This document shows positions 1-64,000 of a DNA stretch of 64,000 bases, in pieces. Under the pieces are notes generated by a model. It was not told the DNA's origin and ran no database searches. It saw nothing but the letters and a program-made list of their open reading frames with translations. A program made the position numbers and the translations under genes. This stretch comes from Ianthella basta. Lineage: Eukaryota; Porifera; Demospongiae; Verongiida; Ianthellidae. The stretch spans positions 698,012-762,011 of the forward strand of contig OZ025874.1 in assembly GCA_964019415.1 (NCBI GenBank). The letters are read 5' to 3'. Every line of letters begins with the position of its first letter. Position 1 is the first letter of the stretch.

Positions 1-145
1 ACACACACATCACTTCACACAAACACACCAAACGCGCCACATACGCGCACACACAGACACACACTTGCACACATGCACACACACGCACATGCACACACAC
101 ACACAGGCACACACACTGGTACATGCATGCACACACACACACTCA
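1..145. repeat. CA-rich microsatellite
   Basis: Imperfect CA repeat interrupted by CACG, CATG and CAGG steps. It reaches the window edge, so its full length is unknown. The His/Thr-rich reading frame across it is not a gene. Confidence 0.9.
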
Positions 146-1440
146 CTCATATGTGTCAATGTGGATGACTGCCTGTTTCACCATGTCCATTGGTTCATTA
201 GAAATGCACTTAGCCACACCTGCCAATGCAGAAGACAGAGGTTTAATGATATCTTAGTAACACTACACATGTGTATAAGATATTCATGAGTGCATGCTCA
301 CATGCAGTATCCCATTACAAACACTATTCACAATACAAGCTATTAGTCCACTAGGGTTGCCGTCTGCAGCAACACCTGACATGCAACATGGAAGACATTT
401 GAGGTTAAATATACTACATAATTTGTTACTAATTCATCTAATTAATCATGTGTGAGTGCAACATGCAGTGACAAGATGGATACAGACTGTTAAACAAATA
501 TAAAAAAGTATTTAGAGTTAAAAACCTCATGGGGTGCCGGGGCAACCCTGAACTCAAACTACTTGCTAGCAACTTCCTCTTGTACGTTCAATACGTAGTT
601 CAGATAGTTGGGGATGCAGCACTGCTGATGGCCAGAAAGATACATCACGATGTCATAGACTGTTGGGGTTGCACGAGTTTCGAGTCCTCAGACCAGCAAG
701 TCATCCAGTGAAAGCACCCCTACCAAACTGTCAAAATGCTTTGCTGGTGCTTTCTGATCTACACATGCAACATTATGAATGAGGGGTACATGTTGCTTTG
801 TGCCTGGAGGAGTGTGCTGGCTAAAAACGCTACCCTACGTGGTAATGCTATGATTCGATTGTCTCTCATATGCCAATGGGATGTTTGACCTCTGTTGTAT
901 TTGGGGCTGTACCTCACAAGAGAATAAATAGTTAGGTAAGCTTTCTACTACAATACTCTTACTTAAACGTGTTCCAGAAGAAAGACTTTGTGTTCTTTGG
1001 ATACGTAGTGAAATATGAAGAAAGATGATTTGAGCCTAGCAAACGGAGAGCATTGAGTGCATCTATTTACAATGTCCATTTGTGATAATTGGCGCCATAT
1101 CCCGCAAAACAGTCTTTCGTTAAGCTTTTTACAAGTATCACTCTATTAACACATGTCTATGAATACACGTTCCATTGAGATATGGCAAAACACTGTCAGA
1201 GATGATTTTTAAGCTATGTAAAGACCAATGTGAGCGTCACCATTTCTATGTTAGGAAACTTTTTCCATTTTCTATCAATCTTCGCCAAACTCGGAAGAGA
1301 ATATCACGGCAATAGAGGGGGTGACCTAAGGTAGTTAGTATCTTCGCCACCGGACTCTTTAGACAAAATGGATTAACAAGTGTCAATTCTGTATGTATGG
1401 AGTTTTACGGAAGGAGTCTACGGAATATTTCCAATTAAAT
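146..1440. other. Unassigned stretch before the Helitron-like end
   Basis: AT-rich DNA with only short open frames and no recognisable domain or splice pattern. The last part (about 1260-1500) may be the body of the Helitron-like element whose 3' end lies at 1502; its 5' end was not found. Confidence 0.4.
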
Positions 1441-1451
1441 GGACGGCTCAA

Positions 1452-1502
1452 ATTACGAACTGTAGACTGGGAACCCACCCGAAGGGTGAGCATTCAGCTA
1501 GT
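1452..1502 (+). mobile_element. Helitron-like 3' terminus
   Basis: A short hairpin (CACCC-GAA-GGGTG) is followed by AGCATTCAG and then CTAG, with T as the next base. A hairpin a few bases upstream of a CTRR end inserted before T is the diagnostic 3' end of Helitrons. A near-identical end lies inverted at 35,694-35,735. No Rep/helicase gene is present, so any element here is non-autonomous. The matching 5' TC end was not located. Confidence 0.5.
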
Positions 1503-1617
1503 ATAATTATATAATACAAACATGAAGCCATACAAATACCTAAATCTGAAAACAATATATGGATTCGGCTCCCCAATAATATGATTATTCTACAGCAATA
1601 AGAATGTAGGGATGGCA

Positions 1618-2172
1618 TACCATGTGGGCTTAAATTTTTGTGGAACTAAACTTTTGTGTTTTTGCAGTTCTGGAAGCTATCTGCGAATAGTTTAATCCAC
1701 AAATATTTCGCGCAAGGTTTTCAGTATAATATGGAACAATTCGTACGTACCTTGAATTGTTTCCCTGAACGACGATGTGCTGTTCCTTCCACAAGAACGA
1801 ACTAATTTGGCTTCAATCGTGAAGCTAGCCGCTAAGCAACGGCAGATGAGTGTCAATGTAGCACTGTAGGAAACTCTCGCGCTGGAAGGCTGAAAAGATG
1901 ACAAACATGTGCGCAACAATTCTAGGGAAAGAAAAGCAGTGTGAATTTGCCAAGCAGAATTGTGTCATGCCTTCACTAGGCTCTTCCTTTCTGTGCTTGC
2001 GTGTTAGTCTCCCTTTAAACGGTACAGTACAGCAAGACCATTCTGTTCTCCCTTATCATTGTATTATTACAGTATATGCAATATAAAATGGGTTACCCAG
2101 CATCCACGAATATAGAAAAAATCTGCCATCTGCAAAAGTTTAGTCCCATGAAAATTTAAGCCCATACGGTAA
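1618..2172. mobile_element. CCGTAT-family MITE, copy 1
   Basis: TA-flanked inverted repeats of about 40 bp. The left begins TACCATGTGGGCTTAAATTT and the right ends with the matching complement GCCCATACGGTA. The arms share the AAATTTT-rich block seen in the other CCGTAT elements of this window. The TA duplication suggests a Tc1/mariner/pogo-type transposase. No transposase is encoded. Confidence 0.6.
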
Positions 2173-2205
2173 AACATACAGAAACAAGTAAAGGCTGTAC
2201 ATGGC

Positions 2206-2281
2206 GGAGCATTAACCATGGTCCCTACATGCAAGAATATAGTCCTACATCCTTGAATGTAGGGACCATGGTTAATGCTCC
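2206..2281. repeat. Perfect 25-bp-arm hairpin
   Basis: Positions 2206-2230 and 2257-2281 are exact reverse complements separated by 26 bases. It has no gene content and is part of the composite palindromic element around it. Confidence 0.85.
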
Positions 2282-2339
2282 ACTGTGTAACAGTCTTTAC
2301 ATATTTCTGTACATTTTATGCCATCCCTACATTCTTAAT

Positions 2340-3160
2340 ATTTTGTAGAGAATTTTACTACTTTCAGTTTCTGTGCTTATATGGTGTGCAAGCTGCACAT
2401 GCTAAGTTGCAACCATGGGACATCCATGCAGGTATAGGTCCTTATTTCTGTAAACCTGGATCTCGTCAGCTAGCACCTTTCTGCGCACTGGAATGAGCTG
2501 AGAAACAACAACTGGAAGCTAACTGAATATTAATTAAAAATGGCAAGCCATGCATGCCCATGAATGTCCTTTGAAAAGAAGCGCAAGCTAACTTTGGCCT
2601 AAGTTAGTCTCGTATACACCTTCGAACTGGGTTAGGGTTAGAGCAGCTGGCCGTCTTGTGAGGCTATTGAACATGTGGCATGTGACAGTGGCTGTTGTAC
2701 TATAGTGGTGTTATGTAAGGTCCTTTCCCAAGTGTATTACATCATTTCATTACAAAGATTGGTTGTTTTGTGAGCTTTGGGTCATTGCATGAGACCAGTA
2801 TGATTGTTAGTTAACCGAAGAGACCAAAAAGTGAAGAAATGTATATGCAACCATCAGTCAGAACCACATTAACAAGCATATGTATTACACAATGAGGTGA
2901 AGGGTTGGACCAGAAAGAACTCAGAATAGATTTGCCATCTGCTTCACCAAACATGTACATACACAATAATTATGTGTAATAGTGTGCCATAGTGTGGAAT
3001 ACATGTCACACTACACTGTGTATGGGTGGACATGTGATTGAAGGCCAAATTACATGCATGTGGTACGCGTATATTGTGTAATTAGGAAACACATTTAGCC
3101 AGGAGACTATGTTTTGGCTTTGACCTTAGCCTAACTGTCACCTACATCGTCTTTTGTAAC
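2340..3160. other. No gene seen
   Basis: Low-coding DNA. I see no domain, splice chain or repeat structure I can support. Confidence 0.4.
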
Positions 3161-3171
3161 TCCATTTCCTG

Positions 3172-3206
3172 CTAAATCCACGTCAAAGCCACGGGCTCTC
3201 CAGCCT
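3172..3206 (-). CDS. Possible last exon of the unrecognised 3.2-4.7 kb gene
   Basis: A polypyrimidine/AG acceptor precedes a short frame in phase 1, which ends in TAG after about ten codons. The phase fits the donor phase of the exon at 3889-4061, which is the only support. Another downstream acceptor is possible. Confidence 0.2.
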
Positions 3207-3888
3207 CTGTAGTTGCAGCCAGCCTCACAATAGAAGATGTAAAAAGAATCCAGCACTTGCAATTGATTCCATCTCTTCCGTACAAAGACAGAAACTAGCC
3301 AAAGGCAGTAAGGACTTAAGCTATGGAATCTACGAGGTTCAACTGGCTTAATAAGACAACTCATCCACAGGAAACACACTGAATGAACAGCTAAGCACAT
3401 GCCTTCTTAGATGGCTTGCAAGTCTAAACCAGTTTGAATCAGTCATGCAAAACAGCACAACACGTCATCTACTGTCAGTACAATCGCACAAGTTAGGGTC
3501 ACATTACATAGGGGTCAAACATTGTCATGCACACACAAAGACAAATACACTCACACACGTCGAACAAAACTCATCAAGCCCCTCACTACCTATAATAGGA
3601 ACTTTTTGTGATACAATGCCACCCTTATGTTGTAGTTTATGTAGCTAACCAACAAACCCCACCCATTCCAAAACAATGAATCAGAGGTCAAAATTCACAA
3701 CACATGCAGCTACACACTGATCTTCTGTTCAAGTTGTAAATCATTCCTACAATGGCCATTAACAAATACAGCTTCAAGAAGGGCAGCAGAATCACATGTA
3801 AACTTCCATTCACAATGTTGCTTCAGCCAATTAGCTACATTGGATTGTTTGAGTCAGCTCATGTGACATTTAGGGTTGTCTTCCTTAC

Positions 3889-4061
3889 CACTCAGGGCCC
3901 ACTCTTCCATGATGTGCTCCACCTTCTGACTGCCCAACTCTGGGGATGACAACAACTGTTGCAAAAGACTCCCCTGCTGCAGCTGATTTCCACTGAAGTC
4001 CCCCTTGTATCCCATATGTGGTGCAAAATCCAATAACATGAATATCTGAGCCTCTTGGATG
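3889..4061 (-). CDS. Internal exon of an unrecognised gene
   Basis: On the minus strand a TTTTATAG acceptor opens a 173-bp exon that closes at a G|GTAAGG donor. It enters in phase 2 and leaves in phase 1. The 57-residue stretch has normal protein composition (start IQEAQIFMLLDFAPH, end EHIMEEWALSG) and is probably helical, with no transmembrane segment. Its entry phase matches the exit phase of the exon at 4337-4720, which makes a real gene likely. I do not recognise the family. Confidence 0.5.
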
Positions 4062-4336
4062 CTATAAAACACATTGCAACATTGGTTAAACACTGCCATT
4101 TAATCCATCATCATTTCAGTTGTTGTACAACTACTGCTACATTTTGTAGACTTCTGACTACAGTCAATTTCAGGTTGCTTGTCCCATGAACGTAAAACAA
4201 GAAACCAAATTGATAAATCAAAATTGCCATACCCGATGACATATAATTTCCCATCTAGCTTACCTTCATGAGACAAGCAACCTGAAATAGACTGTACACA
4301 CACATCACATTAGCTAGAAACTACAAAGTTATATAC

Positions 4337-4720
4337 CTTTCCACAGTGGAGACGAGAAGCTGGTCAGTCTTCTTCCAGGTATCCAGCTCCTCTTTCGAGT
4401 GTGGGGAGACACACTGCACATCATTTGGACAATAACTATTTCTCTCAACATCCTTGCACACTTGGTACGGCGGGTCCACTCCCTGGGGAGGCTGCAGCCT
4501 AGATTCTTCCATCATCCTGCCTAGAAACCAGTGATGCAACTCTTCCTCTGAATAGGAGATAGGGCGCTTCTCCCCAACTGGACAGGGTGGCTCCTCTTTA
4601 CACCGTCGGTACAGACCGAATTCTGGACCTGTCGGCCTGCGCTGAATGGTAACTGCTTTAATTGCCGGATTGAGTGTGAGCGATAAACTGAGGCTCCCAC
4701 ACTTGGCCGCACACCAAGTA
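4337..4720 (-). CDS. Exon of an unrecognised gene
   Basis: A long minus-strand frame ends at a GGAAAG|GTATAT donor in phase 2, compatible with the next exon at 3889-4061. The protein is Cys-, Pro- and Glu-containing, with stretches such as RPISYSEEELHHWFLGRM and DPPYQVCKDVERNSYCPND. The upstream limit is a TGA at 4723-4725 in the same frame; the true acceptor is somewhere below it and was not fixed. No domain was recognised. A role cannot be assigned. Confidence 0.45.
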
Positions 4721-4729
4721 ATTCAGAAG

Positions 4730-5570
4730 ACCTGCACAGGGGAAGAATTGTTTTAGCTCAAGCACGCCGTTAAGTTTTGACAGGACTAGCTATTAAACCA
4801 TTAATAGCTAGCATTTTTAGCTGAAGAAAACCACAGACGTCTTCAAAGTGACAACACCAGTGTCCATGTCTGTTGTTCTCACCTACTGAGGCCTTTGGCT
4901 TAGGAATACCGCGGGACTCGAAGCAGAAGCAGATTTCCTCCGCGATCAAGGCGCACCGCTCAAGATAACGCCCAATGTTGTACGGACACGAGGCAATCCG
5001 CGGATCACGCGAGAATGAAATGGCGCGCGGTGGTGCATGCGCCTACACCAGCTCTCAATCATACATATGCATCGCAGGCCAGCACACCCAACAGGGTACA
5101 GCTGCCTTGGCATTACGTGAATGCTAAGTGGCCTCGGTGTGTGGAGTGAATTCCTGCAGGCAGACAGAGTCATTCTGCACCAATGAGCTGCAGTAGCCAT
5201 GGGTGGGGTATTATGGTTTAAGGTGAGGGGTGGGATCTCCAATGCCATTCCTATACACAGTGTGATCTATTTACAATATTAATTATAAGCATTCACCAGT
5301 GGCCACAGGGTAGTCTTATTGCATAGCCAGTGAGGATAGTCAAAGATTGGTCGACTGACTGACCGAGGTGTCAATATCACTCATAGTAATAGCTAGCTAC
5401 TTGGCTGGTACAGGAAGCATTTGAAGGTTTATTAATAACACAACTTGACTAGTAGTGTGCAGTCCGTGCTGTCATCAATAATTCCTGCACACATACATTG
5501 CCCCATGCACCATGTAGGATGTGTACTGTGCAGTGTGGACTGCGGTATAGCATGTGTGCTGGATATATAT
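4730..5570. other. No gene seen (possible upstream region of the minus-strand gene)
   Basis: A moderately GC-rich patch with CG dinucleotides (about 4900-5050) could be a promoter or first exon of the 3.2-4.7 kb gene. I cannot identify a start codon or motif with confidence. Confidence 0.25.
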
Positions 5571-5577
5571 ATCTCAC

Positions 5578-5784
<207 letters not shown>

Positions 5785-7170
5785 ACTGTATGTGTCATGT
5801 AGCAGTTGTAGGGAGTCACTTTTACCACTCTTTAGGGAGGGGAGGGAAGGAAGGAGGCTAGCCCTAGGTAATGCAAGACTCTACCATTTCTGATGTCTTT
5901 CCATTAACATTCATAGCTCATGTGTGTGATAGTATTCCCATATTTCCAACCAATTAGTTCATATTCTTTAGTCTTCAGTCCGCCTACTGGTATTATCCCC
6001 CAAATTATTCCATAATATCCTCAGGCCTACTATGCAGATCATTTTGGTAAAACCAAGTGGAATTATCAACCTGCTGCCAGCACTGTAATGCATTGCAGAA
6101 GAGACAGCACAAGGCAACAGAAGAGGATCATTCTGTTTACTGTTTAATGCATGCATCACTGAAACAGTCACTGCATGGCTTCCTCAGGCTCGCACCACAA
6201 TGCATTGCATTCACTAGTAGCCAAATATGGAGGAGCAGCAATGGGGGTTTACTGGTTGTCATCACCTGACTTTTACCAGAGGCTCCTCCCCCAATTATGG
6301 GAGGTAAGGTAAACTATGACTTAGGGTCAGACACACATCCTCCAACTGCAGCCCCAAATGTGATATTCATAGCTGAGTGATAAGAGGGGTACACTATTCA
6401 TGGTAAACAACTGGACAACAAAAGGTAATGAATAAAATTTGAAGTGTGATGACATTATTCATAGATGGGGAGTATTTTCTCATTGCCATAGCAATAATGG
6501 GAGTCTTCGAAGGATGGAGCAGAAGAAGTCGGCAACACCGTTGCAGAGCACTCGAAAGCACCACTGAGGCAGCGTGGAGAGGATAAGAAGTGACTTTAGT
6601 CTTGTCCTATGGCAAGATTACCACTAGTTCCAAAGCAGCTCCCCAGCGAGATGCACTAAAATTCAAATTGGGGGCGATTATTTTGTGATAAACTAGTTAC
6701 TACACGCCTTTGATGACATGTAGTAAGTACTACTGACTACTACAACATTCCTTGTTATTGTAACGTAGCCAGCTACACACTGTACATGTATTGTTGAAAC
6801 ACCACTGGACACATGCACACAGTGCAGACATGATTGTGCATTCAATGCATTGTACAAGCATCATAACAAATGATCTGACTAAACAGTAACCGAACAGTAA
6901 TGAGCACTGTTAAAAGTATATCTTTTATGGATTACGCAGAGACTGCAGAAAAGTGCTTTCTGTCAGGTCAAATTCGCCTGTTCTGCTCTTCATCCGACTT
7001 TCTCCTCCCATTTCAGTAATTGCTCCACAGAAGACAGCCATACGTATTTGGTAATCACTTCCAGTGGAACGAATATTTGAATTCGTTCATTGGAAGCAAC
7101 CAGTAGTCGAACTTATTATAGAGTATTCGTTCAACCCTTAGTCTCTTACAAACTGTTCACATAAATGGAA
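5785..7170. other. No gene seen
   Basis: Low-coding DNA without recognisable domains. It separates the TG tract from the tandem repeat at 7174. Confidence 0.4.
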
Positions 7171-7173
7171 TGT

Positions 7174-7374
7174 TGTGTACTGCATGGTTGGAGTGAACAT
7201 CACACTGCAAATGGGTGTGCTCACAGTGGCAACCAATTCACACCAAGTTTGGGTGTGATCATCACTCCAGCCCTATTTCTAACAGTGCATGGTTGCAGTG
7301 AACATCACATTGCAAACGGGTGTGCATGCTGACAGTGGGAAACAATGTACACCAATTTGTGTGATCATCACTCC
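7174..7374. repeat. Two-copy tandem repeat, unit about 105 bp
   Basis: The unit contains GCATGGTTG, GTGAACATCACA, GGGTGTG and GTGATCATCACTCCA. It occurs at about 7174-7268 and again at 7280-7374 with scattered substitutions. Confidence 0.75.
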
Positions 7375-7675
7375 ATAATTTTAAAAGTGTATATGATGTA
7401 TGTTGCAATACTGTAGTCCTACTAGTTACACACAGAAATAAATTTAAACAGCAACTGCAGACATGTACAGGTACTATATAATAATCTGAACAATGCAACT
7501 ATGGCTGCATGTCAGAGTAGCAATACACCTTACGACCATTCCAAAGTAAGTGGGCTGCACCAGCTGTCATGCATTACACATTACCTCACGCACACCATGC
7601 ACAGCTAGTCCAACACCAGAGGAGAAATCTGGTGATGACAATTGCTGGCTCAACTTCAATGCTACTTCATTTTCC

Positions 7676-7757
7676 ATGCACCCATACCCACACACCCACA
7701 CGCACGCACTCACGCACACATACGCATGCACATACACACACACACATGCACACACAC
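7676..7757. repeat. CA-rich microsatellite
   Basis: Interrupted CA/CACG repeat. Apparent frames through it are low-complexity artefacts. Confidence 0.85.
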
Positions 7758-8177
7758 GGGGCAGAATATTCCTTGTTAATGACAACGTTACAAAAACAAG
7801 GAATGGAGTCATTTATAACAGTACTAGCCAACATGCTGAGGGACACACGGTACAATGTACTTTCATAATAATTACGTACAGTATTAATTCCAAGACAGGG
7901 AGTTGTAAGCACAGATGTAACACATGCACAGCCTATAATCCAGAACATGCAGAATGCTATAGCTAACCAAAGGTTACTACACTGTATCAGAATGTGATGT
8001 AAAGTATACTCAAACTTACAAAGCAAAAAATGTATGAAGGTTGTGTTTCTTTTAGGAGGACATAAGACAGGAACTTGACAAGAACTACAATACATCCAGT
8101 TGATTTAATGTTTTGTGGTGTTCAATGAATCAGCAATAGATTCTAATCCATTCTAGTGCATACACTTATAGGAGGCT

Positions 8178-9114
8178 CATATGTTGAGGAGTTTCACAGC
8201 CGCACATCTGGTTACCAAGGTGATGGCATGGAAGGTGGCCACCTCTTCTCGCTTATCTTCTCGCAGGATAGGACAAGTGCCAAAAACTGATGTATACTGG
8301 TAGCTATTCTTGTCCGTCACCCCACAGTTTGAGATACCCTTCACAACTGCAAGATCTGGAAAACTTGTTCACTTCCTTGAGCTGGCCAGAGCTCTTGTGG
8401 TACCAGAGCCTTCTATTCCTAAACCAATAAAAGAGATACTGGCACAAATCTTTTTCCCAAATCCAGTGTCTTTGATTGCTAATTGACCAGTTTGTATCTT
8501 GTGGACCTCTTTAACTGGAATGTTTTGAAACAAGCCAGTAGACGAAAGTGGTTGAGTAAATTTCATTTCACTGAGGTAGGAAGTCCAAGCAGGGCTGAGC
8601 TGATACATTTGTGGGTCTAAGCCCATGCCCCTAGCTTTGCCCTATCCCAGGTAGTCTTCCAAGTTGCTGGACAAGAGCACTGCACCACGAAGACTATCAC
8701 CATAGACTGGGTTCTCCATATTTACCTCACAGCAGCCAACTGCAAAAATCACCTCAAGGCTCCAGTTTCGCTCAGTAGCTTCGTCCAACAGCCGGAATGT
8801 TGTGCCAGTAGCTCCACCCATGGTTGCACCCATATGTGGGCACTTCATGTGAACACCGGCCACCACATTGCTTGCATTCTTTTTATCCACAAGCTTAAAC
8901 ACTTCATAGTCGCTTGTTTTACGGACAAACTCAACTCTTACCACTTCACCAAGTAGTGCATCGTTGTCCCAAGTGCACTTCTGTGCTTTATCCCACACAG
9001 CACCCGCACCCAACTTGAGAAAATGGCGAACCACATTCTGTTCTCTTGGACTGGTTGTGAGGATGGCAAAGCGCACTGGAGCTCCTTCAGGAGGTGGAGG
9101 ACTACGCTTGTGAG
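8178..9114 (-). pseudogene. Degenerate last exon with a PNP/UDP nucleoside phosphorylase-like domain
   Basis: A strong acceptor (pyrimidine-rich tract ending CCCTCAG) opens the exon in phase 1. The frame begins with a basic, Pro-rich stretch, then VRFAILTT, the first strand of the phosphorylase fold. It aligns end to end with the intact exon at 24,170-25,128: EQNVVRHFLKLG matches EDQAVRTFLKLG, VIFAVGCC matches VIFLVGCC, and VVKGISN matches LAKGISD. Two in-frame stops break it: TAG near 8645, after EDYLG, and TGA near 8372. Homologous residues continue past both to a final TGA at 8178. The VEME ribose-contact motif is altered to GIEG and a central stretch is missing. I read it as a decaying paralogue. 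Assembly error would have to explain two substitutions to stops, which seems unlikely. Confidence 0.7.
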
Positions 9115-9948
9115 CTGAGGGATTAGGAAGCAGAGAATGCCATGTAGTTCTACAGGATGACACAGACAGTAGAGAAGTACAGATCAGTCATTACGTCTAA
9201 CCACTAACTGCAGTTTGCTGTAGTCGTTTGTGGGGTAAAACATGGCAATTCAGATTGACATTCGTGTACAAATACATACGGCTGGATAGAATAATCATCC
9301 ATGATGGTGTAACAAAGAGTAATGCGCCAACAAGGAGTAGACTGGCAAGTGTGGGATGGATAGTTAGAGCGTAGATAGAGCTGTGAGAGCTATTTCAGTG
9401 CAGCACGGCTGATTTCAGATAAGTAGTCAGACTCATGATCTCAGCCACAAAGCATCAGTTGTTCTGGACACTTTGCCTGTCTGTAGAGCGGTACCTTGTA
9501 ACAATGTATACTTTGTTAGATCGGGACAGGCCCTTTCTACATAGATACACAACCGTGAGTCCCACATTACATACGGCGGTTTTACAGCATGACAACCAGT
9601 GACGTCTGTTTATACGCAAAGAAAACTTGCATGCTTAATAGACGTCATATAACCAAGCTAAGCTCACCAAATGTATACTGAAGTGAAGGAACGAACAAAA
9701 ACAATTGACAGAAACCTTTAACGTGTATATAGACGGGGGTCTACATGTACGAACGCATAAGATAACCAGCAACCTGATGACAAGCATGGGATCACGTAAC
9801 TTTCAGGTATTATGCATTAGACACAAACGGCAGTCTTAAACCTCTCTAGTGACTTGACAGGGTTGGATCGCAAAGCTATTCCCAATGTCAGTACAGACTT
9901 GGGACTTGAAAGTAACCTGTGTGAACACAGCACCCTAACTGTGACACC

Positions 9949-9998
9949 ATACACACACAGTCACATGCATGCACAGACGCACGCACGCACGCACCCGC
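9949..9998. repeat. CA/CACG-rich short repeat
   Basis: Short interrupted CA and ACGC repeat. Confidence 0.7.
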
Positions 9999-10156
9999 TC
10001 ACATACAGAGAGACCATATGGAGCTACTGGTACATCCTGAAGGGGAGATTGCCTGATTTCAGACCTCCAATTGTGACCATCCCACACTGCCTTGTTTGAT
10101 CCTAATCTAGTAGAACAGTTGCTACACCACACTCCACCAGGTGCAGTGAGTGTTAC

Positions 10157-10225
10157 CTTGAGCTGTTGTTGCCTCTCTGCTGGGCTGAGGAGTACCTCTA
10201 GTGTTGCCAGACACTGGGCCAGTTT
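10157..10225 (-). CDS. Small phase-1 linker exon (Thr/Pro/Ser-rich)
   Basis: 69 bp between a TAG acceptor and a GTAACA donor, phase 1 at both ends, so it can be skipped or added without changing frame. It encodes TGPVSGNTRGTPQPSREATT plus AQ, a flexible linker. A near-copy lies at 11,764-11,829 and a diverged one at 12,694-12,759, with the same donor style. It belongs upstream of the PNP-like last exon at 8178-9114. Confidence 0.6.
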
Positions 10226-10494
10226 CTACATCAGGGAAAGAGAGGAGAGGTTATAGCTCAGAAAGTAGCTCACTAAGTATTAGTCACTCACTCCTGACTG
10301 GAGGATACGTCTTACTGATACTACAGTGTGATGCATAAGTGATATCCACCTGAGGCAGAAGCCTGGGGAGGACATCACTTAGCATTACATACATTTGAGT
10401 GTGGCAAATATAATATAAATCACATTAAGTTCAAGTGCGAGATGTAACATATATCACACTCCAATTACCACCCTATTGCCATGGTAACATGATA

Positions 10495-11179
10495 TACTGT
10501 ATGGCTGGAAATTTTGGCGGGAATTTATTTTGGCGGATTGCTGAAATTTCTGTATTTGGCGGAATTTACTTTGGCAGTTTGGCAAAGCCTGTGCCATAAT
10601 GATATTCATAGCAATATGGCTAACCCAGACGAACAGAGCTAGATTGCTGAAGAGTCTCTGAGGAGTACACACGCTGTTGTTTGACCATAATTGGGTTATT
10701 TTCGTTCTTATCCTTAGATTTTACCACGAATGCTGCAACGTACAAAGGCTTTCAAGCTTCCTTTTGGTAGATCTGCTGACGCTCGCCTGCAGCCTGACCT
10801 CGCACACAATCGTACCGCTCCAACGCAGAAACAGAGAACAGGCTGCCGAAATCTGCCGCAGTAAGTTACCGACAATGATCTCAACGTCAGTCTTCACAGC
10901 GACCGCATATAAGACGCCGTTTGGATTGCCTTCAGCTTCCTCGCTCTCTTCTTCCACCTCCGATGTGCAAAACTCTTTGGAAACGTAGTCGGTCTTCGCG
11001 TTGCTGTCAGTTGTGAACTCCATGCTGACAATTAATCCATAGGCCTGGCGCAACCAGGCTTGTTAAGCGGAAAAGCATATGATTGCACAAAGTTTGGCGG
11101 AAGAAATATTGGCGGATTGCTCTCAAAACCGCCAATCCGCCAAAATAAATTCCCTGCCAAAATTTCCGGCCATACGGTA
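10495..11179. mobile_element. CCGTAT-family MITE, copy 2
   Basis: TA-flanked. The left end begins CTGTATGGCTGGAAATTTTG and the right end is the inverse, finishing GGCCATACGG then TA. Several subterminal TTTTGGCGG motifs lie inside both arms (10,510-10,580 and 11,090-11,165). No intact transposase. Confidence 0.75.
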
Positions 11180-11381
11180 TCATGCATTAACTTCTAGCCT
11201 TGTACCCGTCAGTGGATGAGGCTAAATAACTTCTTGCTCTGTCTATGCTCTGTCCAATGTGCATTGAGTGTCCAATGCATTATATGAAGTGCTGGGACTT
11301 CTCGCTGGTTTTCATTTACAGGACAATAAAATTCACGCTGGCCATTCTCAAACATAAATAGTTTATATACAGTACATACCA

Positions 11382-11501
<120 letters not shown>

Positions 11502-11763
11502 GGGTGGGGTTGGGTGGTGAGTGGTAAGGTAGGCCGTGTAAGGGAACATGCATGGACAGCGTTATCATTGTATTTCTATAGATATATAGTATACATAATA
11601 ATATAATTCAATACGAGTGACACAGCTTCCGCAAAAATAAAAACCATGAATATGCATAGTGAAATCCTTGAAAGTTTAGTTCCACATTTAATCCCATATA
11701 GTATCCTGACTACTTGTAGAATGGTTGTACCACACTCCACCAGGCGCAGTGAGTGCATGTTAC

Positions 11764-11829
11764 CTTGAGCTGTTGCTTCTGTTTTGGGCTGAGGGGTACC
11801 TCTAGTGTTACCAGACACTGGGCCAGTTT
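11764..11829 (-). pseudogene. Linker exon copy with lost splice acceptor
   Basis: A 66-bp near-copy of the exon at 10,157, encoding TGPVSGNTRGTPQPKTEATA plus Q, with the same GTAACA donor. Where the paralogue has AG before the first base, this copy has AC. No AG is available close upstream, so it is probably not spliced in. The shared flanks (CACCAGG.GCAGTGAGTG on the intron side) show the exon was duplicated with its introns. Confidence 0.5.
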
Positions 11830-12390
11830 GTGGAGAAGAAAAGAAGGAGAGAGAAAATTGTAGCGCAGCAACCCACCTAATACACAACACCTAATAACAC
11901 CAGTGCATGTGAGTGTCTAACTGCAGTACATTGGGACAAGCTGGGGTTAAATAATTTGCTGCTACTTCAAAAGTGTGTGACTTGCTTGTTAAAATACGTA
12001 TGGTGTAGTATTGGTCGAAACAGGGTGTTCATTGCAGAACAACATTACTGTCAGCCCTGTTCACTTCTCTCAATGTACAGGGTCATCTCCTTATACAGTA
12101 TGCTCAACAGAGAATAGCGCTTTTTGTAACCCAAGTCAGTGACATGTAAGCAATGTTTGATGCATTAAATTATCTCCAAACAAACACTGCCCCATCATGT
12201 GTCAGCACTTGTTGTGAGATATCCAGACGAGTCACCAGTTGTGATTGAGAGACCTTGTACACCTCAGACAAAGCTGGCTGAAATGGTACATAGCTATGTG
12301 GAATGCACAAGTGAAGGACTTGCCTTTCACTACATTCACAAGGAACTATAGGAAGGACAGCTATCAAGGTGTGAAAGTATGCTTACTTAC

Positions 12391-12597
12391 CAGCACAACT
12401 AGCCATTGCTGCATCAAGTTGTGACACTGAGCCCTCAGCACAGTGGTCACTACTGCAGGCACAGACTAACTTCTTCTCAAGGTCTGCACTGAGGGTGTCT
12501 GCTGGGGGAGGAGCCTCCACAGCTGTGTCATCAACCATTTCTGGAGAATCTGTACCCAAGCTGGCAACAGCTGAAGTTTCTCGACATTCTGTCAATT
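12391..12597 (-). CDS. Phase-1 exon of the PNP-like gene
   Basis: 207 bp between the acceptor TTCATACAG and the strong donor GTAAGTAAG; phase 1 at both ends. It encodes an acidic Ala/Ser/Pro-rich segment followed by KKLVCACSSDHCAEG, with four cysteines and a histidine that could bind metal, and then a helical end. No known domain was recognised. It sits between linker exons and, like them, is a frame-neutral cassette. Confidence 0.6.
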
Positions 12598-12693
12598 CTG
12601 TATGAATAAAGACAGACATGAGTCAAAGTGTTGAATTTAATTCATAGTGGGTCAAATGGTCGCTACACCACACACCACCAGGTCCAGCATTAC

Positions 12694-12759
12694 CTTGTGC
12701 TCCTGTTTGGCTGTCAGTCTGAGGAGCACCACTGGCCTCACCAGATGCTGGGACAGTTG
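12694..12759 (-). CDS. Small phase-1 linker exon
   Basis: 66 bp between a TGTACAG acceptor and a GTAATG donor, phase 1-1. It encodes TVPASGEASGAPQTDSQTGA plus Q, a diverged copy of the exons at 10,157 and 11,764. No further exon of this gene was found between here and 24 kb, so the 5' part may be lost. Confidence 0.55.
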
Positions 12760-12785
12760 CTGTACAGAGAAACAAAAGGATAGCA

Positions 12786-13578
12786 TACCGTATGCGCTTT
12801 AATTTTCGCGGGGTTTATATTTCGCGGATTTGCAATTTTCGCGGTTTTCGCGTTTTTAAATTCGCGGGTGCTGGGTACAGGGGTGTTGAAATATTCGCGG
12901 GTGAAATATTCGCGGATGTCTTTCGACATGTTGTTCTAGTGCCAGTGGGCGTCCCAATGCTTGCACAGAAAGTTTTTCCACAGGTTTATCATCTCCTTTT
13001 CTTTTTGGCTGGCCAATTCAGCGCAATACGTCTTCTTCCGCCCTCTCACTGTGCTCTCCTTCAACTCTAAGCCTTGCTTTGTCTTTAAATCACGTGAGGC
13101 TGCTGCAATGCCATTTTCAGCGGTATACGTACTTGGCGATCTTTGCTTTCCGAGTCTCTGTGGTGGTCTTGTCATATTGGTCCCTTTTCATCGACCCCAT
13201 GGCCACCGATCCGCTTTGCAGCAGCTGCAGCCACGAGCGTAGTGAACTCGACTTCTTGCTGTACAGCCTTCGCCGTTGATGGAGGAACAATCTTCTCCAA
13301 CTCTGGAACGATGTCGCGCTGGTGTACCAAGTAAGTACGAATAGACATGTTTGTCGGAAGCAAGAACAACGGGTCGGGAACAAAGGAACTAGCGAAGCGA
13401 GTTTGCCCGTAGCCAATCATCGCCATTTTTGTTACGCATGACGTCATTGATTGGCTCGAGCTGTGTAGGACCTTTTTCAGCGATGTCCAAATATTCGCGG
13501 ACGAAATATTCGCGGATGGCTGCTGATCCGCGAAAACCGCGAACATTAAACCCCGCGAAAATTAAAGCGCATACGGTA
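12786..13578. mobile_element. CCGTAT-family MITE, copy 3, with transposon protein remnant
   Basis: TA-flanked, with long inverted ends: left CCGTATGCGCTTTAATTTTC, right the inverse, ending GCGCATACGG. ATATTCGCGG motifs repeat beneath both ends. On the minus strand, in overlapping frames at 12,936-13,416, is a remnant with RKAKIAKYVYR and KESTVRGRKKTYCAEL. This resembles the helix-turn-helix leader of proteins from sponge and coral DNA transposons (recollection, not a search). It is broken by frameshifts and has no catalytic core, so this is an internally deleted derivative. Confidence 0.7.
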
Positions 13579-13579
13579 G

Positions 13580-14050
13580 TAGCTATAGGTGTGGGGTATC
13601 CAATTGTACATTGTGACGTTCTGGTTTTGAAATTTCATGTTGCATGCTCCTGTTTGTGCCACAGAAATGTCCTTAGACTCCTTACCACTTTCATCCAGTC
13701 TATGTGGCTACTGAAACAGGCACTCAGAACACCAAACAGTAACAGGTCCTGGAACAAGATGATACCTGCCAGGACAGGAGATAACAGTTAAATACAACAG
13801 TTATGCTGCAATCAGAATATATTAATAATGATCAATCAATGAACTATTCAGCGATGAACAGTATCTCACATATAATGTAGGAGGTACTCCTTACAGAAAC
13901 ATACACTGGTAAATAATAAGGCAGAGTATGGATCCTTACTGTCTAAACCATTCTTCTTAACCTAACCCTCTACCCGACACACCCCAAATATTCAAACAAC
14001 CTTCCACAAACATATCGCAATGCAGTGTATGCCACACTCCAGAGTACACA
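13580..14050. other. No gene seen
   Basis: Spacer between the MITE and the GT tract, with no supportable structure. Confidence 0.4.
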
Positions 14051-14052
<2 letters not shown>

Positions 14053-14100
<48 letters not shown>

Positions 14101-14141
14101 GCGTGTGCGTGTGTGTGTGCGTGGGTGGGTGTGTGTGCGCG

Positions 14142-14206
<65 letters not shown>
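14053..14206. repeat. GT microsatellite
   Basis: About 150 bp of GT with GCGT and GGGT interruptions near the middle. Confidence 0.95.
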
Positions 14207-14207
<1 letters not shown>

Positions 14208-14374
14208 AACTGTTGACAGAACATAGAAGTGAACTGGTTAGCAAGTAATTTACCTACGTAGTATGGACAGTAGCAACACATTTAGACAAAGGTCATCTTT
14301 AGCTGTTAGCAAAGTGAGATGTACTACAGAACCTCATAACAAACACATGAGCTTGTGGGCACACACAAACCAAA

Positions 14375-17290
14375 ATGCATGCTTTAATGAACAGCATTTG
14401 CACAAGTTTCATGTACAATGTGGTCACAAGTACTGTAGGTATGTCATTCAATAGCGCTGTACCTCAAGACTGTGTTGGCCATCATGGAAAAACTATTGTT
14501 ATTGCACCCTCAAAGTTATGTGCAAACCACATTGAAGAAGTGAAGATGCTATTGGAGAATGCCAAAAGACCTGTCATACTTGGGCTGAGCGAAACATGGC
14601 TGAATTGTACTGTCTCAGACCACGAGATCAGCATCCCTACCTACCATGTGTACAGAAAAGATCGTGACAGGAGAGGAGGGGGTGTAGTTGTCTATGTTCC
14701 AAACAGATGCCGAAGCAGAAGAAGACTTGATCTTGAAGAGGATGGATTAGAGATGATCTGGCTTGAATTGCACATGAACAGAAGATCAGTTCTCTTGGGT
14801 AACATCTACAGACCACCTCATGCTGATGTGAACGCCTCAAATAATCTAGGCTGCAATCTTGAAAGGGCTACAGCCAAAAAGAAAGAAGTTGTGCTTATGG
14901 GGGACCTGAACTGTAACATGCTGGCACCGTCACACCAGCTAAATGAATTGTTGTCAGTTACTGAGAATTACAATCTTTTCCAGCTAATTACTGAACCCAT
15001 TCGAGTAACAGATCGCTCTAGTACACTTATTGACTTACTATTCACTACACATCCAGAGATGTTCACTACCACAGGTACACTTGCTCTAACCAGTAGCGAT
15101 CACCAAATGATCTTTGGAGAATGGTCAAAGAGGTTGACAGTATCTGAGAGTACAAGTGTGGTGAGATGCTACAAAAGATGCAACCCTGATGAGCTCATGA
15201 CTGACTTGCGGACAGCCCCCTGGCACGTGCTTGACATCTATGACCACATGGATGACAAGTGGAACTATTGGAAATCCCTCTTTCTTGACATTGTGAATAA
15301 GCATGCTCCTTTGGTTAAGGTTAGGAGGAAAAAGGGTAGAAATGATGATTGGATTGATGCGCAAATCAGGCAACTGATGAGATCCAGGAACTACTTTCGG
15401 AGGAAGCACTGGAGAAGCAATGCAAAAGAGGACTGGGACAAGTTTAACCACCTAAAGAGGGAAGTAAATCGTCGAATGCGAAAAGCGAAGGCTGAGCATT
15501 ATGCAGCAGTATGCAAAGGTATGCCATATCAGCCAAAAAAAGTCTGGAGACAGCTAAACTCTGCTCTTGGCAGAGGAAAATCAAAGCTCACCCCATCCCT
15601 GACACATGAAGGAACGACACTAACTAGGCCACGAGAAATTGTGGACTGTTTCCTAGAACACTTCAGCAATCTACCGTTTCCACCCGCTGCTGACATGCAA
15701 CAGTCACTACCCACAGTTCCCAGCACTTTCAGGCTATCCGAGATTGACGAAGAAATGGTACTTAAGCAATTGTCTACCCTGGATGAGAGGAAAGCTACTG
15801 GTCCAGACATGATATCTGCAAGGATCCTTAAAATGGTGGCCCCAGCTATAGTTCATGGCCTTACTAACCTATTTAATGCAAGTATAAGATTGGGGCAGTT
15901 TCCAACAGAGTGGAAAGAGGCGAATGTAACCCCAGTACCTAAGATGGGGACTAAACATGATGTTACTAACTATCGCCCAATTTCTGTGATCCCTGTATTA
16001 GCTAAGGTTTTTGAATCCCTCATACACCTTCAGTTATATGACTATCTAGAGGCACATAAATTGTTACATGAGGTACAAGCTGGTTTTCGACCAAACCATT
16101 CTACACAAGATGTCCTGCTGAGAACTGTCGATGACTGGAAGGCCTCAATAGATAAAGGTGACATTGTTGGGACCATTATGATTGACTTAAGCAAGGCATT
16201 TGATTCGATTGACCATGGCCTACTTCTAAAGAAGCTCAATGCATATGGTGTTAATGGAAGCGAGCTAGCCTGGTTTACTAATTATCTACAAGACCGGAAG
16301 TTCAGGGTAGTAATGAAGGGAGTGAGGTCCGAGTGGTCCAATGTAACGAGAGGAGTCCCACAGGGGTCCATTTTGGGACCACTCCTGTTTACCCTATTTG
16401 TCAATGACCTGCCCAATGCTGTGGAGAAATGTACAGTTAATCTCTTTGCTGATGATACATTCATCTACACCTCAGACAGCGATCCCAAACGTGTTAGCAA
16501 CATATTAGAAGAAGATCTTGGTCGAGTAGCAAAATGGATAGTGGCAAATGGACTTAAAATGAATGTTGCTAAGACCCAATTGATGGTGCTCAGTAAGAAG
16601 AGTGATAAGAGACAAGCCAATGATGTAGTAGTTCGGTCTGGAGAACAGGCACTAACCAAACAAGAAACAGTGAAATACTTAGGAGTCCAGATCGACAGAG
16701 ATTTGAACTGGCAGCAGCACATAGATAGTGTTCGACAGAAATGCCTGTCTAAGCTAGCTCTCATTAGAAGAGCAAGTCACTACCTACCTTGTTCCATAAG
16801 AAAGCTGCTCTACCAGTCGTTTGTACTCCCACATCTCGATTATTGCTCTGTTGTCTGGCATTCCTGTGGCACCACTCTCAGTGACAGGGTTGAGAGGATT
16901 CAGAACTATGCCATGCGGGTGATCCTTCAGAAACCACCCAGAACAAGAAGCCACCCACTCTGGCAAATGCTAGGGTGGACCACCTTACATCATCGAAGGC
17001 ACCTAGCTATGTTAAGTCAGGTACACCGCTGCTTGACCAACAGAGCACCGGCATTCTTGACTGCCAAGTTCAGTACCAACACGGCCCAAAATGCTAACTA
17101 TCCCTCAACACGCGGAAAGAACAACCTGCATATAAAGCGTCCTCAAACCAATGCCTATCGCTCGACATTTGAATACCAAGGGGCATATCACTTTAACACC
17201 TTGCCACAAGCTATCAAAGGTATTAAGGATAGAAAGTTGTTTCGAACAGCTCTATACAATCTGACCCAGACCTCCCCATCACCAAATTAA
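14375..17290 (+). CDS. LINE polyprotein: AP-like endonuclease plus reverse transcriptase
   Basis: One uninterrupted 971-codon frame. Endonuclease landmarks: SETWL (72-76), GGGVVVYVPNR (101-111), NIYRPPH (143-149), GDLN (176-179) and SDH (241-243). RT landmarks: RKATGPD (about 470), NYRPISVIPVLAKVFESLI, AGFRPNHSTQD (about 569), MIDLSKAFDS, GVPQGSILGPLLF (about 661) and LFADDTFIY (about 690), then YLGVQID. The FADD box carries the two metal-binding Asp. This is the layout of CR1/L2/Jockey-type elements. The conserved N-terminal Asn of the nuclease is not evident, and no ORF1 is visible, so the 5' end may be truncated. The first Met is only the frame limit; the real start may be a later codon. 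Confidence 0.9.
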   Translation: MHALMNSICTSFMYNVVTSTVGMSFNSAVPQDCVGHHGKTIVIAPSKLCANHIEEVKMLLENAKRPVILGLSETWLNCTVSDHEISIPTYHVYRKDRDRRGGGVVVYVPNRCRSRRRLDLEEDGLEMIWLELHMNRRSVLLGNIYRPPHADVNASNNLGCNLERATAKKKEVVLMGDLNCNMLAPSHQLNELLSVTENYNLFQLITEPIRVTDRSSTLIDLLFTTHPEMFTTTGTLALTSSDHQMIFGEWSKRLTVSESTSVVRCYKRCNPDELMTDLRTAPWHVLDIYDHMDDKWNYWKSLFLDIVNKHAPLVKVRRKKGRNDDWIDAQIRQLMRSRNYFRRKHWRSNAKEDWDKFNHLKREVNRRMRKAKAEHYAAVCKGMPYQPKKVWRQLNSALGRGKSKLTPSLTHEGTTLTRPREIVDCFLEHFSNLPFPPAADMQQSLPTVPSTFRLSEIDEEMVLKQLSTLDERKATGPDMISARILKMVAPAIVHGLTNLFNASIRLGQFPTEWKEANVTPVPKMGTKHDVTNYRPISVIPVLAKVFESLIHLQLYDYLEAHKLLHEVQAGFRPNHSTQDVLLRTVDDWKASIDKGDIVGTIMIDLSKAFDSIDHGLLLKKLNAYGVNGSELAWFTNYLQDRKFRVVMKGVRSEWSNVTRGVPQGSILGPLLFTLFVNDLPNAVEKCTVNLFADDTFIYTSDSDPKRVSNILEEDLGRVAKWIVANGLKMNVAKTQLMVLSKKSDKRQANDVVVRSGEQALTKQETVKYLGVQIDRDLNWQQHIDSVRQKCLSKLALIRRASHYLPCSIRKLLYQSFVLPHLDYCSVVWHSCGTTLSDRVERIQNYAMRVILQKPPRTRSHPLWQMLGWTTLHHRRHLAMLSQVHRCLTNRAPAFLTAKFSTNTAQNANYPSTRGKNNLHIKRPQTNAYRSTFEYQGAYHFNTLPQAIKGIKDRKLFRTALYNLTQTSPSPN

Positions 17291-17628
17291 TTAATAAATT
17301 TATTTATTTATTTATTTAAAACTTATCCATTTACCATTGTTACCTATAGCTACTCATTGTACATTTAAATTCATTTAATTAAAACTTATCCATGCGTTCA
17401 CCATTGTTACCCGTGTATTGTACATCAATTATTCATTATTGACAACTCATCCATTCACCATTGTTACCTATGTATTGTACATTATTTATTTAAAATTCAT
17501 CCACCCACCATTGTTACCCATGTACTGTACTGTATTGTCTTGTACCAGGACCTGCATGAAAATCTACCGTATGAAGTAGATGCAGCACTCCTGTTGTCAA
17601 ATAAAATATCTATCTATCTATCTATCAT
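14400..17628 (+). mobile_element. CR1/L2-like non-LTR retrotransposon
   Basis: Covers the EN-RT ORF, a 3' UTR with four tandem units of about 65 bp (17,318-17,535) and a terminal (TATC)n tail at 17,605-17,628 in place of poly-A. Short microsatellite tails are typical of CR1/L2 relatives. The left limit is approximate. It lies just upstream of a SINE-like repeat pair. Confidence 0.8.
17318..17535 (+). repeat. Tandem repeats in the LINE 3' UTR
   Basis: Four imperfect units sharing CATCCA, CACCATTGTTACC and TGTATTGTACAT. They probably belong to the element and arose by slippage. Confidence 0.75.
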
Positions 17629-17687
17629 TGGTTCTGTTCATACTACTGCAAATGGCCTGGGCTAAACAAACAAGACACACCCTAAAC

Positions 17688-17798
17688 ATGATCATGAAGG
17701 ATTATAAGCAAAATCATAGCAGAGGCGGAGTCCAATGGCTGGGACTCCTCACTGGTCCGTAGACCTTTGATAGTAATCGTATCCAATCACAGACACAA
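17688..17798 (+). repeat. SINE-like repeat, copy 1
   Basis: Starts ATGATCATGAAGGA and contains GGAGTCC.ATGGC.GGGACTCC (a hairpin), TCACTGGTCCGTAGACC and CACAGACACAATCA. It matches 18,021-18,119 closely. It starts about 60 bp after the LINE tail. Confidence 0.65.
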
Positions 17799-17852
17799 TC
17801 AATGACATAACTGTCTGTAGACTTATGAAACAGCATGGGGAAGAAAGAAAGT

Positions 17853-17924
17853 AGTGCCGCTGGGAATTGAACCCAGGGCCCTCTGGCTATAGCTGCCAGC
17901 GCTCTGCCGCTGAGCTACAACACC
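17853..17924 (-). tRNA. tRNA-like gene or tRNA-derived repeat, anticodon CUA
   Basis: The minus strand folds into a full 72-nt cloverleaf. Acceptor stem GGUGUUG/CGGCACU pairs throughout with three or four G-U pairs. D arm is GCUC/GAGC. Anticodon stem CUGGC/GCCAG carries loop AGCUAUA. T arm is CUGGG-UUCAAUU-CCCAG. A box (TAGCTCAGCGG) and B box (GGTTCAATTCC) are good. Odd features: G at position 33 where U is near universal, and an apparent amber (CUA) anticodon. With SINE-like repeats on both sides, a tRNA-derived repeat or pseudogene is more likely than a working suppressor tRNA. Confidence 0.55.
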
Positions 17925-18020
17925 CACCGACAACATTAACCAGCTCTCTTTCTTCTCCTTATATTACTTGCTCTAAGTAATTGTGTGATAATTAGTGCAG
18001 GTAATTGTTGTGTGCAGTTG

Positions 18021-18160
18021 ATGATCATGAAGGACAGCAGGGGTGGAGTCCGATGGCCGGGACTCCTCACTGGTCCGTAGACCTTTGATAGTAATCGTGT
18101 CTAACCACAGACACAATCAGCACAACCTGGGTTTGATTCCTGGCGGCACCACCAAGAAGG
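18021..18160 (+). repeat. SINE-like repeat, copy 2
   Basis: Matches copy 1 over about 100 bp, then runs into AACCTGGGTTTGATTCCTGG CGGCACCACC, which looks like a tRNA T arm and acceptor end. That supports a tRNA-related SINE. Copy 1 lacks this tail. Confidence 0.55.
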
Positions 18161-18189
18161 CTTTATTTAACTTTGTATCTTACAGTGTA

Positions 18190-19050
18190 TAAAATGGCAA
18201 ATGACATAAAGAACACCCTCACACAACATATTCACCTCCAGATCCCATCGACTTAAGAACACACCAGGAGTCGTGAGGTTCACTGAAGCAGAAGGAGCAG
18301 ATTTCTATCTCCTCGGTGCCCCTCGTGCCAACCACGTAGAATCGAAAACCATTAAATCACGTGCTGAAAGAAAAATAACAGTTGTCACACAGTCCGGCTT
18401 GCTGGACTAGTCCACAAGCAGCTAGTCTGGCTTGCTGGATGTGGACGGTGTAGCAAGCCAGGGTAACACGGAGCAGGAATAGCTGCACAGCTACAGTATC
18501 TAATGACCACAGGAAGTATGATTCCCCACGAGAACATCAAGTGGATCGGGGCTGTACGCAGACTTCTGAAAAGGAGGGTTACATTCTAGATCTGGCAAAA
18601 AATGGCTCAGAATTTTTTTCTTGCCAGTGTCATCATAACAAAATGGAAGACGGTATTAATGCATACTTGCTTACTGGAATCGCTGAAAGGAGCGAGTAAG
18701 CTTCAAAAACACTACTTCTGTCCCTAAAATAAGGACTTGGGCTACTACAAAACGGTTATAAGTTCTAAATTTTATGCACCACAAATCCTGGAGGGGGTTC
18801 GTCTGAACCCAACGAACCCCCGCCTGCGTACGACCCTGCTGGCTTCACTGTACGAAGCATAGCTATTATACACTGGTTGGGTTCAGTGGCTGACTCAGAG
18901 GATGCTTAGTGCAGCCACCCTTATTCTGGAGGACTGCAGTTGTACATAGCAAGCATGGAAGGCCTTCAGTCCAGCCACCATCAACACTGGGAGAGGTGTG
19001 TTGTGAGACGTATGAGAGAGATGTAATAAGCTACTCCATTACACTCTGTA
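18190..19050. other. No gene seen
   Basis: Contains a degenerate GAGGGGGTTCG...CGAACCCCC inverted patch at 18,791-18,820. No N-terminal SEC61A exons could be found here. Confidence 0.4.
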
Positions 19051-19054
19051 CACT

Positions 19055-19072
19055 CCCCCCCCCCCCCCCCCC
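19055..19072 (+). repeat. 18-C homopolymer in a splice acceptor tract
   Basis: An 18-base C run followed by TGCAG forms the polypyrimidine tract of the first SEC61A relic exon. Confidence 0.8.
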
Positions 19073-19077
19073 TGCAG

Positions 19078-19205
19078 GCACTGAGTTTGAAGGTGAGCCC
19101 TCTTTCACATCCTTGCAACACATTCCAGCGCACCAACCTTCCCAACTTGACCAACCTCTCAGCCACTGTCCTTGTGTTTGTCGTGGTCATCTATATGGGG
19201 GGAGG
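19078..19205 (+). pseudogene. SEC61A: SEC61A relic, exon 1 of 4
   Basis: After the poly-C/TGCAG acceptor the exon reads GTEFEG in one frame, ALFHILATHS in a second, and then RTNLPNLTNLSATVLVFVVV plus IYMG. These match, in order, the SEC61-alpha segment around GMEFEGAIIALFHLLATR and [21 protein letters not shown] of the ER translocon pore subunit. The frame changes twice and a dozen or so expected residues (the loop before NLPNL) are missing. So this exon cannot encode a normal pore. Confidence 0.7.
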
Positions 19206-19364
19206 GGATAAAAGCTGCTTGAATTGAGGATGACTGCATGTTATCATCAGTTAGATAGGGGAGATGATTTTGAGCGTGATGAATCACGTGGTACACTGTT
19301 CTTTGACACAAGATGTTTTGGTCCCAAGAAAACACTAAATCAGTGCACTAAATCAGCTAAGCGC

Positions 19365-20110
19365 CCGAGCGGCCATGTTATAACTGACTTGTTACGATTC
19401 AAACAGCAGCGATTAGCATTTGAATTTGTTCGCTGTCGAATGAATTTACCGAACGAACCTGACTAAAGTTACTATAGAAACCAGAGAACACGCTATTCTC
19501 AGAGCACAAGGCGAAAGGCGAGAAGCGTCGCAAGGAAAAGACTGTCAGCGGCCTCTCGTACTGAATAAAGCGTCGGCACTGTTCGAGTCGGCACTAGGGC
19601 AGATGATTGGAAGTCCTACAAGCAGCGTATGAAGGAAGAACTTTCTTTTTAGAGAGTGTACTAGGATTTAAACGACTGGAGAACTTGGGGGTGGCGAGAC
19701 CTACCTTCAAGTTGATCCATCAAGTGAACTCGGGAAAGGGAATCTGAGTTTCTCTGTCACTAAAGACATTACATGCACAATTACATGTCACTGCCATAAA
19801 AGCACACATGCAGTGCTGTGCTAGGCATAAATTTATGTTGATGACCATGCTTCCAAGTGCCAAGCACTCATCATTCCAGAGCCAATGGTCATGAGAAAGT
19901 TTACAAGGTGATAAATATCAAAGGCAATTTGCTAAAGCAGTAGACAAAACGTTTGTTTAAGGCTAGAAAGTGATTGGGTTAGCAAATAAGAGCCCCGTTC
20001 GATGCAGTGTGTTATGAGGTGTGAAAGTGTAAACAGTGGCGTTATGCGAAATTAGCACACTGCAGCTTGCTTTGATGTATGGCTTCCTCATGTAACAAAT
20101 CATGTTATCA
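19365..20110. repeat. Dispersed repeat, copy of the interior of the 22.5-23.7 kb element
   Basis: Matches 22,738-23,470 with many substitutions. Shared blocks include AACTG.CTTGTTAC, ACCGAACGAAC, ACTATAGAAACC.GAGAACACG, CAGTGCTGTGCTAGGCATAA and AGACAAAACGTTT. It lacks the CCGTAT ends here, so it is an end-less copy or a separate element hosted by the MITE. Confidence 0.65.
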
Positions 20111-20224
20111 GTTAGTTGTGAAGAGTTTATTGTAAGAAAAGTTGACATCAATTACTCTGATGTTGCAGAGGCTCATTGGCACATTGTGGGTTCTTCAAAT
20201 GGGAATTGATGGGCAAATTTATAG

Positions 20225-20268
20225 CAGAATGTTTCGGCCCAGAAGGCCTTCTGGGCCGAAACATTCTG
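20225..20268. repeat. Perfect 44-bp palindrome
   Basis: Two exact 22-bp arms with no loop, centred between 20,246 and 20,247. The right arm reads CCTTCTGGGCCGAAACATTC. GGCC-TTCTG-GGCC followed by GAAA resembles stem II and the 3' core of hammerhead motifs found in Penelope-like elements. Confidence 0.85.
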
Positions 20269-20449
20269 TTGTGAACTTTTGTGCCACGTGAATTTGCTCA
20301 TTAATTTTCACTTGAAGAATCAGTTACACTCACAAGAAGTAATTAATAATTCCCCCTCTAACCCCTGTTCCTCCTGTATATTCAAGAGAATGATGCTATC
20401 CAACCCTCCCTCCTCCCTCCTAATCTCCCCTCCTCTCTTATCCACACAG

Positions 20450-20692
20450 ATGCTAGCCAGTCGGTTTGCTGGCAACATACTTGTGAACCTGTTGGGTGTG
20501 TGGGGTGACTATGGGGGCGGGGCTCCTACCCAGTGGGCGGTCTCTGCTACTACCTCTCACCACCAGAGAGCATATATAGGCCACATCATAACAGACCCAG
20601 TGCATGCTGTGTTCTACATCATCTTCATGTTGGACTCCTGCGCCTTCTTCTCAAAGACATTGATCGACGTGTCTGGGTCTTCAGCTAAAGAT
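20450..20692 (+). pseudogene. SEC61A: SEC61A relic, exon 2 of 4
   Basis: Acceptor TCCACACAG, donor GTGAGC. Reads MLASRFAGNILVNLLGVWGD at the start and DPVHAVFYIIFMLDSCAFFS plus KTLIDVSGSSAKD at the end, which is clearly SEC61-alpha (helices 7-8 region). Between them the open frame gives unrelated residues, while the neighbouring frame gives the expected SYPVGGLCYYLSPPES. Two compensating indels have shifted about 20 codons. The exon stays open, so it may be translated, but a lumenal loop is scrambled. Confidence 0.8.
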
Positions 20693-20698
20693 GTGAGC

Positions 20699-20711
20699 TG
20701 TGTGTGTGTGT

Positions 20712-20786
<75 letters not shown>

Positions 20787-20955
20787 GTGTGGTGAGTGGT
20801 GTATGTGTGTGTGTGTGTGTGTGTGTGATGTGTGGTGTGTGTGTGTTTGTGCGGTGAGTGGTGTGTGTGTGTTCGTGTGGTGTGTGTGTGTGTTTGGTGT
20901 GTGTGTGTGTGTGTTTGTGTGGTGAGTGGTGTGTGTTGTGTGTGTGTGTGTGCTG
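20699..20955. repeat. TG microsatellite in a SEC61A relic intron
   Basis: Starts six bases after the exon 2 donor. TG repeats with GGTGAGTGG and GTTTG interruptions. Confidence 0.95.
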
Positions 20956-21028
20956 TGCACTTACAGAGATGTGAGTTTGGAGGGGATTTTATACGTAGCT
21001 AGCCTAAGTTCATGCAATCTCACTCCAG

Positions 21029-21082
21029 GTTGCTACGCAATTGAAGGAGCAGCAGATGGTCTAAGGTTTATGAACTAAACAG
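21029..21082 (+). pseudogene. SEC61A: SEC61A relic, exon 3 of 4
   Basis: Acceptor CACTCCAG, then VATQLKEQQMV as in SEC61-alpha, then a jump to VYELNR in another frame, and donor GTTTGC. The expected MRGHRETSM stretch between them is missing and replaced by four bases, giving a stop (TAA) in the entry frame. This deletion is too large for a simple homopolymer error. Confidence 0.75.
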
Positions 21083-21668
21083 GTTTGCCTCTCAAATTGG
21101 GAAATGGGCTTCTAACGTAATGTGTATGGCCCTATGGCCATTTGCTTGTGGGCCTCTGTAGTAATTATGGCTATTGATACAAGTGGTGCATGCATGTATG
21201 TACATGTCCTGCTGTAAAAGTACCCCTGCTGAAATAGTTCCACCAGGCCAGAATTGGCAAGAACGGCTCCTGTAATGGGTTTGGTGTACTGGTATTGTAG
21301 GGTACTGGTCTGTTCTGCCGACTTATCTTAAGCTTGCAACGTACTTGTGTCAGCTCAAATCACCTATTCAACAAACAAAGTTGCCTATCAATTGAATGGA
21401 ACCTTGTTTTCCTAGCTCAAGAATGCACGCCAACTTACGGAAGATGTCCACACCAAAGTACATGAAGAATCTGTCCATCAGTCAACACTGGTGCTGATTA
21501 TTTACTAGAAAGGGAGCCATTCTGGCTGCTATTTTAGTTCTGTGGGGGACCTAATTTGGATGGGGCATAATTTGGCAAGTGGTGAATGCATGTGTGTATA
21601 TGACAAGAGGTATGTGGTGATCACACAGTGTGCCCCATCCCATTAACACGTTACCTCCATATGTACAG

Positions 21669-21739
21669 GTACATTCCAACTGCTGCTGCATTTGGTGGAC
21701 TGTTTATTGGAACACTCTCAGTGCTGGCTGACTTCCTCG
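21669..21739 (+). pseudogene. SEC61A: SEC61A relic, exon 4 of 4
   Basis: Acceptor ATGTACAG, donor GTGAGG. Encodes [20 protein letters not shown] plus DFLG, highly conserved SEC61-alpha. Intact in itself and phase-compatible with the end of exon 3. The following exons (expected GTGILLAVTIIYQYFE region) were not found downstream. Confidence 0.85.
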
Positions 21740-21745
21740 GTGAGG

Positions 21746-21749
<4 letters not shown>

Positions 21750-21808
<59 letters not shown>
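21750..21808. repeat. TG microsatellite
   Basis: Uninterrupted TG, starting ten bases after the donor of SEC61A relic exon 4. Confidence 0.95.
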
Positions 21809-21809
<1 letters not shown>

Positions 21810-22540
21810 ATTGGTGACAGTGAGTGCAGACAGCAGTACTGTGTGTGTACATTGCAATTGTGTTCCTGGCATGTATGCTTTTGTGAGGTGTGCCCTGTGG
21901 CTCAAATAAGATGTGTGCCATCATGTAGGGTCTAGTATCTGTGGTGATCTTATATTGATTAATTTGAGAGTTTTTTTTCCAAACAACTGATCATTAGCAT
22001 TGTACTGTTCCCATTCTCACTCCCAATTCTTAGCTATTTGTAGGTGCAATTGGTTCTGACCAACTAGAGCTGGAATCAGTATAACCAGTGACCATAATCT
22101 ACCAGTACGTTGAGATCTCTTAAAGGAACAACAGGAGATATGGGTGCATGGGGACACTCCTGTTTTAGGATGTACACTAATTAGCACTGACCTTGTCATG
22201 TAGCTAGGAGAGCTGGGGTTTATTGTATTATGTAATTAATTACCTAATTATTTCTTAATTGCAAATACATTGCTATCAGTGGCATAACCAAGTGTCCATG
22301 CAATGTACAGCTATGGTACATGCATGCACATTGACCAGTGTATAATTGAGCTGTATAGGGGGCACAGCACGCATGAGCTAGTATATGCCTTGTGTTGACC
22401 ATAGCATGTCATACAGGTATCAAGTACCACATGTGCAAGCTCAAGGCCTGTATACACATAATTATATATAGATAATAGCTGGAGTATATCTCTTATCTAC
22501 TCTTGATAATAGCCAGCTATTTTAGCCCCTAGCCTAAGAC
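21810..22540. other. No gene seen
   Basis: AT-rich spacer. The missing 3' exons of SEC61A were looked for here and not seen. Confidence 0.4.
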
Positions 22541-22542
22541 TA

Positions 22543-23672
22543 TACCGTATAGTGGGAAAATTTCGTGAGGTTTAATGTTAGCAATTTGACCAAATTCGCG
22601 AAATTTTCCTTCGCAAATTTTCTCCACCCATCATTATAAGTACTAGTTATCACATGGCCGCGAGGGCGTTCGCTAATTTATATATCACACAAGGGCGCGA
22701 AGCGCCCGAGTGCGATAAATTAGCGAAACGCCCAAGGGGCCATGTGATAACTGGCTTGTTACAGTTTGAACAGAAATGATTTGCGCTTGAATTCCCTTGC
22801 CGTCGAATCATTTTACCGAACGAACTAGACTGCAATTACTATAGAAACCGGAGAACACGCTCCTCTTGACGAAGAAAGGTGAAGGACTAAGCGTAGTGAG
22901 GGTAAAGGCTGTCGGCGGCCTCTCCTTCTGAATAAGGCGACGGCGGTGTTTGAGTTGGTGCTATGGCAGATGATTTGAAGACCTGCTAACGGCGTACGAA
23001 CTCATAGCTTCTATGCAGAGTGCAGACTGCATGGAATTGGATGGTCTGTAGAGCTTGGAGAGTGGAGGGACCTTCTTTCACACTAAAATCACATTCAGAA
23101 AACTCTAAGATGTTGCATGCACAATTCCAAGTCTCTGCCATCAAACATGCATGTGCAGTGCTGTGCTAGGCATAAATAATTTCTGGGGATGACCATTTCT
23201 AAGTGTCATGCACTCATCATTGAGGAGCCAAAGTTCATCTTTTAAAGTTCACAAGGTGCTGAATATCAAAGAGATTTTGCTAAAACAGCAGACAAAACGT
23301 TTACATAAGGCTAGAAAATGATTGGATATGTCAATAAGAGCCCCTTTCAAAGCAGTGCATTATAAAACAATGTGTTATACGCTTCCAAATAAGGCAATTG
23401 TGCGTTATCCAGTGCATTTGCCAAAATAACGCACAGTAGTTTCCTTTGATGTATGGCTTCATCATGTAACAATTATATGCAAACATATAATAAGATGGCC
23501 GCTGTATAGCGCAGAAGTGGATTTAGCCATTTAAGTGCTATCTTACTGTTCCGTGCTTGAAAATTCCCTTCAACTAAGTAGTTTGCCTGCCAAGGAGGTT
23601 GGAAATTGTGAAATTAAAATCACGAAATGTTTGGTTTTAAACAAAATCGCGAAATTTTCCCACTATACGGTA
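22543..23672. mobile_element. CCGTAT-family element, copy 4
   Basis: TA-flanked; left CCGTATAGTGGGAAAATTTC, right the inverse, ending CCCACTATACGG then TA. The interior is the dispersed repeat also present at 19,365-20,110. The longest member in this window (1.1 kb); no transposase recognised. Confidence 0.75.
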
Positions 23673-23674
23673 TA

Positions 23675-24165
23675 TCCTTATGCTCCTCACCCTAATGAGA
23701 ATTCAGTAGTCCTAGTAAGTAGCTGTAAACATACTGCCACTTCATATAAACAAATGGAATAACACTATTTTAAGCTGATTCCATGCCCTGTCAGTTTACA
23801 TATATTCTGACATTCATGATCACTTGAGCACAAGGAGGATTGATAACCAAAATGATTAATCACTACAAAAATGTGATGCATATCACTCGAAACCTACTAC
23901 TAGCTAAACCTCCTTTTCTGACTTACAAACTTGTGAAGTAAAAGTACTAGTGTGCAAGAGAGATGTGTACTGGATGTCCTGAGAAACAGGAGTTCTAAAG
24001 AAAAGAGCTACAATGGATAAGTTGCATGTAAACTACACTCAAATGAAGTGAGCAATATGAATGGAGAAACAAAAGGTTACACACTAAAGTGAACGCTATA
24101 ATGATCCTAACCTATGTATGTATCACTGTAATTGTTAGTAGAGCCATTTGAGGAGGTGCTGTGTT
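23675..24165. other. Likely 3' flank of the PNP-like gene
   Basis: No coding signal. Would hold the 3' UTR of the minus-strand gene ending at 24,170; no clear poly-A signal was assigned. Confidence 0.3.
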
Positions 24166-24169
24166 GCTG

Positions 24170-25128
24170 TTACAGAAGCACCTTCCAATTCTGTACCACA
24201 CATCGCATGACTAGAGCAATGGACTGCAGTGTGGCATACACCTGGAGTTCATCATCGCTCACCTTTTCAGTCTTTTTCTCAAAAAAATGACATTCAGCTG
24301 GCTGTCCCTTGCCACCTGTGTAGTCAGAAATTCCCTTGGCAAGTGCAATTTCTGGTTTTGGAGAATCTGAGAATTTATGAAATGCATCCACAGCCTTAAT
24401 CACGCCCAGCACTTCCATCTCTACACCAGCAACATCAGCAGGCCCACGATACTTGTCTCCAAACAGCTGGTCCTTGACAACCAAAGGGCCAGACAAATAG
24501 TTAACTTTCTCCACATGAATCTTATTGCGCACATCCCTGCCATCTGCGGTGAACTTAGCTTTCTCTAAAGCACTCACCCATTTTTTGGCCACATCATAAT
24601 TGTGTGGCTTGCCCTTGATGCGTATTTCTCCTGCACTTGCACCGGATTCTACCTTTCCTGTATGTAGGTAGCTGTTCACCTGTTCAGCAAGAAGAATGGT
24701 ACCACGATAGTTCCTGTCCTCTTTCTTGTCTTTTTCGATGGATGCCCCGCAGCAGCCAACTAAGAAAATCACCTTAGGCTGCCAATCTTTTAGGAGGTCA
24801 AGAGTTTTGTCAAAAGCCCCCCATGGTCCCATGCAATCACAGTGGATGTGAACTCCTTTTAGCTTGTGTTGATGATCAACTTTAAGGGAAAAGACAGTGG
24901 AATCAAGATTGTGAATCTCTTGCTCTTTATCAATGGTCATTCTGTTCTTCAGACATGGATCCCCATCATATTTACACTCGGCGGCATGTGTAAACGTTTC
25001 AGTGAGCAGCCACTGTGCACTGTTACCAAGCTTAAGGAAGGTTCTCACCGCCTGGTCTTCCCTTTCATTTGCAGTGAGGATGGCAAAGTTCACTACCTTG
25101 TCTTTGTCTTTGCTCCCACCTGTACCAG
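24170..25128 (-). CDS. Last exon with an intact PNP/UDP nucleoside phosphorylase-like domain
   Basis: Acceptor TTGCTGCAG; the exon enters in phase 1 and ends in its own stop. After a short linker (GTGGSKDKDK) come VVNFAILTANEREDQAVRTF, VIFLVGCCGAS, YRGTILLAEQV, DVAGVEMEVLGVIKAVDAF and EIALAKGISDY. In this family VEME contacts ribose, and the Asp of GISDY sits at the base-binding/catalytic site. Both are present, so the domain is probably active. The open frame has a GTG, not ATG, near its start, because the true start is in an upstream exon. Animal and fungal relatives of this domain in immune proteins cleave ATP or nucleosides. That role is inferred, not shown. A decayed paralogue lies at 8178-9114 in the same orientation. 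Confidence 0.8.
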
Positions 25129-25129
25129 C

Positions 25130-25515
25130 TGCAGCAAGTTAGCAATTGAGGAATACATAATATTGAGTCCATTAGCTTAATTTAAACTACTGTGCTAGTT
25201 TTAGGTCAACTATAAAGCTACAAAATAGGTACCGAGACACATTTCATAGAACAACGAAACAAGTGCTTCTACAGATTCTGAAAGAACAGAAACATTCTAT
25301 GTAACAATGCTGTAACATTAAAGTCCAATCACTATACCCACATCTTCCATACCCCATAGTACAGTGAGTTGCACAACAAAATGGCAACCATTAGCCATTA
25401 GAATTGTTGTGTGTGAATGAAAGACTATATGAAGGTTCAACTGTGTGGGTGGGGCAGGTGTGGGTGACATTCATACAAACACACTCCTCTACAGAAAACA
25501 GTGAAGAGGATGTTA
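25130..25515. other. Intron of the PNP-like gene; no other feature seen
   Basis: Low-coding DNA just upstream of the last exon. Confidence 0.35.
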
Positions 25516-25519
25516 AGGA

Positions 25520-25871
25520 TACTGTATATCGCAAAATGTTCGCGACCATTAATTTTTGCGAATTTCACAAATGGAGCAAATTCACAAAAATTTCTATTGC
25601 AAATATTATATGCATATAATACTTATGGTATAATAATAAATTGTGTATGTGCATGATGTCATAATAAAATGGCAGATCAGCAAACAGCATGTAGCTCTTT
25701 CGTTTGCTTGATTTCATAAGTGATTGCTTCTGCTATTTACACTAAAAAGGCTTTAATGTCCATCTTGTAGAGTCTGCTTTGCGAAATTTCTATTTGTTAA
25801 CATTTCTGACACCCCATTTTGGCAGCGATTCGCAAAAATTCTAGGTTGCGAAAATTTTGCAATATACGGTA
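25520..25871. mobile_element. CCGTAT-family MITE, copy 5
   Basis: A compact 352-bp member. Left TACTGTATATCGCAAAATG, right the inverse, ending GCAATATACGGTA. TTTTTGCGAA motifs lie under both ends. TA-flanked and non-coding. Confidence 0.75.
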
Positions 25872-25874
25872 GTT

Positions 25875-27085
25875 TCAACCACAGTCTAGAAGAATTCACA
25901 GTTAAGGTGCCAAAGGGAGACCAACTAGTCCTTATGGGGGATCTAAATGCCAGAGTGAGAAGAGATACAGCAGTCCTGCTGTGTTGTGTGATGGAGAATG
26001 ACCACACAAGTATAATTCTCTGTGGGTATGTGTAGGTGTATGGGGAAAGGGGGGACACATGCAGCTGTCAGGGAATCATTTCTATGCCTGTGGTTTGTAT
26101 CTGTCCATCTTCTGGCAATCACTATACATGTGGGAGTGTACCTGCTGTCTAGGATTTGGGCTGCATTTTCAGGCCTGTTCCCAGGGGGGGTCGTTGGGTT
26201 TGCATGAACCCCCCTTTCAGGATCAGAGGCGCATAAATTAAAATCCTAACCATTTTTCAGTAGTCCAAGGATCTGTTGTGTCAGACATACTGTTTTCTGA
26301 AGCTTTGTCACTCTGTTCCAGCAACCATTCGTCTTGTCAGCCATATTTTTGACATCAGTTCCTGGAAACATTTTCCTTCAGACATTTTGGGGCGCCGAAG
26401 GGGAGTTTCACTTTTAGGTATTCGTATGGCTTCGTGTTCGTAATGGACTATGTATGCCAGTATGTATGTATATATGTATATTTTGGGCAATTCAAGATGG
26501 CGGCGCTCGAGGTCTATGCTTTATAAGGCTCGTAATCATCTATGTTCGCATTTCGCCGTCTATCTATCAATCGAAATTAGGACATAGGTATGTGTTTACA
26601 CGTTAATACTAGCAAGAAGCCTATTGAAAGACTCTCCTGTGAGATATAGCTCCTAATATCATGAAGACCGAGCGACGGGCATTTTAAAATGGCGGCGCTC
26701 TGAGACGAGTCGCTATCGACTTACTATATATATTTAAGCTTCCTCTATTGCGTAGTACTATTAAATGGTTAAAGCGGAATTAGAACCATTTGTTCATATA
26801 ACATACCAACGCAAAGAGGTTCCTTGGATGAATTGGCTTGATTTTCAACCGAAAAAACTGATATTGCACATGATGGAAACTAGCTACCCTCGTGGAGATT
26901 GTTGTGACAGCGGAACAGCGTGGCGCACTTCAGGAAATCATGGCACCGAAGTGTGCAAAGGTTAGTACTCCTAGAAGAATTGAAATTGATTACACTATGG
27001 GCATTTAACATGCGATGAAATATTTCTCCATTCAGCGACAACAGATCTTGCTAGCTAACACTCTGTGTCTACCCCACCTCTCTCT
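25875..27085. other. Repeat-rich spacer
   Basis: Contains a CCAGGGGGG...CCCCCCTTT inverted patch (26,180-26,220) and a 30-bp block (about 26,407-26,440, CACTTTTAGGTATTCGTATG and on) repeated at 63,350-63,385 and inverted at 1519-1546. Two ATGGCGGCGCT motifs occur at about 26,497 and 26,690. A plus-strand frame at 26,765-26,962 ends at a GTTAGT donor and could be a first exon, but I cannot support it. Confidence 0.35.
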
Positions 27086-27087
27086 CA

Positions 27088-27118
27088 CTTTGTGTGAGTG
27101 TGTGTGTGTGTGTTTGTG
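27088..27118. repeat. Short GT repeat
   Basis: About 30 bp of GT with one TTT interruption. Confidence 0.8.
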
Positions 27119-27514
27119 TGGTAGAGGTGATTTCACTGGATGATAAGCTGGTCTGGTGACTTGAAACTCTTGCAAACCCAACAGTCTATTGCATCTTGAT
27201 GTATATTTCAGGCCATCAGCATTGCTGTATTCCCAACTTTCTGAAATACTGAACATTCATGTAAAGATTGCTAGCAAGTAGTTCGAGTTCTGGGGCGCCC
27301 CAGTGCCCCACAAGTTTTTAAACTCGAAATACTTGTTCCTTTAATGTAACCCCCCCTTTTCAAAACCCTGTGTACGGACCTGATTATCTTGGCTGATAAA
27401 GCTAGTATACTAGAGGTATCTTACTATCAAATCTTCAAAATCAGGCACTGGTGAGGTTAGGTAAAGACTGTTGTGAGGAAATATATAGCTATTACTAGCT
27501 CAAATTCCAGTACA

Positions 27515-27578
27515 GGCCCACGCACATACATGCACAAACACACACATGTACGCAAGTACACACACACATGTATGCAAG

Positions 27579-27633
<55 letters not shown>

Positions 27634-27648
27634 ACACAGACACACACA

Positions 27649-27711
<63 letters not shown>

Positions 27712-27732
27712 CACACACGAACACACACATGT
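27515..27732. repeat. CA microsatellite
   Basis: CA repeat with CAGACA interruptions in the middle and CATGTA at both edges. Confidence 0.95.
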
Positions 27733-27957
27733 ACATGAACAGTGTACAGTTTACAGCTGCCCCACTTCCTGTGTATGTAAAGGTCTTGGCCACCACAAAC
27801 AGAATTATCTTGTGCCCAAGTATAAGTATAAGGAACTTCCTCTTCTTGTACTCTGCTGTTTTGCTATCTTGTTCTATACTGTAACAGTAAAGTGACACTA
27901 TTACACCAATTGTGGAGCAGCAGCCATGTTTCGGAAACTATGGGTAACCTTTCATGT

Positions 27958-28320
27958 GGTGATGCACTAGTCTCGTGCGCCAGACCCCCTGTGGAAGTGT
28001 CCAGGATTATTGTGTAATCTGACTTGTGTCTAGTACAAAATCCTGTTCTGGCCAATCAAATTCACCAATTGCTATATGACAACCTATATAGCTAAATTTA
28101 AAGACATGGCATTGGCTCGCTTGAAGGATATTGTTGGACACACTGTGACTTCGCTTGGGCACACTCTGAAAGCAGAGCAAGAACAAGTAGTACAAGCAAA
28201 ACAATGCAAATTCGGGCACTCCATATTTTGCTTGCCACACTGGCACACTATGGACAATATCACACCATAATACCAGACCCTCCTACAGGGGAGTCTGGTG
28301 TGTGAGACTAGTGATGCACT
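27958..28320. mobile_element. Short inverted-repeat element (MITE-like)
   Basis: Arms of about 35 bp: left GATGCACTAGTCTCGTGCGC and CAGACCCCCTGT at 27,958-27,993; right the near-inverse at 28,285-28,320. The ACTAGTCTC...CCAGACC end type is common in sponge and cnidarian genomes in my recollection. No protein. Confidence 0.55.
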
Positions 28321-29370
28321 TGGCAGTAGATGTTTGTGCTAAAATCTGCAATTCCTTTTAGAGTATGGTAATGAAGCATACTATTGTTAAAGATGAGATA
28401 GTAAAAACAGAATTTTAATGAGGAACTATTGAAAACTTTAAGTTGACTGAAAAAATGTTCTGGTCCTACCTTAATAAGAATGGTCAGCTAAGCAATGCAC
28501 TACCACACATTTTGCCTATTATGCTGATGAAAAGCAGGTTCTCAGACCACCTTGTCAACACTCTTGAGACTCCAATTCCATTGCTCTTAGAAACAAACAG
28601 ATTCTAGTGAAGGAGAAGAACTAAGGGTCTTTTCTGAGGTAGTGCTTGATGGAATGCTCATTTAGGAGCGGTTATGGGCAATGGTTGATGTTCTTTGGCC
28701 CATCTGTGCTTTTATTGGTGAAGAATAGAAATGTTAGAGAGGTGTAAAGGCTGGTTGCTACTGAATGTAGCTAGGTGAAAATGCCTACAAATTGTCACAG
28801 CAGAGACAAATATTGCCGCTATTTGAGCGCTGTCAGAACTTCACTGGGAGAGAATTGCTCTCCCTCTGAGAGGTAAAACACCTGAATCACTTTGCTGCCC
28901 TTCAGTGGCTGCAGGGATGTTGCATCAATAAAGACCTGTCCCATGGACATGCTACTGGGAATTCTGCACGTCTATTGAGTATCGATTGATTTTACAGGCA
29001 GTGCATGGGCAACTTCATGGGCAGTGATTAGAAGATCAATGCACCAACAACTATACTTACTGCTCCCCCATCAACATGGCAACATTGTAGACTACAATGA
29101 GTCAGCTAGCTCTGGAGACTATACTCGGTGTGCTTCGCAGTTAGCTAGCTACTTTCTCATGGCAACTGAAACATCTCATCAACTTCACGTCTCCATTGAA
29201 ACTCTTTTCTAGTTACAAAACACTGAACCCAGTTAACACAACACACAAAGTATTCCACAAAGTCGCTGAGAACACAGCAGTGACTGTAGCACACTGCTGC
29301 AATACATTAAACTCTTTAAAGCTATTGTAAACCAGTTAAAGCTACAAATAAATTCAAAGCCAGAGCCTTT
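28320..29370. other. No gene seen; right half duplicated at 36.6-37.1 kb
   Basis: Low-coding. From about 29,120 the sequence resembles 36,640-37,130 in the same orientation. Confidence 0.35.
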
Positions 29371-29660
29371 ACTCACCCATTTTCTAGCTCTCTTACACTC
29401 TATCTGGTCCACAGAACTGGTAGTTGCAAGCTCATAAACAACAGATGTAATACCCAGGCTTTCAACAAGGGCTCCAGGCAGCGAAACCTCCCCACCGGAA
29501 TGTAATCCAGGCTTATTGAGAGATGCAGAACACAATTTTTACAGCTAATACTAAGGGGCTGATGAAGTCATACAACCATATTCATGGCCATGGTGTGGTA
29601 CCTCCCCCACAAGTGATATAACAAGAAGTCACCTTCCAAGAAAAAACCATTACACACCAC
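29120..29660. repeat. Diverged segmental duplicate (partner 36,640-37,130)
   Basis: Shared ordered blocks: CATCTCA.CAACT.CAC, ACACAGTGACTG-like, CTTTACTCACCCAT and ACAAGA.GTCAC.TTCCAA. Order and orientation are conserved, with much substitution between. Confidence 0.5.
29377..29511 (-). CDS. Possible exon, function unknown
   Basis: 135 bp, one open frame (45 codons, phase 0-0) between CTCAATAAG and a consensus donor ATGG|GTGAGT. Encodes PGLHSGGEVSLPGALVESLG then a short acidic/basic end. The donor sequence is kept in the duplicate at about 36,955. No domain recognised. Confidence 0.3.
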
Positions 29661-29662
29661 AC

Positions 29663-29760
29663 TACCGTATCCGCTCTAAAAATTCATTATTCTAAGTTTT
29701 GTCAGGGAATAAGATTTGTTCAAGTGCATGCTAATCCTGACAAATTTCCCATCTCTCTAA
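29663..29760 (+). mobile_element. Single CCGTAT-type end
   Basis: TACCGTATCCGCTCTAAAAA, followed by about 250 bp that resembles the reverse complement of 53,640-53,849. The opposite end was not found within the expected distance. Confidence 0.45.
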
Positions 29761-29977
29761 TTTCCACCAATTGGCTCTAATTATTCATCAGGACAGGGAA
29801 CATTTAAAACTTTTGTCAGAAATGGCTGCAATATGGCCGCGCGGGCTAGTAACTGAAAGCGAGGAACTAAACCACCATCGTTCGTTGCTGTCCTTGTACC
29901 GTTTGTCTGTAAGTCCTTTCTCGACACTCATTTTATGCCGCATACAGTTCTGATAATTTCAGAAAGCAGTGGTTCAA

Positions 29978-30198
29978 TTAGTTGATAGTCACTGAGTCAC
30001 CTTCATAGTCTGAGACTAGTGTTGCAGCAAATTTTCTTTCAAATGAACTTGCAAGATCTGTCAGCTCTTGATACACAGTACCTATGATGAGTAATTCTGT
30101 GCAAACACTTTTATTGCGAAGAAGATGAATTAGTTTTTTGCGATATAACTCTCCAATGGATGGGTATACTTCAGTGTAACATTGCTCAACGTATACAG
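29978..30198 (-). CDS. Possible alternative last exon
   Basis: Acceptor TTTGGTGTAG; phase-1 entry, then a 73-codon frame to a stop. It reads VYVEQCYTEVYPSIGELYRK, then a helical stretch, and QELTDLASSFERKFAATLVS near the end. Composition is protein-like and the entry phase fits the phase-1 linker exons at 30,620 and 31,546. It could give a PNP-less end to the same gene or belong to a separate gene. No known domain recognised. Confidence 0.4.
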
Positions 30199-30619
30199 CT
30201 ACACCAAACATGGGCACGCACACACACACACACAGTTACAGATAAACATGCACATGCACATCACAAACAGACATACAACCATCCAAGAGAATACCACAAT
30301 GCCATGGACTCAAACACATAAAGCAGAACCTACCTATGATAACCTGAGATTTTGAATAAGGATCCCACACTACAGTACACAGAACATACATGCATGAAAC
30401 AGGCTGGCAGTCCTGCTTGACTAGAGTATTCCTCTGGATACGTCTGCTATACTTTACCTGACAACTGAGAGTCATCTATAAGTGACACCCGCATGCAATC
30501 AGGAGTGTTCTAGAGAAAACAGCTAGGGTTCTGATTTCAAACTGTCCTCCACATGTTAGGTCAAGTAGATACTGCTCAAAGCCCTTACAGAGAACAGAAA
30601 CAGGTGCAGTGAGTGTTAC

Positions 30620-30670
30620 CTTGAGCTCTTGCTTTTCTTTTGGGCTTCTTCCCTTTCCCACGGTCACTTT
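30620..30670 (-). CDS. Small phase-1 exon encoding a basic, NLS-like segment
   Basis: 51 bp between TGTGTGCAG and GTAACA, phase 1-1. In the phase shared with its sister exons it reads SDRGKGKKPKRKARAQ, a classic-looking nuclear localisation cluster. The same DNA in another frame is also open, so the phase is inferred from the sister exons. The donor flank (GTAACACTCACTGCACCTG) matches that of the exon at 10,157, showing common ancestry with the 10-12 kb gene. Confidence 0.5.
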
Positions 30671-31545
30671 CTGCACACAGAAAGAAAACAGAAGCTCTCA
30701 GCAATATCACCACAGCAATCCATGTGCATGGGTATCCAACTGCAGTACAGTGTGACATGCTGGACTATACAGCTAGTAATTACATGAAATTCTATATGGT
30801 TGTAAACGTCATAAGCTTATGCTTTTCCACAGTCCATGCAATGCAAGCATTTGTTGCTATGGAGTGCCAACAATGGCTTCACTGCTAGTTCAGTCTTCCC
30901 TATCTATGTAGTAACATCTCCTTCACTTCCCAAATTGTCAAAGCAATGCCTTGCAGTCTACTTCAGTGACCTGTGAGATTAGTATGATGCCCAGCCAATG
31001 TTGACAAGTGTATGTGATTGACTGAACTAAGAGTTGCACACTAAGATACAGAGTTGTATACTAAGTGGCTCATATTGAAAACACCCGAGTGAAGTAACTA
31101 TGCAGGTAACTATGTTTCCTGAAGTCTGCACCAAGGATGTCTGCTGGATAAGGGTTCCTACAGGTGAATCCTCAAGCATTCTGGTTGATTCTTTATAAAC
31201 CAAGACAGGCACATGACTCAAGGTGCCAAATTTACAAAGAGCTGATCAAATTAGGCTATATGCAGGTGCACACAAGCTGAAGGAATGTCCTTATACTGTA
31301 GCAGACTGGGATTAGAGAAGTGGCTGGGTAAGGGAGGGAACCAATTGCTATCATTTTCAGCAACTGCATGACATGGGTCCGGAGGGAAGGTGATGACCAA
31401 ATTGACCAAAGTTGCATCACGTCTCTCCTAACTTGGCTAGAATTTGCCAAACATTGAAATCTAGTGGCACTTTCTTCATAACCACAGGCCACACAATGCA
31501 TTAGATGAAGGTTGATGCTGAGTACATATTTTACGCATAATGCAC

Positions 31546-31626
31546 CTTGTTTGATGTCATGTGATCTGGGCTTCTTTGGTGGAGGAGGGTCATCAGCTGA
31601 GGATTCTGATCCATCTGTGTCCGTGT
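31546..31626 (-). CDS. Small phase-1 exon, acidic then KKPR-containing
   Basis: 81 bp between ATTTACATAG and donor GTGCAT, phase 1-1. Encodes TDTDGSESSADD followed by PPPPKKPRSHDIKQ: an acidic linker next to a PPKKPR basic patch. Copy B at 34,554-34,634 is the same apart from one base or so. A frame-neutral cassette. Confidence 0.5.
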
Positions 31627-31692
31627 CTATGTAAATGGACGGATGCACAATGCAATATGAACTGTAACAAAGTGTACTGTATGCCTACTAAC

Positions 31693-31894
31693 CAGATGTA
31701 GACAACCCCACCACATATGCATCACATGCACCACAGCTCACTAGCAATAGGGTTGTGTGGTGGAGTGGCATCCCCTGACTCATGACAAAGTACCCTTGTA
31801 CAGTAATTCCCAGTCCCAAACAGTTATGGAGGAATAACCTTTCAATCCTGCTGTAACTGATCGCAGGGTGTTTCAGCTTCGTAAGCCTTGTCAG
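31693..31894 (-). CDS. Possible exon (phase 0 to 1)
   Basis: 202 bp between GCATGCAG and GTTAGT. Opens LTRLTKLKHPAISYSRIERL and ends VSCGACDAYVVGLSTS. Phase 0 in and 1 out, like the exon at 51,061, so it could feed the phase-1 cassettes. Only its last 30 or so bases are present in duplication copy B. No domain recognised. Confidence 0.3.
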
Positions 31895-31899
31895 CTGCA

Positions 31900-33010
31900 T
31901 GCAAACGAAGGCCTACGAGACCAAACTGTCTGGCAGCCATGCAGGCTTCCCCATCTAAGGTGCTAATGCGGCAATAGATGCATTTTGCATGGAGTGCTGA
32001 TTTACACGCCAACAACATTGTGATTGTATGGATTGCACAACAGCTTCCTTAGGTGTCAAGTTCATGACCCTGTATCTTAGCTATATATGCAATGAATAGA
32101 ACACTTTGATCTTACCCTTGTTGCTGCCTGGCACACCTGGGGCAAACTCTACTAGGTGTTGAATATACGTGTGAAAGCCTTGAATCTGCTCTATTCATTG
32201 CATAGACCAGGAAACAAGCTTTAGAATATGAATATAGGTTCGTAGGGGGTACAATGAAGCTAGGCCTAGCAAAGTGTGAAATATAGGAAGACTGGCGTGA
32301 GTGAACACAATTACAGGATGCCTGGCAATGGAACACAAAAAAGAATAGGGAGATCATCAAGCAGAACAAAAGGAAATGGAGCGCAAGGATTAGTGGAAGA
32401 GGTTGAGAGAGCAGGGGCACCTACTCTACCCACCACCCTCTGACCTGGGCAGTTAGCGAAGGAGGGACAATCACACTCTATAGTACTTTCCTAGATACAA
32501 TCTTTGAACTATATTGAGCATTCTACATCATTGCTCAAGCCATACAATGTCATATTCATTCAAGACAAGGCTTATGATCTAGCAATCTCTATCACTTCGT
32601 ACTGTACCACTGATGAGCAATAGCATCATCCTTGTGAACCAGATAGTTTGCACTCTACAGTGCAATGGCCGTGCCTGTGTCTGTGGAGCCTGACTGCAAA
32701 CTAGCCATAATTTTGGAGTGTTTCCACCATTTCTCCTTGCCCAAGCATACAGACAATTATACATTAAACAGCATTGAATGCTGACTAGAGAGTACAGCCA
32801 TCTACATACTTCCTGCAGTTCTGGGGCTTTACACCATCTTGACTAGTTTGAATCTACGTATTGTACTGCTACCATTTATTAATGGACAGTGTTGCTAAAC
32901 TACATACTAACTGAACATCATCACCACTACATGTGGTCCATTTATGCAACCACTCCATACTAACTATACCCGGTGAACAGTGCATCTGATGTGGGCTCTT
33001 CTTCAATCAT
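31900..33010. other. Intronic DNA; no other feature seen
   Basis: Separates the two duplicated segments. No supportable exon or element. Confidence 0.35.
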
Positions 33011-33016
33011 CTGTAC

Positions 33017-33079
33017 CTTCAGCAGAGGAAGCGTCCCTTTTGGCAGCACCTCTCTTCCTGCGTAAGCCTTCACCAGTTC
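33017..33079 (-). CDS. Small phase-1 exon encoding a basic segment
   Basis: 63 bp between ATTCTCTACAG and GTACAG, phase 1-1. Encodes TGEGLRRKRGAAKRDASSAE, with an RRKRGAAKR basic cluster. It lies immediately outside duplication copy B. The opening TGEG recalls the TGPV start of the 10-12 kb linker exons. Confidence 0.5.
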
Positions 33080-33417
33080 CTGTAGAGAATACCACAATGC
33101 CATGGACTCAAACACATAAAGCAGAACCTACCTATGACAACCTGAGACTTTGAATAAGGATCCCACACTACAGTACACAGAACATACATGCATGAAACAG
33201 GCTGGCAGTCCTGCTTGACTAGAGTATTCCTCTGGATACGTCTGCTATACTTTACCTGACAACTGAGAGTCATCTATAAGTGACACCCGCATGCAATCAG
33301 GAGTGTTCTAGAGAAAACAGCTAGGGTTCTGATTTCAAACTGTCCTCCACATGTTAGGTCAAGTAGATACTGCTCAAAGCCCTTACAGAGAACAGAAACA
33401 GGTGCAGTGAGTGTTAC

Positions 33418-33468
33418 CTTGAGCTCTTGCTTTTCTTTTGGGCTTCTTCCCTTTCCCACGGTCACTTT
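33418..33468 (-). CDS. Duplicate of the NLS-like phase-1 exon
   Basis: Identical in sequence and splice sites to 30,620-30,670. With both copies in one transcript the protein would carry two basic patches. Confidence 0.5.
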
Positions 33469-33570
33469 CTGCACACAGAAAGAAAACAGAAGCTCTCAGC
33501 AATATCACCACAGCAATCCATGTGCATGGGTATCCAACTGCAGTACAGTGTGACATGCTGGACTATACAG

Positions 33571-33990
33571 CTAGTAATTACATGAAATTCTATATGGTTG
33601 TAAACGTCATAAGCTTATGCTTTTCCACAGTCCATGCAATGCAAGCATTTGTTGCTATGGAGTGCCAACAATGGCTTCACTGCTAGTTCAGTCTTCCCTA
33701 TCTATGTAGTAACATCTCCTTCACTTCCCAAATTGTCAAAGCAATGCCTTGCAGTCTACTTCAGTGACCTGTGAGATTAGCTAGTAATTACATGAAATTC
33801 TATATGGTTGTAAACGTCATAAGCTTATGCTTTTCCACAGTCCATGCAATGCAAGCATTTGTTGCTATGGAGTGCCAACAATGGCTTCACTGCTAGTTCA
33901 GTCTTCCCTATCTATGTAGTAACATCTCCTTCACTTCCCAAATTGTCAAAGCAATGCCTTGCAGTCTACTTCAGTGACCTGTGAGATTAG
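33571..33990. repeat. Perfect 210-bp tandem duplication inside copy B
   Basis: 33,571-33,780 and 33,781-33,990 appear identical; copy A has a single unit. It is therefore younger than the large duplication, or it is an assembly artefact. Confidence 0.9.
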
Positions 33991-34553
33991 TATGATGCCC
34001 AGCCAATGTTGACAAGTGTATGTGATTGACTGAACTAAGAGTTGCACACTAAGATACAGAGTTGTATACTAAGTGGCTCATATTGAAAACACCCGAGTGA
34101 AGTAACTATGCAGGTAACTATGTTTCCTGAAGTCTGCACCAAGGATGTCTGCTGGATAAGGGTTCCTACAGGTGAATCCTCAAGCATTCTGGTTGATTCT
34201 TTATAAACCAAGACAGGCACATGACTCAAGGTGCCAAATTTACAAAGAGCTGATCAAATTAGGCTATATGCAGGTGCACACAAGCTGAAGGAATGTCCTT
34301 ATACTGTAGCAGACTGGGATTAGAGAAGTGGCTGGGTAAGGGAGGGAACCAATTGCTATCATTTTCAGCAACTGCATGACATGGGTCCGGAGGGAAGGTG
34401 ATGACCAAATTGACCAAAGTTGCATCACGTCTCTCCTAACTTGGCTAGAATTTGCCAAACATTGAAATCTAGTGGCACTTTCTTCATAACCACAGGCCAC
34501 ACAATGCATTAGATGAAGGTTGATGCTGAGTACATATTTTACGCATAATGCAC

Positions 34554-34634
34554 CTTGTTTGATGTCATGTGATCTGGGCTTCTTTGGTGGAGGAGGATCA
34601 TCAGCTGAGGATTCTGATCCATCTGTGTCCGTGT
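34554..34634 (-). CDS. Duplicate of the KKPR phase-1 exon
   Basis: Copy of 31,546-31,626 with the same acceptor and donor. Confidence 0.5.
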
Positions 34635-34731
34635 CTATGTAAATGGACGGATGCACAATGCAATATGAACTGCAACAAAGTGTACTGTATGCCTACTAAC
34701 CAGATGTAGACAACCCTGCCACATATGCATC

Positions 34732-34879
34732 ACTCAAGGTGCCAAATTTACAAAGAGCTGATCAAATTAGGCTATATGCAGGTGCACACAAGCTGAAGGA
34801 ATGTCCTTATACTGTAGCAGACTGGGATTAGAGAAGTGGCTGGGTAAGGGAGAGAGTCAATTGCTATCATTTTCAGCAA
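34732..34879. repeat. Third partial copy (148 bp) of duplicated sequence
   Basis: Repeats 34,224-34,371 at an offset of 508. Both breakpoints are sharp, and the junction shares only ACTC. Confidence 0.9.
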
Positions 34880-34907
34880 GTTTTGGGGGACGGGAGAGAA
34901 GTAATAG

Positions 34908-35012
34908 ATATACCACGGCGCTTCGGTGTATATAGATTTTGGAGTCACGAGACCCGAGGGCACATAGCTCGTGACTCCAAAATCCATATACACCAAAGCG
35001 CCGTGATATATG
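34908..35012. repeat. Hairpin with about 43-bp arms
   Basis: Left arm 34,908-34,951 and right arm 34,968-35,012 are near-perfect inverses (CACGGCGCTTCGGTGTATAT against ATATACACCAAAGCGCCGTG), with a 16-base loop. It abuts the end of the third duplicate copy. Confidence 0.75.
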
Positions 35013-35112
35013 TGTTATATACCACATTATACGCATTTGGCGGGAGTCTAGGAGCCTCCCAGCTTCTATTCGTAATGGGCAGGAGTTTTGGAGAAGCGAT
35101 GGTGTTGTACAA

Positions 35113-35397
35113 GTGCTCCGGAAAGGCTATCACTTCAAAGCGACTGGTGACTTCGTAGACTGCTGCTGCCCTGATGCGGATAACTGTGGGAAATGTAAAA
35201 AGAACTGCACCCCCCCTCCCTCCCCTCCCCCCCCCCCCCCATTGAAGCAAAAGTGCCTAGGACTCGACAGATCGAAAGAGATGGAGTCCTGCAGCACCAC
35301 AGACAAGGATATTTGCTTCCAGTTTTTAACCAATGCTGTGAAGTTTTTGCCTGAAGGTAAACCATTGGAGCAAGCCCCTAAGGAGCCAGTTAAGTGA
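35113..35397 (+). other. Open frame of unknown status
   Basis: A 94-codon frame with a Cys-rich start, a poly-Pro run from the C tract and a protein-like end (ATDKDICFQFLTNAVKFLPE-like, ending KEPVK). It lies between a hairpin and a Helitron-like end, so a transposon-borne fragment is likely. No family recognised. Confidence 0.2.
35207..35240. repeat. C-rich homopolymer tract
   Basis: C/T-rich run ending in at least 14 C. Homopolymer length is error-prone, so the frames that cross it are unreliable. Confidence 0.8.
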
Positions 35398-35693
35398 TTG
35401 AGGCTTTGTGCAACGTACTCGGCATTCAAGTTTTTTTTGCGCTTGCGGTCGACTTTCTGTTCTTGAAACAGTGCTTTCCCACTGCTGCAGTGAGTTGTGT
35501 ACGAATTTGTGCACGTGTTTGCTGTTTCTCATTTGTGCACTGTGCAGGTCGTGTACATGGTTTATCTAACTTGGCTACGAACTGCTTTATGTTGTAGCTT
35601 GCGTGTATTTTGCTTCCTTTTCACTGCTGTGAGTCAACTTGGAATATACCAGTTCAAGGCCGACTTCTACCATCAAAGGTACTAAATGTCAAT

Positions 35694-35735
35694 TATGTAC
35701 ACTAGCTGAATGCCTGCCCTTCGGGCAGGTTCCCT
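35694..35735 (-). mobile_element. Helitron-like 3' terminus
   Basis: On the minus strand a CCTGCCC-GAA-GGGCAGG hairpin is followed by CATTCAG, then CTAG and T. Same family as the end at 1452-1502. The body would extend to higher coordinates; two related blocks there (35,893-35,990 and 36,058-36,160, each starting AAAATGGCGT.TCGGCC) form an imperfect tandem repeat. Confidence 0.5.
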
Positions 35736-35892
35736 GCTTATTGCAAGCCAGTGAGTCGGTACTTTGCCAGTTTTGAACTATCTGCACAGGTAGCAACGGA
35801 GGCTGGCTGCTATAACGACGGTAGAGTTTAATTCAAACGTTTGCCGACAACGAATAAGATCTTCCGTAACCGGAAGTCCCAGAAACCAATAA

Positions 35893-36160
35893 TTAAAAAT
35901 GGCGTCTCGGCCTGCGGGAAAAAAGGAAGCGCTTTCTTCAGCTGCAGGGCAGCTAGGTAAATGACACCCCTCTAAGCTCATGTCCCCCCACTCCCTTAAC
36001 TGGCATGCCTCGTATCAAGTACGCCAATGACCGGTAGTGAAAGGGCCAGTCGATAATGTTAAAAATGGCGTATCGGCCCGTGGAGAATTGACAAAGGACA
36101 TCTCCCTTTTCGGCCGCAAGGCAGCTAGGCTAACGGCACCCCGCTAAGAACATGGCCCCC
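35893..36160. repeat. Imperfect two-copy tandem repeat
   Basis: Units share ATGGCGT.TCGGCC.G.GG, GGCAGCTAGG and CTAAG..CATG. The first also reads as a possible first exon (MASRPAGKKEALSSAAGQL then GTAAAT on the plus strand), which I do not trust without transcripts. Confidence 0.5.
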
Positions 36161-36639
36161 GAGTTCATCAACTGGCACGGAGCGTCTCGAGCCAATTCCT
36201 GGGAAGGTGCCAATTTTATGGCTGAACAAACATACATAAAAATTCTAGATCCCGCGAATTATAGTAGGATGGCATGCGTAATCGCTGCACAGTTATTCAA
36301 ACTCTATGACAATATTGTTGAATGTCACTTTTTGTTCCTTGAAAGTGGCCAATTTTCGGTGGTCATTTTCCAAAAATGCTGATTCATGCTAAGGTGAGAT
36401 TTCTACTGGTGATGCTCACATATAGAATGTGAATTAATATCAGTACTGACAGCCAAATGCTATCACTAGCAATGGATGCAATAGTCCAGTCGAATAAGGC
36501 GTGCAACAACTATTCTAGCTTACTTACCTAAACTGTTCAATGAATGGCCTTATCTCATACATTGTCTACCTAGTATAAACAGACTGCTTAGCTACACTAA
36601 CGTGATGACACAGTAGACCAAAATAAGTCAGCCAGCAAT

Positions 36640-37130
36640 GGAGGTCACACTTCTCCACAGTGATTAGCCCTTCCAGGGCAACTAAAGCATCTCACCAACT
36701 ACACATTTCCACTTAGATTAATTATTTCAAACTACCTGCATGCAATGAACCCAATACATAAAGTGCATAATAATACTACACACTTACTGACAAACACAGC
36801 CATAACTTCACACAGTGACTGTTGGCAAATTTTCACTTTACAATTACAACTTCTTCTAAGACTACACCATGTAACAGAACAGTAGAGCTGCTAGCACAGG
36901 TGTCATGGAGTACAGACAGATAATTTAACAGCAAAGCTTTACTCACCCATGTGTTCTAAGTTTCTATACAGTCCCCACAGAGCACGTGGCAATCAGATTT
37001 CTCTGGACACACCCCAACAGTAATCACAAGGACCACATTGTTTGGCTAGGGTAACCACAACAGACACGCCCACTAGTCTTATGACAAGAGGTCACTTTCC
37101 AAAAACACACTATGCCATAGTCTGGTTGGC
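36640..37130. repeat. Diverged segmental duplicate (partner 29,120-29,660)
   Basis: See the partner entry. The minus-strand donor GG|GTGAGTAAAG is kept, but the open exon frame is not. Confidence 0.5.
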
Positions 37131-37189
37131 TAGACCATCCCAGCTGTGGAGTGCTGTCTATGTAGGGATGGCAGTGGTTGTTGTATGCT

Positions 37190-37275
37190 GTACAGTGGAA
37201 CTCCTATAATGCAGACAACCTTCAGAACAAGAGAAGTGTCCTGATTATAGGAGTGTCCGTATTTCAGAGGTATGG
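37190..37275. mobile_element. Possible Tigger/pogo-type terminal repeat remnant
   Basis: CAGTGGAACTCCTATAATGC AGACAAC followed by an inverse-like GATTATAGGAGTGTCCG. This resembles the TIR style of pogo/Tigger elements. A similar motif (CAGTACCCTCCCTCGCTTAA) lies at 47,627. Confidence 0.3.
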
Positions 37276-37279
37276 CTTA

Positions 37280-38330
37280 ACCCTTAAGCATGCATGAGCC
37301 ACTATATATAGTGGCTTTCCTATAATTAATTTACATACAAATGTTCGCACTTAGTTGATCCAATTTCATTTGTGCTTGGTATACGTGTTCTATGTATCAT
37401 CTTTACTTCATTTGTACAGTTACAGTGTCCTACATTCAACAGAAAAATAGTTACAAGCAGTGGAAAATTTTGTTATACTGAATTATACAAAGTGAATACG
37501 GAAAACGAAGAAAAACGTTACCAGTTTATTGCAAATAAAATGGCGGAATGGTCTTAGACAGTTAGGCTTTAGTGTGAAACAGGCAGAAACAGGGCTCCGC
37601 GCACAGGAAAACCAGGCATTTGGGGTTACATTCCAAGCAACAGTATACCACTCTTCTCCGGATGCCATCTTGCTGCAAATTCTGCACTGGCCAAGTTTTT
37701 TGCATTGCGAAGGGAAATGCCTCTCACAGAACTGAGCAGATGGTGGCGCATCTAATGATGGATGGGCAGAACACTTCCTGGCACTGTGGCTGGACATCAG
37801 CTCGATGGAAAGATCGAGAAAGAACTCTTTGAGTGTGAGTTTCGCGCTGTGTGGGGTATCGCGGTGAAGGATGTAAGTTAAACCAGGGTATTTCCGTTAC
37901 TAATTGAAATCCTACAACACTCTTGTTGTTGTCTTCATTTATCAAAGTGCAATCTGGATCAAACTTGCAGCGACACAACAGCTGTACCTAAGCTAGCTAC
38001 GTACAACATTTCAAGGTTGTATAAACAATTGCTTTGTAGAACGAGGCAAGAACCTCATAGCCATTTAAAATTTGGTTTTACAAAAATTGGGGTAACTCCA
38101 CTACTGTGCACGGAGTGGTCTTTGCCCGTCCTTGGACGTTGGACAGCGGCTCTATTCTAGTCAACGACTTGTACGATGACTAAGGAAGCATACGCGAATG
38201 CATTATTTGGAGTACAGTTACTTTCTTACAATCATATCTGGGTACAATCTGAAGATACAAAGCAGTGAAAGGCTGGGGAGCAAAAAAGAGCAGTAACATT
38301 TAATTGGATGAAGTTCAAAATAAGGAAGAA
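37280..38330. other. No gene seen
   Basis: Low-coding DNA. I looked for the distal TIR of the transposase element and could not define it. Confidence 0.35.
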
Positions 38331-38399
38331 AACCATTCTGGATGCTGTGTGAGACAAATAGGACAACTAAAGACTTTGTCTGTGTCAGGCACCTCATCA

Positions 38400-40078
38400 T
38401 AGCCTGCACATCAATGATGCCACCAGCACCAGCAGGTGTCACATCTAAGCTAGCCTACTTGGATTTCTGCAGTGTCATTTTCATAGCTCTGGGAGCAACC
38501 CTGGTAGATACTCTCTTCAAGAGATTGTTCCGTGTTAGCAGGTGATACTGCAGCCTGGTGTGCATTTGCCTTCTCCCCTTTTCCTTTCCTTTTTCCCATT
38601 CTGTCCTGCCTTCTTGCTTTCTGTCCTGCCTTCTTCGCCTTCTTCTCCTCCTCTGCTGCTTGAATACGCTCAACTAGTTCATCTTTTGTTAATGCCTCAC
38701 TGTGGTAGGCTGGATGTACCTGCTTCGACTTGCTTTGGCAGCATCTACTTCAGGCTGTTCAGGTTGCAGGAAGTTGGAGAAATAGCCTGTCAAGTACATT
38801 CTGATAGGAGTTACTGGTGGTGCAGGGGCTGTGGTGGTAGATTGAGCTTGTGCACAGGGGATCGATGTTGCCAGCTTGTGGTCAAGGAATTGCCACAGGG
38901 TTGAATGGACTGATTCCTGTTGCACGAAATCCTGCTATTAGCTGCACAGGTGTCATCGAGTGCTGTCATAACTCTGACAGCAATGAAGCAAAGACCTTTT
39001 TGTCAACTTTTGCTGCCTTTGTCTGCATCTTGTGCTGCTGCAGGATTTGCCTCCAAGCAGTCTTCATTGGCCCATACACTGCTACATCCAGTGGCTGCAG
39101 CAAGTGTGAAGTGTTAGATGGTAGGGTGAACAAGTCGACTCCCTCTCTATGAGCCATATCTATGAGGGCAAGGGCTAGGTGAGAGCTATGCTATCAAAGA
39201 ACAGGATTACTGGCCCAGTTTTTGCTAAATGGTGAATGGCAGGGAGTAAACCTTTCTGGAACCAGGACTGGAAATTCTTTTCCTCCATCCATTCTGAGTC
39301 CAAAACTCCGAAGGGTGCTCCTGCAGGAGCACCCCGTGTCCAGTCCTGGTTACCTTTGTAGAGGATGTAAGGAGGCAAGCAAATTCCAGACACTGACCCA
39401 CAGCAATGTACAGTAATGAATGCCCTGTTGGAGCCTCCTGCTGTGCCATGCACTAATTTAGCACCCTTTCTTGCTGGAACCATCTTGGAGGACACACCAA
39501 GACTAAAATCCTGTCTCATTGCAGTTCCATATCCTGTGTGCAAAATCACTGCACTGTCTCACTTGTCTTTAATGCGTCACTTCCTCAAAGAGCTCCTCCA
39601 CTTTGTCATACCACTCATTCAGATTTTCCCTTGTGGATGCTTTTGCTCTGTGGACACTGAGGTGCTGTGGCTTCCTCCCTGTAAGGTCAGGCCATCCTTT
39701 CAAGAAGGATTGCTACCAGTCGAAGCCTGGGAGAATACCTCCAAAGTACCTGCCACGCTCTGGATAATCACGGAGGTATTCGCTTGCAACCCCGCCAATG
39801 TCTTCCCTCATCAGTCCAAACCATATTCGCTGGAGCACCTGACATGTTACCACTACCTCTTTCTCTTCTTAAGGAGTCAGGATAGTGGGTCTACCTGCAC
39901 CTACCTTTACCCTTCTTTGATGAACGTGGTCTGCTAAGGTAGTACGGGGGATTCCATACTGCTTTGCAGCAGCACTGATTGTTGACTTCTAACACCATAC
40001 CTCCTCTACAGCAACCTTTAGATCACCTTCAGTCCACAGCTTTTCCAATAACTTCTTCCTGTTGTACATGCGAGGCAT
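38400..40078 (-). pseudogene. Dead pogo/Tigger-like DDE transposase
   Basis: Reads on the minus strand from a start at 40,078: MPRMYNRKKLLEKLWTEGDL, then a TAG, then STISAAAKQYGIPRTTLADH (Psq-type helix-turn-helix). Next come a CENPB-like region (EEKEVV-like, PGFDW stop QSFLKRWPDLTGRKPQHLS) and the DDE domain in shifted frames at 39,549-38,966. DDE landmarks are KGAKLVHGTAGGSNRAFITV, ILYKGNQDWTRGAPAGAPFG and NTSHLLQPLDVAVYGPMKTA. The first catalytic motif, usually CDETGF, reads CNETGF and is followed by a stop. Basic and Arg-rich C-terminal remnants continue to about 38,450. Several stops and frameshifts make it non-functional. Confidence 0.8.
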
Positions 40079-40109
40079 ACTTAATTGCTAAGATACCAAA
40101 ACTAGCCAA

Positions 40110-40895
40110 TAGACCAGTTGCGTGTAACTCAGGAATATTGTGGTTAAGGCGATAATTGCATATGACGTCATCACTGGTGGCAGTTTAATATATTGAAAAG
40201 ATAGGGAAAAAGGTGTTGCACCAGCAGCCTCGAGTGCTTCGTGCCAAATGTTCCCATTTAGATGGCTCAGCTGAATGGTTCGCATGAATACGCATGAATA
40301 CGCACCTGACGGTTGTTGATTGAAGTTGCTAAGGCATACGGTTGCCGAGATCGAGACTCATGAAGGGGGATTCGCTGGCATGAGCGACCAGAATGTGGTG
40401 AACAAGACTTCTTGACATGATTTCGGCGAAAGCACCATAGCAGGCACCGAGATGGAGACGTCTGGAGTGGGACTAACCAGCAGGTAACGGCTAATAAGGC
40501 TATGACCCGCACCCTTGCATTTACCATCGCTACCTTTAGCTAACCTTGATACTTTGTAGGTGGTAGCTTAACTAGAAGCTATTCCGTGTGCAGGAGTGTC
40601 AAAAATCCTGTCAAGAAGTCTCGTTCGCTACATTTCTGTCGGTGAGTCCCCCTTCATGAGTCTCGATCTCAGCGACAGTAGGCCATATCAACCTCAATCA
40701 ATGACCGTCAGGTGCGTATTCATGCAAGCCATTCAGCCGAGCCATCTAAATGGAAGCATTCGACACGAAGTGCTCAAGGCTGCCGGTGCAACACCTCTTT
40801 GCCTATCTTTTCAGTGTATTAAACTGCCACCAGTGATAACGTCATAAGCAATTATGACGTACTGCATTCCTAAACGCTAATACGCAACTGGTCTA
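40110..40895. mobile_element. Foldback element with about 250-bp inverted arms
   Basis: TA-flanked. Left arm 40,110-40,390 begins GACCAGTTGCGTGTAACTC; right arm about 40,640-40,895 ends CGCAACTGGTC then TA. Arms keep long matching blocks, such as CCACCAGTGAT, CATCTAAATGG and GTCAGGTGCGTATTCATG against their inverses. The centre holds about 250 bp. It starts only 32 bases from the transposase start, so the two may be one insertion or nested. Confidence 0.75.
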
Positions 40896-40899
40896 TTAG

Positions 40900-42090
40900 T
40901 GCGCAAAAACGTTCAAAAAACAAACAGTAAGCAAGCAATTGGCTGGTTTATGACGTCACTTGACTATTCACGTCACGTGAATGTAACTTAGATATTGAAG
41001 GTGGCCGCGCTACGGGATTAGGCTTTCAATGTTGCTTGCCGTTTTCTAACGTAGCGAAGCCGTGTAGAGACAGCGACGATGACAAATGCCCATTAGATGA
41101 ACTTGATGCAGCAATGGTTACCATGGGGTGTACAGTGTAGCTATGATCCTGTAAAGCTACTGCTGTACTTACAGGAAGTATATACCTGTAGCAATCCACA
41201 GGTCACAGCGTAACTGCTCAAGGTCATGTGCATCAGTTTTGCAGAGATGTACTGGCCTAGGGTCCCAGAACAAATTCCTTCACACCGGTGGCGAGATCAT
41301 AGGGTTAGTTTTTTCAGCTTTCAGATTTCAGCTCAACACACACCCTTGAATTGGAAGAAGTTGTCTGTGGTAATGACCATTACATTCTGAATGCGCCCAC
41401 CCTGGGAAAGATTCATTGCAGATTCACTGATGGATTTTGAATCTGCATTGGGAAGGCCATCAGCTGCAGTTCTCCATACAAAATAGTGTAGTATCTGTGC
41501 CATGGTGAATCTGGGGCACTTTATCTGCTGTTCCAAAGGCCTCAGCTAGAGAAACAAAATGTTTCACTTCTACTGGTATGTGCTGTCGTCTTTGGGCAAG
41601 TCTTGAGGAGTTGTAGAGGAAAAGCTTGAAAGTCCAGCTGAGTCACAAGAGTCTGAGGTCTTGTCATCTACCTTCACCCATCCAAAGTGAACGTAAGATT
41701 GAACTCTATGCAACAGTGAAGGAATTAACACGTTGGCACATGGGCCACTGCCGAATACCTAATGCTCAGGGATCAGTTCACTACGTATACATACGTACCT
41801 TTCTACCAATTGGGCTTTCTTCCTGTGGGTGACTAGCCACACCTTTAAAGCACGAGCTGTGAATAGCAACAGGTTCCTTCAATGGAAAGAGGCAGCAACC
41901 GTGGCAGTGTCATCAATATTTGGCAAGATCCGAACATCTTTACTGCCTTGCGCCATATTGTTAGGATGAGGGTGCACCCTTAGCTGTATGTTTCTAATTA
42001 AGCGTACGAATTATGCATATGTCCCATTCAGGCTATCACAGGTTCACAGACCTACAATCTTATCCAGCTATGAGGTGATGTAACTAACGC
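40900..42090. other. No supportable gene
   Basis: Two minus-strand stretches with acceptor-like sites (41,333-41,545, and about 41,810-41,860 encoding KVWLVTHRKKAQLVER up to a GTACGT donor) are possible exons of the long minus-strand gene. Their phases do not chain cleanly, so they are not called. Confidence 0.3.
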
Positions 42091-42159
42091 ATAATATCCA
42101 TGCATTACAATATATATAGGATATCACTTTGATTGCCAAATGCCATTACTAGTAACATC

Positions 42160-42300
42160 TGCAACATTCTTATACCAACCAAAAGAAAGTGAACTAAACC
42201 TAAGACTTCAAAGTAGAGTCTTTCAAAGACACTACACACCATGGCTGTACATTATGGCTTGTACACGGCAGTTTGAATACACACCACTCTCAGCTACACA
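42160..42300. repeat. Dispersed repeat (partner 48,270-48,380)
   Basis: Shared GTGAAC.TAAACCTAA.ACT, CAAAGTAGAGTCTT, ACAC.CTACA and GGCT.GTACA blocks in the same orientation. Confidence 0.55.
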
Positions 42301-42599
42301 CAACAACTTGTACATACGTAACAGACACAACAGACCACCCACAGTGCGCACACAGTGATCTATCATGTCTATCATTTTTTTCATGGTCAATCATTATTTC
42401 AAGAAGTGATTACAATAAGGCACACATGCACACTGCCTGTGATAAATGTAAACCAGTTCATAAAACAGTGTATAATATACATATACATTATATATATACA
42501 TAATATTATATAAAAACCAAAGACATCTGAGAAATGGCAAATGACAGCATGCACATTGTAATAAGAGATCAGTCTGCATGCTATGAGCTGTGTCTCAAC

Positions 42600-45500
42600 T
42601 ACCATCGAGCTTTGCTGGGAACGAGGTCCAATGGCTGCTCATGGAGGTTTAGTTCCTGGCTGGTTGGTGAATTGAAGACCTGGCCCCACGTAGGCACATG
42701 ACTGTAGAATCAATGATGGAGAAGGCCAGCTTGCAGCGGATGAAATACAGAGTGGTGCTGTAGGGCTGTGAAACTTTGGCGGAGATGAGGCTGGCAAGCC
42801 TCTTGTACACAGCTGTTGCCGAAGGGCCCCAGCCCCCACTTGTAGACATCACAAGTGTGGTGAAGGTGCCGTGTTCTACTTCCAAAACTCTCCTCTCATA
42901 CGTCCTGCGCTTCTCCTGCTCATGTCTTCTGTAGCAAGCTGCTATTGTTGTCCTACGGTTTGATGGGACATGGGAGTTAAAACTCTCACGTCGAAGAATG
43001 CACTCCTTTTACTGCGGTCCCAAAAGTCTTGTGCTTTTATGTTTAGCCTGGCATCATCTTGCACATTAGTTGTTCTGAATCCCTCCCCTGTCAGCGGCTG
43101 GAGGACTGGTTCGACTGCCACATTGGGGCAGACCTCAGTCAGGAGATCAGTTGTGGCGGATGGATGGCAGAGCCCCCTTTGAGCAACTTAGGGCATGGCT
43201 AACACTGAAGGCTTCACCACACGGACAGTGTGACGATAGTCGTGCAGGCTGCCATCCATACCGGACACACAAGGCATCCCTAAAGGCTTGCTTGTGCAGA
43301 CTAAATCCATAGTCTGCAATAGGGATGGTTGTTAGCCATGCAGATGCCCTTTTCTCACTTGCTTGTTCCATTGCTGTCTGTTGTGGCTTTGATAGCTTTG
43401 CCTTGACTCCATCTGCTTCCTCGTTGACAGCCCGTCAGTTGCTTGACTGGACAGTAGCTTTAGCTTCTCTCTGTTCAGCCTGAGCTTGTGCTGGATAGCT
43501 GGTGCACTGATGTTGGATCAGGGTTACCAAAGGCTCTGAGATTCTGGATGAGGCATTGAACTGACTGCTAGTACACTTGGTTAAATTTGAGATCCCAAGG
43601 CCCCCATGCCGGGCCGTGAGAGCCAACAAATCTCACTCGGTGTCATTGAAGGCTTGCCTTCCAGTCAATGCTGGTAGGAAGCTATACCGAATTGCATCTT
43701 CCAGTGGTTGCATCTCATCTTCAATGTCTGGTATGGTACGCATGATGAAAGTCCATTTAGCTGTCAGGCCATGGGTAAGGACGGCGTACGCAGTCTGAGG
43801 CTGGGACATTGCAATTCTAGACAGGCTCTCAATTTCAGAGACCCAGCCAACCACTTTGCCTCGAACGTACTCTTTCACAAAACTTCTACATCCCAGTGCA
43901 GCACCCAGGTGTCTTTCTCCATGTGCTGTTATCTTAATCCCTGTGCTTTGGAACTGCTCTTATGCTGACTTGGCATGTTCAGGCTTTACGATCAGCCAGG
44001 TTTCTCTGCATTAGAAAAATAGCCAAACTGTGGGCCTTCTGCTTGGAGCCTGTCCCACCATCTATGAAGAGGGGCCAGTGTCCCCCCAGCAGATGCATCG
44101 TCAGCGTACCATGACTGTACCACTCCCTCTTTAAGGCTTTGAATCAATGGGAGTGTACCTATGGCGTACATAACCATTGCGAGGGGGTCGCCTTGGGTGG
44201 TGCCTTCCGAGATCGAATGTGGTCTCCACCGATAAAAAGCTTGGCTTCACTCCGGTAGGCATTGATTAGGACTGGGGCAAGGATGGGGCATAGAATGTGA
44301 ACATTTCTCAAAGCAGCCTGGCGATTCAATGAGTTAAAAGCATTGCTTGCATCCACTAGTAAGACTGCTTCAGTGTTGTTGCCCTCATACACCCTTCTCA
44401 TTGCGTGAATTCCCCCGTCTCACATGCTGCATCTTGCCCTGCACATAGTTGAAGGCTACCGACAGTGCGCTAAATGTCTTCCTGAGCAATGTGGAGGACC
44501 ACCTTTCCAGCAGACCCATCGAAGATGTTACACTTCCAGTGCACAGTTTCCTTTCCAATGAGTCATCTCAGTATCTCTCCCACACCAATAAATCGGATAC
44601 CTGGGCTCTTGTCTAGAGCTATGAGACGACTTGCAACTAGGGGAGAAATCCCGCGGGGGGTCCACATAAGTGGAGCAAATCATTAATTCTGGTTGACCTG
44701 GCGATTGCTTCACAAAGCTCATTGGATGTCCTATGAAAGGAGGAGCACATTCGCTTCCAGCCCTTTGCATTCATGCCTGATGGTCCAGCAGACCCAGACA
44801 ACCGCTGGATTGTGGACCAAATCAAAGAGCCATCTATATGCTCGAAAACAATGGGGTGAGGTTCAGGGACTGATGGTGTCCTACTGATGGTAGAGGGTGC
44901 AGCTGGGTTGCTTGGTGGATGTTTGTCCAGCATGTGATCTTTGACCATTCTGCCATCAGGCTGAAGGCTGTCAAGGCCTAGACATCCAGTGTTACTCTGC
45001 TCAGTGACCAATCTTAGGGCAGCCTTCACGTTGCCAGCTGCTACTAGCTTTTCAAAGGATTGTGCCACCTTTGCATCATCGTCCCTTCTTTGCTGGCAGG
45101 TGTTAAGTCGGCTCTGAATAGTGCGTCCCTCGTGCAGGAGGGAGTCAATGTCACCATCCTGCCACCTCGCAAATCTGTCATTCAATCGCACAGAGAGATC
45201 CTTGCTTTTTGCTTTTAGATGGGGCTTCTGGAGCAGTAAGGCTGGTAGGACCATTACTGCCTTCAGCACGATAACCCTCCAGCGCGGTGGCATGACTGTA
45301 GGCATCAAGAAGTCGGGCTATCTCCTGAACAAAGAGTGTGCCTGCATTGCCTCTGGGGACATTGAAGATGTTACACTTCCAGTGCACAGTTTCCTTGTAG
45401 GCTTTGTCAATAGCCCTGGAGACGGAGTTCCCGTCCAGATTGCCCCAACAAAAATTGGGCGGGCCGAGCTGTTCAGGTTGTGGGAGATCAGGGACAGGTG

Positions 45501-45768
45501 GCTTGACAGGATCGACTGTCTCACATGACCCTACACTTAAGGGAGTCAGATCAGCATCTCTGCGACTCAAGGCTGTATCATCTGCCGGAGGTATCAGCGC
45601 TGACTCACCTGGGCTGGATCGACTTGACACCGGTTGATTCTCACATTGATTCATCTGATTGGGTAGGCAGTCAGAGCAATGTCTCCTTGCCTTTCTGCAG
45701 CGAAAGTCCACTACTGGTACAGCGGCAGCACGAGGACATTGCGAGCACTGTCGGCAATGATCAGACAA
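42600..45768 (-). pseudogene. Broken non-LTR retrotransposon, restriction-like-endonuclease type (tentative)
   Basis: Minus-strand frames, in order. 45,768-45,178: an N-terminal Cys-rich segment (SDHCRQCSQCPR, RCRKARRHCSDC). 45,308-44,637: SAGPSGMNAKGWKRM, the start of an RT. 44,401-44,159: VLLVDASNAFNSLNR, with the motif A Asp. 44,177-43,992: SWYADDASAGG, the motif C catalytic pair. 43,878-43,435: thumb/linker. 43,371-43,147: CPCGEAFSVSHALSCSKG, a Cys/His zinc finger. About 43,060-42,970: DFWDRSKRSAFFDVRV, a PD-(D/E)XK-like nuclease remnant. An RT followed by a zinc finger and this nuclease type is the plan of R2/NeSL/CRE-like elements. The frame changes at least four times, with internal stops, so it is dead. 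Clade assignment is uncertain. Confidence 0.65.
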
Positions 45769-46210
45769 AATCAGTGCTATTCTTCACCCGAATCGAAGAC
45801 CATCTGCCATTTTTTTCATAGCTTTCATCTCTTGGAGCTATTCAAAGTCACAATATACAGATTGAAGGCAGATGCTCTACATTCTTTTCCCAAAATTAAT
45901 GCTCTTCCTATCCTTCGCTGATATGTAGTCAGTGAGCATTTTAAGTGATAGCTAGCTAATAGAAATACAGTTGGTATTCTGTATCTACACACATTCTTGA
46001 ACAGCAGCAGAGAGTTTGGTGATGCAGTGGCAAGAAGGGTAGACAGTTTTAGGGCTGTGGCATGTATCAGTATCAATGTCCAGACTTAAATTGGATGGTT
46101 GTCAGCTCATCAGCCATTTTGCATCATGCATACTGAGGTGAGTGGACTCCTACTCCTACTCATGGACCTAGGTTGCCTGAGAGAGGTGGCTATGCAATTT
46201 GTATACATAT

Positions 46211-47436
46211 TACATATGTGGCAGGTGCAGTTAAAAACGACGAATAAGGCATATCTTGGCAAAATTCACTTTTTTACATTTTCTGAAGGATCACACCTAG
46301 ATCTAACTTCCACCGAGTTTCAAGATCATCTTGTACTTCTACGCGACGATTTGCGATGCTTTTTGTCAATATGTATTTTGGATGAAACGGCCATTTTGGA
46401 ATACATTATTATATTACAAGGACACGTTGCAATACATATAAATAATGTATTGTGCAATAGTAGATCTATTATCAATAAACGTTATACTGCGTACAAATGA
46501 ATATACTAGAGTGTATACTTTTCGAGGAGTGGAAGTGCAACACTGTTTTGGCTGTTCCTTCGCTCTTGCTGCATGCTCTTGCGCATCATTTTGAATGTGT
46601 ACTGGCTTTATCTATTTCCTTGTGAAGTTCTGCTTGTGCTGTTTTGATGCAGCGTCGTGCATATGCTCCGACAGGGACGGCGACACCCTAAGTTTAACTT
46701 GCTGCTTGTGAAGGCCTTTCTGCTGCACTAGGATAACAGGTGCTGAGGCCAGCCTGGTGCCCAATGACGAAGAAGCTCGTGAAATCTAGCGCTATCAGCC
46801 GGGAGGACACTGAGAAGATGACAAAGCAACTGCAACGAGAACTTCGCAAGGTCTGTACGTACAGTCTGCCCAGAATAGCAGCAAGAACAATAACAGCCAG
46901 CAATCAGCGACAAACGGTACCTGCCAATGCTCTTGTCTCTTTCTCCATTCTGCACCCCGTCGGTCACAATCCACAGCCATCTCCTGTATAGAGATCAGGT
47001 AGTCTTCTTCCAACAGTGCCCGCTTTTGGCGCGGCTGCTGTTCAATCTCCTCTGTAAGTACATCAGTATCAGTGTGGATAACAGCCTTGCTTGTGCCAGT
47101 GAGGCAGTTGTACAACTTACATGCCTCGTAAGTGCTTCCAAAGTAGGCAGTGCTGCTGTTGAAAGATACTCAGATACTCATTTTCGCGTGTTGTACTCGA
47201 TCATGAGTGACCTTTCGCCCATAACTTTGCCAAACGAAGGACTTTTTTGATGGTTCCAACATCGGCAGCAAGAACACACCTCGGTGCACAAAGTGGCCAT
47301 GTTTCAACGTGATTGGACTAATAGCTCCTGAGTTACAAACGGAAATATACCGCCAATTTATTGCCAACTTCCTGTGAAGAATTTCGGATCCGGAATAATT
47401 CGTCGTTTCTAAATGCGCCTGCCACATATAATATTA
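46211..47436. mobile_element. DNA transposon-like element with about 35-bp TIRs
   Basis: Left TATGTGGCAGGTGCAGTT then AAAAACGACGAAT (46,214-46,246); right the near-inverse ATTCGTCGTTTCTAAATG then CGCCTGCCACATA (47,397-47,433), in an AT-rich TA context. Interior frames (for example plus strand 46,764-46,990, MTKKLVKSSAISREDTEKMT) are not recognisable as a transposase. Confidence 0.55.
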
Positions 47437-47439
47437 ATT

Positions 47440-48380
47440 TTATGGATTTAAATTTGCAGAATTCAGTAAGACTACCAGTGTAAAACCTCCACTAGCTATA
47501 TTTTCCAGTTAGCAATCCCACTGGTTCTGCCAACCCTGGTAGTGGTTACAAATCCTATTCCATTTCCCGGACCTTACTTTGTTTGCTCACACTCACTCTA
47601 GAAAGGGCTTGGTATAAGACCATATACAGTACCCTCCCTCGCTTAACCCCTGAGGATATCTAGAAATAGGTTGGTTTAACGAGTATGTTTCACACTGCAC
47701 TATGATCCCTCATTTTTCACTTCATGACAATTGTTGACAAGCTGGTGAAAAGCAGGTTCTCCAACCAGCTTGTATGACACTGGTCCTCTGGACACTAGTC
47801 AGATTGAGCACCCAGCAGACAGGTATAATAGTGTCGCAGTATCACCAAATGTTTGTCATGTCCCAGGACCACACATTGGTATAATTAAGGGCATGTGATT
47901 TCACCACGTGTGAACTTGGAGCCTAGCTGGTGGAATTGAAAATGATACAATGAAGTGAAAATGCTGTCCAAATGTGTAGATATACCACGTCCTTAAAAGA
48001 GGATGATCCATTCGTCTTACTATTACACTGTTCAATGCCACTTAGGGTTAGGGCAGAACAGACACATCTGTGCTGAAGAAAGCACTTTCCAATCATCTCT
48101 CCATACACTGTGAGTGTTATGCGGCATTTTGTTCCATACAAGGAATTTGGACATCAGAAGCCATTTCTATGACATCAACGTAAGCCCACACAAACATTTG
48201 AACTAATAAAATAGTTCGTCGAATATTTGGCTACCAAATGAATATTTGACTATTCAATTATTTGTTCAACCCCTGGACATGAGTGAACCTAAACCTAAAA
48301 CTCCAAAGTAGAGTCTTCTGAACACACTACATTCACTATATATGGTCATACATTCTGGCTAGTACAACACAGTATGTAAT
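47440..48380. other. No gene seen
   Basis: Includes the Tigger-like motif at 47,627-47,690 and the dispersed repeat at 48,270-48,380; otherwise unremarkable. Confidence 0.35.
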
Positions 48381-48387
48381 AGTTACT

Positions 48388-48484
48388 ACACATTATCAAT
48401 GTCATACCGCATATTTACTACACTTGCCCTTGGGCGCTTCGCACCCTCAGGACTTGTGCAGTAAATGCGGTACAGCATTGATGG
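48388..48484. repeat. Short foldback repeat
   Basis: ATCAATGTCATACCGCATAT and TTACTACACTTG pair with CTTGTGCAGTAAATGCGGTA then CAGCATTGAT. A central CCTTGGGCGCTTCGCACCC segment forms the loop. Confidence 0.6.
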
Positions 48485-48950
48485 CGTGTAGGAAGTAGCT
48501 TATTGTAAATCCCTCAGATTTTGGGATGCATGCCGGACCTGTCCTCGTTGACTAACAACACTGCTGAGCACCGTAGGACGTTGTGGCAGACGTCTTCAGC
48601 ACCTTCGCAAGCCAATCCAGGGCCATTTAGGAAGAGCTGGAAGAGCTGTGTACGCCACACAATGGCCAACAATAAGCCGTAAGTATAATGTTTTGGCTTC
48701 AGATCAGTTACTGGATCAAGCATGCTTGCAGTGAAGGGGTAAGCAATTGATACGCTGTATCGTCGCCAACGATCTATCTTGTCAATCCTCGGTTGTGGAT
48801 GCATCCTTTGGAACACTGAAATATGTGCATGGTCATCTTCTGTGCAAGTCATTCACTGATTTGAATCATAGAAATCTATGTTTGAATAGGGTTCATGCAG
48901 CTTCCCCATGTCCTTTGGGGAGTGTGCCTGTTACATTGTTGTGACAGTAG

Positions 48951-49067
48951 CCATATATGGAAGGTGGTGTGGGAGCAAAACGCTTACCAGCTCTGCTGGC
49001 ATGGGAACAAAACGCTTACCAGCACTGCTAGTAAGCATTTTGCTCCCACGCCACCTTCCATATATGG
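48951..49067. repeat. Hairpin with 40-bp arms and an internal tandem copy
   Basis: 48,951-48,990 and 49,028-49,067 are near-perfect inverses (CCATATATGGAAGGTGG against CCACCTTCCATATATGG). The loop repeats GGGA(G/A)CAAAACGCTTACCAGC, a second copy of the arm's inner end. Confidence 0.8.
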
Positions 49068-49069
49068 AG

Positions 49070-51055
49070 GTGTTAGGGGCACTTATGTGATTGCCACTGC
49101 AGTAGCCTGTTTACCTGCATGTCAGTGCCTTTAATCTATGACGTCATCATACAATAAATATGTATATAGTACAGTGATTGTGCAACCATAGGGAGTTAAT
49201 CATTCCTATATATCTCATGTAGACCTGCCAAGTGCATGGTCCCATATCGCAATATGGGACGTATGCTATTATGAAATAAGTCCAATATCAAGAGAACTAT
49301 GCCTAGCATGTCACGCTACATGGCCTTACTGTTTTCCCTGTGACAGTGACAAAGAGTGCCATCAAGAAACTGGAGCTTTCCGACTAACTCTGAGAGCCCA
49401 ACCAACTGTTCCATCAAGAAAAACAGACTTAGCACGATTGACTGACATGTGCGAATAGCAATCGATTATCAATTATTACTGCATGTGTAACAGGACTATC
49501 TTGTTTGGACAACTAGCTTGACAAACGGACTTGATATAGCTTAGGACTTCAATGAGACACATACACACTGAGTCTGCTCAGATACAAAGCTTATGTCTTG
49601 TGCTGTTCAGCACTTCTGTCTTGTCCTGTCAATCATGCCTTTGATTCTTGTTATTGCTATCTTACACTATGTTACACCACTCCCTTTCTTCCATGGTGGT
49701 CATGCCCCTGACCCAGATTTCAGTGGCTAACCACATCTCTAGTCAGTCAGTCACAGTCTGGGGAGTTTGTAGAAGCTGCAGCTGCTGTTTCCTATAAGTT
49801 GTCAGAACAAGTGTATCCCCCCACAGCCAGATGAGGTACTGATAGGATGGTGTCGGCAGGTCACCTTCTTCCTGTCTTGATGCAACAGATTGTGGGTTCT
49901 TAGACTACGTACCCGTGAATTGGGTGTATTATTAATCACCACTGTAGGAGGAGGGGCTAAAGCAAACTATTTTGTTCGGTTCTGTACTTTGACCAGGCAT
50001 ACAGCTGTAGGACCTCTGTTGAATTGTACACTTATTGTCAAAAAACATTTGATAGTTTTTGTTTTTGAGTTATACAGAAAAGAAATTTGGTGGTAATTAT
50101 TACATCACACTCACAATGTTGAGATAAGGAAGTTGTCAATGAATAATTGTATGCACTAATACATGAACTATTTGCACAGCATATTGTGAGGAAATGGCCC
50201 ATAGCAACACGAGTTCTAGTGGGATCATTGACGTACACACAAATTCAGGTGTTGTAGAAGTGCCAAATCAGATACCGTGCAATGTTTCAACCATTCGAGG
50301 TCTTCACTAGCTACAAAATAGTTGTAATCCACTGAGGATTTTAGCTGGAAGTGGTGACTGAGGGGGAAGACCTTATGCACTTTGATTTGCGTAAGGTTTA
50401 TATTTCACAGATTTACAAATTTCGCAGATTTGCTCCCATTTTGCTGCATTTCTGACTCTCCAAGATTTTGCTGCTGATTGTGATCATGCATGTATTGTGC
50501 TAGCCTTAGACACCTTCATTGTCATCTTTGGCAATTCCTTTAATGTATTGTATATGTGGCTGGGATGTAACAGGATTGAAGAACCCCTGCACAAATTTGC
50601 ATTAGTTATGACACACCCATGCAGATGGGATGTGGTTGATTTATAAGCACAATGCATGAGGGTACAAAGTGCTCGAGTGTGTAGTGCTTATCAATCAGCT
50701 ACCTCCCAAGTGAGGTCATAAGTGATTCATTTGCCATATAAGGGAACCGTATGAATGATAATTGGTAAATTTTGCCAAATAAGGGAAGCTCTAGGGACCG
50801 TGTCCCAACTAAACTCTGCACCATGTGTATGAAAATGCTGTCAAGATGTGTTGTGCATGTGAATGAATGATACTCTTTAACAGATATAATTACCATCCAA
50901 TGAGATACAATCGCCATCCAAGTAGATACACATACACTTGGACATAATCACCTTGCAGAACAAGTAGCAATTATATAGGCATAGTTTCTATACAAAATCA
51001 GACAACACAATTAATGTTTGACTGTAATAACATGCAACTACCTGCCAATAGCCAG
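49070..51055. other. Intronic DNA; no gene seen
   Basis: Includes a worn CCGTAT-family end at about 50,372-50,440 (TATGCACTTTGATTTGCGTA, TATATTTCACAGATTTAC). Nothing else is supportable. Confidence 0.35.
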
Positions 51056-51060
51056 CTCAC

Positions 51061-51301
51061 CTGCATGTAATGTCAATGAAAATAAGTTATCATCATATTT
51101 TGTGCATATCTTCAAAGTAGATTTTGCGTTCAGTCTTTCAGTTCCCGTCAGTTTCATGTGAATGGATGGCGGGTACCATTCTTCCTGAATCCTTTCTTTC
51201 AATTTACATGGCTCCGGAGAATGGAGCATAAAATTTGCTTCTGGTGAACTTAGCTGCTTAAGTTCGTTATGTACTGGGTCATGAATCTGCTTCAACAGGA
51301 T
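51061..51301 (-). CDS. Internal exon, domain unknown
   Basis: Acceptor TTTGTGCAG, donor GTGAGC; 241 bp, phase 0 in and phase 1 out. It encodes 80 residues: ILLKQIHDPVHNELKQLSSP at the start, EEWYPPSIHMKLTGTERLNA in the middle, DDNLFSLTLHAG at the end. Entry phase matches the exon at 54,661-54,819 and exit phase matches the small cassette exons near 30-34 kb. It is therefore the natural bridge between the ZU5-like and PNP-like parts. No domain recognised. Confidence 0.55.
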
Positions 51302-51309
51302 CTGCACAA

Positions 51310-52640
51310 ATAAACAGGGCAAACAAAGTGCTATGTAATAATTAAATGTCGTCCAAGAGATGATTTAGAGCATGAAGCTCGATGGCGCAAAGCACCAGAG
51401 TGCTGAGTGGTCCAAATCCTCACAAGACACCAATTGGGCAGCATTTAAGCTTTATACATCCCAAACTCTGTTCTCTTATATATAATCCAATCAAACTCAT
51501 CTTCTCTATGTCTTCTTAAAAATGTCCATGTTATTGACAACCAACAATGATCTGGGACGCCCAATAGAAGAACTCTCCAGCACCCGTAAGCATTCTCATT
51601 ACACTCCTTAACCACCTGCCCTTGATTCTACTTTGTAGGGAGGCCATCCGATGAGAACTGACTGAATAGCTTGCAGTGACAGTGCGTATTACAGCAGAAT
51701 GGCTGTGAAGACGTCATATAAACCTCACGCACACTCTGCCCACCATATATGAGTATGGGAATTAGAATCACACATGAAGCAATTTGAATGCTTCTCAGAG
51801 ACTTAAAATCATTGTTTAGATACACGTTACCATGGCATGGGGATCTATACACTTAGAATGTATGAACTTCAGTGTTATACCGTATCCAGTCCAGATATTC
51901 GTTACCCCTAGTGCAGCGAAAATTTTGGCTGTGAGGCAATTAGAGCTGAAATGGAGAAGACCGTCGAAGGTGACGAATAATAAGAGTTTTCAAAGGAAAC
52001 ATTAGAGCAAAGACAAAACATTACAGCACTTTTCAGTAGAGGCATTCCTTGCTGAAAATGGCCTCCTTCACGTTGACCGTGCGAACAGCAGTGAGAAACT
52101 GCCACGTGTACATCTGGGCTCAGGCATTAGGGACGAAATCGACTGTCAGCAAGAACCTGGCAACAAGGAGGACAACTATGCTGTAGCAGTTTATGGCAAT
52201 GCTTTGTTGCATTGACATACTTCAATATGGTGGTCCCACAATTCCTGTGTGCGTGTTCGTAATGTTTTCTACTGATCCTGCGTATGTCTGAGCTCACATC
52301 TCCTTTAACCCCTCTTTAGAGGGTGTAGGTGCTTGCCTGCCAGCTCACCCAGGTCTTGCCTCCTCCTACTACTCTGCGGTGATGTTGAGGTTGGCCCAAG
52401 TCGTCGCGGCCAAAGCCATCAATTCCGTTTATTACTACTGCTCAGAAGGAACGACGCGAAGTCAAGTGTTCCTCGCTGAATGTAAGAAGTGTAATGAACA
52501 AATCACTAGACCTCCATGTGCATTTCCAGAGCAAGACCCTAGACGTACTGGACGTCTCTGAGATGTTTTAAGCCCTGATATTCTGGATAGTGAGTTCCTT
52601 GGCAATGGTATGACCAAGTTGAAGGATTGTACTAAAGGCT
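51310..52640. other. Intronic DNA; one worn CCGTAT end
   Basis: TTATACCGTATCCAGTCC at 51,876-51,893 is a single-ended CCGTAT-type terminus. No gene is supported. Confidence 0.35.
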
Positions 52641-52683
52641 TCACGAGTACTGAATCTGTTAAGGAGAACAAAAAGACTGTAGC

Positions 52684-53402
52684 ATGAATGCAAAGAAGAA
52701 AGCCTACACAGCCGTGGTTTGCCCACTAATGGAGTACGCTGACCCTGCCTGGTCACCACATCTGCACAATGATATCATCATGCTAGAAAAGGTGCAGAAG
52801 AGAGCAACCAGATGGGACACACAACATCACCATGGACTCACTCCTATTCTGACCATATATGTGAGAATCACCAGTAGAAATCGAAGAATAGCAAAGACAC
52901 AAGTGATGCAATGTGTTTCTCGCAATATGTTTGCTCTCAGCTAGTATAAGTAAAATACACAGTAAAGAGCAGCCGCGTCGGCCATTTTTCGATGGCACGT
53001 GACCGTGACCAACCCCCCGTGCCAGACCTACAAGATTGTAAATGATATGGACTGCATAAAGTTCGTCAACTACCTTGCCTTCAAGAGCAAATCCTCAGGT
53101 ACCACCCCAAATCTGTTATTATACCTCACTCCCGTATTTATGTATACAGGTATTCTTATTTTATTAACTCCACATTAATTTGGAATCAATTACCGCTCGA
53201 TGTCATTCAATCATTTTTTAAGTGTATTCAAATTACATATTGAATTAATGTACTCTTCCATAATTCTCATAACTCTATTATGCCTCTTGTACTCACCAAT
53301 CACACAATCCCTTACTCTGCATTGTTTATGTATGTGTGTGTTACTGGGGAGCACTTCAATAGGCAGATTGCCTTCAGTGCTGCCCTTCCCCTTTCTGGGA
53401 TA
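52684..53402 (+). pseudogene. LINE RT C-terminal fragment and tail
   Basis: KKKAYTAVVCPLMEYADPAW, then LEKVQKRATRW, matches the conserved stretch after the RT domain in CR1/Jockey-like LINEs. About 100 bp later, in another frame, come YKIVNDMDCIKFVNYLAF and STLIWNQLPLDVIQSFF, the usual extreme C-terminus. A short AT-rich tail follows at about 53,405-53,435. 5' truncated, with frame breaks; a different subfamily from the 14.4 kb LINE. Confidence 0.7.
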
Positions 53403-53639
53403 AATTTTAAGTCAAATTATAAAAAAATCAATTTGTTCCTGGAAACGCGTAATAAATGAAGTCAATACAATTTCTCAAACATGCATGCTAAACTAGTAAC
53501 AGAATAAAACGTTGAACCTAACAATAATAATAATAATACAGAAACTAAGTGCACTGATTGTTAATACACTATAGTATCATATACAATGTAAATATAATAC
53601 CAAAAAATAATGACAGAAACTAAACCAGTCAGAGTTGGT

Positions 53640-53849
53640 AATGAAAATAACTGGTTTAGTTCCTTGGCCGTCACAGCCATATTGCAGGCATTTCCAATGA
53701 ATATTTAGAACGCTTCCTGTTCATGAAGAATATTGGAGGCTAATGGCGGAAATTAGAGAGACAAGACATTCATCACGCTTAGAGTACACTTGAGCAGATT
53801 TATTCCCAGACAAAAATTAGAATGACAATTTTTTAGAGCGGATACGGTA
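53640..53849 (-). mobile_element. Single CCGTAT-type element end
   Basis: On the minus strand starts TACCGTATCCGCTCTAAAAA and resembles 29,663-29,900 for over 200 bp. It ends near a small GAACTAAACCAG/CTGGTTTAGT inverted pair at about 53,620-53,662. Confidence 0.5.
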
Positions 53850-53854
53850 GTGAA

Positions 53855-54655
53855 CTTTCAGACAATGTAAGACGTTTCAACAACAAAGGACTTCACCATG
53901 TAAACTCAGTCATCACTAGATGTGAAATGTGTATCACATGACATGCGCATTTTATATATATGGCCCAGCTCAGTCTACTAATGCTAAGTGATTGAACATA
54001 GTGAGATAAATGATTGCCTACTTGCAATTGCAGCCGTATACTTTTCTCTTTCCAACCCATATCAGTTCCTTGCTACCAGATAGAAAATATGGAGGAAGTT
54101 GGACATGACATCATTCCACTTTGCATGACAAATGAAGAATCCTCTCAACTGGAACTACTTGCTCATCATTCCAAACAGCTTACATCACTTTCCAGTCCCC
54201 CGATCCACCCCACCTACTGTAGCAATATGCATCACTTGACTTTCCCTTTTCAGACTTCTTCAACCATGGCTAGACTTGCAATCCTTTTCCTGTTCTGGTA
54301 CACTTGAGACCCAAACACACCCTGCTCATGACGTCACAAGTTGCTGTATATAAACCCAATCTTATCTCTCTACATTCAGTTTTGTTGTAAGACCTTTGCG
54401 ATCAAAATGTCTTAGAACTGTTTCCTGTTACTACAAGAAAGCTCAAAAACACTTAAGTTCATACCATCACTGTAGCATTAGCCTCTACCACAATATACAT
54501 GTACAAAGTATGCCAATTCAAATTCTTGATAAACCCTTATGTGATTGCAAGCTGCAGAGCAATAAAATTAATAGATATACTATCAGGAGCGTATAATTCA
54601 TTCATTATGCTCTCCTGTAGCTACAAATGCCTATAGAGTGACTAACTGTTGGTAG
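53855..54655. other. No gene seen
   Basis: Low-coding intronic DNA. Confidence 0.35.
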
Positions 54656-54660
54656 CCTAC

Positions 54661-54819
54661 CTCTGATCGTCCTTCAAAGGTAATTTCCCAGCCATCTCCA
54701 CTGTCAGGGCACAGTTCTGTCTTAATTCCATCTTCTTGACTCTGCAGTGTGTGTCCTGGTGGGGGTGCATTACTTGCCTTTTTCCAGCTCTGTTTCTCCA
54801 TAATGTATTCTTTGATTAC
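54661..54819 (-). CDS. Exon following the ZU5-like exon
   Basis: 159 bp, phase 0-0, acceptor CTATGCTCAG and donor GTAGGC. Encodes VIKEYIMEKQSWKKASNAPP, then a linker, and DSGDGWEITFEGRSE. It is probably the tail of the ZU5-containing module (UPA-like or connector). Phase 0 on both sides matches a GTATAT donor at 54,888 in the exon before it and the acceptor at 51,301. Confidence 0.55.
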
Positions 54820-54888
54820 CTGAGCATAGAGTTGGTAATGAAAATAACTGGCATTTCACAGTAAGTCTTTGTCAATGATCAAATATAC

Positions 54889-55490
54889 CTTGCTCCAAGA
54901 TGGGTCATCAAATGTGGCATACAGGCGAAATAACACTGCTTTACGCTGTTCCTTCTTCAAAAGATGAAGCCTACACATACATGGGCAGGAAAGGTTACCT
55001 GTATTTCTTACAGCCACAGTAACAAAGCAGAGGTTTTCACTCAGTTCTAAAACTGTGAATTGCTCATCATCTGAGAGGTATGCCTGGCAGTACTCTGCAA
55101 AACGAAAAACGCCATCCTCATCTGCTACATGTGACGCCTTAAGGATACTCATGGCCTGCCGATCCACTCCAGCGTACCAGTGGTGGAGGTGAAGTTTCAG
55201 TGGCTTCTTCACTAGGGAAACATCATAGTCAATGTATAGTACTGGACTGACAATTTCAAAGTCCTCTGGCACGGAGAATGGACCACCTAGAAGTATAACA
55301 TGCTTGACAAGCAGGTTTGGGCCTTGAATGGCCCCACTGGGTACAATGAGCTTGGCTGATACTTCCTCCCCTGGTCCAAGTGTAAAGGCGGATTCTTCAG
55401 AAGTAGCTGAAAGGCTTAGACAATTTATCTTTCCTACCATAAAGCAGGACTCAGAGAAAGATATTTCATAGTCTGTGAGGGGCCACATAC
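54889..55490 (-). CDS. ZU5-like domain exon
   Basis: Acceptor CCTTCTTTAG, phase-1 entry; I choose donor AAG|GTATAT because it keeps phase 0, although the frame runs on to a stop at 54,856. The 200 residues include GEEVSAKLIVPSGAIQGP, the ZU5 signature G...(I/V)P.GAI; then VSPVLYIDYDVSLVKKPLKL, HLHHWYAGVDRQ and a C-terminal beta-rich stretch. ZU5 domains occur in UNC5, PIDD and ankyrins, often ahead of UPA and death domains, and mediate regulated assembly. Upstream exons lie beyond 55.5 kb or were not recognised. Linkage to the PNP-like exon at 24 kb rests on strand, order and phase only. Confidence 0.6.
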
Positions 55491-55494
55491 CTAA

Positions 55495-56244
55495 AGAAGG
55501 GTCACAGCACACAAACAGTGGCACTGTCAGCATCTGGCAATACATACAACATGCACAGTCTAAGTAAGGTTAAAGGTTAAGTCTAAGTAAGGTTAGAAAA
55601 GGATATTATTATAAAAGTACTATCAACGAAGGAATGAGTAAGGCAGTATTGAGAAGGAGAGAGCACAAAGTTGAAAGTAGTCAATGCCACCATGATGCCA
55701 TCTTTGTTGTACAGTCGTGAGGTGTGGAGTTTGATGAAGCAACAGAAGTCAAAAGTGCATGCAACACAAATGAATGTACTGAGAAGAATACAAGGAGTAG
55801 GTAGAATTGAGAGAATGTGAAGTGAAGATACATATTAGACATGAACAGCAACAGAGTAACAAAGAAGGTGTATATAGGAGAGATGGAAGGAAGAAGACCG
55901 AGAGGTAGACCAAGGATGAGATGGAGTGATAATTTTAAGTGATTTATGTACCAGTATTTACTGTTCAGTCTGATATATTACTTAGGACGTCGACTGTCTG
56001 TCTTAGGGAAGACCTCAAACAACTGGAGATATGTATCCTTCATTGATTGATTGCTTTAGTATAAAAGTATAAGGAAGTCGAAATCCTTGTGGTATTTGCA
56101 ATCACCATGCATATTCATTACAATCATATGCGCTTTCAATCAGCATTTTCACAAAGAAGTCTTTCCGATACATATTATGTTCAGAAGCATTCTTTGATAA
56201 GCGGACACAAGCTAGCAGGTGGTGGTGGTGGTGGTGGTGGTGAT

Positions 56245-56294
<50 letters not shown>

Positions 56295-57475
56295 TGCCAA
56301 TCACAGGGCTCCACTCTTTCATTTGGGTCACTCACCTGATGCACATTCCAGTGCCTAATGTCAGTGGGATGTGGGCCTTCACGAAAGTTCTTGAAAGTGA
56401 TCGTATACGTAGGCTAGTTTGGAATGATGGAATGCAGGGCTGTAGCAAGTGGTTCAACAGGACCAGCCATGGCCTGACTGGTTTTCAGGCAGTAAGCAGT
56501 CTTTTCTAGCTTTGAAAAGGAATGCCATTAAAGTAGGAACAAAGTCAAGGGTCACCTCTTAGTTTTTTTCATTTTTTGGTATATTGTTTGTGCTGGCTAA
56601 CAATCACCAAGTGTGCAAAAATGTCTCCAGAAAGTCCGTGCACAGCGGCGAAACACCCTTGCAAAGTTTAGGAATCAGTGTCTTCAAACACGTTGTGGCT
56701 AGACTGTACTTCCGTTCCGCAAACACGTTATCACGTGCTGTTATTTTTCACCAGTAGGAAGCATATCAGTTCTAGTACACTGCCTTTCAGGACATTTCCT
56801 GCGATGTCGCTTTGCGCAATTGATTCCATGTCACCGTTTCCCATTGCAGGAAGATGGCTGCCACTGATGTCGAGTTGGCTTCCAGGTGAGCCATCATACG
56901 CGCCTGTTTTGAACAGAATATGAGCGCTAATGCAGGTGATGTTTTGATAGGGTGACTGGTGTGAGGTGTAGCTCCATACAGAGATACTTCATTTTCTGAA
57001 ACGCGGTTTCTAGACAGCTAAAAGGAGTTTCCTGCTTTTCCCAGGAAGCCTCAATTGCAGGCACACCTTTCAAGAGCTAGGGCGCTTGCCGTAAAGTTAG
57101 AGCATGAAAGGAAAGTGATCGTAGTCCATTCAGTGACGGAGCCCTAGTTGCCGTTTCCTGTGAAAACGTAGCTACTACGGTTAGCTTTCTGTTGATGCAA
57201 GCTAGACGTTCCTAGCTTGTTTCTAGATGAAGAAACACACAGATTTCAGAAAATTACAGTCTTTCTTTGCGGTTGCACGGTGTTGTACGCAAGTGCCCCA
57301 TGCAGCCAGCTGCTAGTTGGCACACAGGTAGTAGGTTGGTAAAGGTATACACATAGCACTTTTGAAGAAGATTGCTTGTACCCTACTTGAGTTTGAGACA
57401 ATTTTCGGTCACACCCATGTTTTCCATTTTTAACTCCGTACCTACCTTAACTAGTAACTATTGTAAGATGATAAA
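55495..57475. other. No gene seen
   Basis: Contains an IS-like stretch near 55,640-55,930 with LINE-type C-terminal flavour (GRRPRGRPRMRW-like codons at about 55,885-55,925), too short and broken to call, and the trinucleotide repeat at 56,218. Confidence 0.35.
56218..56291. repeat. GGT then GAT trinucleotide repeat
   Basis: About eight GGT units followed by about 15 GAT units. The Asp-rich and Ile/His-rich frames are artefacts. Confidence 0.95.
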
Positions 57476-57523
57476 GGGGAACTACTGGAGCAGATCACAG
57501 CAGGAAAATATTCAATAGAACTA

Positions 57524-57551
57524 GACATTTCGATCCGTAGATCTTCATCAG
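57524..57551 (-). ncRNA. Hammerhead-ribozyme-like motif (Penelope-associated)
   Basis: Minus strand reads CTGATGA, A, GATC, TACG, GATC, GAAA, TGTC: the CUGAUGA and GAAA cores flank a perfect 4-bp stem II. Penelope-like elements are known to carry small hammerhead motifs. One unpaired A after CUGAUGA and unverified stems I and III leave activity open. It lies just beyond the endonuclease end of the Penelope-like element. Confidence 0.45.
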
Positions 57552-58290
57552 TTGTATGCAAAACATAGGTGAGACACAACTATTCATAAGGCAATATGGC
57601 AGGAAAGATGTGTGAAAAAGGTGACATAGGGTGACCATACGGTGACGTTATAGCTGTTCTAAAGTAAAGAGAATGACATTACAGTAACTTAAAATGATAG
57701 TTAAACTACAGTGAGGTAGAAACAAGGGGAGGGTGCAGGTGGGTCAAGGTCAGGGCAGAAAGGGGAACCAGACAGGGTCAATGTTTCAGTCACAATCCAG
57801 GTTAGTGGTGTGTGGCAATTGCTGGATGTGTAGGGCCTCCCATATTCTTCTGTTAGTCAGGTTGGTTTCAACCTCCTTAACTGTAGCTGACTCCCACTTC
57901 ACCTGATGTCCTGTATCCCATGCATGGACCGCAATACCATTCTTCCAGTCATTCTTCTTCAGAGCGGACCTATATATGTTTTACGCTTCTTCAATCTCCT
58001 GCCTGCTTCCCCAATGTACACATGGTCCCAGTCACTGCCAGGCACTTCATAGACAACACCCTTTCTTCTCAGCTCAGGAGTGGGTTCCTTCACTGTCACC
58101 AATGTCTCCCTGAATTTGCCTCTGGAAATGCAGATCACCTTGACACTGAGGGGGTGACAGACACACTGGGGGATCTTCTCTGCAATCCCCTGAACATACG
58201 GTAGGAACAGGGGCTTCATTACTGGTCTTTCGTCTCTGTAGCGATGCTGGGGTTTGTAGGAGTGGGGTGCTGTGACAGTATTTACTTCAA

Positions 58291-58440
58291 CTATATATAT
58301 GGCAAAGTATCACAAAATCTTGCCCTATTGTGCCGTCCTTCCTGGTTTCTATCAAACCAATCACTCCTCACCTTCTATTATGCTTACATCATGCCCCACT
58401 TTAACAACTGCCAATTAGTTTGGGCAGCCTGCAGCAAGCA
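58291..58440 (+). pseudogene. LINE RT fragment inside the Penelope-like element
   Basis: Plus strand KVSQNLALLCRPSWFLSNQS then LLTFYYAYIMPHFNNCQLVW matches the conserved post-RT segment of CR1/Jockey LINEs. It splits the Penelope RT and endonuclease, so it inserted later or was co-opted in a template switch. Confidence 0.65.
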
Positions 58441-58861
58441 CCAGAGTGAAGAGACCCAAAGTTGAGGCAGTAATCAGTGTGCGTCTTCTTCCAAAACACG
58501 GATGTGAGAGGCCTATAGATGGTGTCCTTCCTCTCCACTAGTACATCCAAGAAGGCAATCTTGTTGTCGGCTTCCTCCTTGACTGTGAACTGTATGGAGG
58601 GGTCACACTTCACCATGTTAGAGTGTAGGGGTCCAGGCTTCATACCACTTGGAGGCAAATTTTCGCTTCCTTACTTGCATTTCTTTCAAGTTGTGACTTC
58701 TATTACTACTCCATAGATATAAATGACTCTCTAATAATCATAGTACGAATAGAAGAGGAGAATGTAGTGGGTTGTTAAGTAGCTGAAGTGAGCTGCCTGT
58801 CCATTATGGTTAGTGGCACTTGGCTACTTCTCTGCCCACATTAAGTAGCCTCTTATGCATG

Positions 58862-59081
58862 TGTGATGAACTGGTGTCATTTGTTTACTTGACTTTGTGT
58901 GTGTAGCTATGTGTAAGCCTGTTAACCTGAACTGTGTACTAGTGAACCTTAGTGGTGTAGCAGCTGTGTAACAGTCCTATATAAGTCCTTGCAGCTGTTG
59001 TATTGTTGGTTGCTGCTTATTATTGAAGTTGAGTCACGTTGCTAGTGTGAACGGCGTTTCTCGTCCGGACGAGTCCTCACA
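58862..59081 (+). repeat. 5' LTR
   Basis: 220 bp, begins TGTGATGAACTGG and ends GAGTCCTCACA (TG...CA). It differs from the 3' LTR (62,743-62,962) at two positions I can see, both near 59,016. TATATAA at 58,978-58,984 is a likely promoter TATA box. Preceded by GCATG, repeated after the 3' LTR as a 5-bp target duplication. Confidence 0.95.
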
Positions 59082-59082
59082 T

Positions 59083-59098
59083 TTGGTGTCAGAAGTGA
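59083..59098 (+). promoter_or_regulatory. Primer-binding site, tRNA-Leu type
   Basis: TTGGTGTCAGAAGTG begins one or two bases after the 5' LTR. TGGTGTCAGAAGTG is complementary to the 3' end of a tRNA-Leu (…CACTTCTGACACCA in animals, from memory). Confidence 0.65.
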
Positions 59099-59105
59099 GC
59101 AGAGG

Positions 59106-60566
59106 GTGACAGCGGCTCGCCCAACCCACCAGAGACTACTTTGGATGACTACACGGTCCGGACGGCCATTTCACGAGATGTCAGACGAAAGGGAAGCAAG
59201 GGATGGTGACGCGGTCGCCAATTTGGTGAAGGTCTTGCTGGAGGACCGTCAGCGGCGAGAGGAGGAGGCGGCTCGACGGGAGCAACAGTTGCAGCAGCAC
59301 ATTGCTGCCAAATGCCCAGCCAAAGCAGCTCTGTTCAATGGTAAGCAGAAAGACCAGGTAGGTGCTGCTGCTCTGGGTGAAATACCATCTGAACCACCTA
59401 TCACTGCAAAAGGAACGATAGCTGGCACGCCAGTCAACGACATCCTCCTGGACACGGGAGCAGCAAAATCTATGTTGCACACTAGGGTAGTGCCAAATGA
59501 GAGTTTGACTGGGGAGAAGATAGTCATCAGGTGTGCACATGGCGATGCAAGGGAGTATCCACTGGCACGGGTGACGGTCGAGGTAGCAGGCAAGTCGCAT
59601 ACCCTGTTGGGAGCTGTTTCTGATACCCTCCCCGTGTCCGTGTTACTAGGCAGGGATATGCCAAACCTCAAGGACTTGATAGCAGTTGGTGATGGCGAGA
59701 CAGAGATTGAGGTTCTGGCCACCACGCGGGCACAGGCCCGGAAGCAGCAGGAGACCGAGAAGGAGAGAGTGGCTGAAAACTCTGATGCAACACTCAGCCC
59801 AGTGGAGCCCCTGGTAACTGTTGTAGAGGAGGAAGAGGAGGCCACAGTTGGGGCAGAGTTTGATGAATCCCTATTTCAAGGAGGGCGACAGAAACGTCAT
59901 ATGACTAGGCAGGAGAGACGCAGGCACAATCAGCAGTACGTGCAAGAGCAATTGGGAGGCCTGGAGAATCAAACTGGAGTACCGTTGGGGCCCCTAGATT
60001 TGTCAGCCAGTGAGCTTCGGAGTATGCAACAAGCAGATGAGTCACTGCAGGCAGTGCGCCAGGTTGCCAGGGGACAACCTAGCACAGTAGCAGGTCAGGG
60101 GTTCTTTGAACGAGATGGCCTGCTATATCGTAGGTGGATCCCGTCGCAGAGCATGGGAGGTGGCTCAGAGATTGAGCAACTCGTCTTACCTACACCGTGT
60201 AGAAAGGCTGTACTTCAGCTGGCTCACGAGATTCCGCTCGCAGGGCACCTCGGTAGGAAGAAGACCAGCCAACGGATTCTGCAAAGATTCTACTGGCCAT
60301 CCTTGTTCAAGGATGTGACAGCTTTCTGCAGGACCTGTGAAAGGTGCCAGAAGATGGGACATCAGAGGAGGATACCTGTGCCACTTGTACCCTTACCAGT
60401 CATTGATGAGCCCTTTCAACGGGTGGCGATGGACATTGTCAGGCCCTTACCAAAGAGCAGAATGAGCAATCGGTATACATTCTGGTGCTGTGTGACTATG
60501 CGACCAGGTATCCAGAGGCAGTACCTCTCTGTTGTATTGATGCAGAACACGTGGCAGAAGAATTAA
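59106..60566 (+). CDS. Reduced Gag, aspartic protease and integrase N-terminus
   Basis: 486 codons. Residues 30-70 are a charged coiled-coil (RQRREEEAARREQQLQQ) as at Gag N-termini, but there is no capsid and no CCHC knuckle; the text jumps to the protease by about residue 95. Protease: DTG at 116-118 in ILLDTGAAKSML, second motif near VLLGRD. Integrase zinc finger HEIPLAGH...CRTCERC at about 374-412, then VAMDIVRPLPKS with the first catalytic Asp. After that the frame goes wrong: the last 35 residues are unrelated and the correct text continues in another frame from 60,485. ATG choice follows the frame; the first few residues may not be used. Confidence 0.8.
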   Translation: MTAARPTHQRLLWMTTRSGRPFHEMSDEREARDGDAVANLVKVLLEDRQRREEEAARREQQLQQHIAAKCPAKAALFNGKQKDQVGAAALGEIPSEPPITAKGTIAGTPVNDILLDTGAAKSMLHTRVVPNESLTGEKIVIRCAHGDAREYPLARVTVEVAGKSHTLLGAVSDTLPVSVLLGRDMPNLKDLIAVGDGETEIEVLATTRAQARKQQETEKERVAENSDATLSPVEPLVTVVEEEEEATVGAEFDESLFQGGRQKRHMTRQERRRHNQQYVQEQLGGLENQTGVPLGPLDLSASELRSMQQADESLQAVRQVARGQPSTVAGQGFFERDGLLYRRWIPSQSMGGGSEIEQLVLPTPCRKAVLQLAHEIPLAGHLGRKKTSQRILQRFYWPSLFKDVTAFCRTCERCQKMGHQRRIPVPLVPLPVIDEPFQRVAMDIVRPLPKSRMSNRYTFWCCVTMRPGIQRQYLSVVLMQNTWQKN

Positions 60567-61540
60567 TGAGAGTGTTCTCTAGGGTAGGCATCCCAAAGGA
60601 GATCTTAACTGATCAAGGCAGCAACTTCATGTCACAATTGCTGCGCAAAGTTTATCGCCTACTGCATGTCCAACCTATACGCACCAGCCCTTACCACCCG
60701 CAAACAGATGGCTTGGTTGAGAGATTGAACCAAACTTTGAAGACAATGCTCCGCAAGGCAGCAGCAGAGGAGGGCAAAGATTGGGACAAACTCCTCCCGT
60801 ATCTACTCTTCGCTTATCGAGAAGTACCACAGGCATCCACTGGGTTCTCACCGTTTGAATTGTTGTATGGCAGAGTGGTCAGAGGGCCCCTGGACATACT
60901 GAAGGAGTCATGGGAAGCAAGTGCCAGGAGTAGCGAAAGCATTGTTTCTTATGTCTTGACAATACAGGAAAGATTGGCCAAGATGACTGAGCGGGCCCAA
61001 ACCAACCTCCATCATGCACAAGCACAGCAGAAAAGCTGGTATGATCGGAATGCGCGGGACCGTGAATTCCAGCTGGGAGAACATGTTCTTGTCTTACTGC
61101 CGACATCAACAAGCAAGTTCTTGGCCCAGTGGCAGGGTCCTTACCCAGTGGTAAGGAAAGTCAGCTCAGTAACCTACGAAGTTGATATGTTTGACCACAA
61201 GAAATGGAAAAGTATCTTTCATGTCAATATGCTCCGTAAGTGGAATGCCCCACAGGCTTCCAATTATTTGGTTGAGGAGGATGACAGTGTTTTGGAAGAG
61301 GTGGAGATCATACATTGGCAAGATGACAGTCGGGAAGTGAATCCAATGTTTGGTCCGCAACTGGAAAAGAGCCAGCAGCATGACATCGAAGAGATTTTGC
61401 ATGTATTCTCAGACCTGTTTCAGGACAAGCCTGGTAGAACAGCTCTCGTTGAGCATCATGTGGACACAGGGAATGCAGCCCCAGTTCGGCAGAGGCATTA
61501 CCGCCTGCCACGCAGGACTTATTCAACCCTCCGTGAGTGA
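60485..61540 (+). CDS. Integrase core and C-terminal GPY/F module
   Basis: Continues the integrase: LCDYATRYPEAVPL, ILTDQGSNFMS (second catalytic Asp) and GLVERLNQTLK (catalytic Glu). It then runs through a basic linker to LAQWQGPYPVVRKV and FHVNMLRKWN, the GPY/F module typical of Ty3/gypsy integrases. No chromodomain. The 81-bp overlap with the previous frame marks a single frameshift. The end (VRQRHYRLPRR then unrelated residues and a stop) shows a second break, where a short stretch before the RT is lost. Confidence 0.85.
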   Translation: MLCDYATRYPEAVPLCCIDAEHVAEELMRVFSRVGIPKEILTDQGSNFMSQLLRKVYRLLHVQPIRTSPYHPQTDGLVERLNQTLKTMLRKAAAEEGKDWDKLLPYLLFAYREVPQASTGFSPFELLYGRVVRGPLDILKESWEASARSSESIVSYVLTIQERLAKMTERAQTNLHHAQAQQKSWYDRNARDREFQLGEHVLVLLPTSTSKFLAQWQGPYPVVRKVSSVTYEVDMFDHKKWKSIFHVNMLRKWNAPQASNYLVEEDDSVLEEVEIIHWQDDSREVNPMFGPQLEKSQQHDIEEILHVFSDLFQDKPGRTALVEHHVDTGNAAPVRQRHYRLPRRTYSTLRE

Positions 61541-62747
61541 GTGGGCTTCCCTTGTTGTAGCTGTTCAGAAGAAGGATGGGTTGCTGAGATTATGTGTGGA
61601 TTACCGTAAGCTAAATGCTGTGTCGCAGGCTGATGCATACCCAATGCCACGGGTCGATGAGCTACTCGATAACTTGGGCCAGGCGAAGTACATCTCCACC
61701 TTAGATTTGACAAAAGGTTATTGGCAAGTTCCAGTGGCAGAGAAGGATCGTGGCAAGACCGCCTTCACAGCTGGTGCAGGTCTGTTCCAATTCAATGTGA
61801 TGCCTTTTGGACTGAGGGGAGCGCCTGCCACCTTCCAGCGGCTAATGGACGTGGTCTTGACAGGGATGGGTGAATACAGTGCTGCCTACATGGATGATGT
61901 AGTAATCTTCAGTATGACCTGGGAAGATCATCTGCAGCACATCCGACAGGTGCTCCAGAAGTTACAGGATGCTGGGTTGACCATCAAGGGCAGGAAGTGC
62001 CAGTTTGGGATGCAGCAATGTACTTACTTGGGCCATGTAGTGGGGATGGGCTGTCTGAGGCCCGAGGCTGGCAAAGTGGAGGCTGTAAAACAATTTCCGA
62101 TACCGAGCACCAAGTCAGATGTCTGGACCTTTCTGGGATTGGCTGGGTATTATAGGAAATTCATCCCTAACTTTGCATCAGTGGCTGCCCCTCTTACAGA
62201 TTTGACCAGAAAGTCTGCGCCAAACCAAGTGCAGTGGAGTGATGAATGTGAAACAGCTTTTTGTCGTCTGAAGGCAGCCATGTGCTCTTCTCCAGTTCTG
62301 GAGGCCCCAGATTTCCAGAAGCCCTTTATTCTCCAAACCGATGCATCTGAGCAAGGAGTTGGGGCAGTGCTAAGTCAAAAGAATGCATTGGGGCAGGAGC
62401 ACCCAGTGTCGTATTTTAGCCGCAAGTTGTTACCCAGAGAGGCAAAGTATTCCATGGTAGAAAAAGAGTGCCTCGCCATTAAACTGGCTGTCCAGGCCTT
62501 CAGAGTGTATCTTCTGGGACGGCCCTTTGTGATCCAGACAGACCATCGGTCATTGATGTGGCTGGACAAGCTTAAGGACACCAACGACAGACTTGCCAGG
62601 TGGAGCTTGGCTCTACAGCCCTTTCAGTTCTCCATTGTCCACTGCCCTGGAGCCAGCAACGGAAATGCTGATGCTTTATCGCGGGCAGGAGACAGAGTTG
62701 CAGCAAAGACAGCAACGTCTGCCCCAGAGAAGGGGAAAGGAGTGTGA
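61350..62747 (+). CDS. Reverse transcriptase and RNase H
   Basis: The meaningful text starts around 61,505 (LIQPSVSEWAS). RT: LCVDYRKLNAV, STLDLTKGYWQVPV (motif A Asp), MPFGLRGAPATFQRLM and AAYMDDVVIFS (YMDD). Connection FLGLAGYYRKFIPNF. RNase H: LQTDASEQGVGAVLSQ, VEKECLAIKLAV, QTDHRSLMWL and GNADALSRA, with all four acidic positions present. The stop overlaps the first bases of the 3' LTR, so nothing is encoded after RNase H. Integrase is therefore upstream, not missing. Confidence 0.9.
   Translation: MVRNWKRASSMTSKRFCMYSQTCFRTSLVEQLSLSIMWTQGMQPQFGRGITACHAGLIQPSVSEWASLVVAVQKKDGLLRLCVDYRKLNAVSQADAYPMPRVDELLDNLGQAKYISTLDLTKGYWQVPVAEKDRGKTAFTAGAGLFQFNVMPFGLRGAPATFQRLMDVVLTGMGEYSAAYMDDVVIFSMTWEDHLQHIRQVLQKLQDAGLTIKGRKCQFGMQQCTYLGHVVGMGCLRPEAGKVEAVKQFPIPSTKSDVWTFLGLAGYYRKFIPNFASVAAPLTDLTRKSAPNQVQWSDECETAFCRLKAAMCSSPVLEAPDFQKPFILQTDASEQGVGAVLSQKNALGQEHPVSYFSRKLLPREAKYSMVEKECLAIKLAVQAFRVYLLGRPFVIQTDHRSLMWLDKLKDTNDRLARWSLALQPFQFSIVHCPGASNGNADALSRAGDRVAAKTATSAPEKGKGV
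62725..62742 (+). promoter_or_regulatory. Polypurine tract
   Basis: CAGAGAAGGGGAAAGGAG directly abuts the 3' LTR, the expected plus-strand primer. Confidence 0.85.
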
Positions 62748-62962
62748 TGAACTGGTGTCATTTGTTTACTTGACTTTGTGTGTGTAGCTATGTGTAAGCC
62801 TGTTAACCTGAACTGTGTACTAGTGAACCTTAGTGGTGTAGCAGCTGTGTAACAGTCCTATATAAGTCCTTGCAGCTGTTGTATTGTTGGTTGCTTCCTA
62901 TTATTGAAGTTGAGTCACGTTGCTAGTGTGAACGGCGTTTCTCGTCCGGACGAGTCCTCACA
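62743..62962 (+). repeat. 3' LTR
   Basis: 220 bp, TGTGATGAACTGG to GAGTCCTCACA. Differs from the 5' LTR at two adjacent-region bases (TTGCTTCCTA against TTGCTGCTTA). Followed by the GCATG target duplication at 62,963-62,967. Confidence 0.95.
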
Positions 62963-62967
62963 GCATG

Positions 62968-64000
62968 CATCACTTTTTTCTTTCCCACTGCACCTCCAAT
63001 GTCCATAACGTTGTCCTTCTCCGCTCTCTTTCACCTACACACAGGTGTCAGGTGAACCAGCTGTACAAAGCATGCACAATACTAATCCAGAAGAACCAGC
63101 CACATGTATTGGTGCAACGAAACTAAAAATGAGAACAGTGCCTGCTGTCCTAGCTACATAGAGATGGAACAATAGATGCAGCTTCAGACCGGTTGCACTG
63201 TATGTACTGTCTCAGCCAGAAGCTGGGAAGGTGCGTAGCACTAGGAGTTAAGGCTATCTTCAAACTATACAAGTCAGGGGCGGATCCAGGGGGGGCTTTG
63301 GGGGCTTAAGCCCCCATCCTTGCCCCAGATCTGAATATTTTTGAGGCGCTTTCACTTTTAGGTATTCGTATGGCTTCATGTTCGTATATATGTATGTATT
63401 AGTTATAACACCTCCTTTTCGGTATGTCACTGATTTATAAGCACTCCCCCCTCGGGCGCTTGTGTTATAAGTGATATATTTGCCGAACAAAGGGAAGCGT
63501 GGGCAAATATTAATTGGTTTCTAGCCAAATAAGGAAAGCATTAGGGGAGCGCGGGCGAATCCAATGCATTTTTATTCATTACGAAAGCTAGCTAGCGAGG
63601 AGCCAAGCGAGTCAGGCAGAAACGTCAGTACGCTGCACCTTCGGAAACCTCTTCCTCTACGGAGGAGACGTCTTGCCGCACTCCTGCAATGTGATTGAAG
63701 GCACCAACAAGACTTGGCTGGTGAATCGTGGTCGGCAGAAGGTGTGCCCGACGGCATTGCAGGCGGAGGGAGCCAAGCTGGCTCAGAGGAATCTGACGGT
63801 GGGACAGCACGATGGATCGGTGATCAGCTGCGTCGGAACTGACCGTGATCTGAGACGCTATGTTCATTCGGTAGCTAGCTAGCTAGCTACGTACTTAAGA
63901 TGTCTTTCCGACAGGGTCCTCTCGTGCGGAAGAACCCGCCACCATTGACGCACAAATTTCGTCGAATCGACAGCTGTAGTACGGTAGAACGGCAGTAATC
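62968..64000. other. Right flank; repeat fragments only
   Basis: A GGATCCAGGGGGGGCTTTGG/CTTAAGCCCCC palindromic patch at 63,278-63,316 and the CACTTTTAGGTATTCGTATG block at 63,350-63,385 are dispersed repeats. About 63,560-63,880 has more CG and longer frames on both strands (for example minus 63,572-63,867), possibly an exon of a gene beyond the window. No domain was recognised. Confidence 0.3.

What the first reader, a model, noticed from the sequence alone, without database searches (positions are those of the whole stretch)
59106..62747. Gypsy-type enzymes in copia-type order (protease, integrase, RT, RNase H)
Seen directly: protease DTG, integrase zinc finger, D/D/E core and GPY/F module all lie upstream of a gypsy-like RT (YMDD) and RNase H, whose stop overlaps the 3' LTR. 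Established: this order with gypsy enzymes defines the Gmr1 group, first described mainly from deuterostomes. If the host is a sponge or other early animal, the order swap is older or more mobile than that sampling suggested.
Basis: partly seen in the sequence, partly recalled or inferred. Interest (0 to 1): 0.8.

Follow-up and report, generated by a model that had tools for sequence, protein, structure and literature searches.

The report
Sponge jumping gene with shuffled enzymes
This is a broken copy of a retrovirus-like jumping gene in a sponge genome whose inserting enzyme comes before its copying enzyme; its close relatives share that order, so it belongs to a known group (Gmr1), seen here in a very early animal branch.

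Summary
Confirmed. Window 58862-62962 is an LTR retrotransposon (220-bp LTRs, 218/220 identical; 5-bp target duplication) with Ty3/Gypsy-type enzymes in the order protease, integrase, RT, RNase H. This copy is defective: two frame breaks, and an in-frame 801-nt gag deletion.

The order is no local accident. Four further 4.9-kb copies share it. Of 39 RT-like stretches in the genome, 26 have integrase upstream, 11 downstream, 2 none found. RT and integrase trees both split upstream from downstream elements at 100/100 without Ty3; with the long-branched Ty3 the RT tree is less clean. Gag of another copy carries a SCAN domain and zinc knuckles; SCAN is known to derive from Gmr1 gag. Of 41 SCAN stretches in this genome, 31 lie upstream of this type of integrase, none next to a conventional one, 10 are unpaired.

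The mitochondrial contig (atp9, 25 tRNA calls, TGA=Trp) marks the host as a sponge, probably a demosponge. So this is a Gmr1-type element in a sponge, with relatives in Ephydatia muelleri, a sea urchin and a fish. The kind is known, and papers had already taken it beyond deuterostomes (crustaceans, annelids). A useful range extension, not a new kind.

The parts
58857..58861 (.). target-site duplication, left copy (GCATG)
   Evidence: same five bases at 62963-62967
58862..59081 (+). 5' LTR, 220 bp, TGTGATG...CTCACA
   Evidence: direct repeat; 2 mismatches of 220 against the 3' LTR
59084..59097 (+). probable primer-binding site TGGTGTCAGAAGTG (tRNA-Leu-like; the tRNA assignment is recalled)
   Evidence: the internal region of L039-L042 begins the same way, TTTGGTGTCAGA
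59145..59408 (+). remnant of gag: N-terminal part joined in frame to the end of the second zinc knuckle; deletion joint at 59297-59302, 801 nt missing relative to L039
   Evidence: no Pfam match up to E 1 in 59046-59450
59409..59660 (+). aspartic protease, DTG at 59451-59459
   Evidence: PF13975 E 6.7e-05, PF00077 E 0.0044, both under their cut-offs
60189..60359 (+). integrase H2C2 zinc-binding domain
   Evidence: PF17921 E 8.5e-20
60429..60766 (+). integrase catalytic core, split by a frame break after the first Asp
   Evidence: PF00665 E 1.2e-09; PF13683 E 8.8e-06, under its cut-off; frames 59046-60566 and 60410-61540
61136..61237 (+). integrase C-terminal (GPY/F-type) module
   Evidence: PF22938 E 7.5e-09, PF24626 E 3.7e-07
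61563..62039 (+). reverse transcriptase, YMDD at 61887-61898, in a third frame
   Evidence: PF00078 E 8e-35; best solved relative is Ty3
62310..62624 (+). RNase H
   Evidence: PF17917 E 1e-38
62726..62742 (+). polypurine tract directly before the 3' LTR
   Evidence: a similar purine run precedes the 3' LTR in L039, L040, L041 and L042
62743..62962 (+). 3' LTR; contains the stop codon of the RT-RNase H frame (62745-62747)
62963..62967 (.). target-site duplication, right copy (GCATG)

Best explanation
The stretch is a defective insertion of a Gmr1-type Ty3/Gypsy retrotransposon in a sponge genome, probably fairly recent, since its LTRs are 99% identical (an inference). Better preserved relatives in the same genome carry gag and pol in one long frame, in the order capsid (SCAN-type), zinc knuckles, protease, integrase, RT, RNase H between short LTRs. 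Inferred from what is known of such families, not shown here: a tRNA primes cDNA synthesis next to the 5' LTR in a Gag particle, the protease frees integrase and RT, and integrase inserts the cDNA with a 5-bp staggered cut. Integrase before RT is the inherited order of the whole lineage and needs no special event in this copy. This copy lost most of gag by an in-frame 801-nt deletion between short matching words, plausibly during reverse transcription, and its pol is broken in two places, so it could move only with proteins supplied by better preserved relatives, if at all.
For: Domain order and E-values. LTRs, TSD and PPT. Four other copies, 4.91-4.94 kb long, at other sites have the same order. 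26 of 39 RT-like stretches have integrase upstream, 11 downstream, 2 none found (using). All 120 listed database relatives (of 4542) of an IN-RT-RNase H piece have integrase upstream; all 120 listed relatives (of 7953) of a conventional element from the same genome have it downstream. RT and IN trees of 43 rows both separate 26 upstream from 17 downstream rows at 100/100. Ty3 is the best solved relative of the window RT and of the integrase of a related copy. Gag of L039 has SCAN (E 9.5e-21) and two CCHC knuckles. 31 of 41 SCAN stretches are followed within 4 kb by an integrase of this type, 0 by a conventional one. Long single frames hold both SCAN and integrase at several places, for instance 1510, 1518 and 1540 aa. 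Sponge mtDNA.
Against: No sequence labelled Gmr1 was at hand, so membership rests on order, gag type and unlabelled relatives. With Ty3 included, the RT tree draws the long Ty3 branch next to one upstream row (91/92) and needs two changes of order; the IN tree separates the groups at 93/83. In the first trees (four downstream rows) the split had 32/91 in RT and was not one branch in IN. The protease match lies below the Pfam cut-offs. 10 of 41 SCAN stretches had no integrase match within 4 kb, and the gag piece of copy L042 gave no SCAN match, although the genome search found one there. Most relatives come from unnamed contigs, and each database query carried both domains in its own order, which could favour hits of like order.
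Confidence: 0.93

Rival explanations
1. A conventional Gypsy element whose integrase was moved upstream in this one copy by a local rearrangement.
For: The copy is visibly damaged: two frame breaks and a gag deletion.
Against: Other copies at other sites, two of them with a clear target duplication of their own, have the same order; L039 keeps gag, protease, integrase and RT in a single 1415-aa frame.
Confidence: 0.01
2. A mosaic of two Gypsy lineages: integrase from one, RT from another.
For: The nearest row to the window family outside itself differs between the RT tree (P0001) and the IN tree (L027).
Against: Both domains place it among upstream-order elements at 100/100. The differences lie inside that group, where many branches are weak.
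Confidence: 0.03
3. A Ty1/copia element, to which this order is native.
For: The gene order alone.
Against: The window RT and the integrase of a related copy match Ty3 best among solved structures; RT_RNaseH and Integrase_p58_C/SH3 modules as in Gypsy elements (that these are Gypsy marks is recalled); SCAN-type gag in a sister copy.
Confidence: 0.01
4. The lineage is of Gmr1 type, but it reached sponges by horizontal transfer from bilaterian animals rather than by descent from the animal ancestor.
For: RT identity to a fish element (67% over 155 aa) is about as high as to elements of another sponge, Ephydatia muelleri (54-67%).
Against: Several distinct families occur in this genome, further relatives occur in E. 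muelleri, and in the RT tree the fish and urchin rows lie among branches that also hold rows of this sponge (drawn from the midpoint, so direction is not shown). The named bilaterian hits are only 51-55% identical to the query; most listed hits have no species name.
Confidence: 0.2

Closest known systems
Gmr1 clade of Ty3/Gypsy (Goodwin and Poulter 2002; authors and original paper recalled, not read)
   Same: Gypsy-type enzymes with integrase upstream of RT, as stated in passages of PMC3587641, PMC6238403 and PMC8220671; gag related to SCAN, as stated in passages of PMC4592553 and PMC3424704.
   Different: Host is a sponge; this copy lacks most of gag and has two frame breaks.
Unlabelled pol proteins of Ephydatia muelleri (P0042, P0056, P0103, P0104, P0107, P0117)
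   Same: Integrase before RT in all six; P0056 and P0107 carry SCAN in the database's Pfam list. That the eukprot ids beginning Em are E. muelleri is recalled for four of the six; two bear the species name.
   Different: 54-67% RT identity to the window copy; a different sponge.
Lytechinus pictus LOC135154209 (P0105) and Oryzias melastigma LOC112151925 (P0101)
   Same: Integrase upstream of RT; the fish protein carries SCAN.
   Different: 60% and 67% RT identity; bilaterian hosts; P0101 as annotated begins inside RT and appears to span two neighbouring copies.
Ty3 (yeast, PDB 7q5b)
   Same: Closest solved relative of the window RT and of the integrase of a related copy.
   Different: RT (residues 634-1018) before integrase (1087-1445), the conventional order.
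Ty1/copia elements
   Same: Order protease, integrase, RT, RNase H (recalled).
   Different: Enzymes here are Ty3-like.

Membership tests
Gmr1 clade (Ty3/Gypsy) | Integrase domain upstream of RT | tested here: met
   Window; 26 of 39 RT-like stretches in the genome, against 11 with integrase downstream and 2 with none found; 120 of 120 listed relatives, of 4542.
Gmr1 clade (Ty3/Gypsy) | RT and integrase of Gypsy type | tested here: met
   Pfam; Ty3 is the best PDB match for the window RT and for the integrase of a related copy. The window's own integrase was not run against the PDB.
Gmr1 clade (Ty3/Gypsy) | RT and integrase trees agree on one group | tested here: met
   26 against 17 rows, 100/100 in both trees without Ty3. 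With Ty3: IN 93/83, RT two changes.
Gmr1 clade (Ty3/Gypsy) | Gag capsid related to SCAN | tested here: met
   Met in L039 (E 9.5e-21) and at 41 places genome-wide, 31 of them paired with this integrase type; deleted in the window copy itself.
Gmr1 clade (Ty3/Gypsy) | Grouping with the named elements Gmr1, Cigr-1, GyRex4, LGF3 | not testable with these tools
LTR retrotransposon | Paired LTRs with TG...CA ends, target duplication, PBS and PPT | tested here: met
   the tRNA match of the PBS is recalled, not tested.
Ty1/copia | Copia-type RT and integrase | tested here: not met
Sponge host (demosponge type) | mtDNA with atp9, trnR(ucu) and a full tRNA set, TGA read as Trp | tested here: met
   C96, 21,233 bp against passages of PMC2444032.

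The most novel reading that the evidence does not exclude
The integrase-first order together with the SCAN-type capsid was already in place before sponges and bilaterians split, and several Gmr1 lineages have been inherited in sponges since; the capsid stock from which vertebrates later drew the SCAN domain would then be as old as animals.
Probability: 0.45. Interest if true: 0.6.

Novelty: new member of a known kind. Interest (0 to 1): 0.42.

Why it matters
It puts Gmr1 elements, with their order swap and SCAN-type capsid, firmly in a sponge, in several families and many copies. That makes it testable whether the swap arose once near the base of animals, and it supplies distant outgroups for the origin of the SCAN domain, whose gene family a passage of PMC3424704 calls vertebrate specific. 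In the held library I saw no report of Gmr1 in sponges (searches; most hits seen as listings only, and some listings capped; all 12 papers with a Gmr1 phrase were listed). Two listed papers hold both 'Gmr1' and 'sponge' as Gypsy papers (PMC8556966, PMC6238403); of these I saw the Gmr1 passages only, and they do not speak of sponges. Repbase and most subscription journals are outside these searches. It extends a known distribution rather than surprising in kind.

Tried and rejected
Local rearrangement, copia membership and an RT/IN mosaic were tested and rejected (see rivals). A ribozyme in the LTR was considered because the LTR end holds a 14-bp palindrome (CTCGTCCGGACGAG); Rfam gave no match up to E 5 over 58700-63100. 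The best RVT_1 matches in the genome (L001-L008) gave no match to the window's RT, RNase H or integrase, so that list was no use for an order census. Host identification through a window gene (24170-25138) gave 65 relatives, none with a species name; the mitochondrial contig settled it instead. The first trees (33 rows) had too few conventional rows and were superseded. A protein search of the genome with the window RT did not complete, so the order census rests on DNA matches of RT and protein matches of integrase. The original Gmr1 paper was not read; the paper on the birth of the SCAN domain was asked for by a DOI recalled from memory and is not held.
Full report
Anatomy. The element runs from 58862 to 62962 on the + strand. 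Its two LTRs (58862-59081 and 62743-62962) are 220 bp long, differ at 2 of 220 positions and are flanked by GCATG on both sides. A TGGTGTCAGAAGTG primer-binding site lies two bases after the 5' LTR (its tRNA-Leu assignment is recalled), and a purine tract abuts the 3' LTR. Pfam finds, in this order, a protease (weak, DTG present), the integrase zinc finger, integrase core and C-terminal module, RT, and RNase H. These lie in three frames: 59046-60566, 60410-61540 and 61341-62747. The first break lies inside the integrase core, between the first Asp and the second; the second lies between integrase and RT.

What is missing. Compared with another copy (L039), the window copy lacks 801 nt (267 codons) of gag, in frame. 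Both parental sites carry GCACAT and the window holds it once, at 59297-59302. The deleted part includes the SCAN-type capsid and the first zinc knuckle of L039. So this copy is doubly defective: no capsid, broken pol.

Other copies. DNA searches of the 209-Mb assembly found 39 stretches like the RT, 7 like the protease-integrase part and 34 like the LTR with its flank. Eight of the 39 RT matches are of the same family (91-100% identity, the window included). Four further copies (L039-L042) measure 4.91-4.94 kb. Target duplications of 5 bp are readable in L039 (GCAAG) and L040 (CAGCT); L042 lies in a TG repeat, where the match means little, and in L041 the alignment does not reach the 3' LTR end. 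In all four the order is protease, integrase, RT, RNase H. L039 holds one open frame of 1415 aa from gag into RNase H, where it breaks; the other three have more breaks.

Order across the genome. With all 140 integrase matches laid beside the 39 RT matches, 23 RT stretches have an integrase of the high-identity group upstream, 10 have one of the low-identity group downstream (one of these also has a neighbour's integrase 2.5 kb upstream, in a repeated region of C20) and 6 have none (with 61 of the 140, agrees). For 4 of the 6 the fetched DNA shows an integrase: upstream in L017, L024 and L026, downstream in L044. That makes 26 upstream, 11 downstream, 2 none found. The two are C9:3171789 and C89:14146, shortened copies of the window family. 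RT stretches far from the window's RT are not in this census. The 140 integrase matches fall into 60 at 48% identity or more and 80 at 42% or less (counted); several of the 60 are pieces of one copy. Eleven of the 60 lie in open frames of at least 1400 aa.

Relatives elsewhere. A single-frame integrase-RT-RNase H piece of a related copy (L023, 749 aa) found 4542 proteins at E <= 1e-20, of which 120 were listed. All 120 have integrase upstream. Named ones come from Ephydatia muelleri, Lytechinus pictus and Oryzias melastigma; 14 of the 120 carry SCAN in the database's own Pfam list. A conventional element of the same genome (L047) found 7953 proteins, 120 listed; all 120 have integrase downstream and none lists SCAN, though many may lack gag. 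Each query carried both domains in its own order, which could favour hits of like order.

Trees. I took RT and integrase from 43 rows: 8 upstream rows of this genome (the window included), 18 of 20 chosen upstream proteins (P0104 and P0107 fell below the length limits; 20 of the 120 were chosen), 3 conventional loci and 14 chosen of the 120 conventional proteins. Near-copies L020, L021, L023, L025 and L048 were left out, and L046 had no long enough RT. In both trees one branch with 100/100 support separates the orders. With Ty3 added, the integrase tree still separates them (93/83), but the RT tree puts the very long Ty3 branch beside one upstream row. I read that as a long-branch effect; it is a result against a clean split. 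The trees are unrooted, so they do not say which order came first.

Gag. The gag of L039 matches SCAN (E 9.5e-21), two CCHC knuckles and Retrotrans_gag. Passages of PMC4592553 and PMC3424704 state that SCAN derives from Gmr1-like gag. The genome holds 41 SCAN stretches: 31 are followed within 4 kb by an integrase of the high-identity group, none by one of the other group, and 10 are unpaired. No SCAN lies within 6 kb of any of the 80 low-identity integrase matches. This is a line of evidence for Gmr1 that does not rest on gene order.

Host. Contig C96 (21,233 bp) is mitochondrial: COX1 with nine in-frame TGA, 25 tRNA calls including trnR(tct), and atp9 (PF00137 E 5.9e-14). Passages of PMC2444032 give atp9, trnI(cau) and trnR(ucu) as extra genes of demosponge mtDNA, and rns-trnG-trnV-rnl as its commonest rRNA arrangement; trnG and trnV lie close together here too, the rRNA genes were not mapped. 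So the host is a sponge, most likely a demosponge.

Literature (seen as passages unless stated). PMC3587641 describes Gmr1-like elements as Gypsy elements with integrase upstream of RT and reports the first ones in protostomes. PMC8220671 places an annelid family in Gmr1. PMC8556966 lists Gmr1 among clades present in several phyla. PMC4131045 counts about 200 copies in a frog. The searches named under why it matters showed no sponge report; apart from the passages named in this report I saw their results as listings and the starts of abstracts.

Judgement. Observation confirmed, Gmr1 reading supported. New member of a known kind; the interest lies in the host and in the SCAN-type gag. Whether the group is as old as animals or came to sponges sideways is open.

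Noticed in passing
window 14351-17290 (+): A 979-aa open frame of a LINE-type retroelement (endonuclease and RT domains).
   Followed up: no
window 24170-25138 (-): A 322-aa frame without a Pfam match; none of its 65 relatives bears a species name, four of them are listed with a longest contig of 758,556 bp, and one carries PF01048, a nucleoside-phosphorylase domain (the domain's name is recalled). It may be an expanded, divergent phosphorylase-like family of this sponge group. The frame at 8642-9187 (-) looks similar by eye.
   Followed up: partly
G000:C20:3283910-3541940: Eight conventional Gypsy RT matches of equal or nearly equal score on one strand within 0.26 Mb, all at the same distance from their integrase: an array or a repeated insertion hotspot.
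   Followed up: no
G000:C2:5426484-5463468: Five damaged relatives of the integrase-first group within 37 kb on one strand.
   Followed up: no
G000:C9:3171562-3173186 and G000:C89:12921-18611: Two further shortened copies of the window family near which no integrase match was found.
   Followed up: no
L060:5700-5852 (-), mitochondrial contig C96: trnN and a tca-anticodon tRNA are predicted on the opposite strand, while a passage of PMC10695373 says no inversions were found in heteroscleromorph mtDNA; a hint to the sponge subclass, or a false call.
   Followed up: no
P0129 (hit): A Gypsy pol protein is filed under a gammaproteobacterial MAG, probably host DNA in a symbiont bin.
   Followed up: no
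window 59060-59073 and 62941-62954: A perfect 14-bp palindrome, CTCGTCCGGACGAG, near the end of each LTR; no Rfam match.
   Followed up: partly
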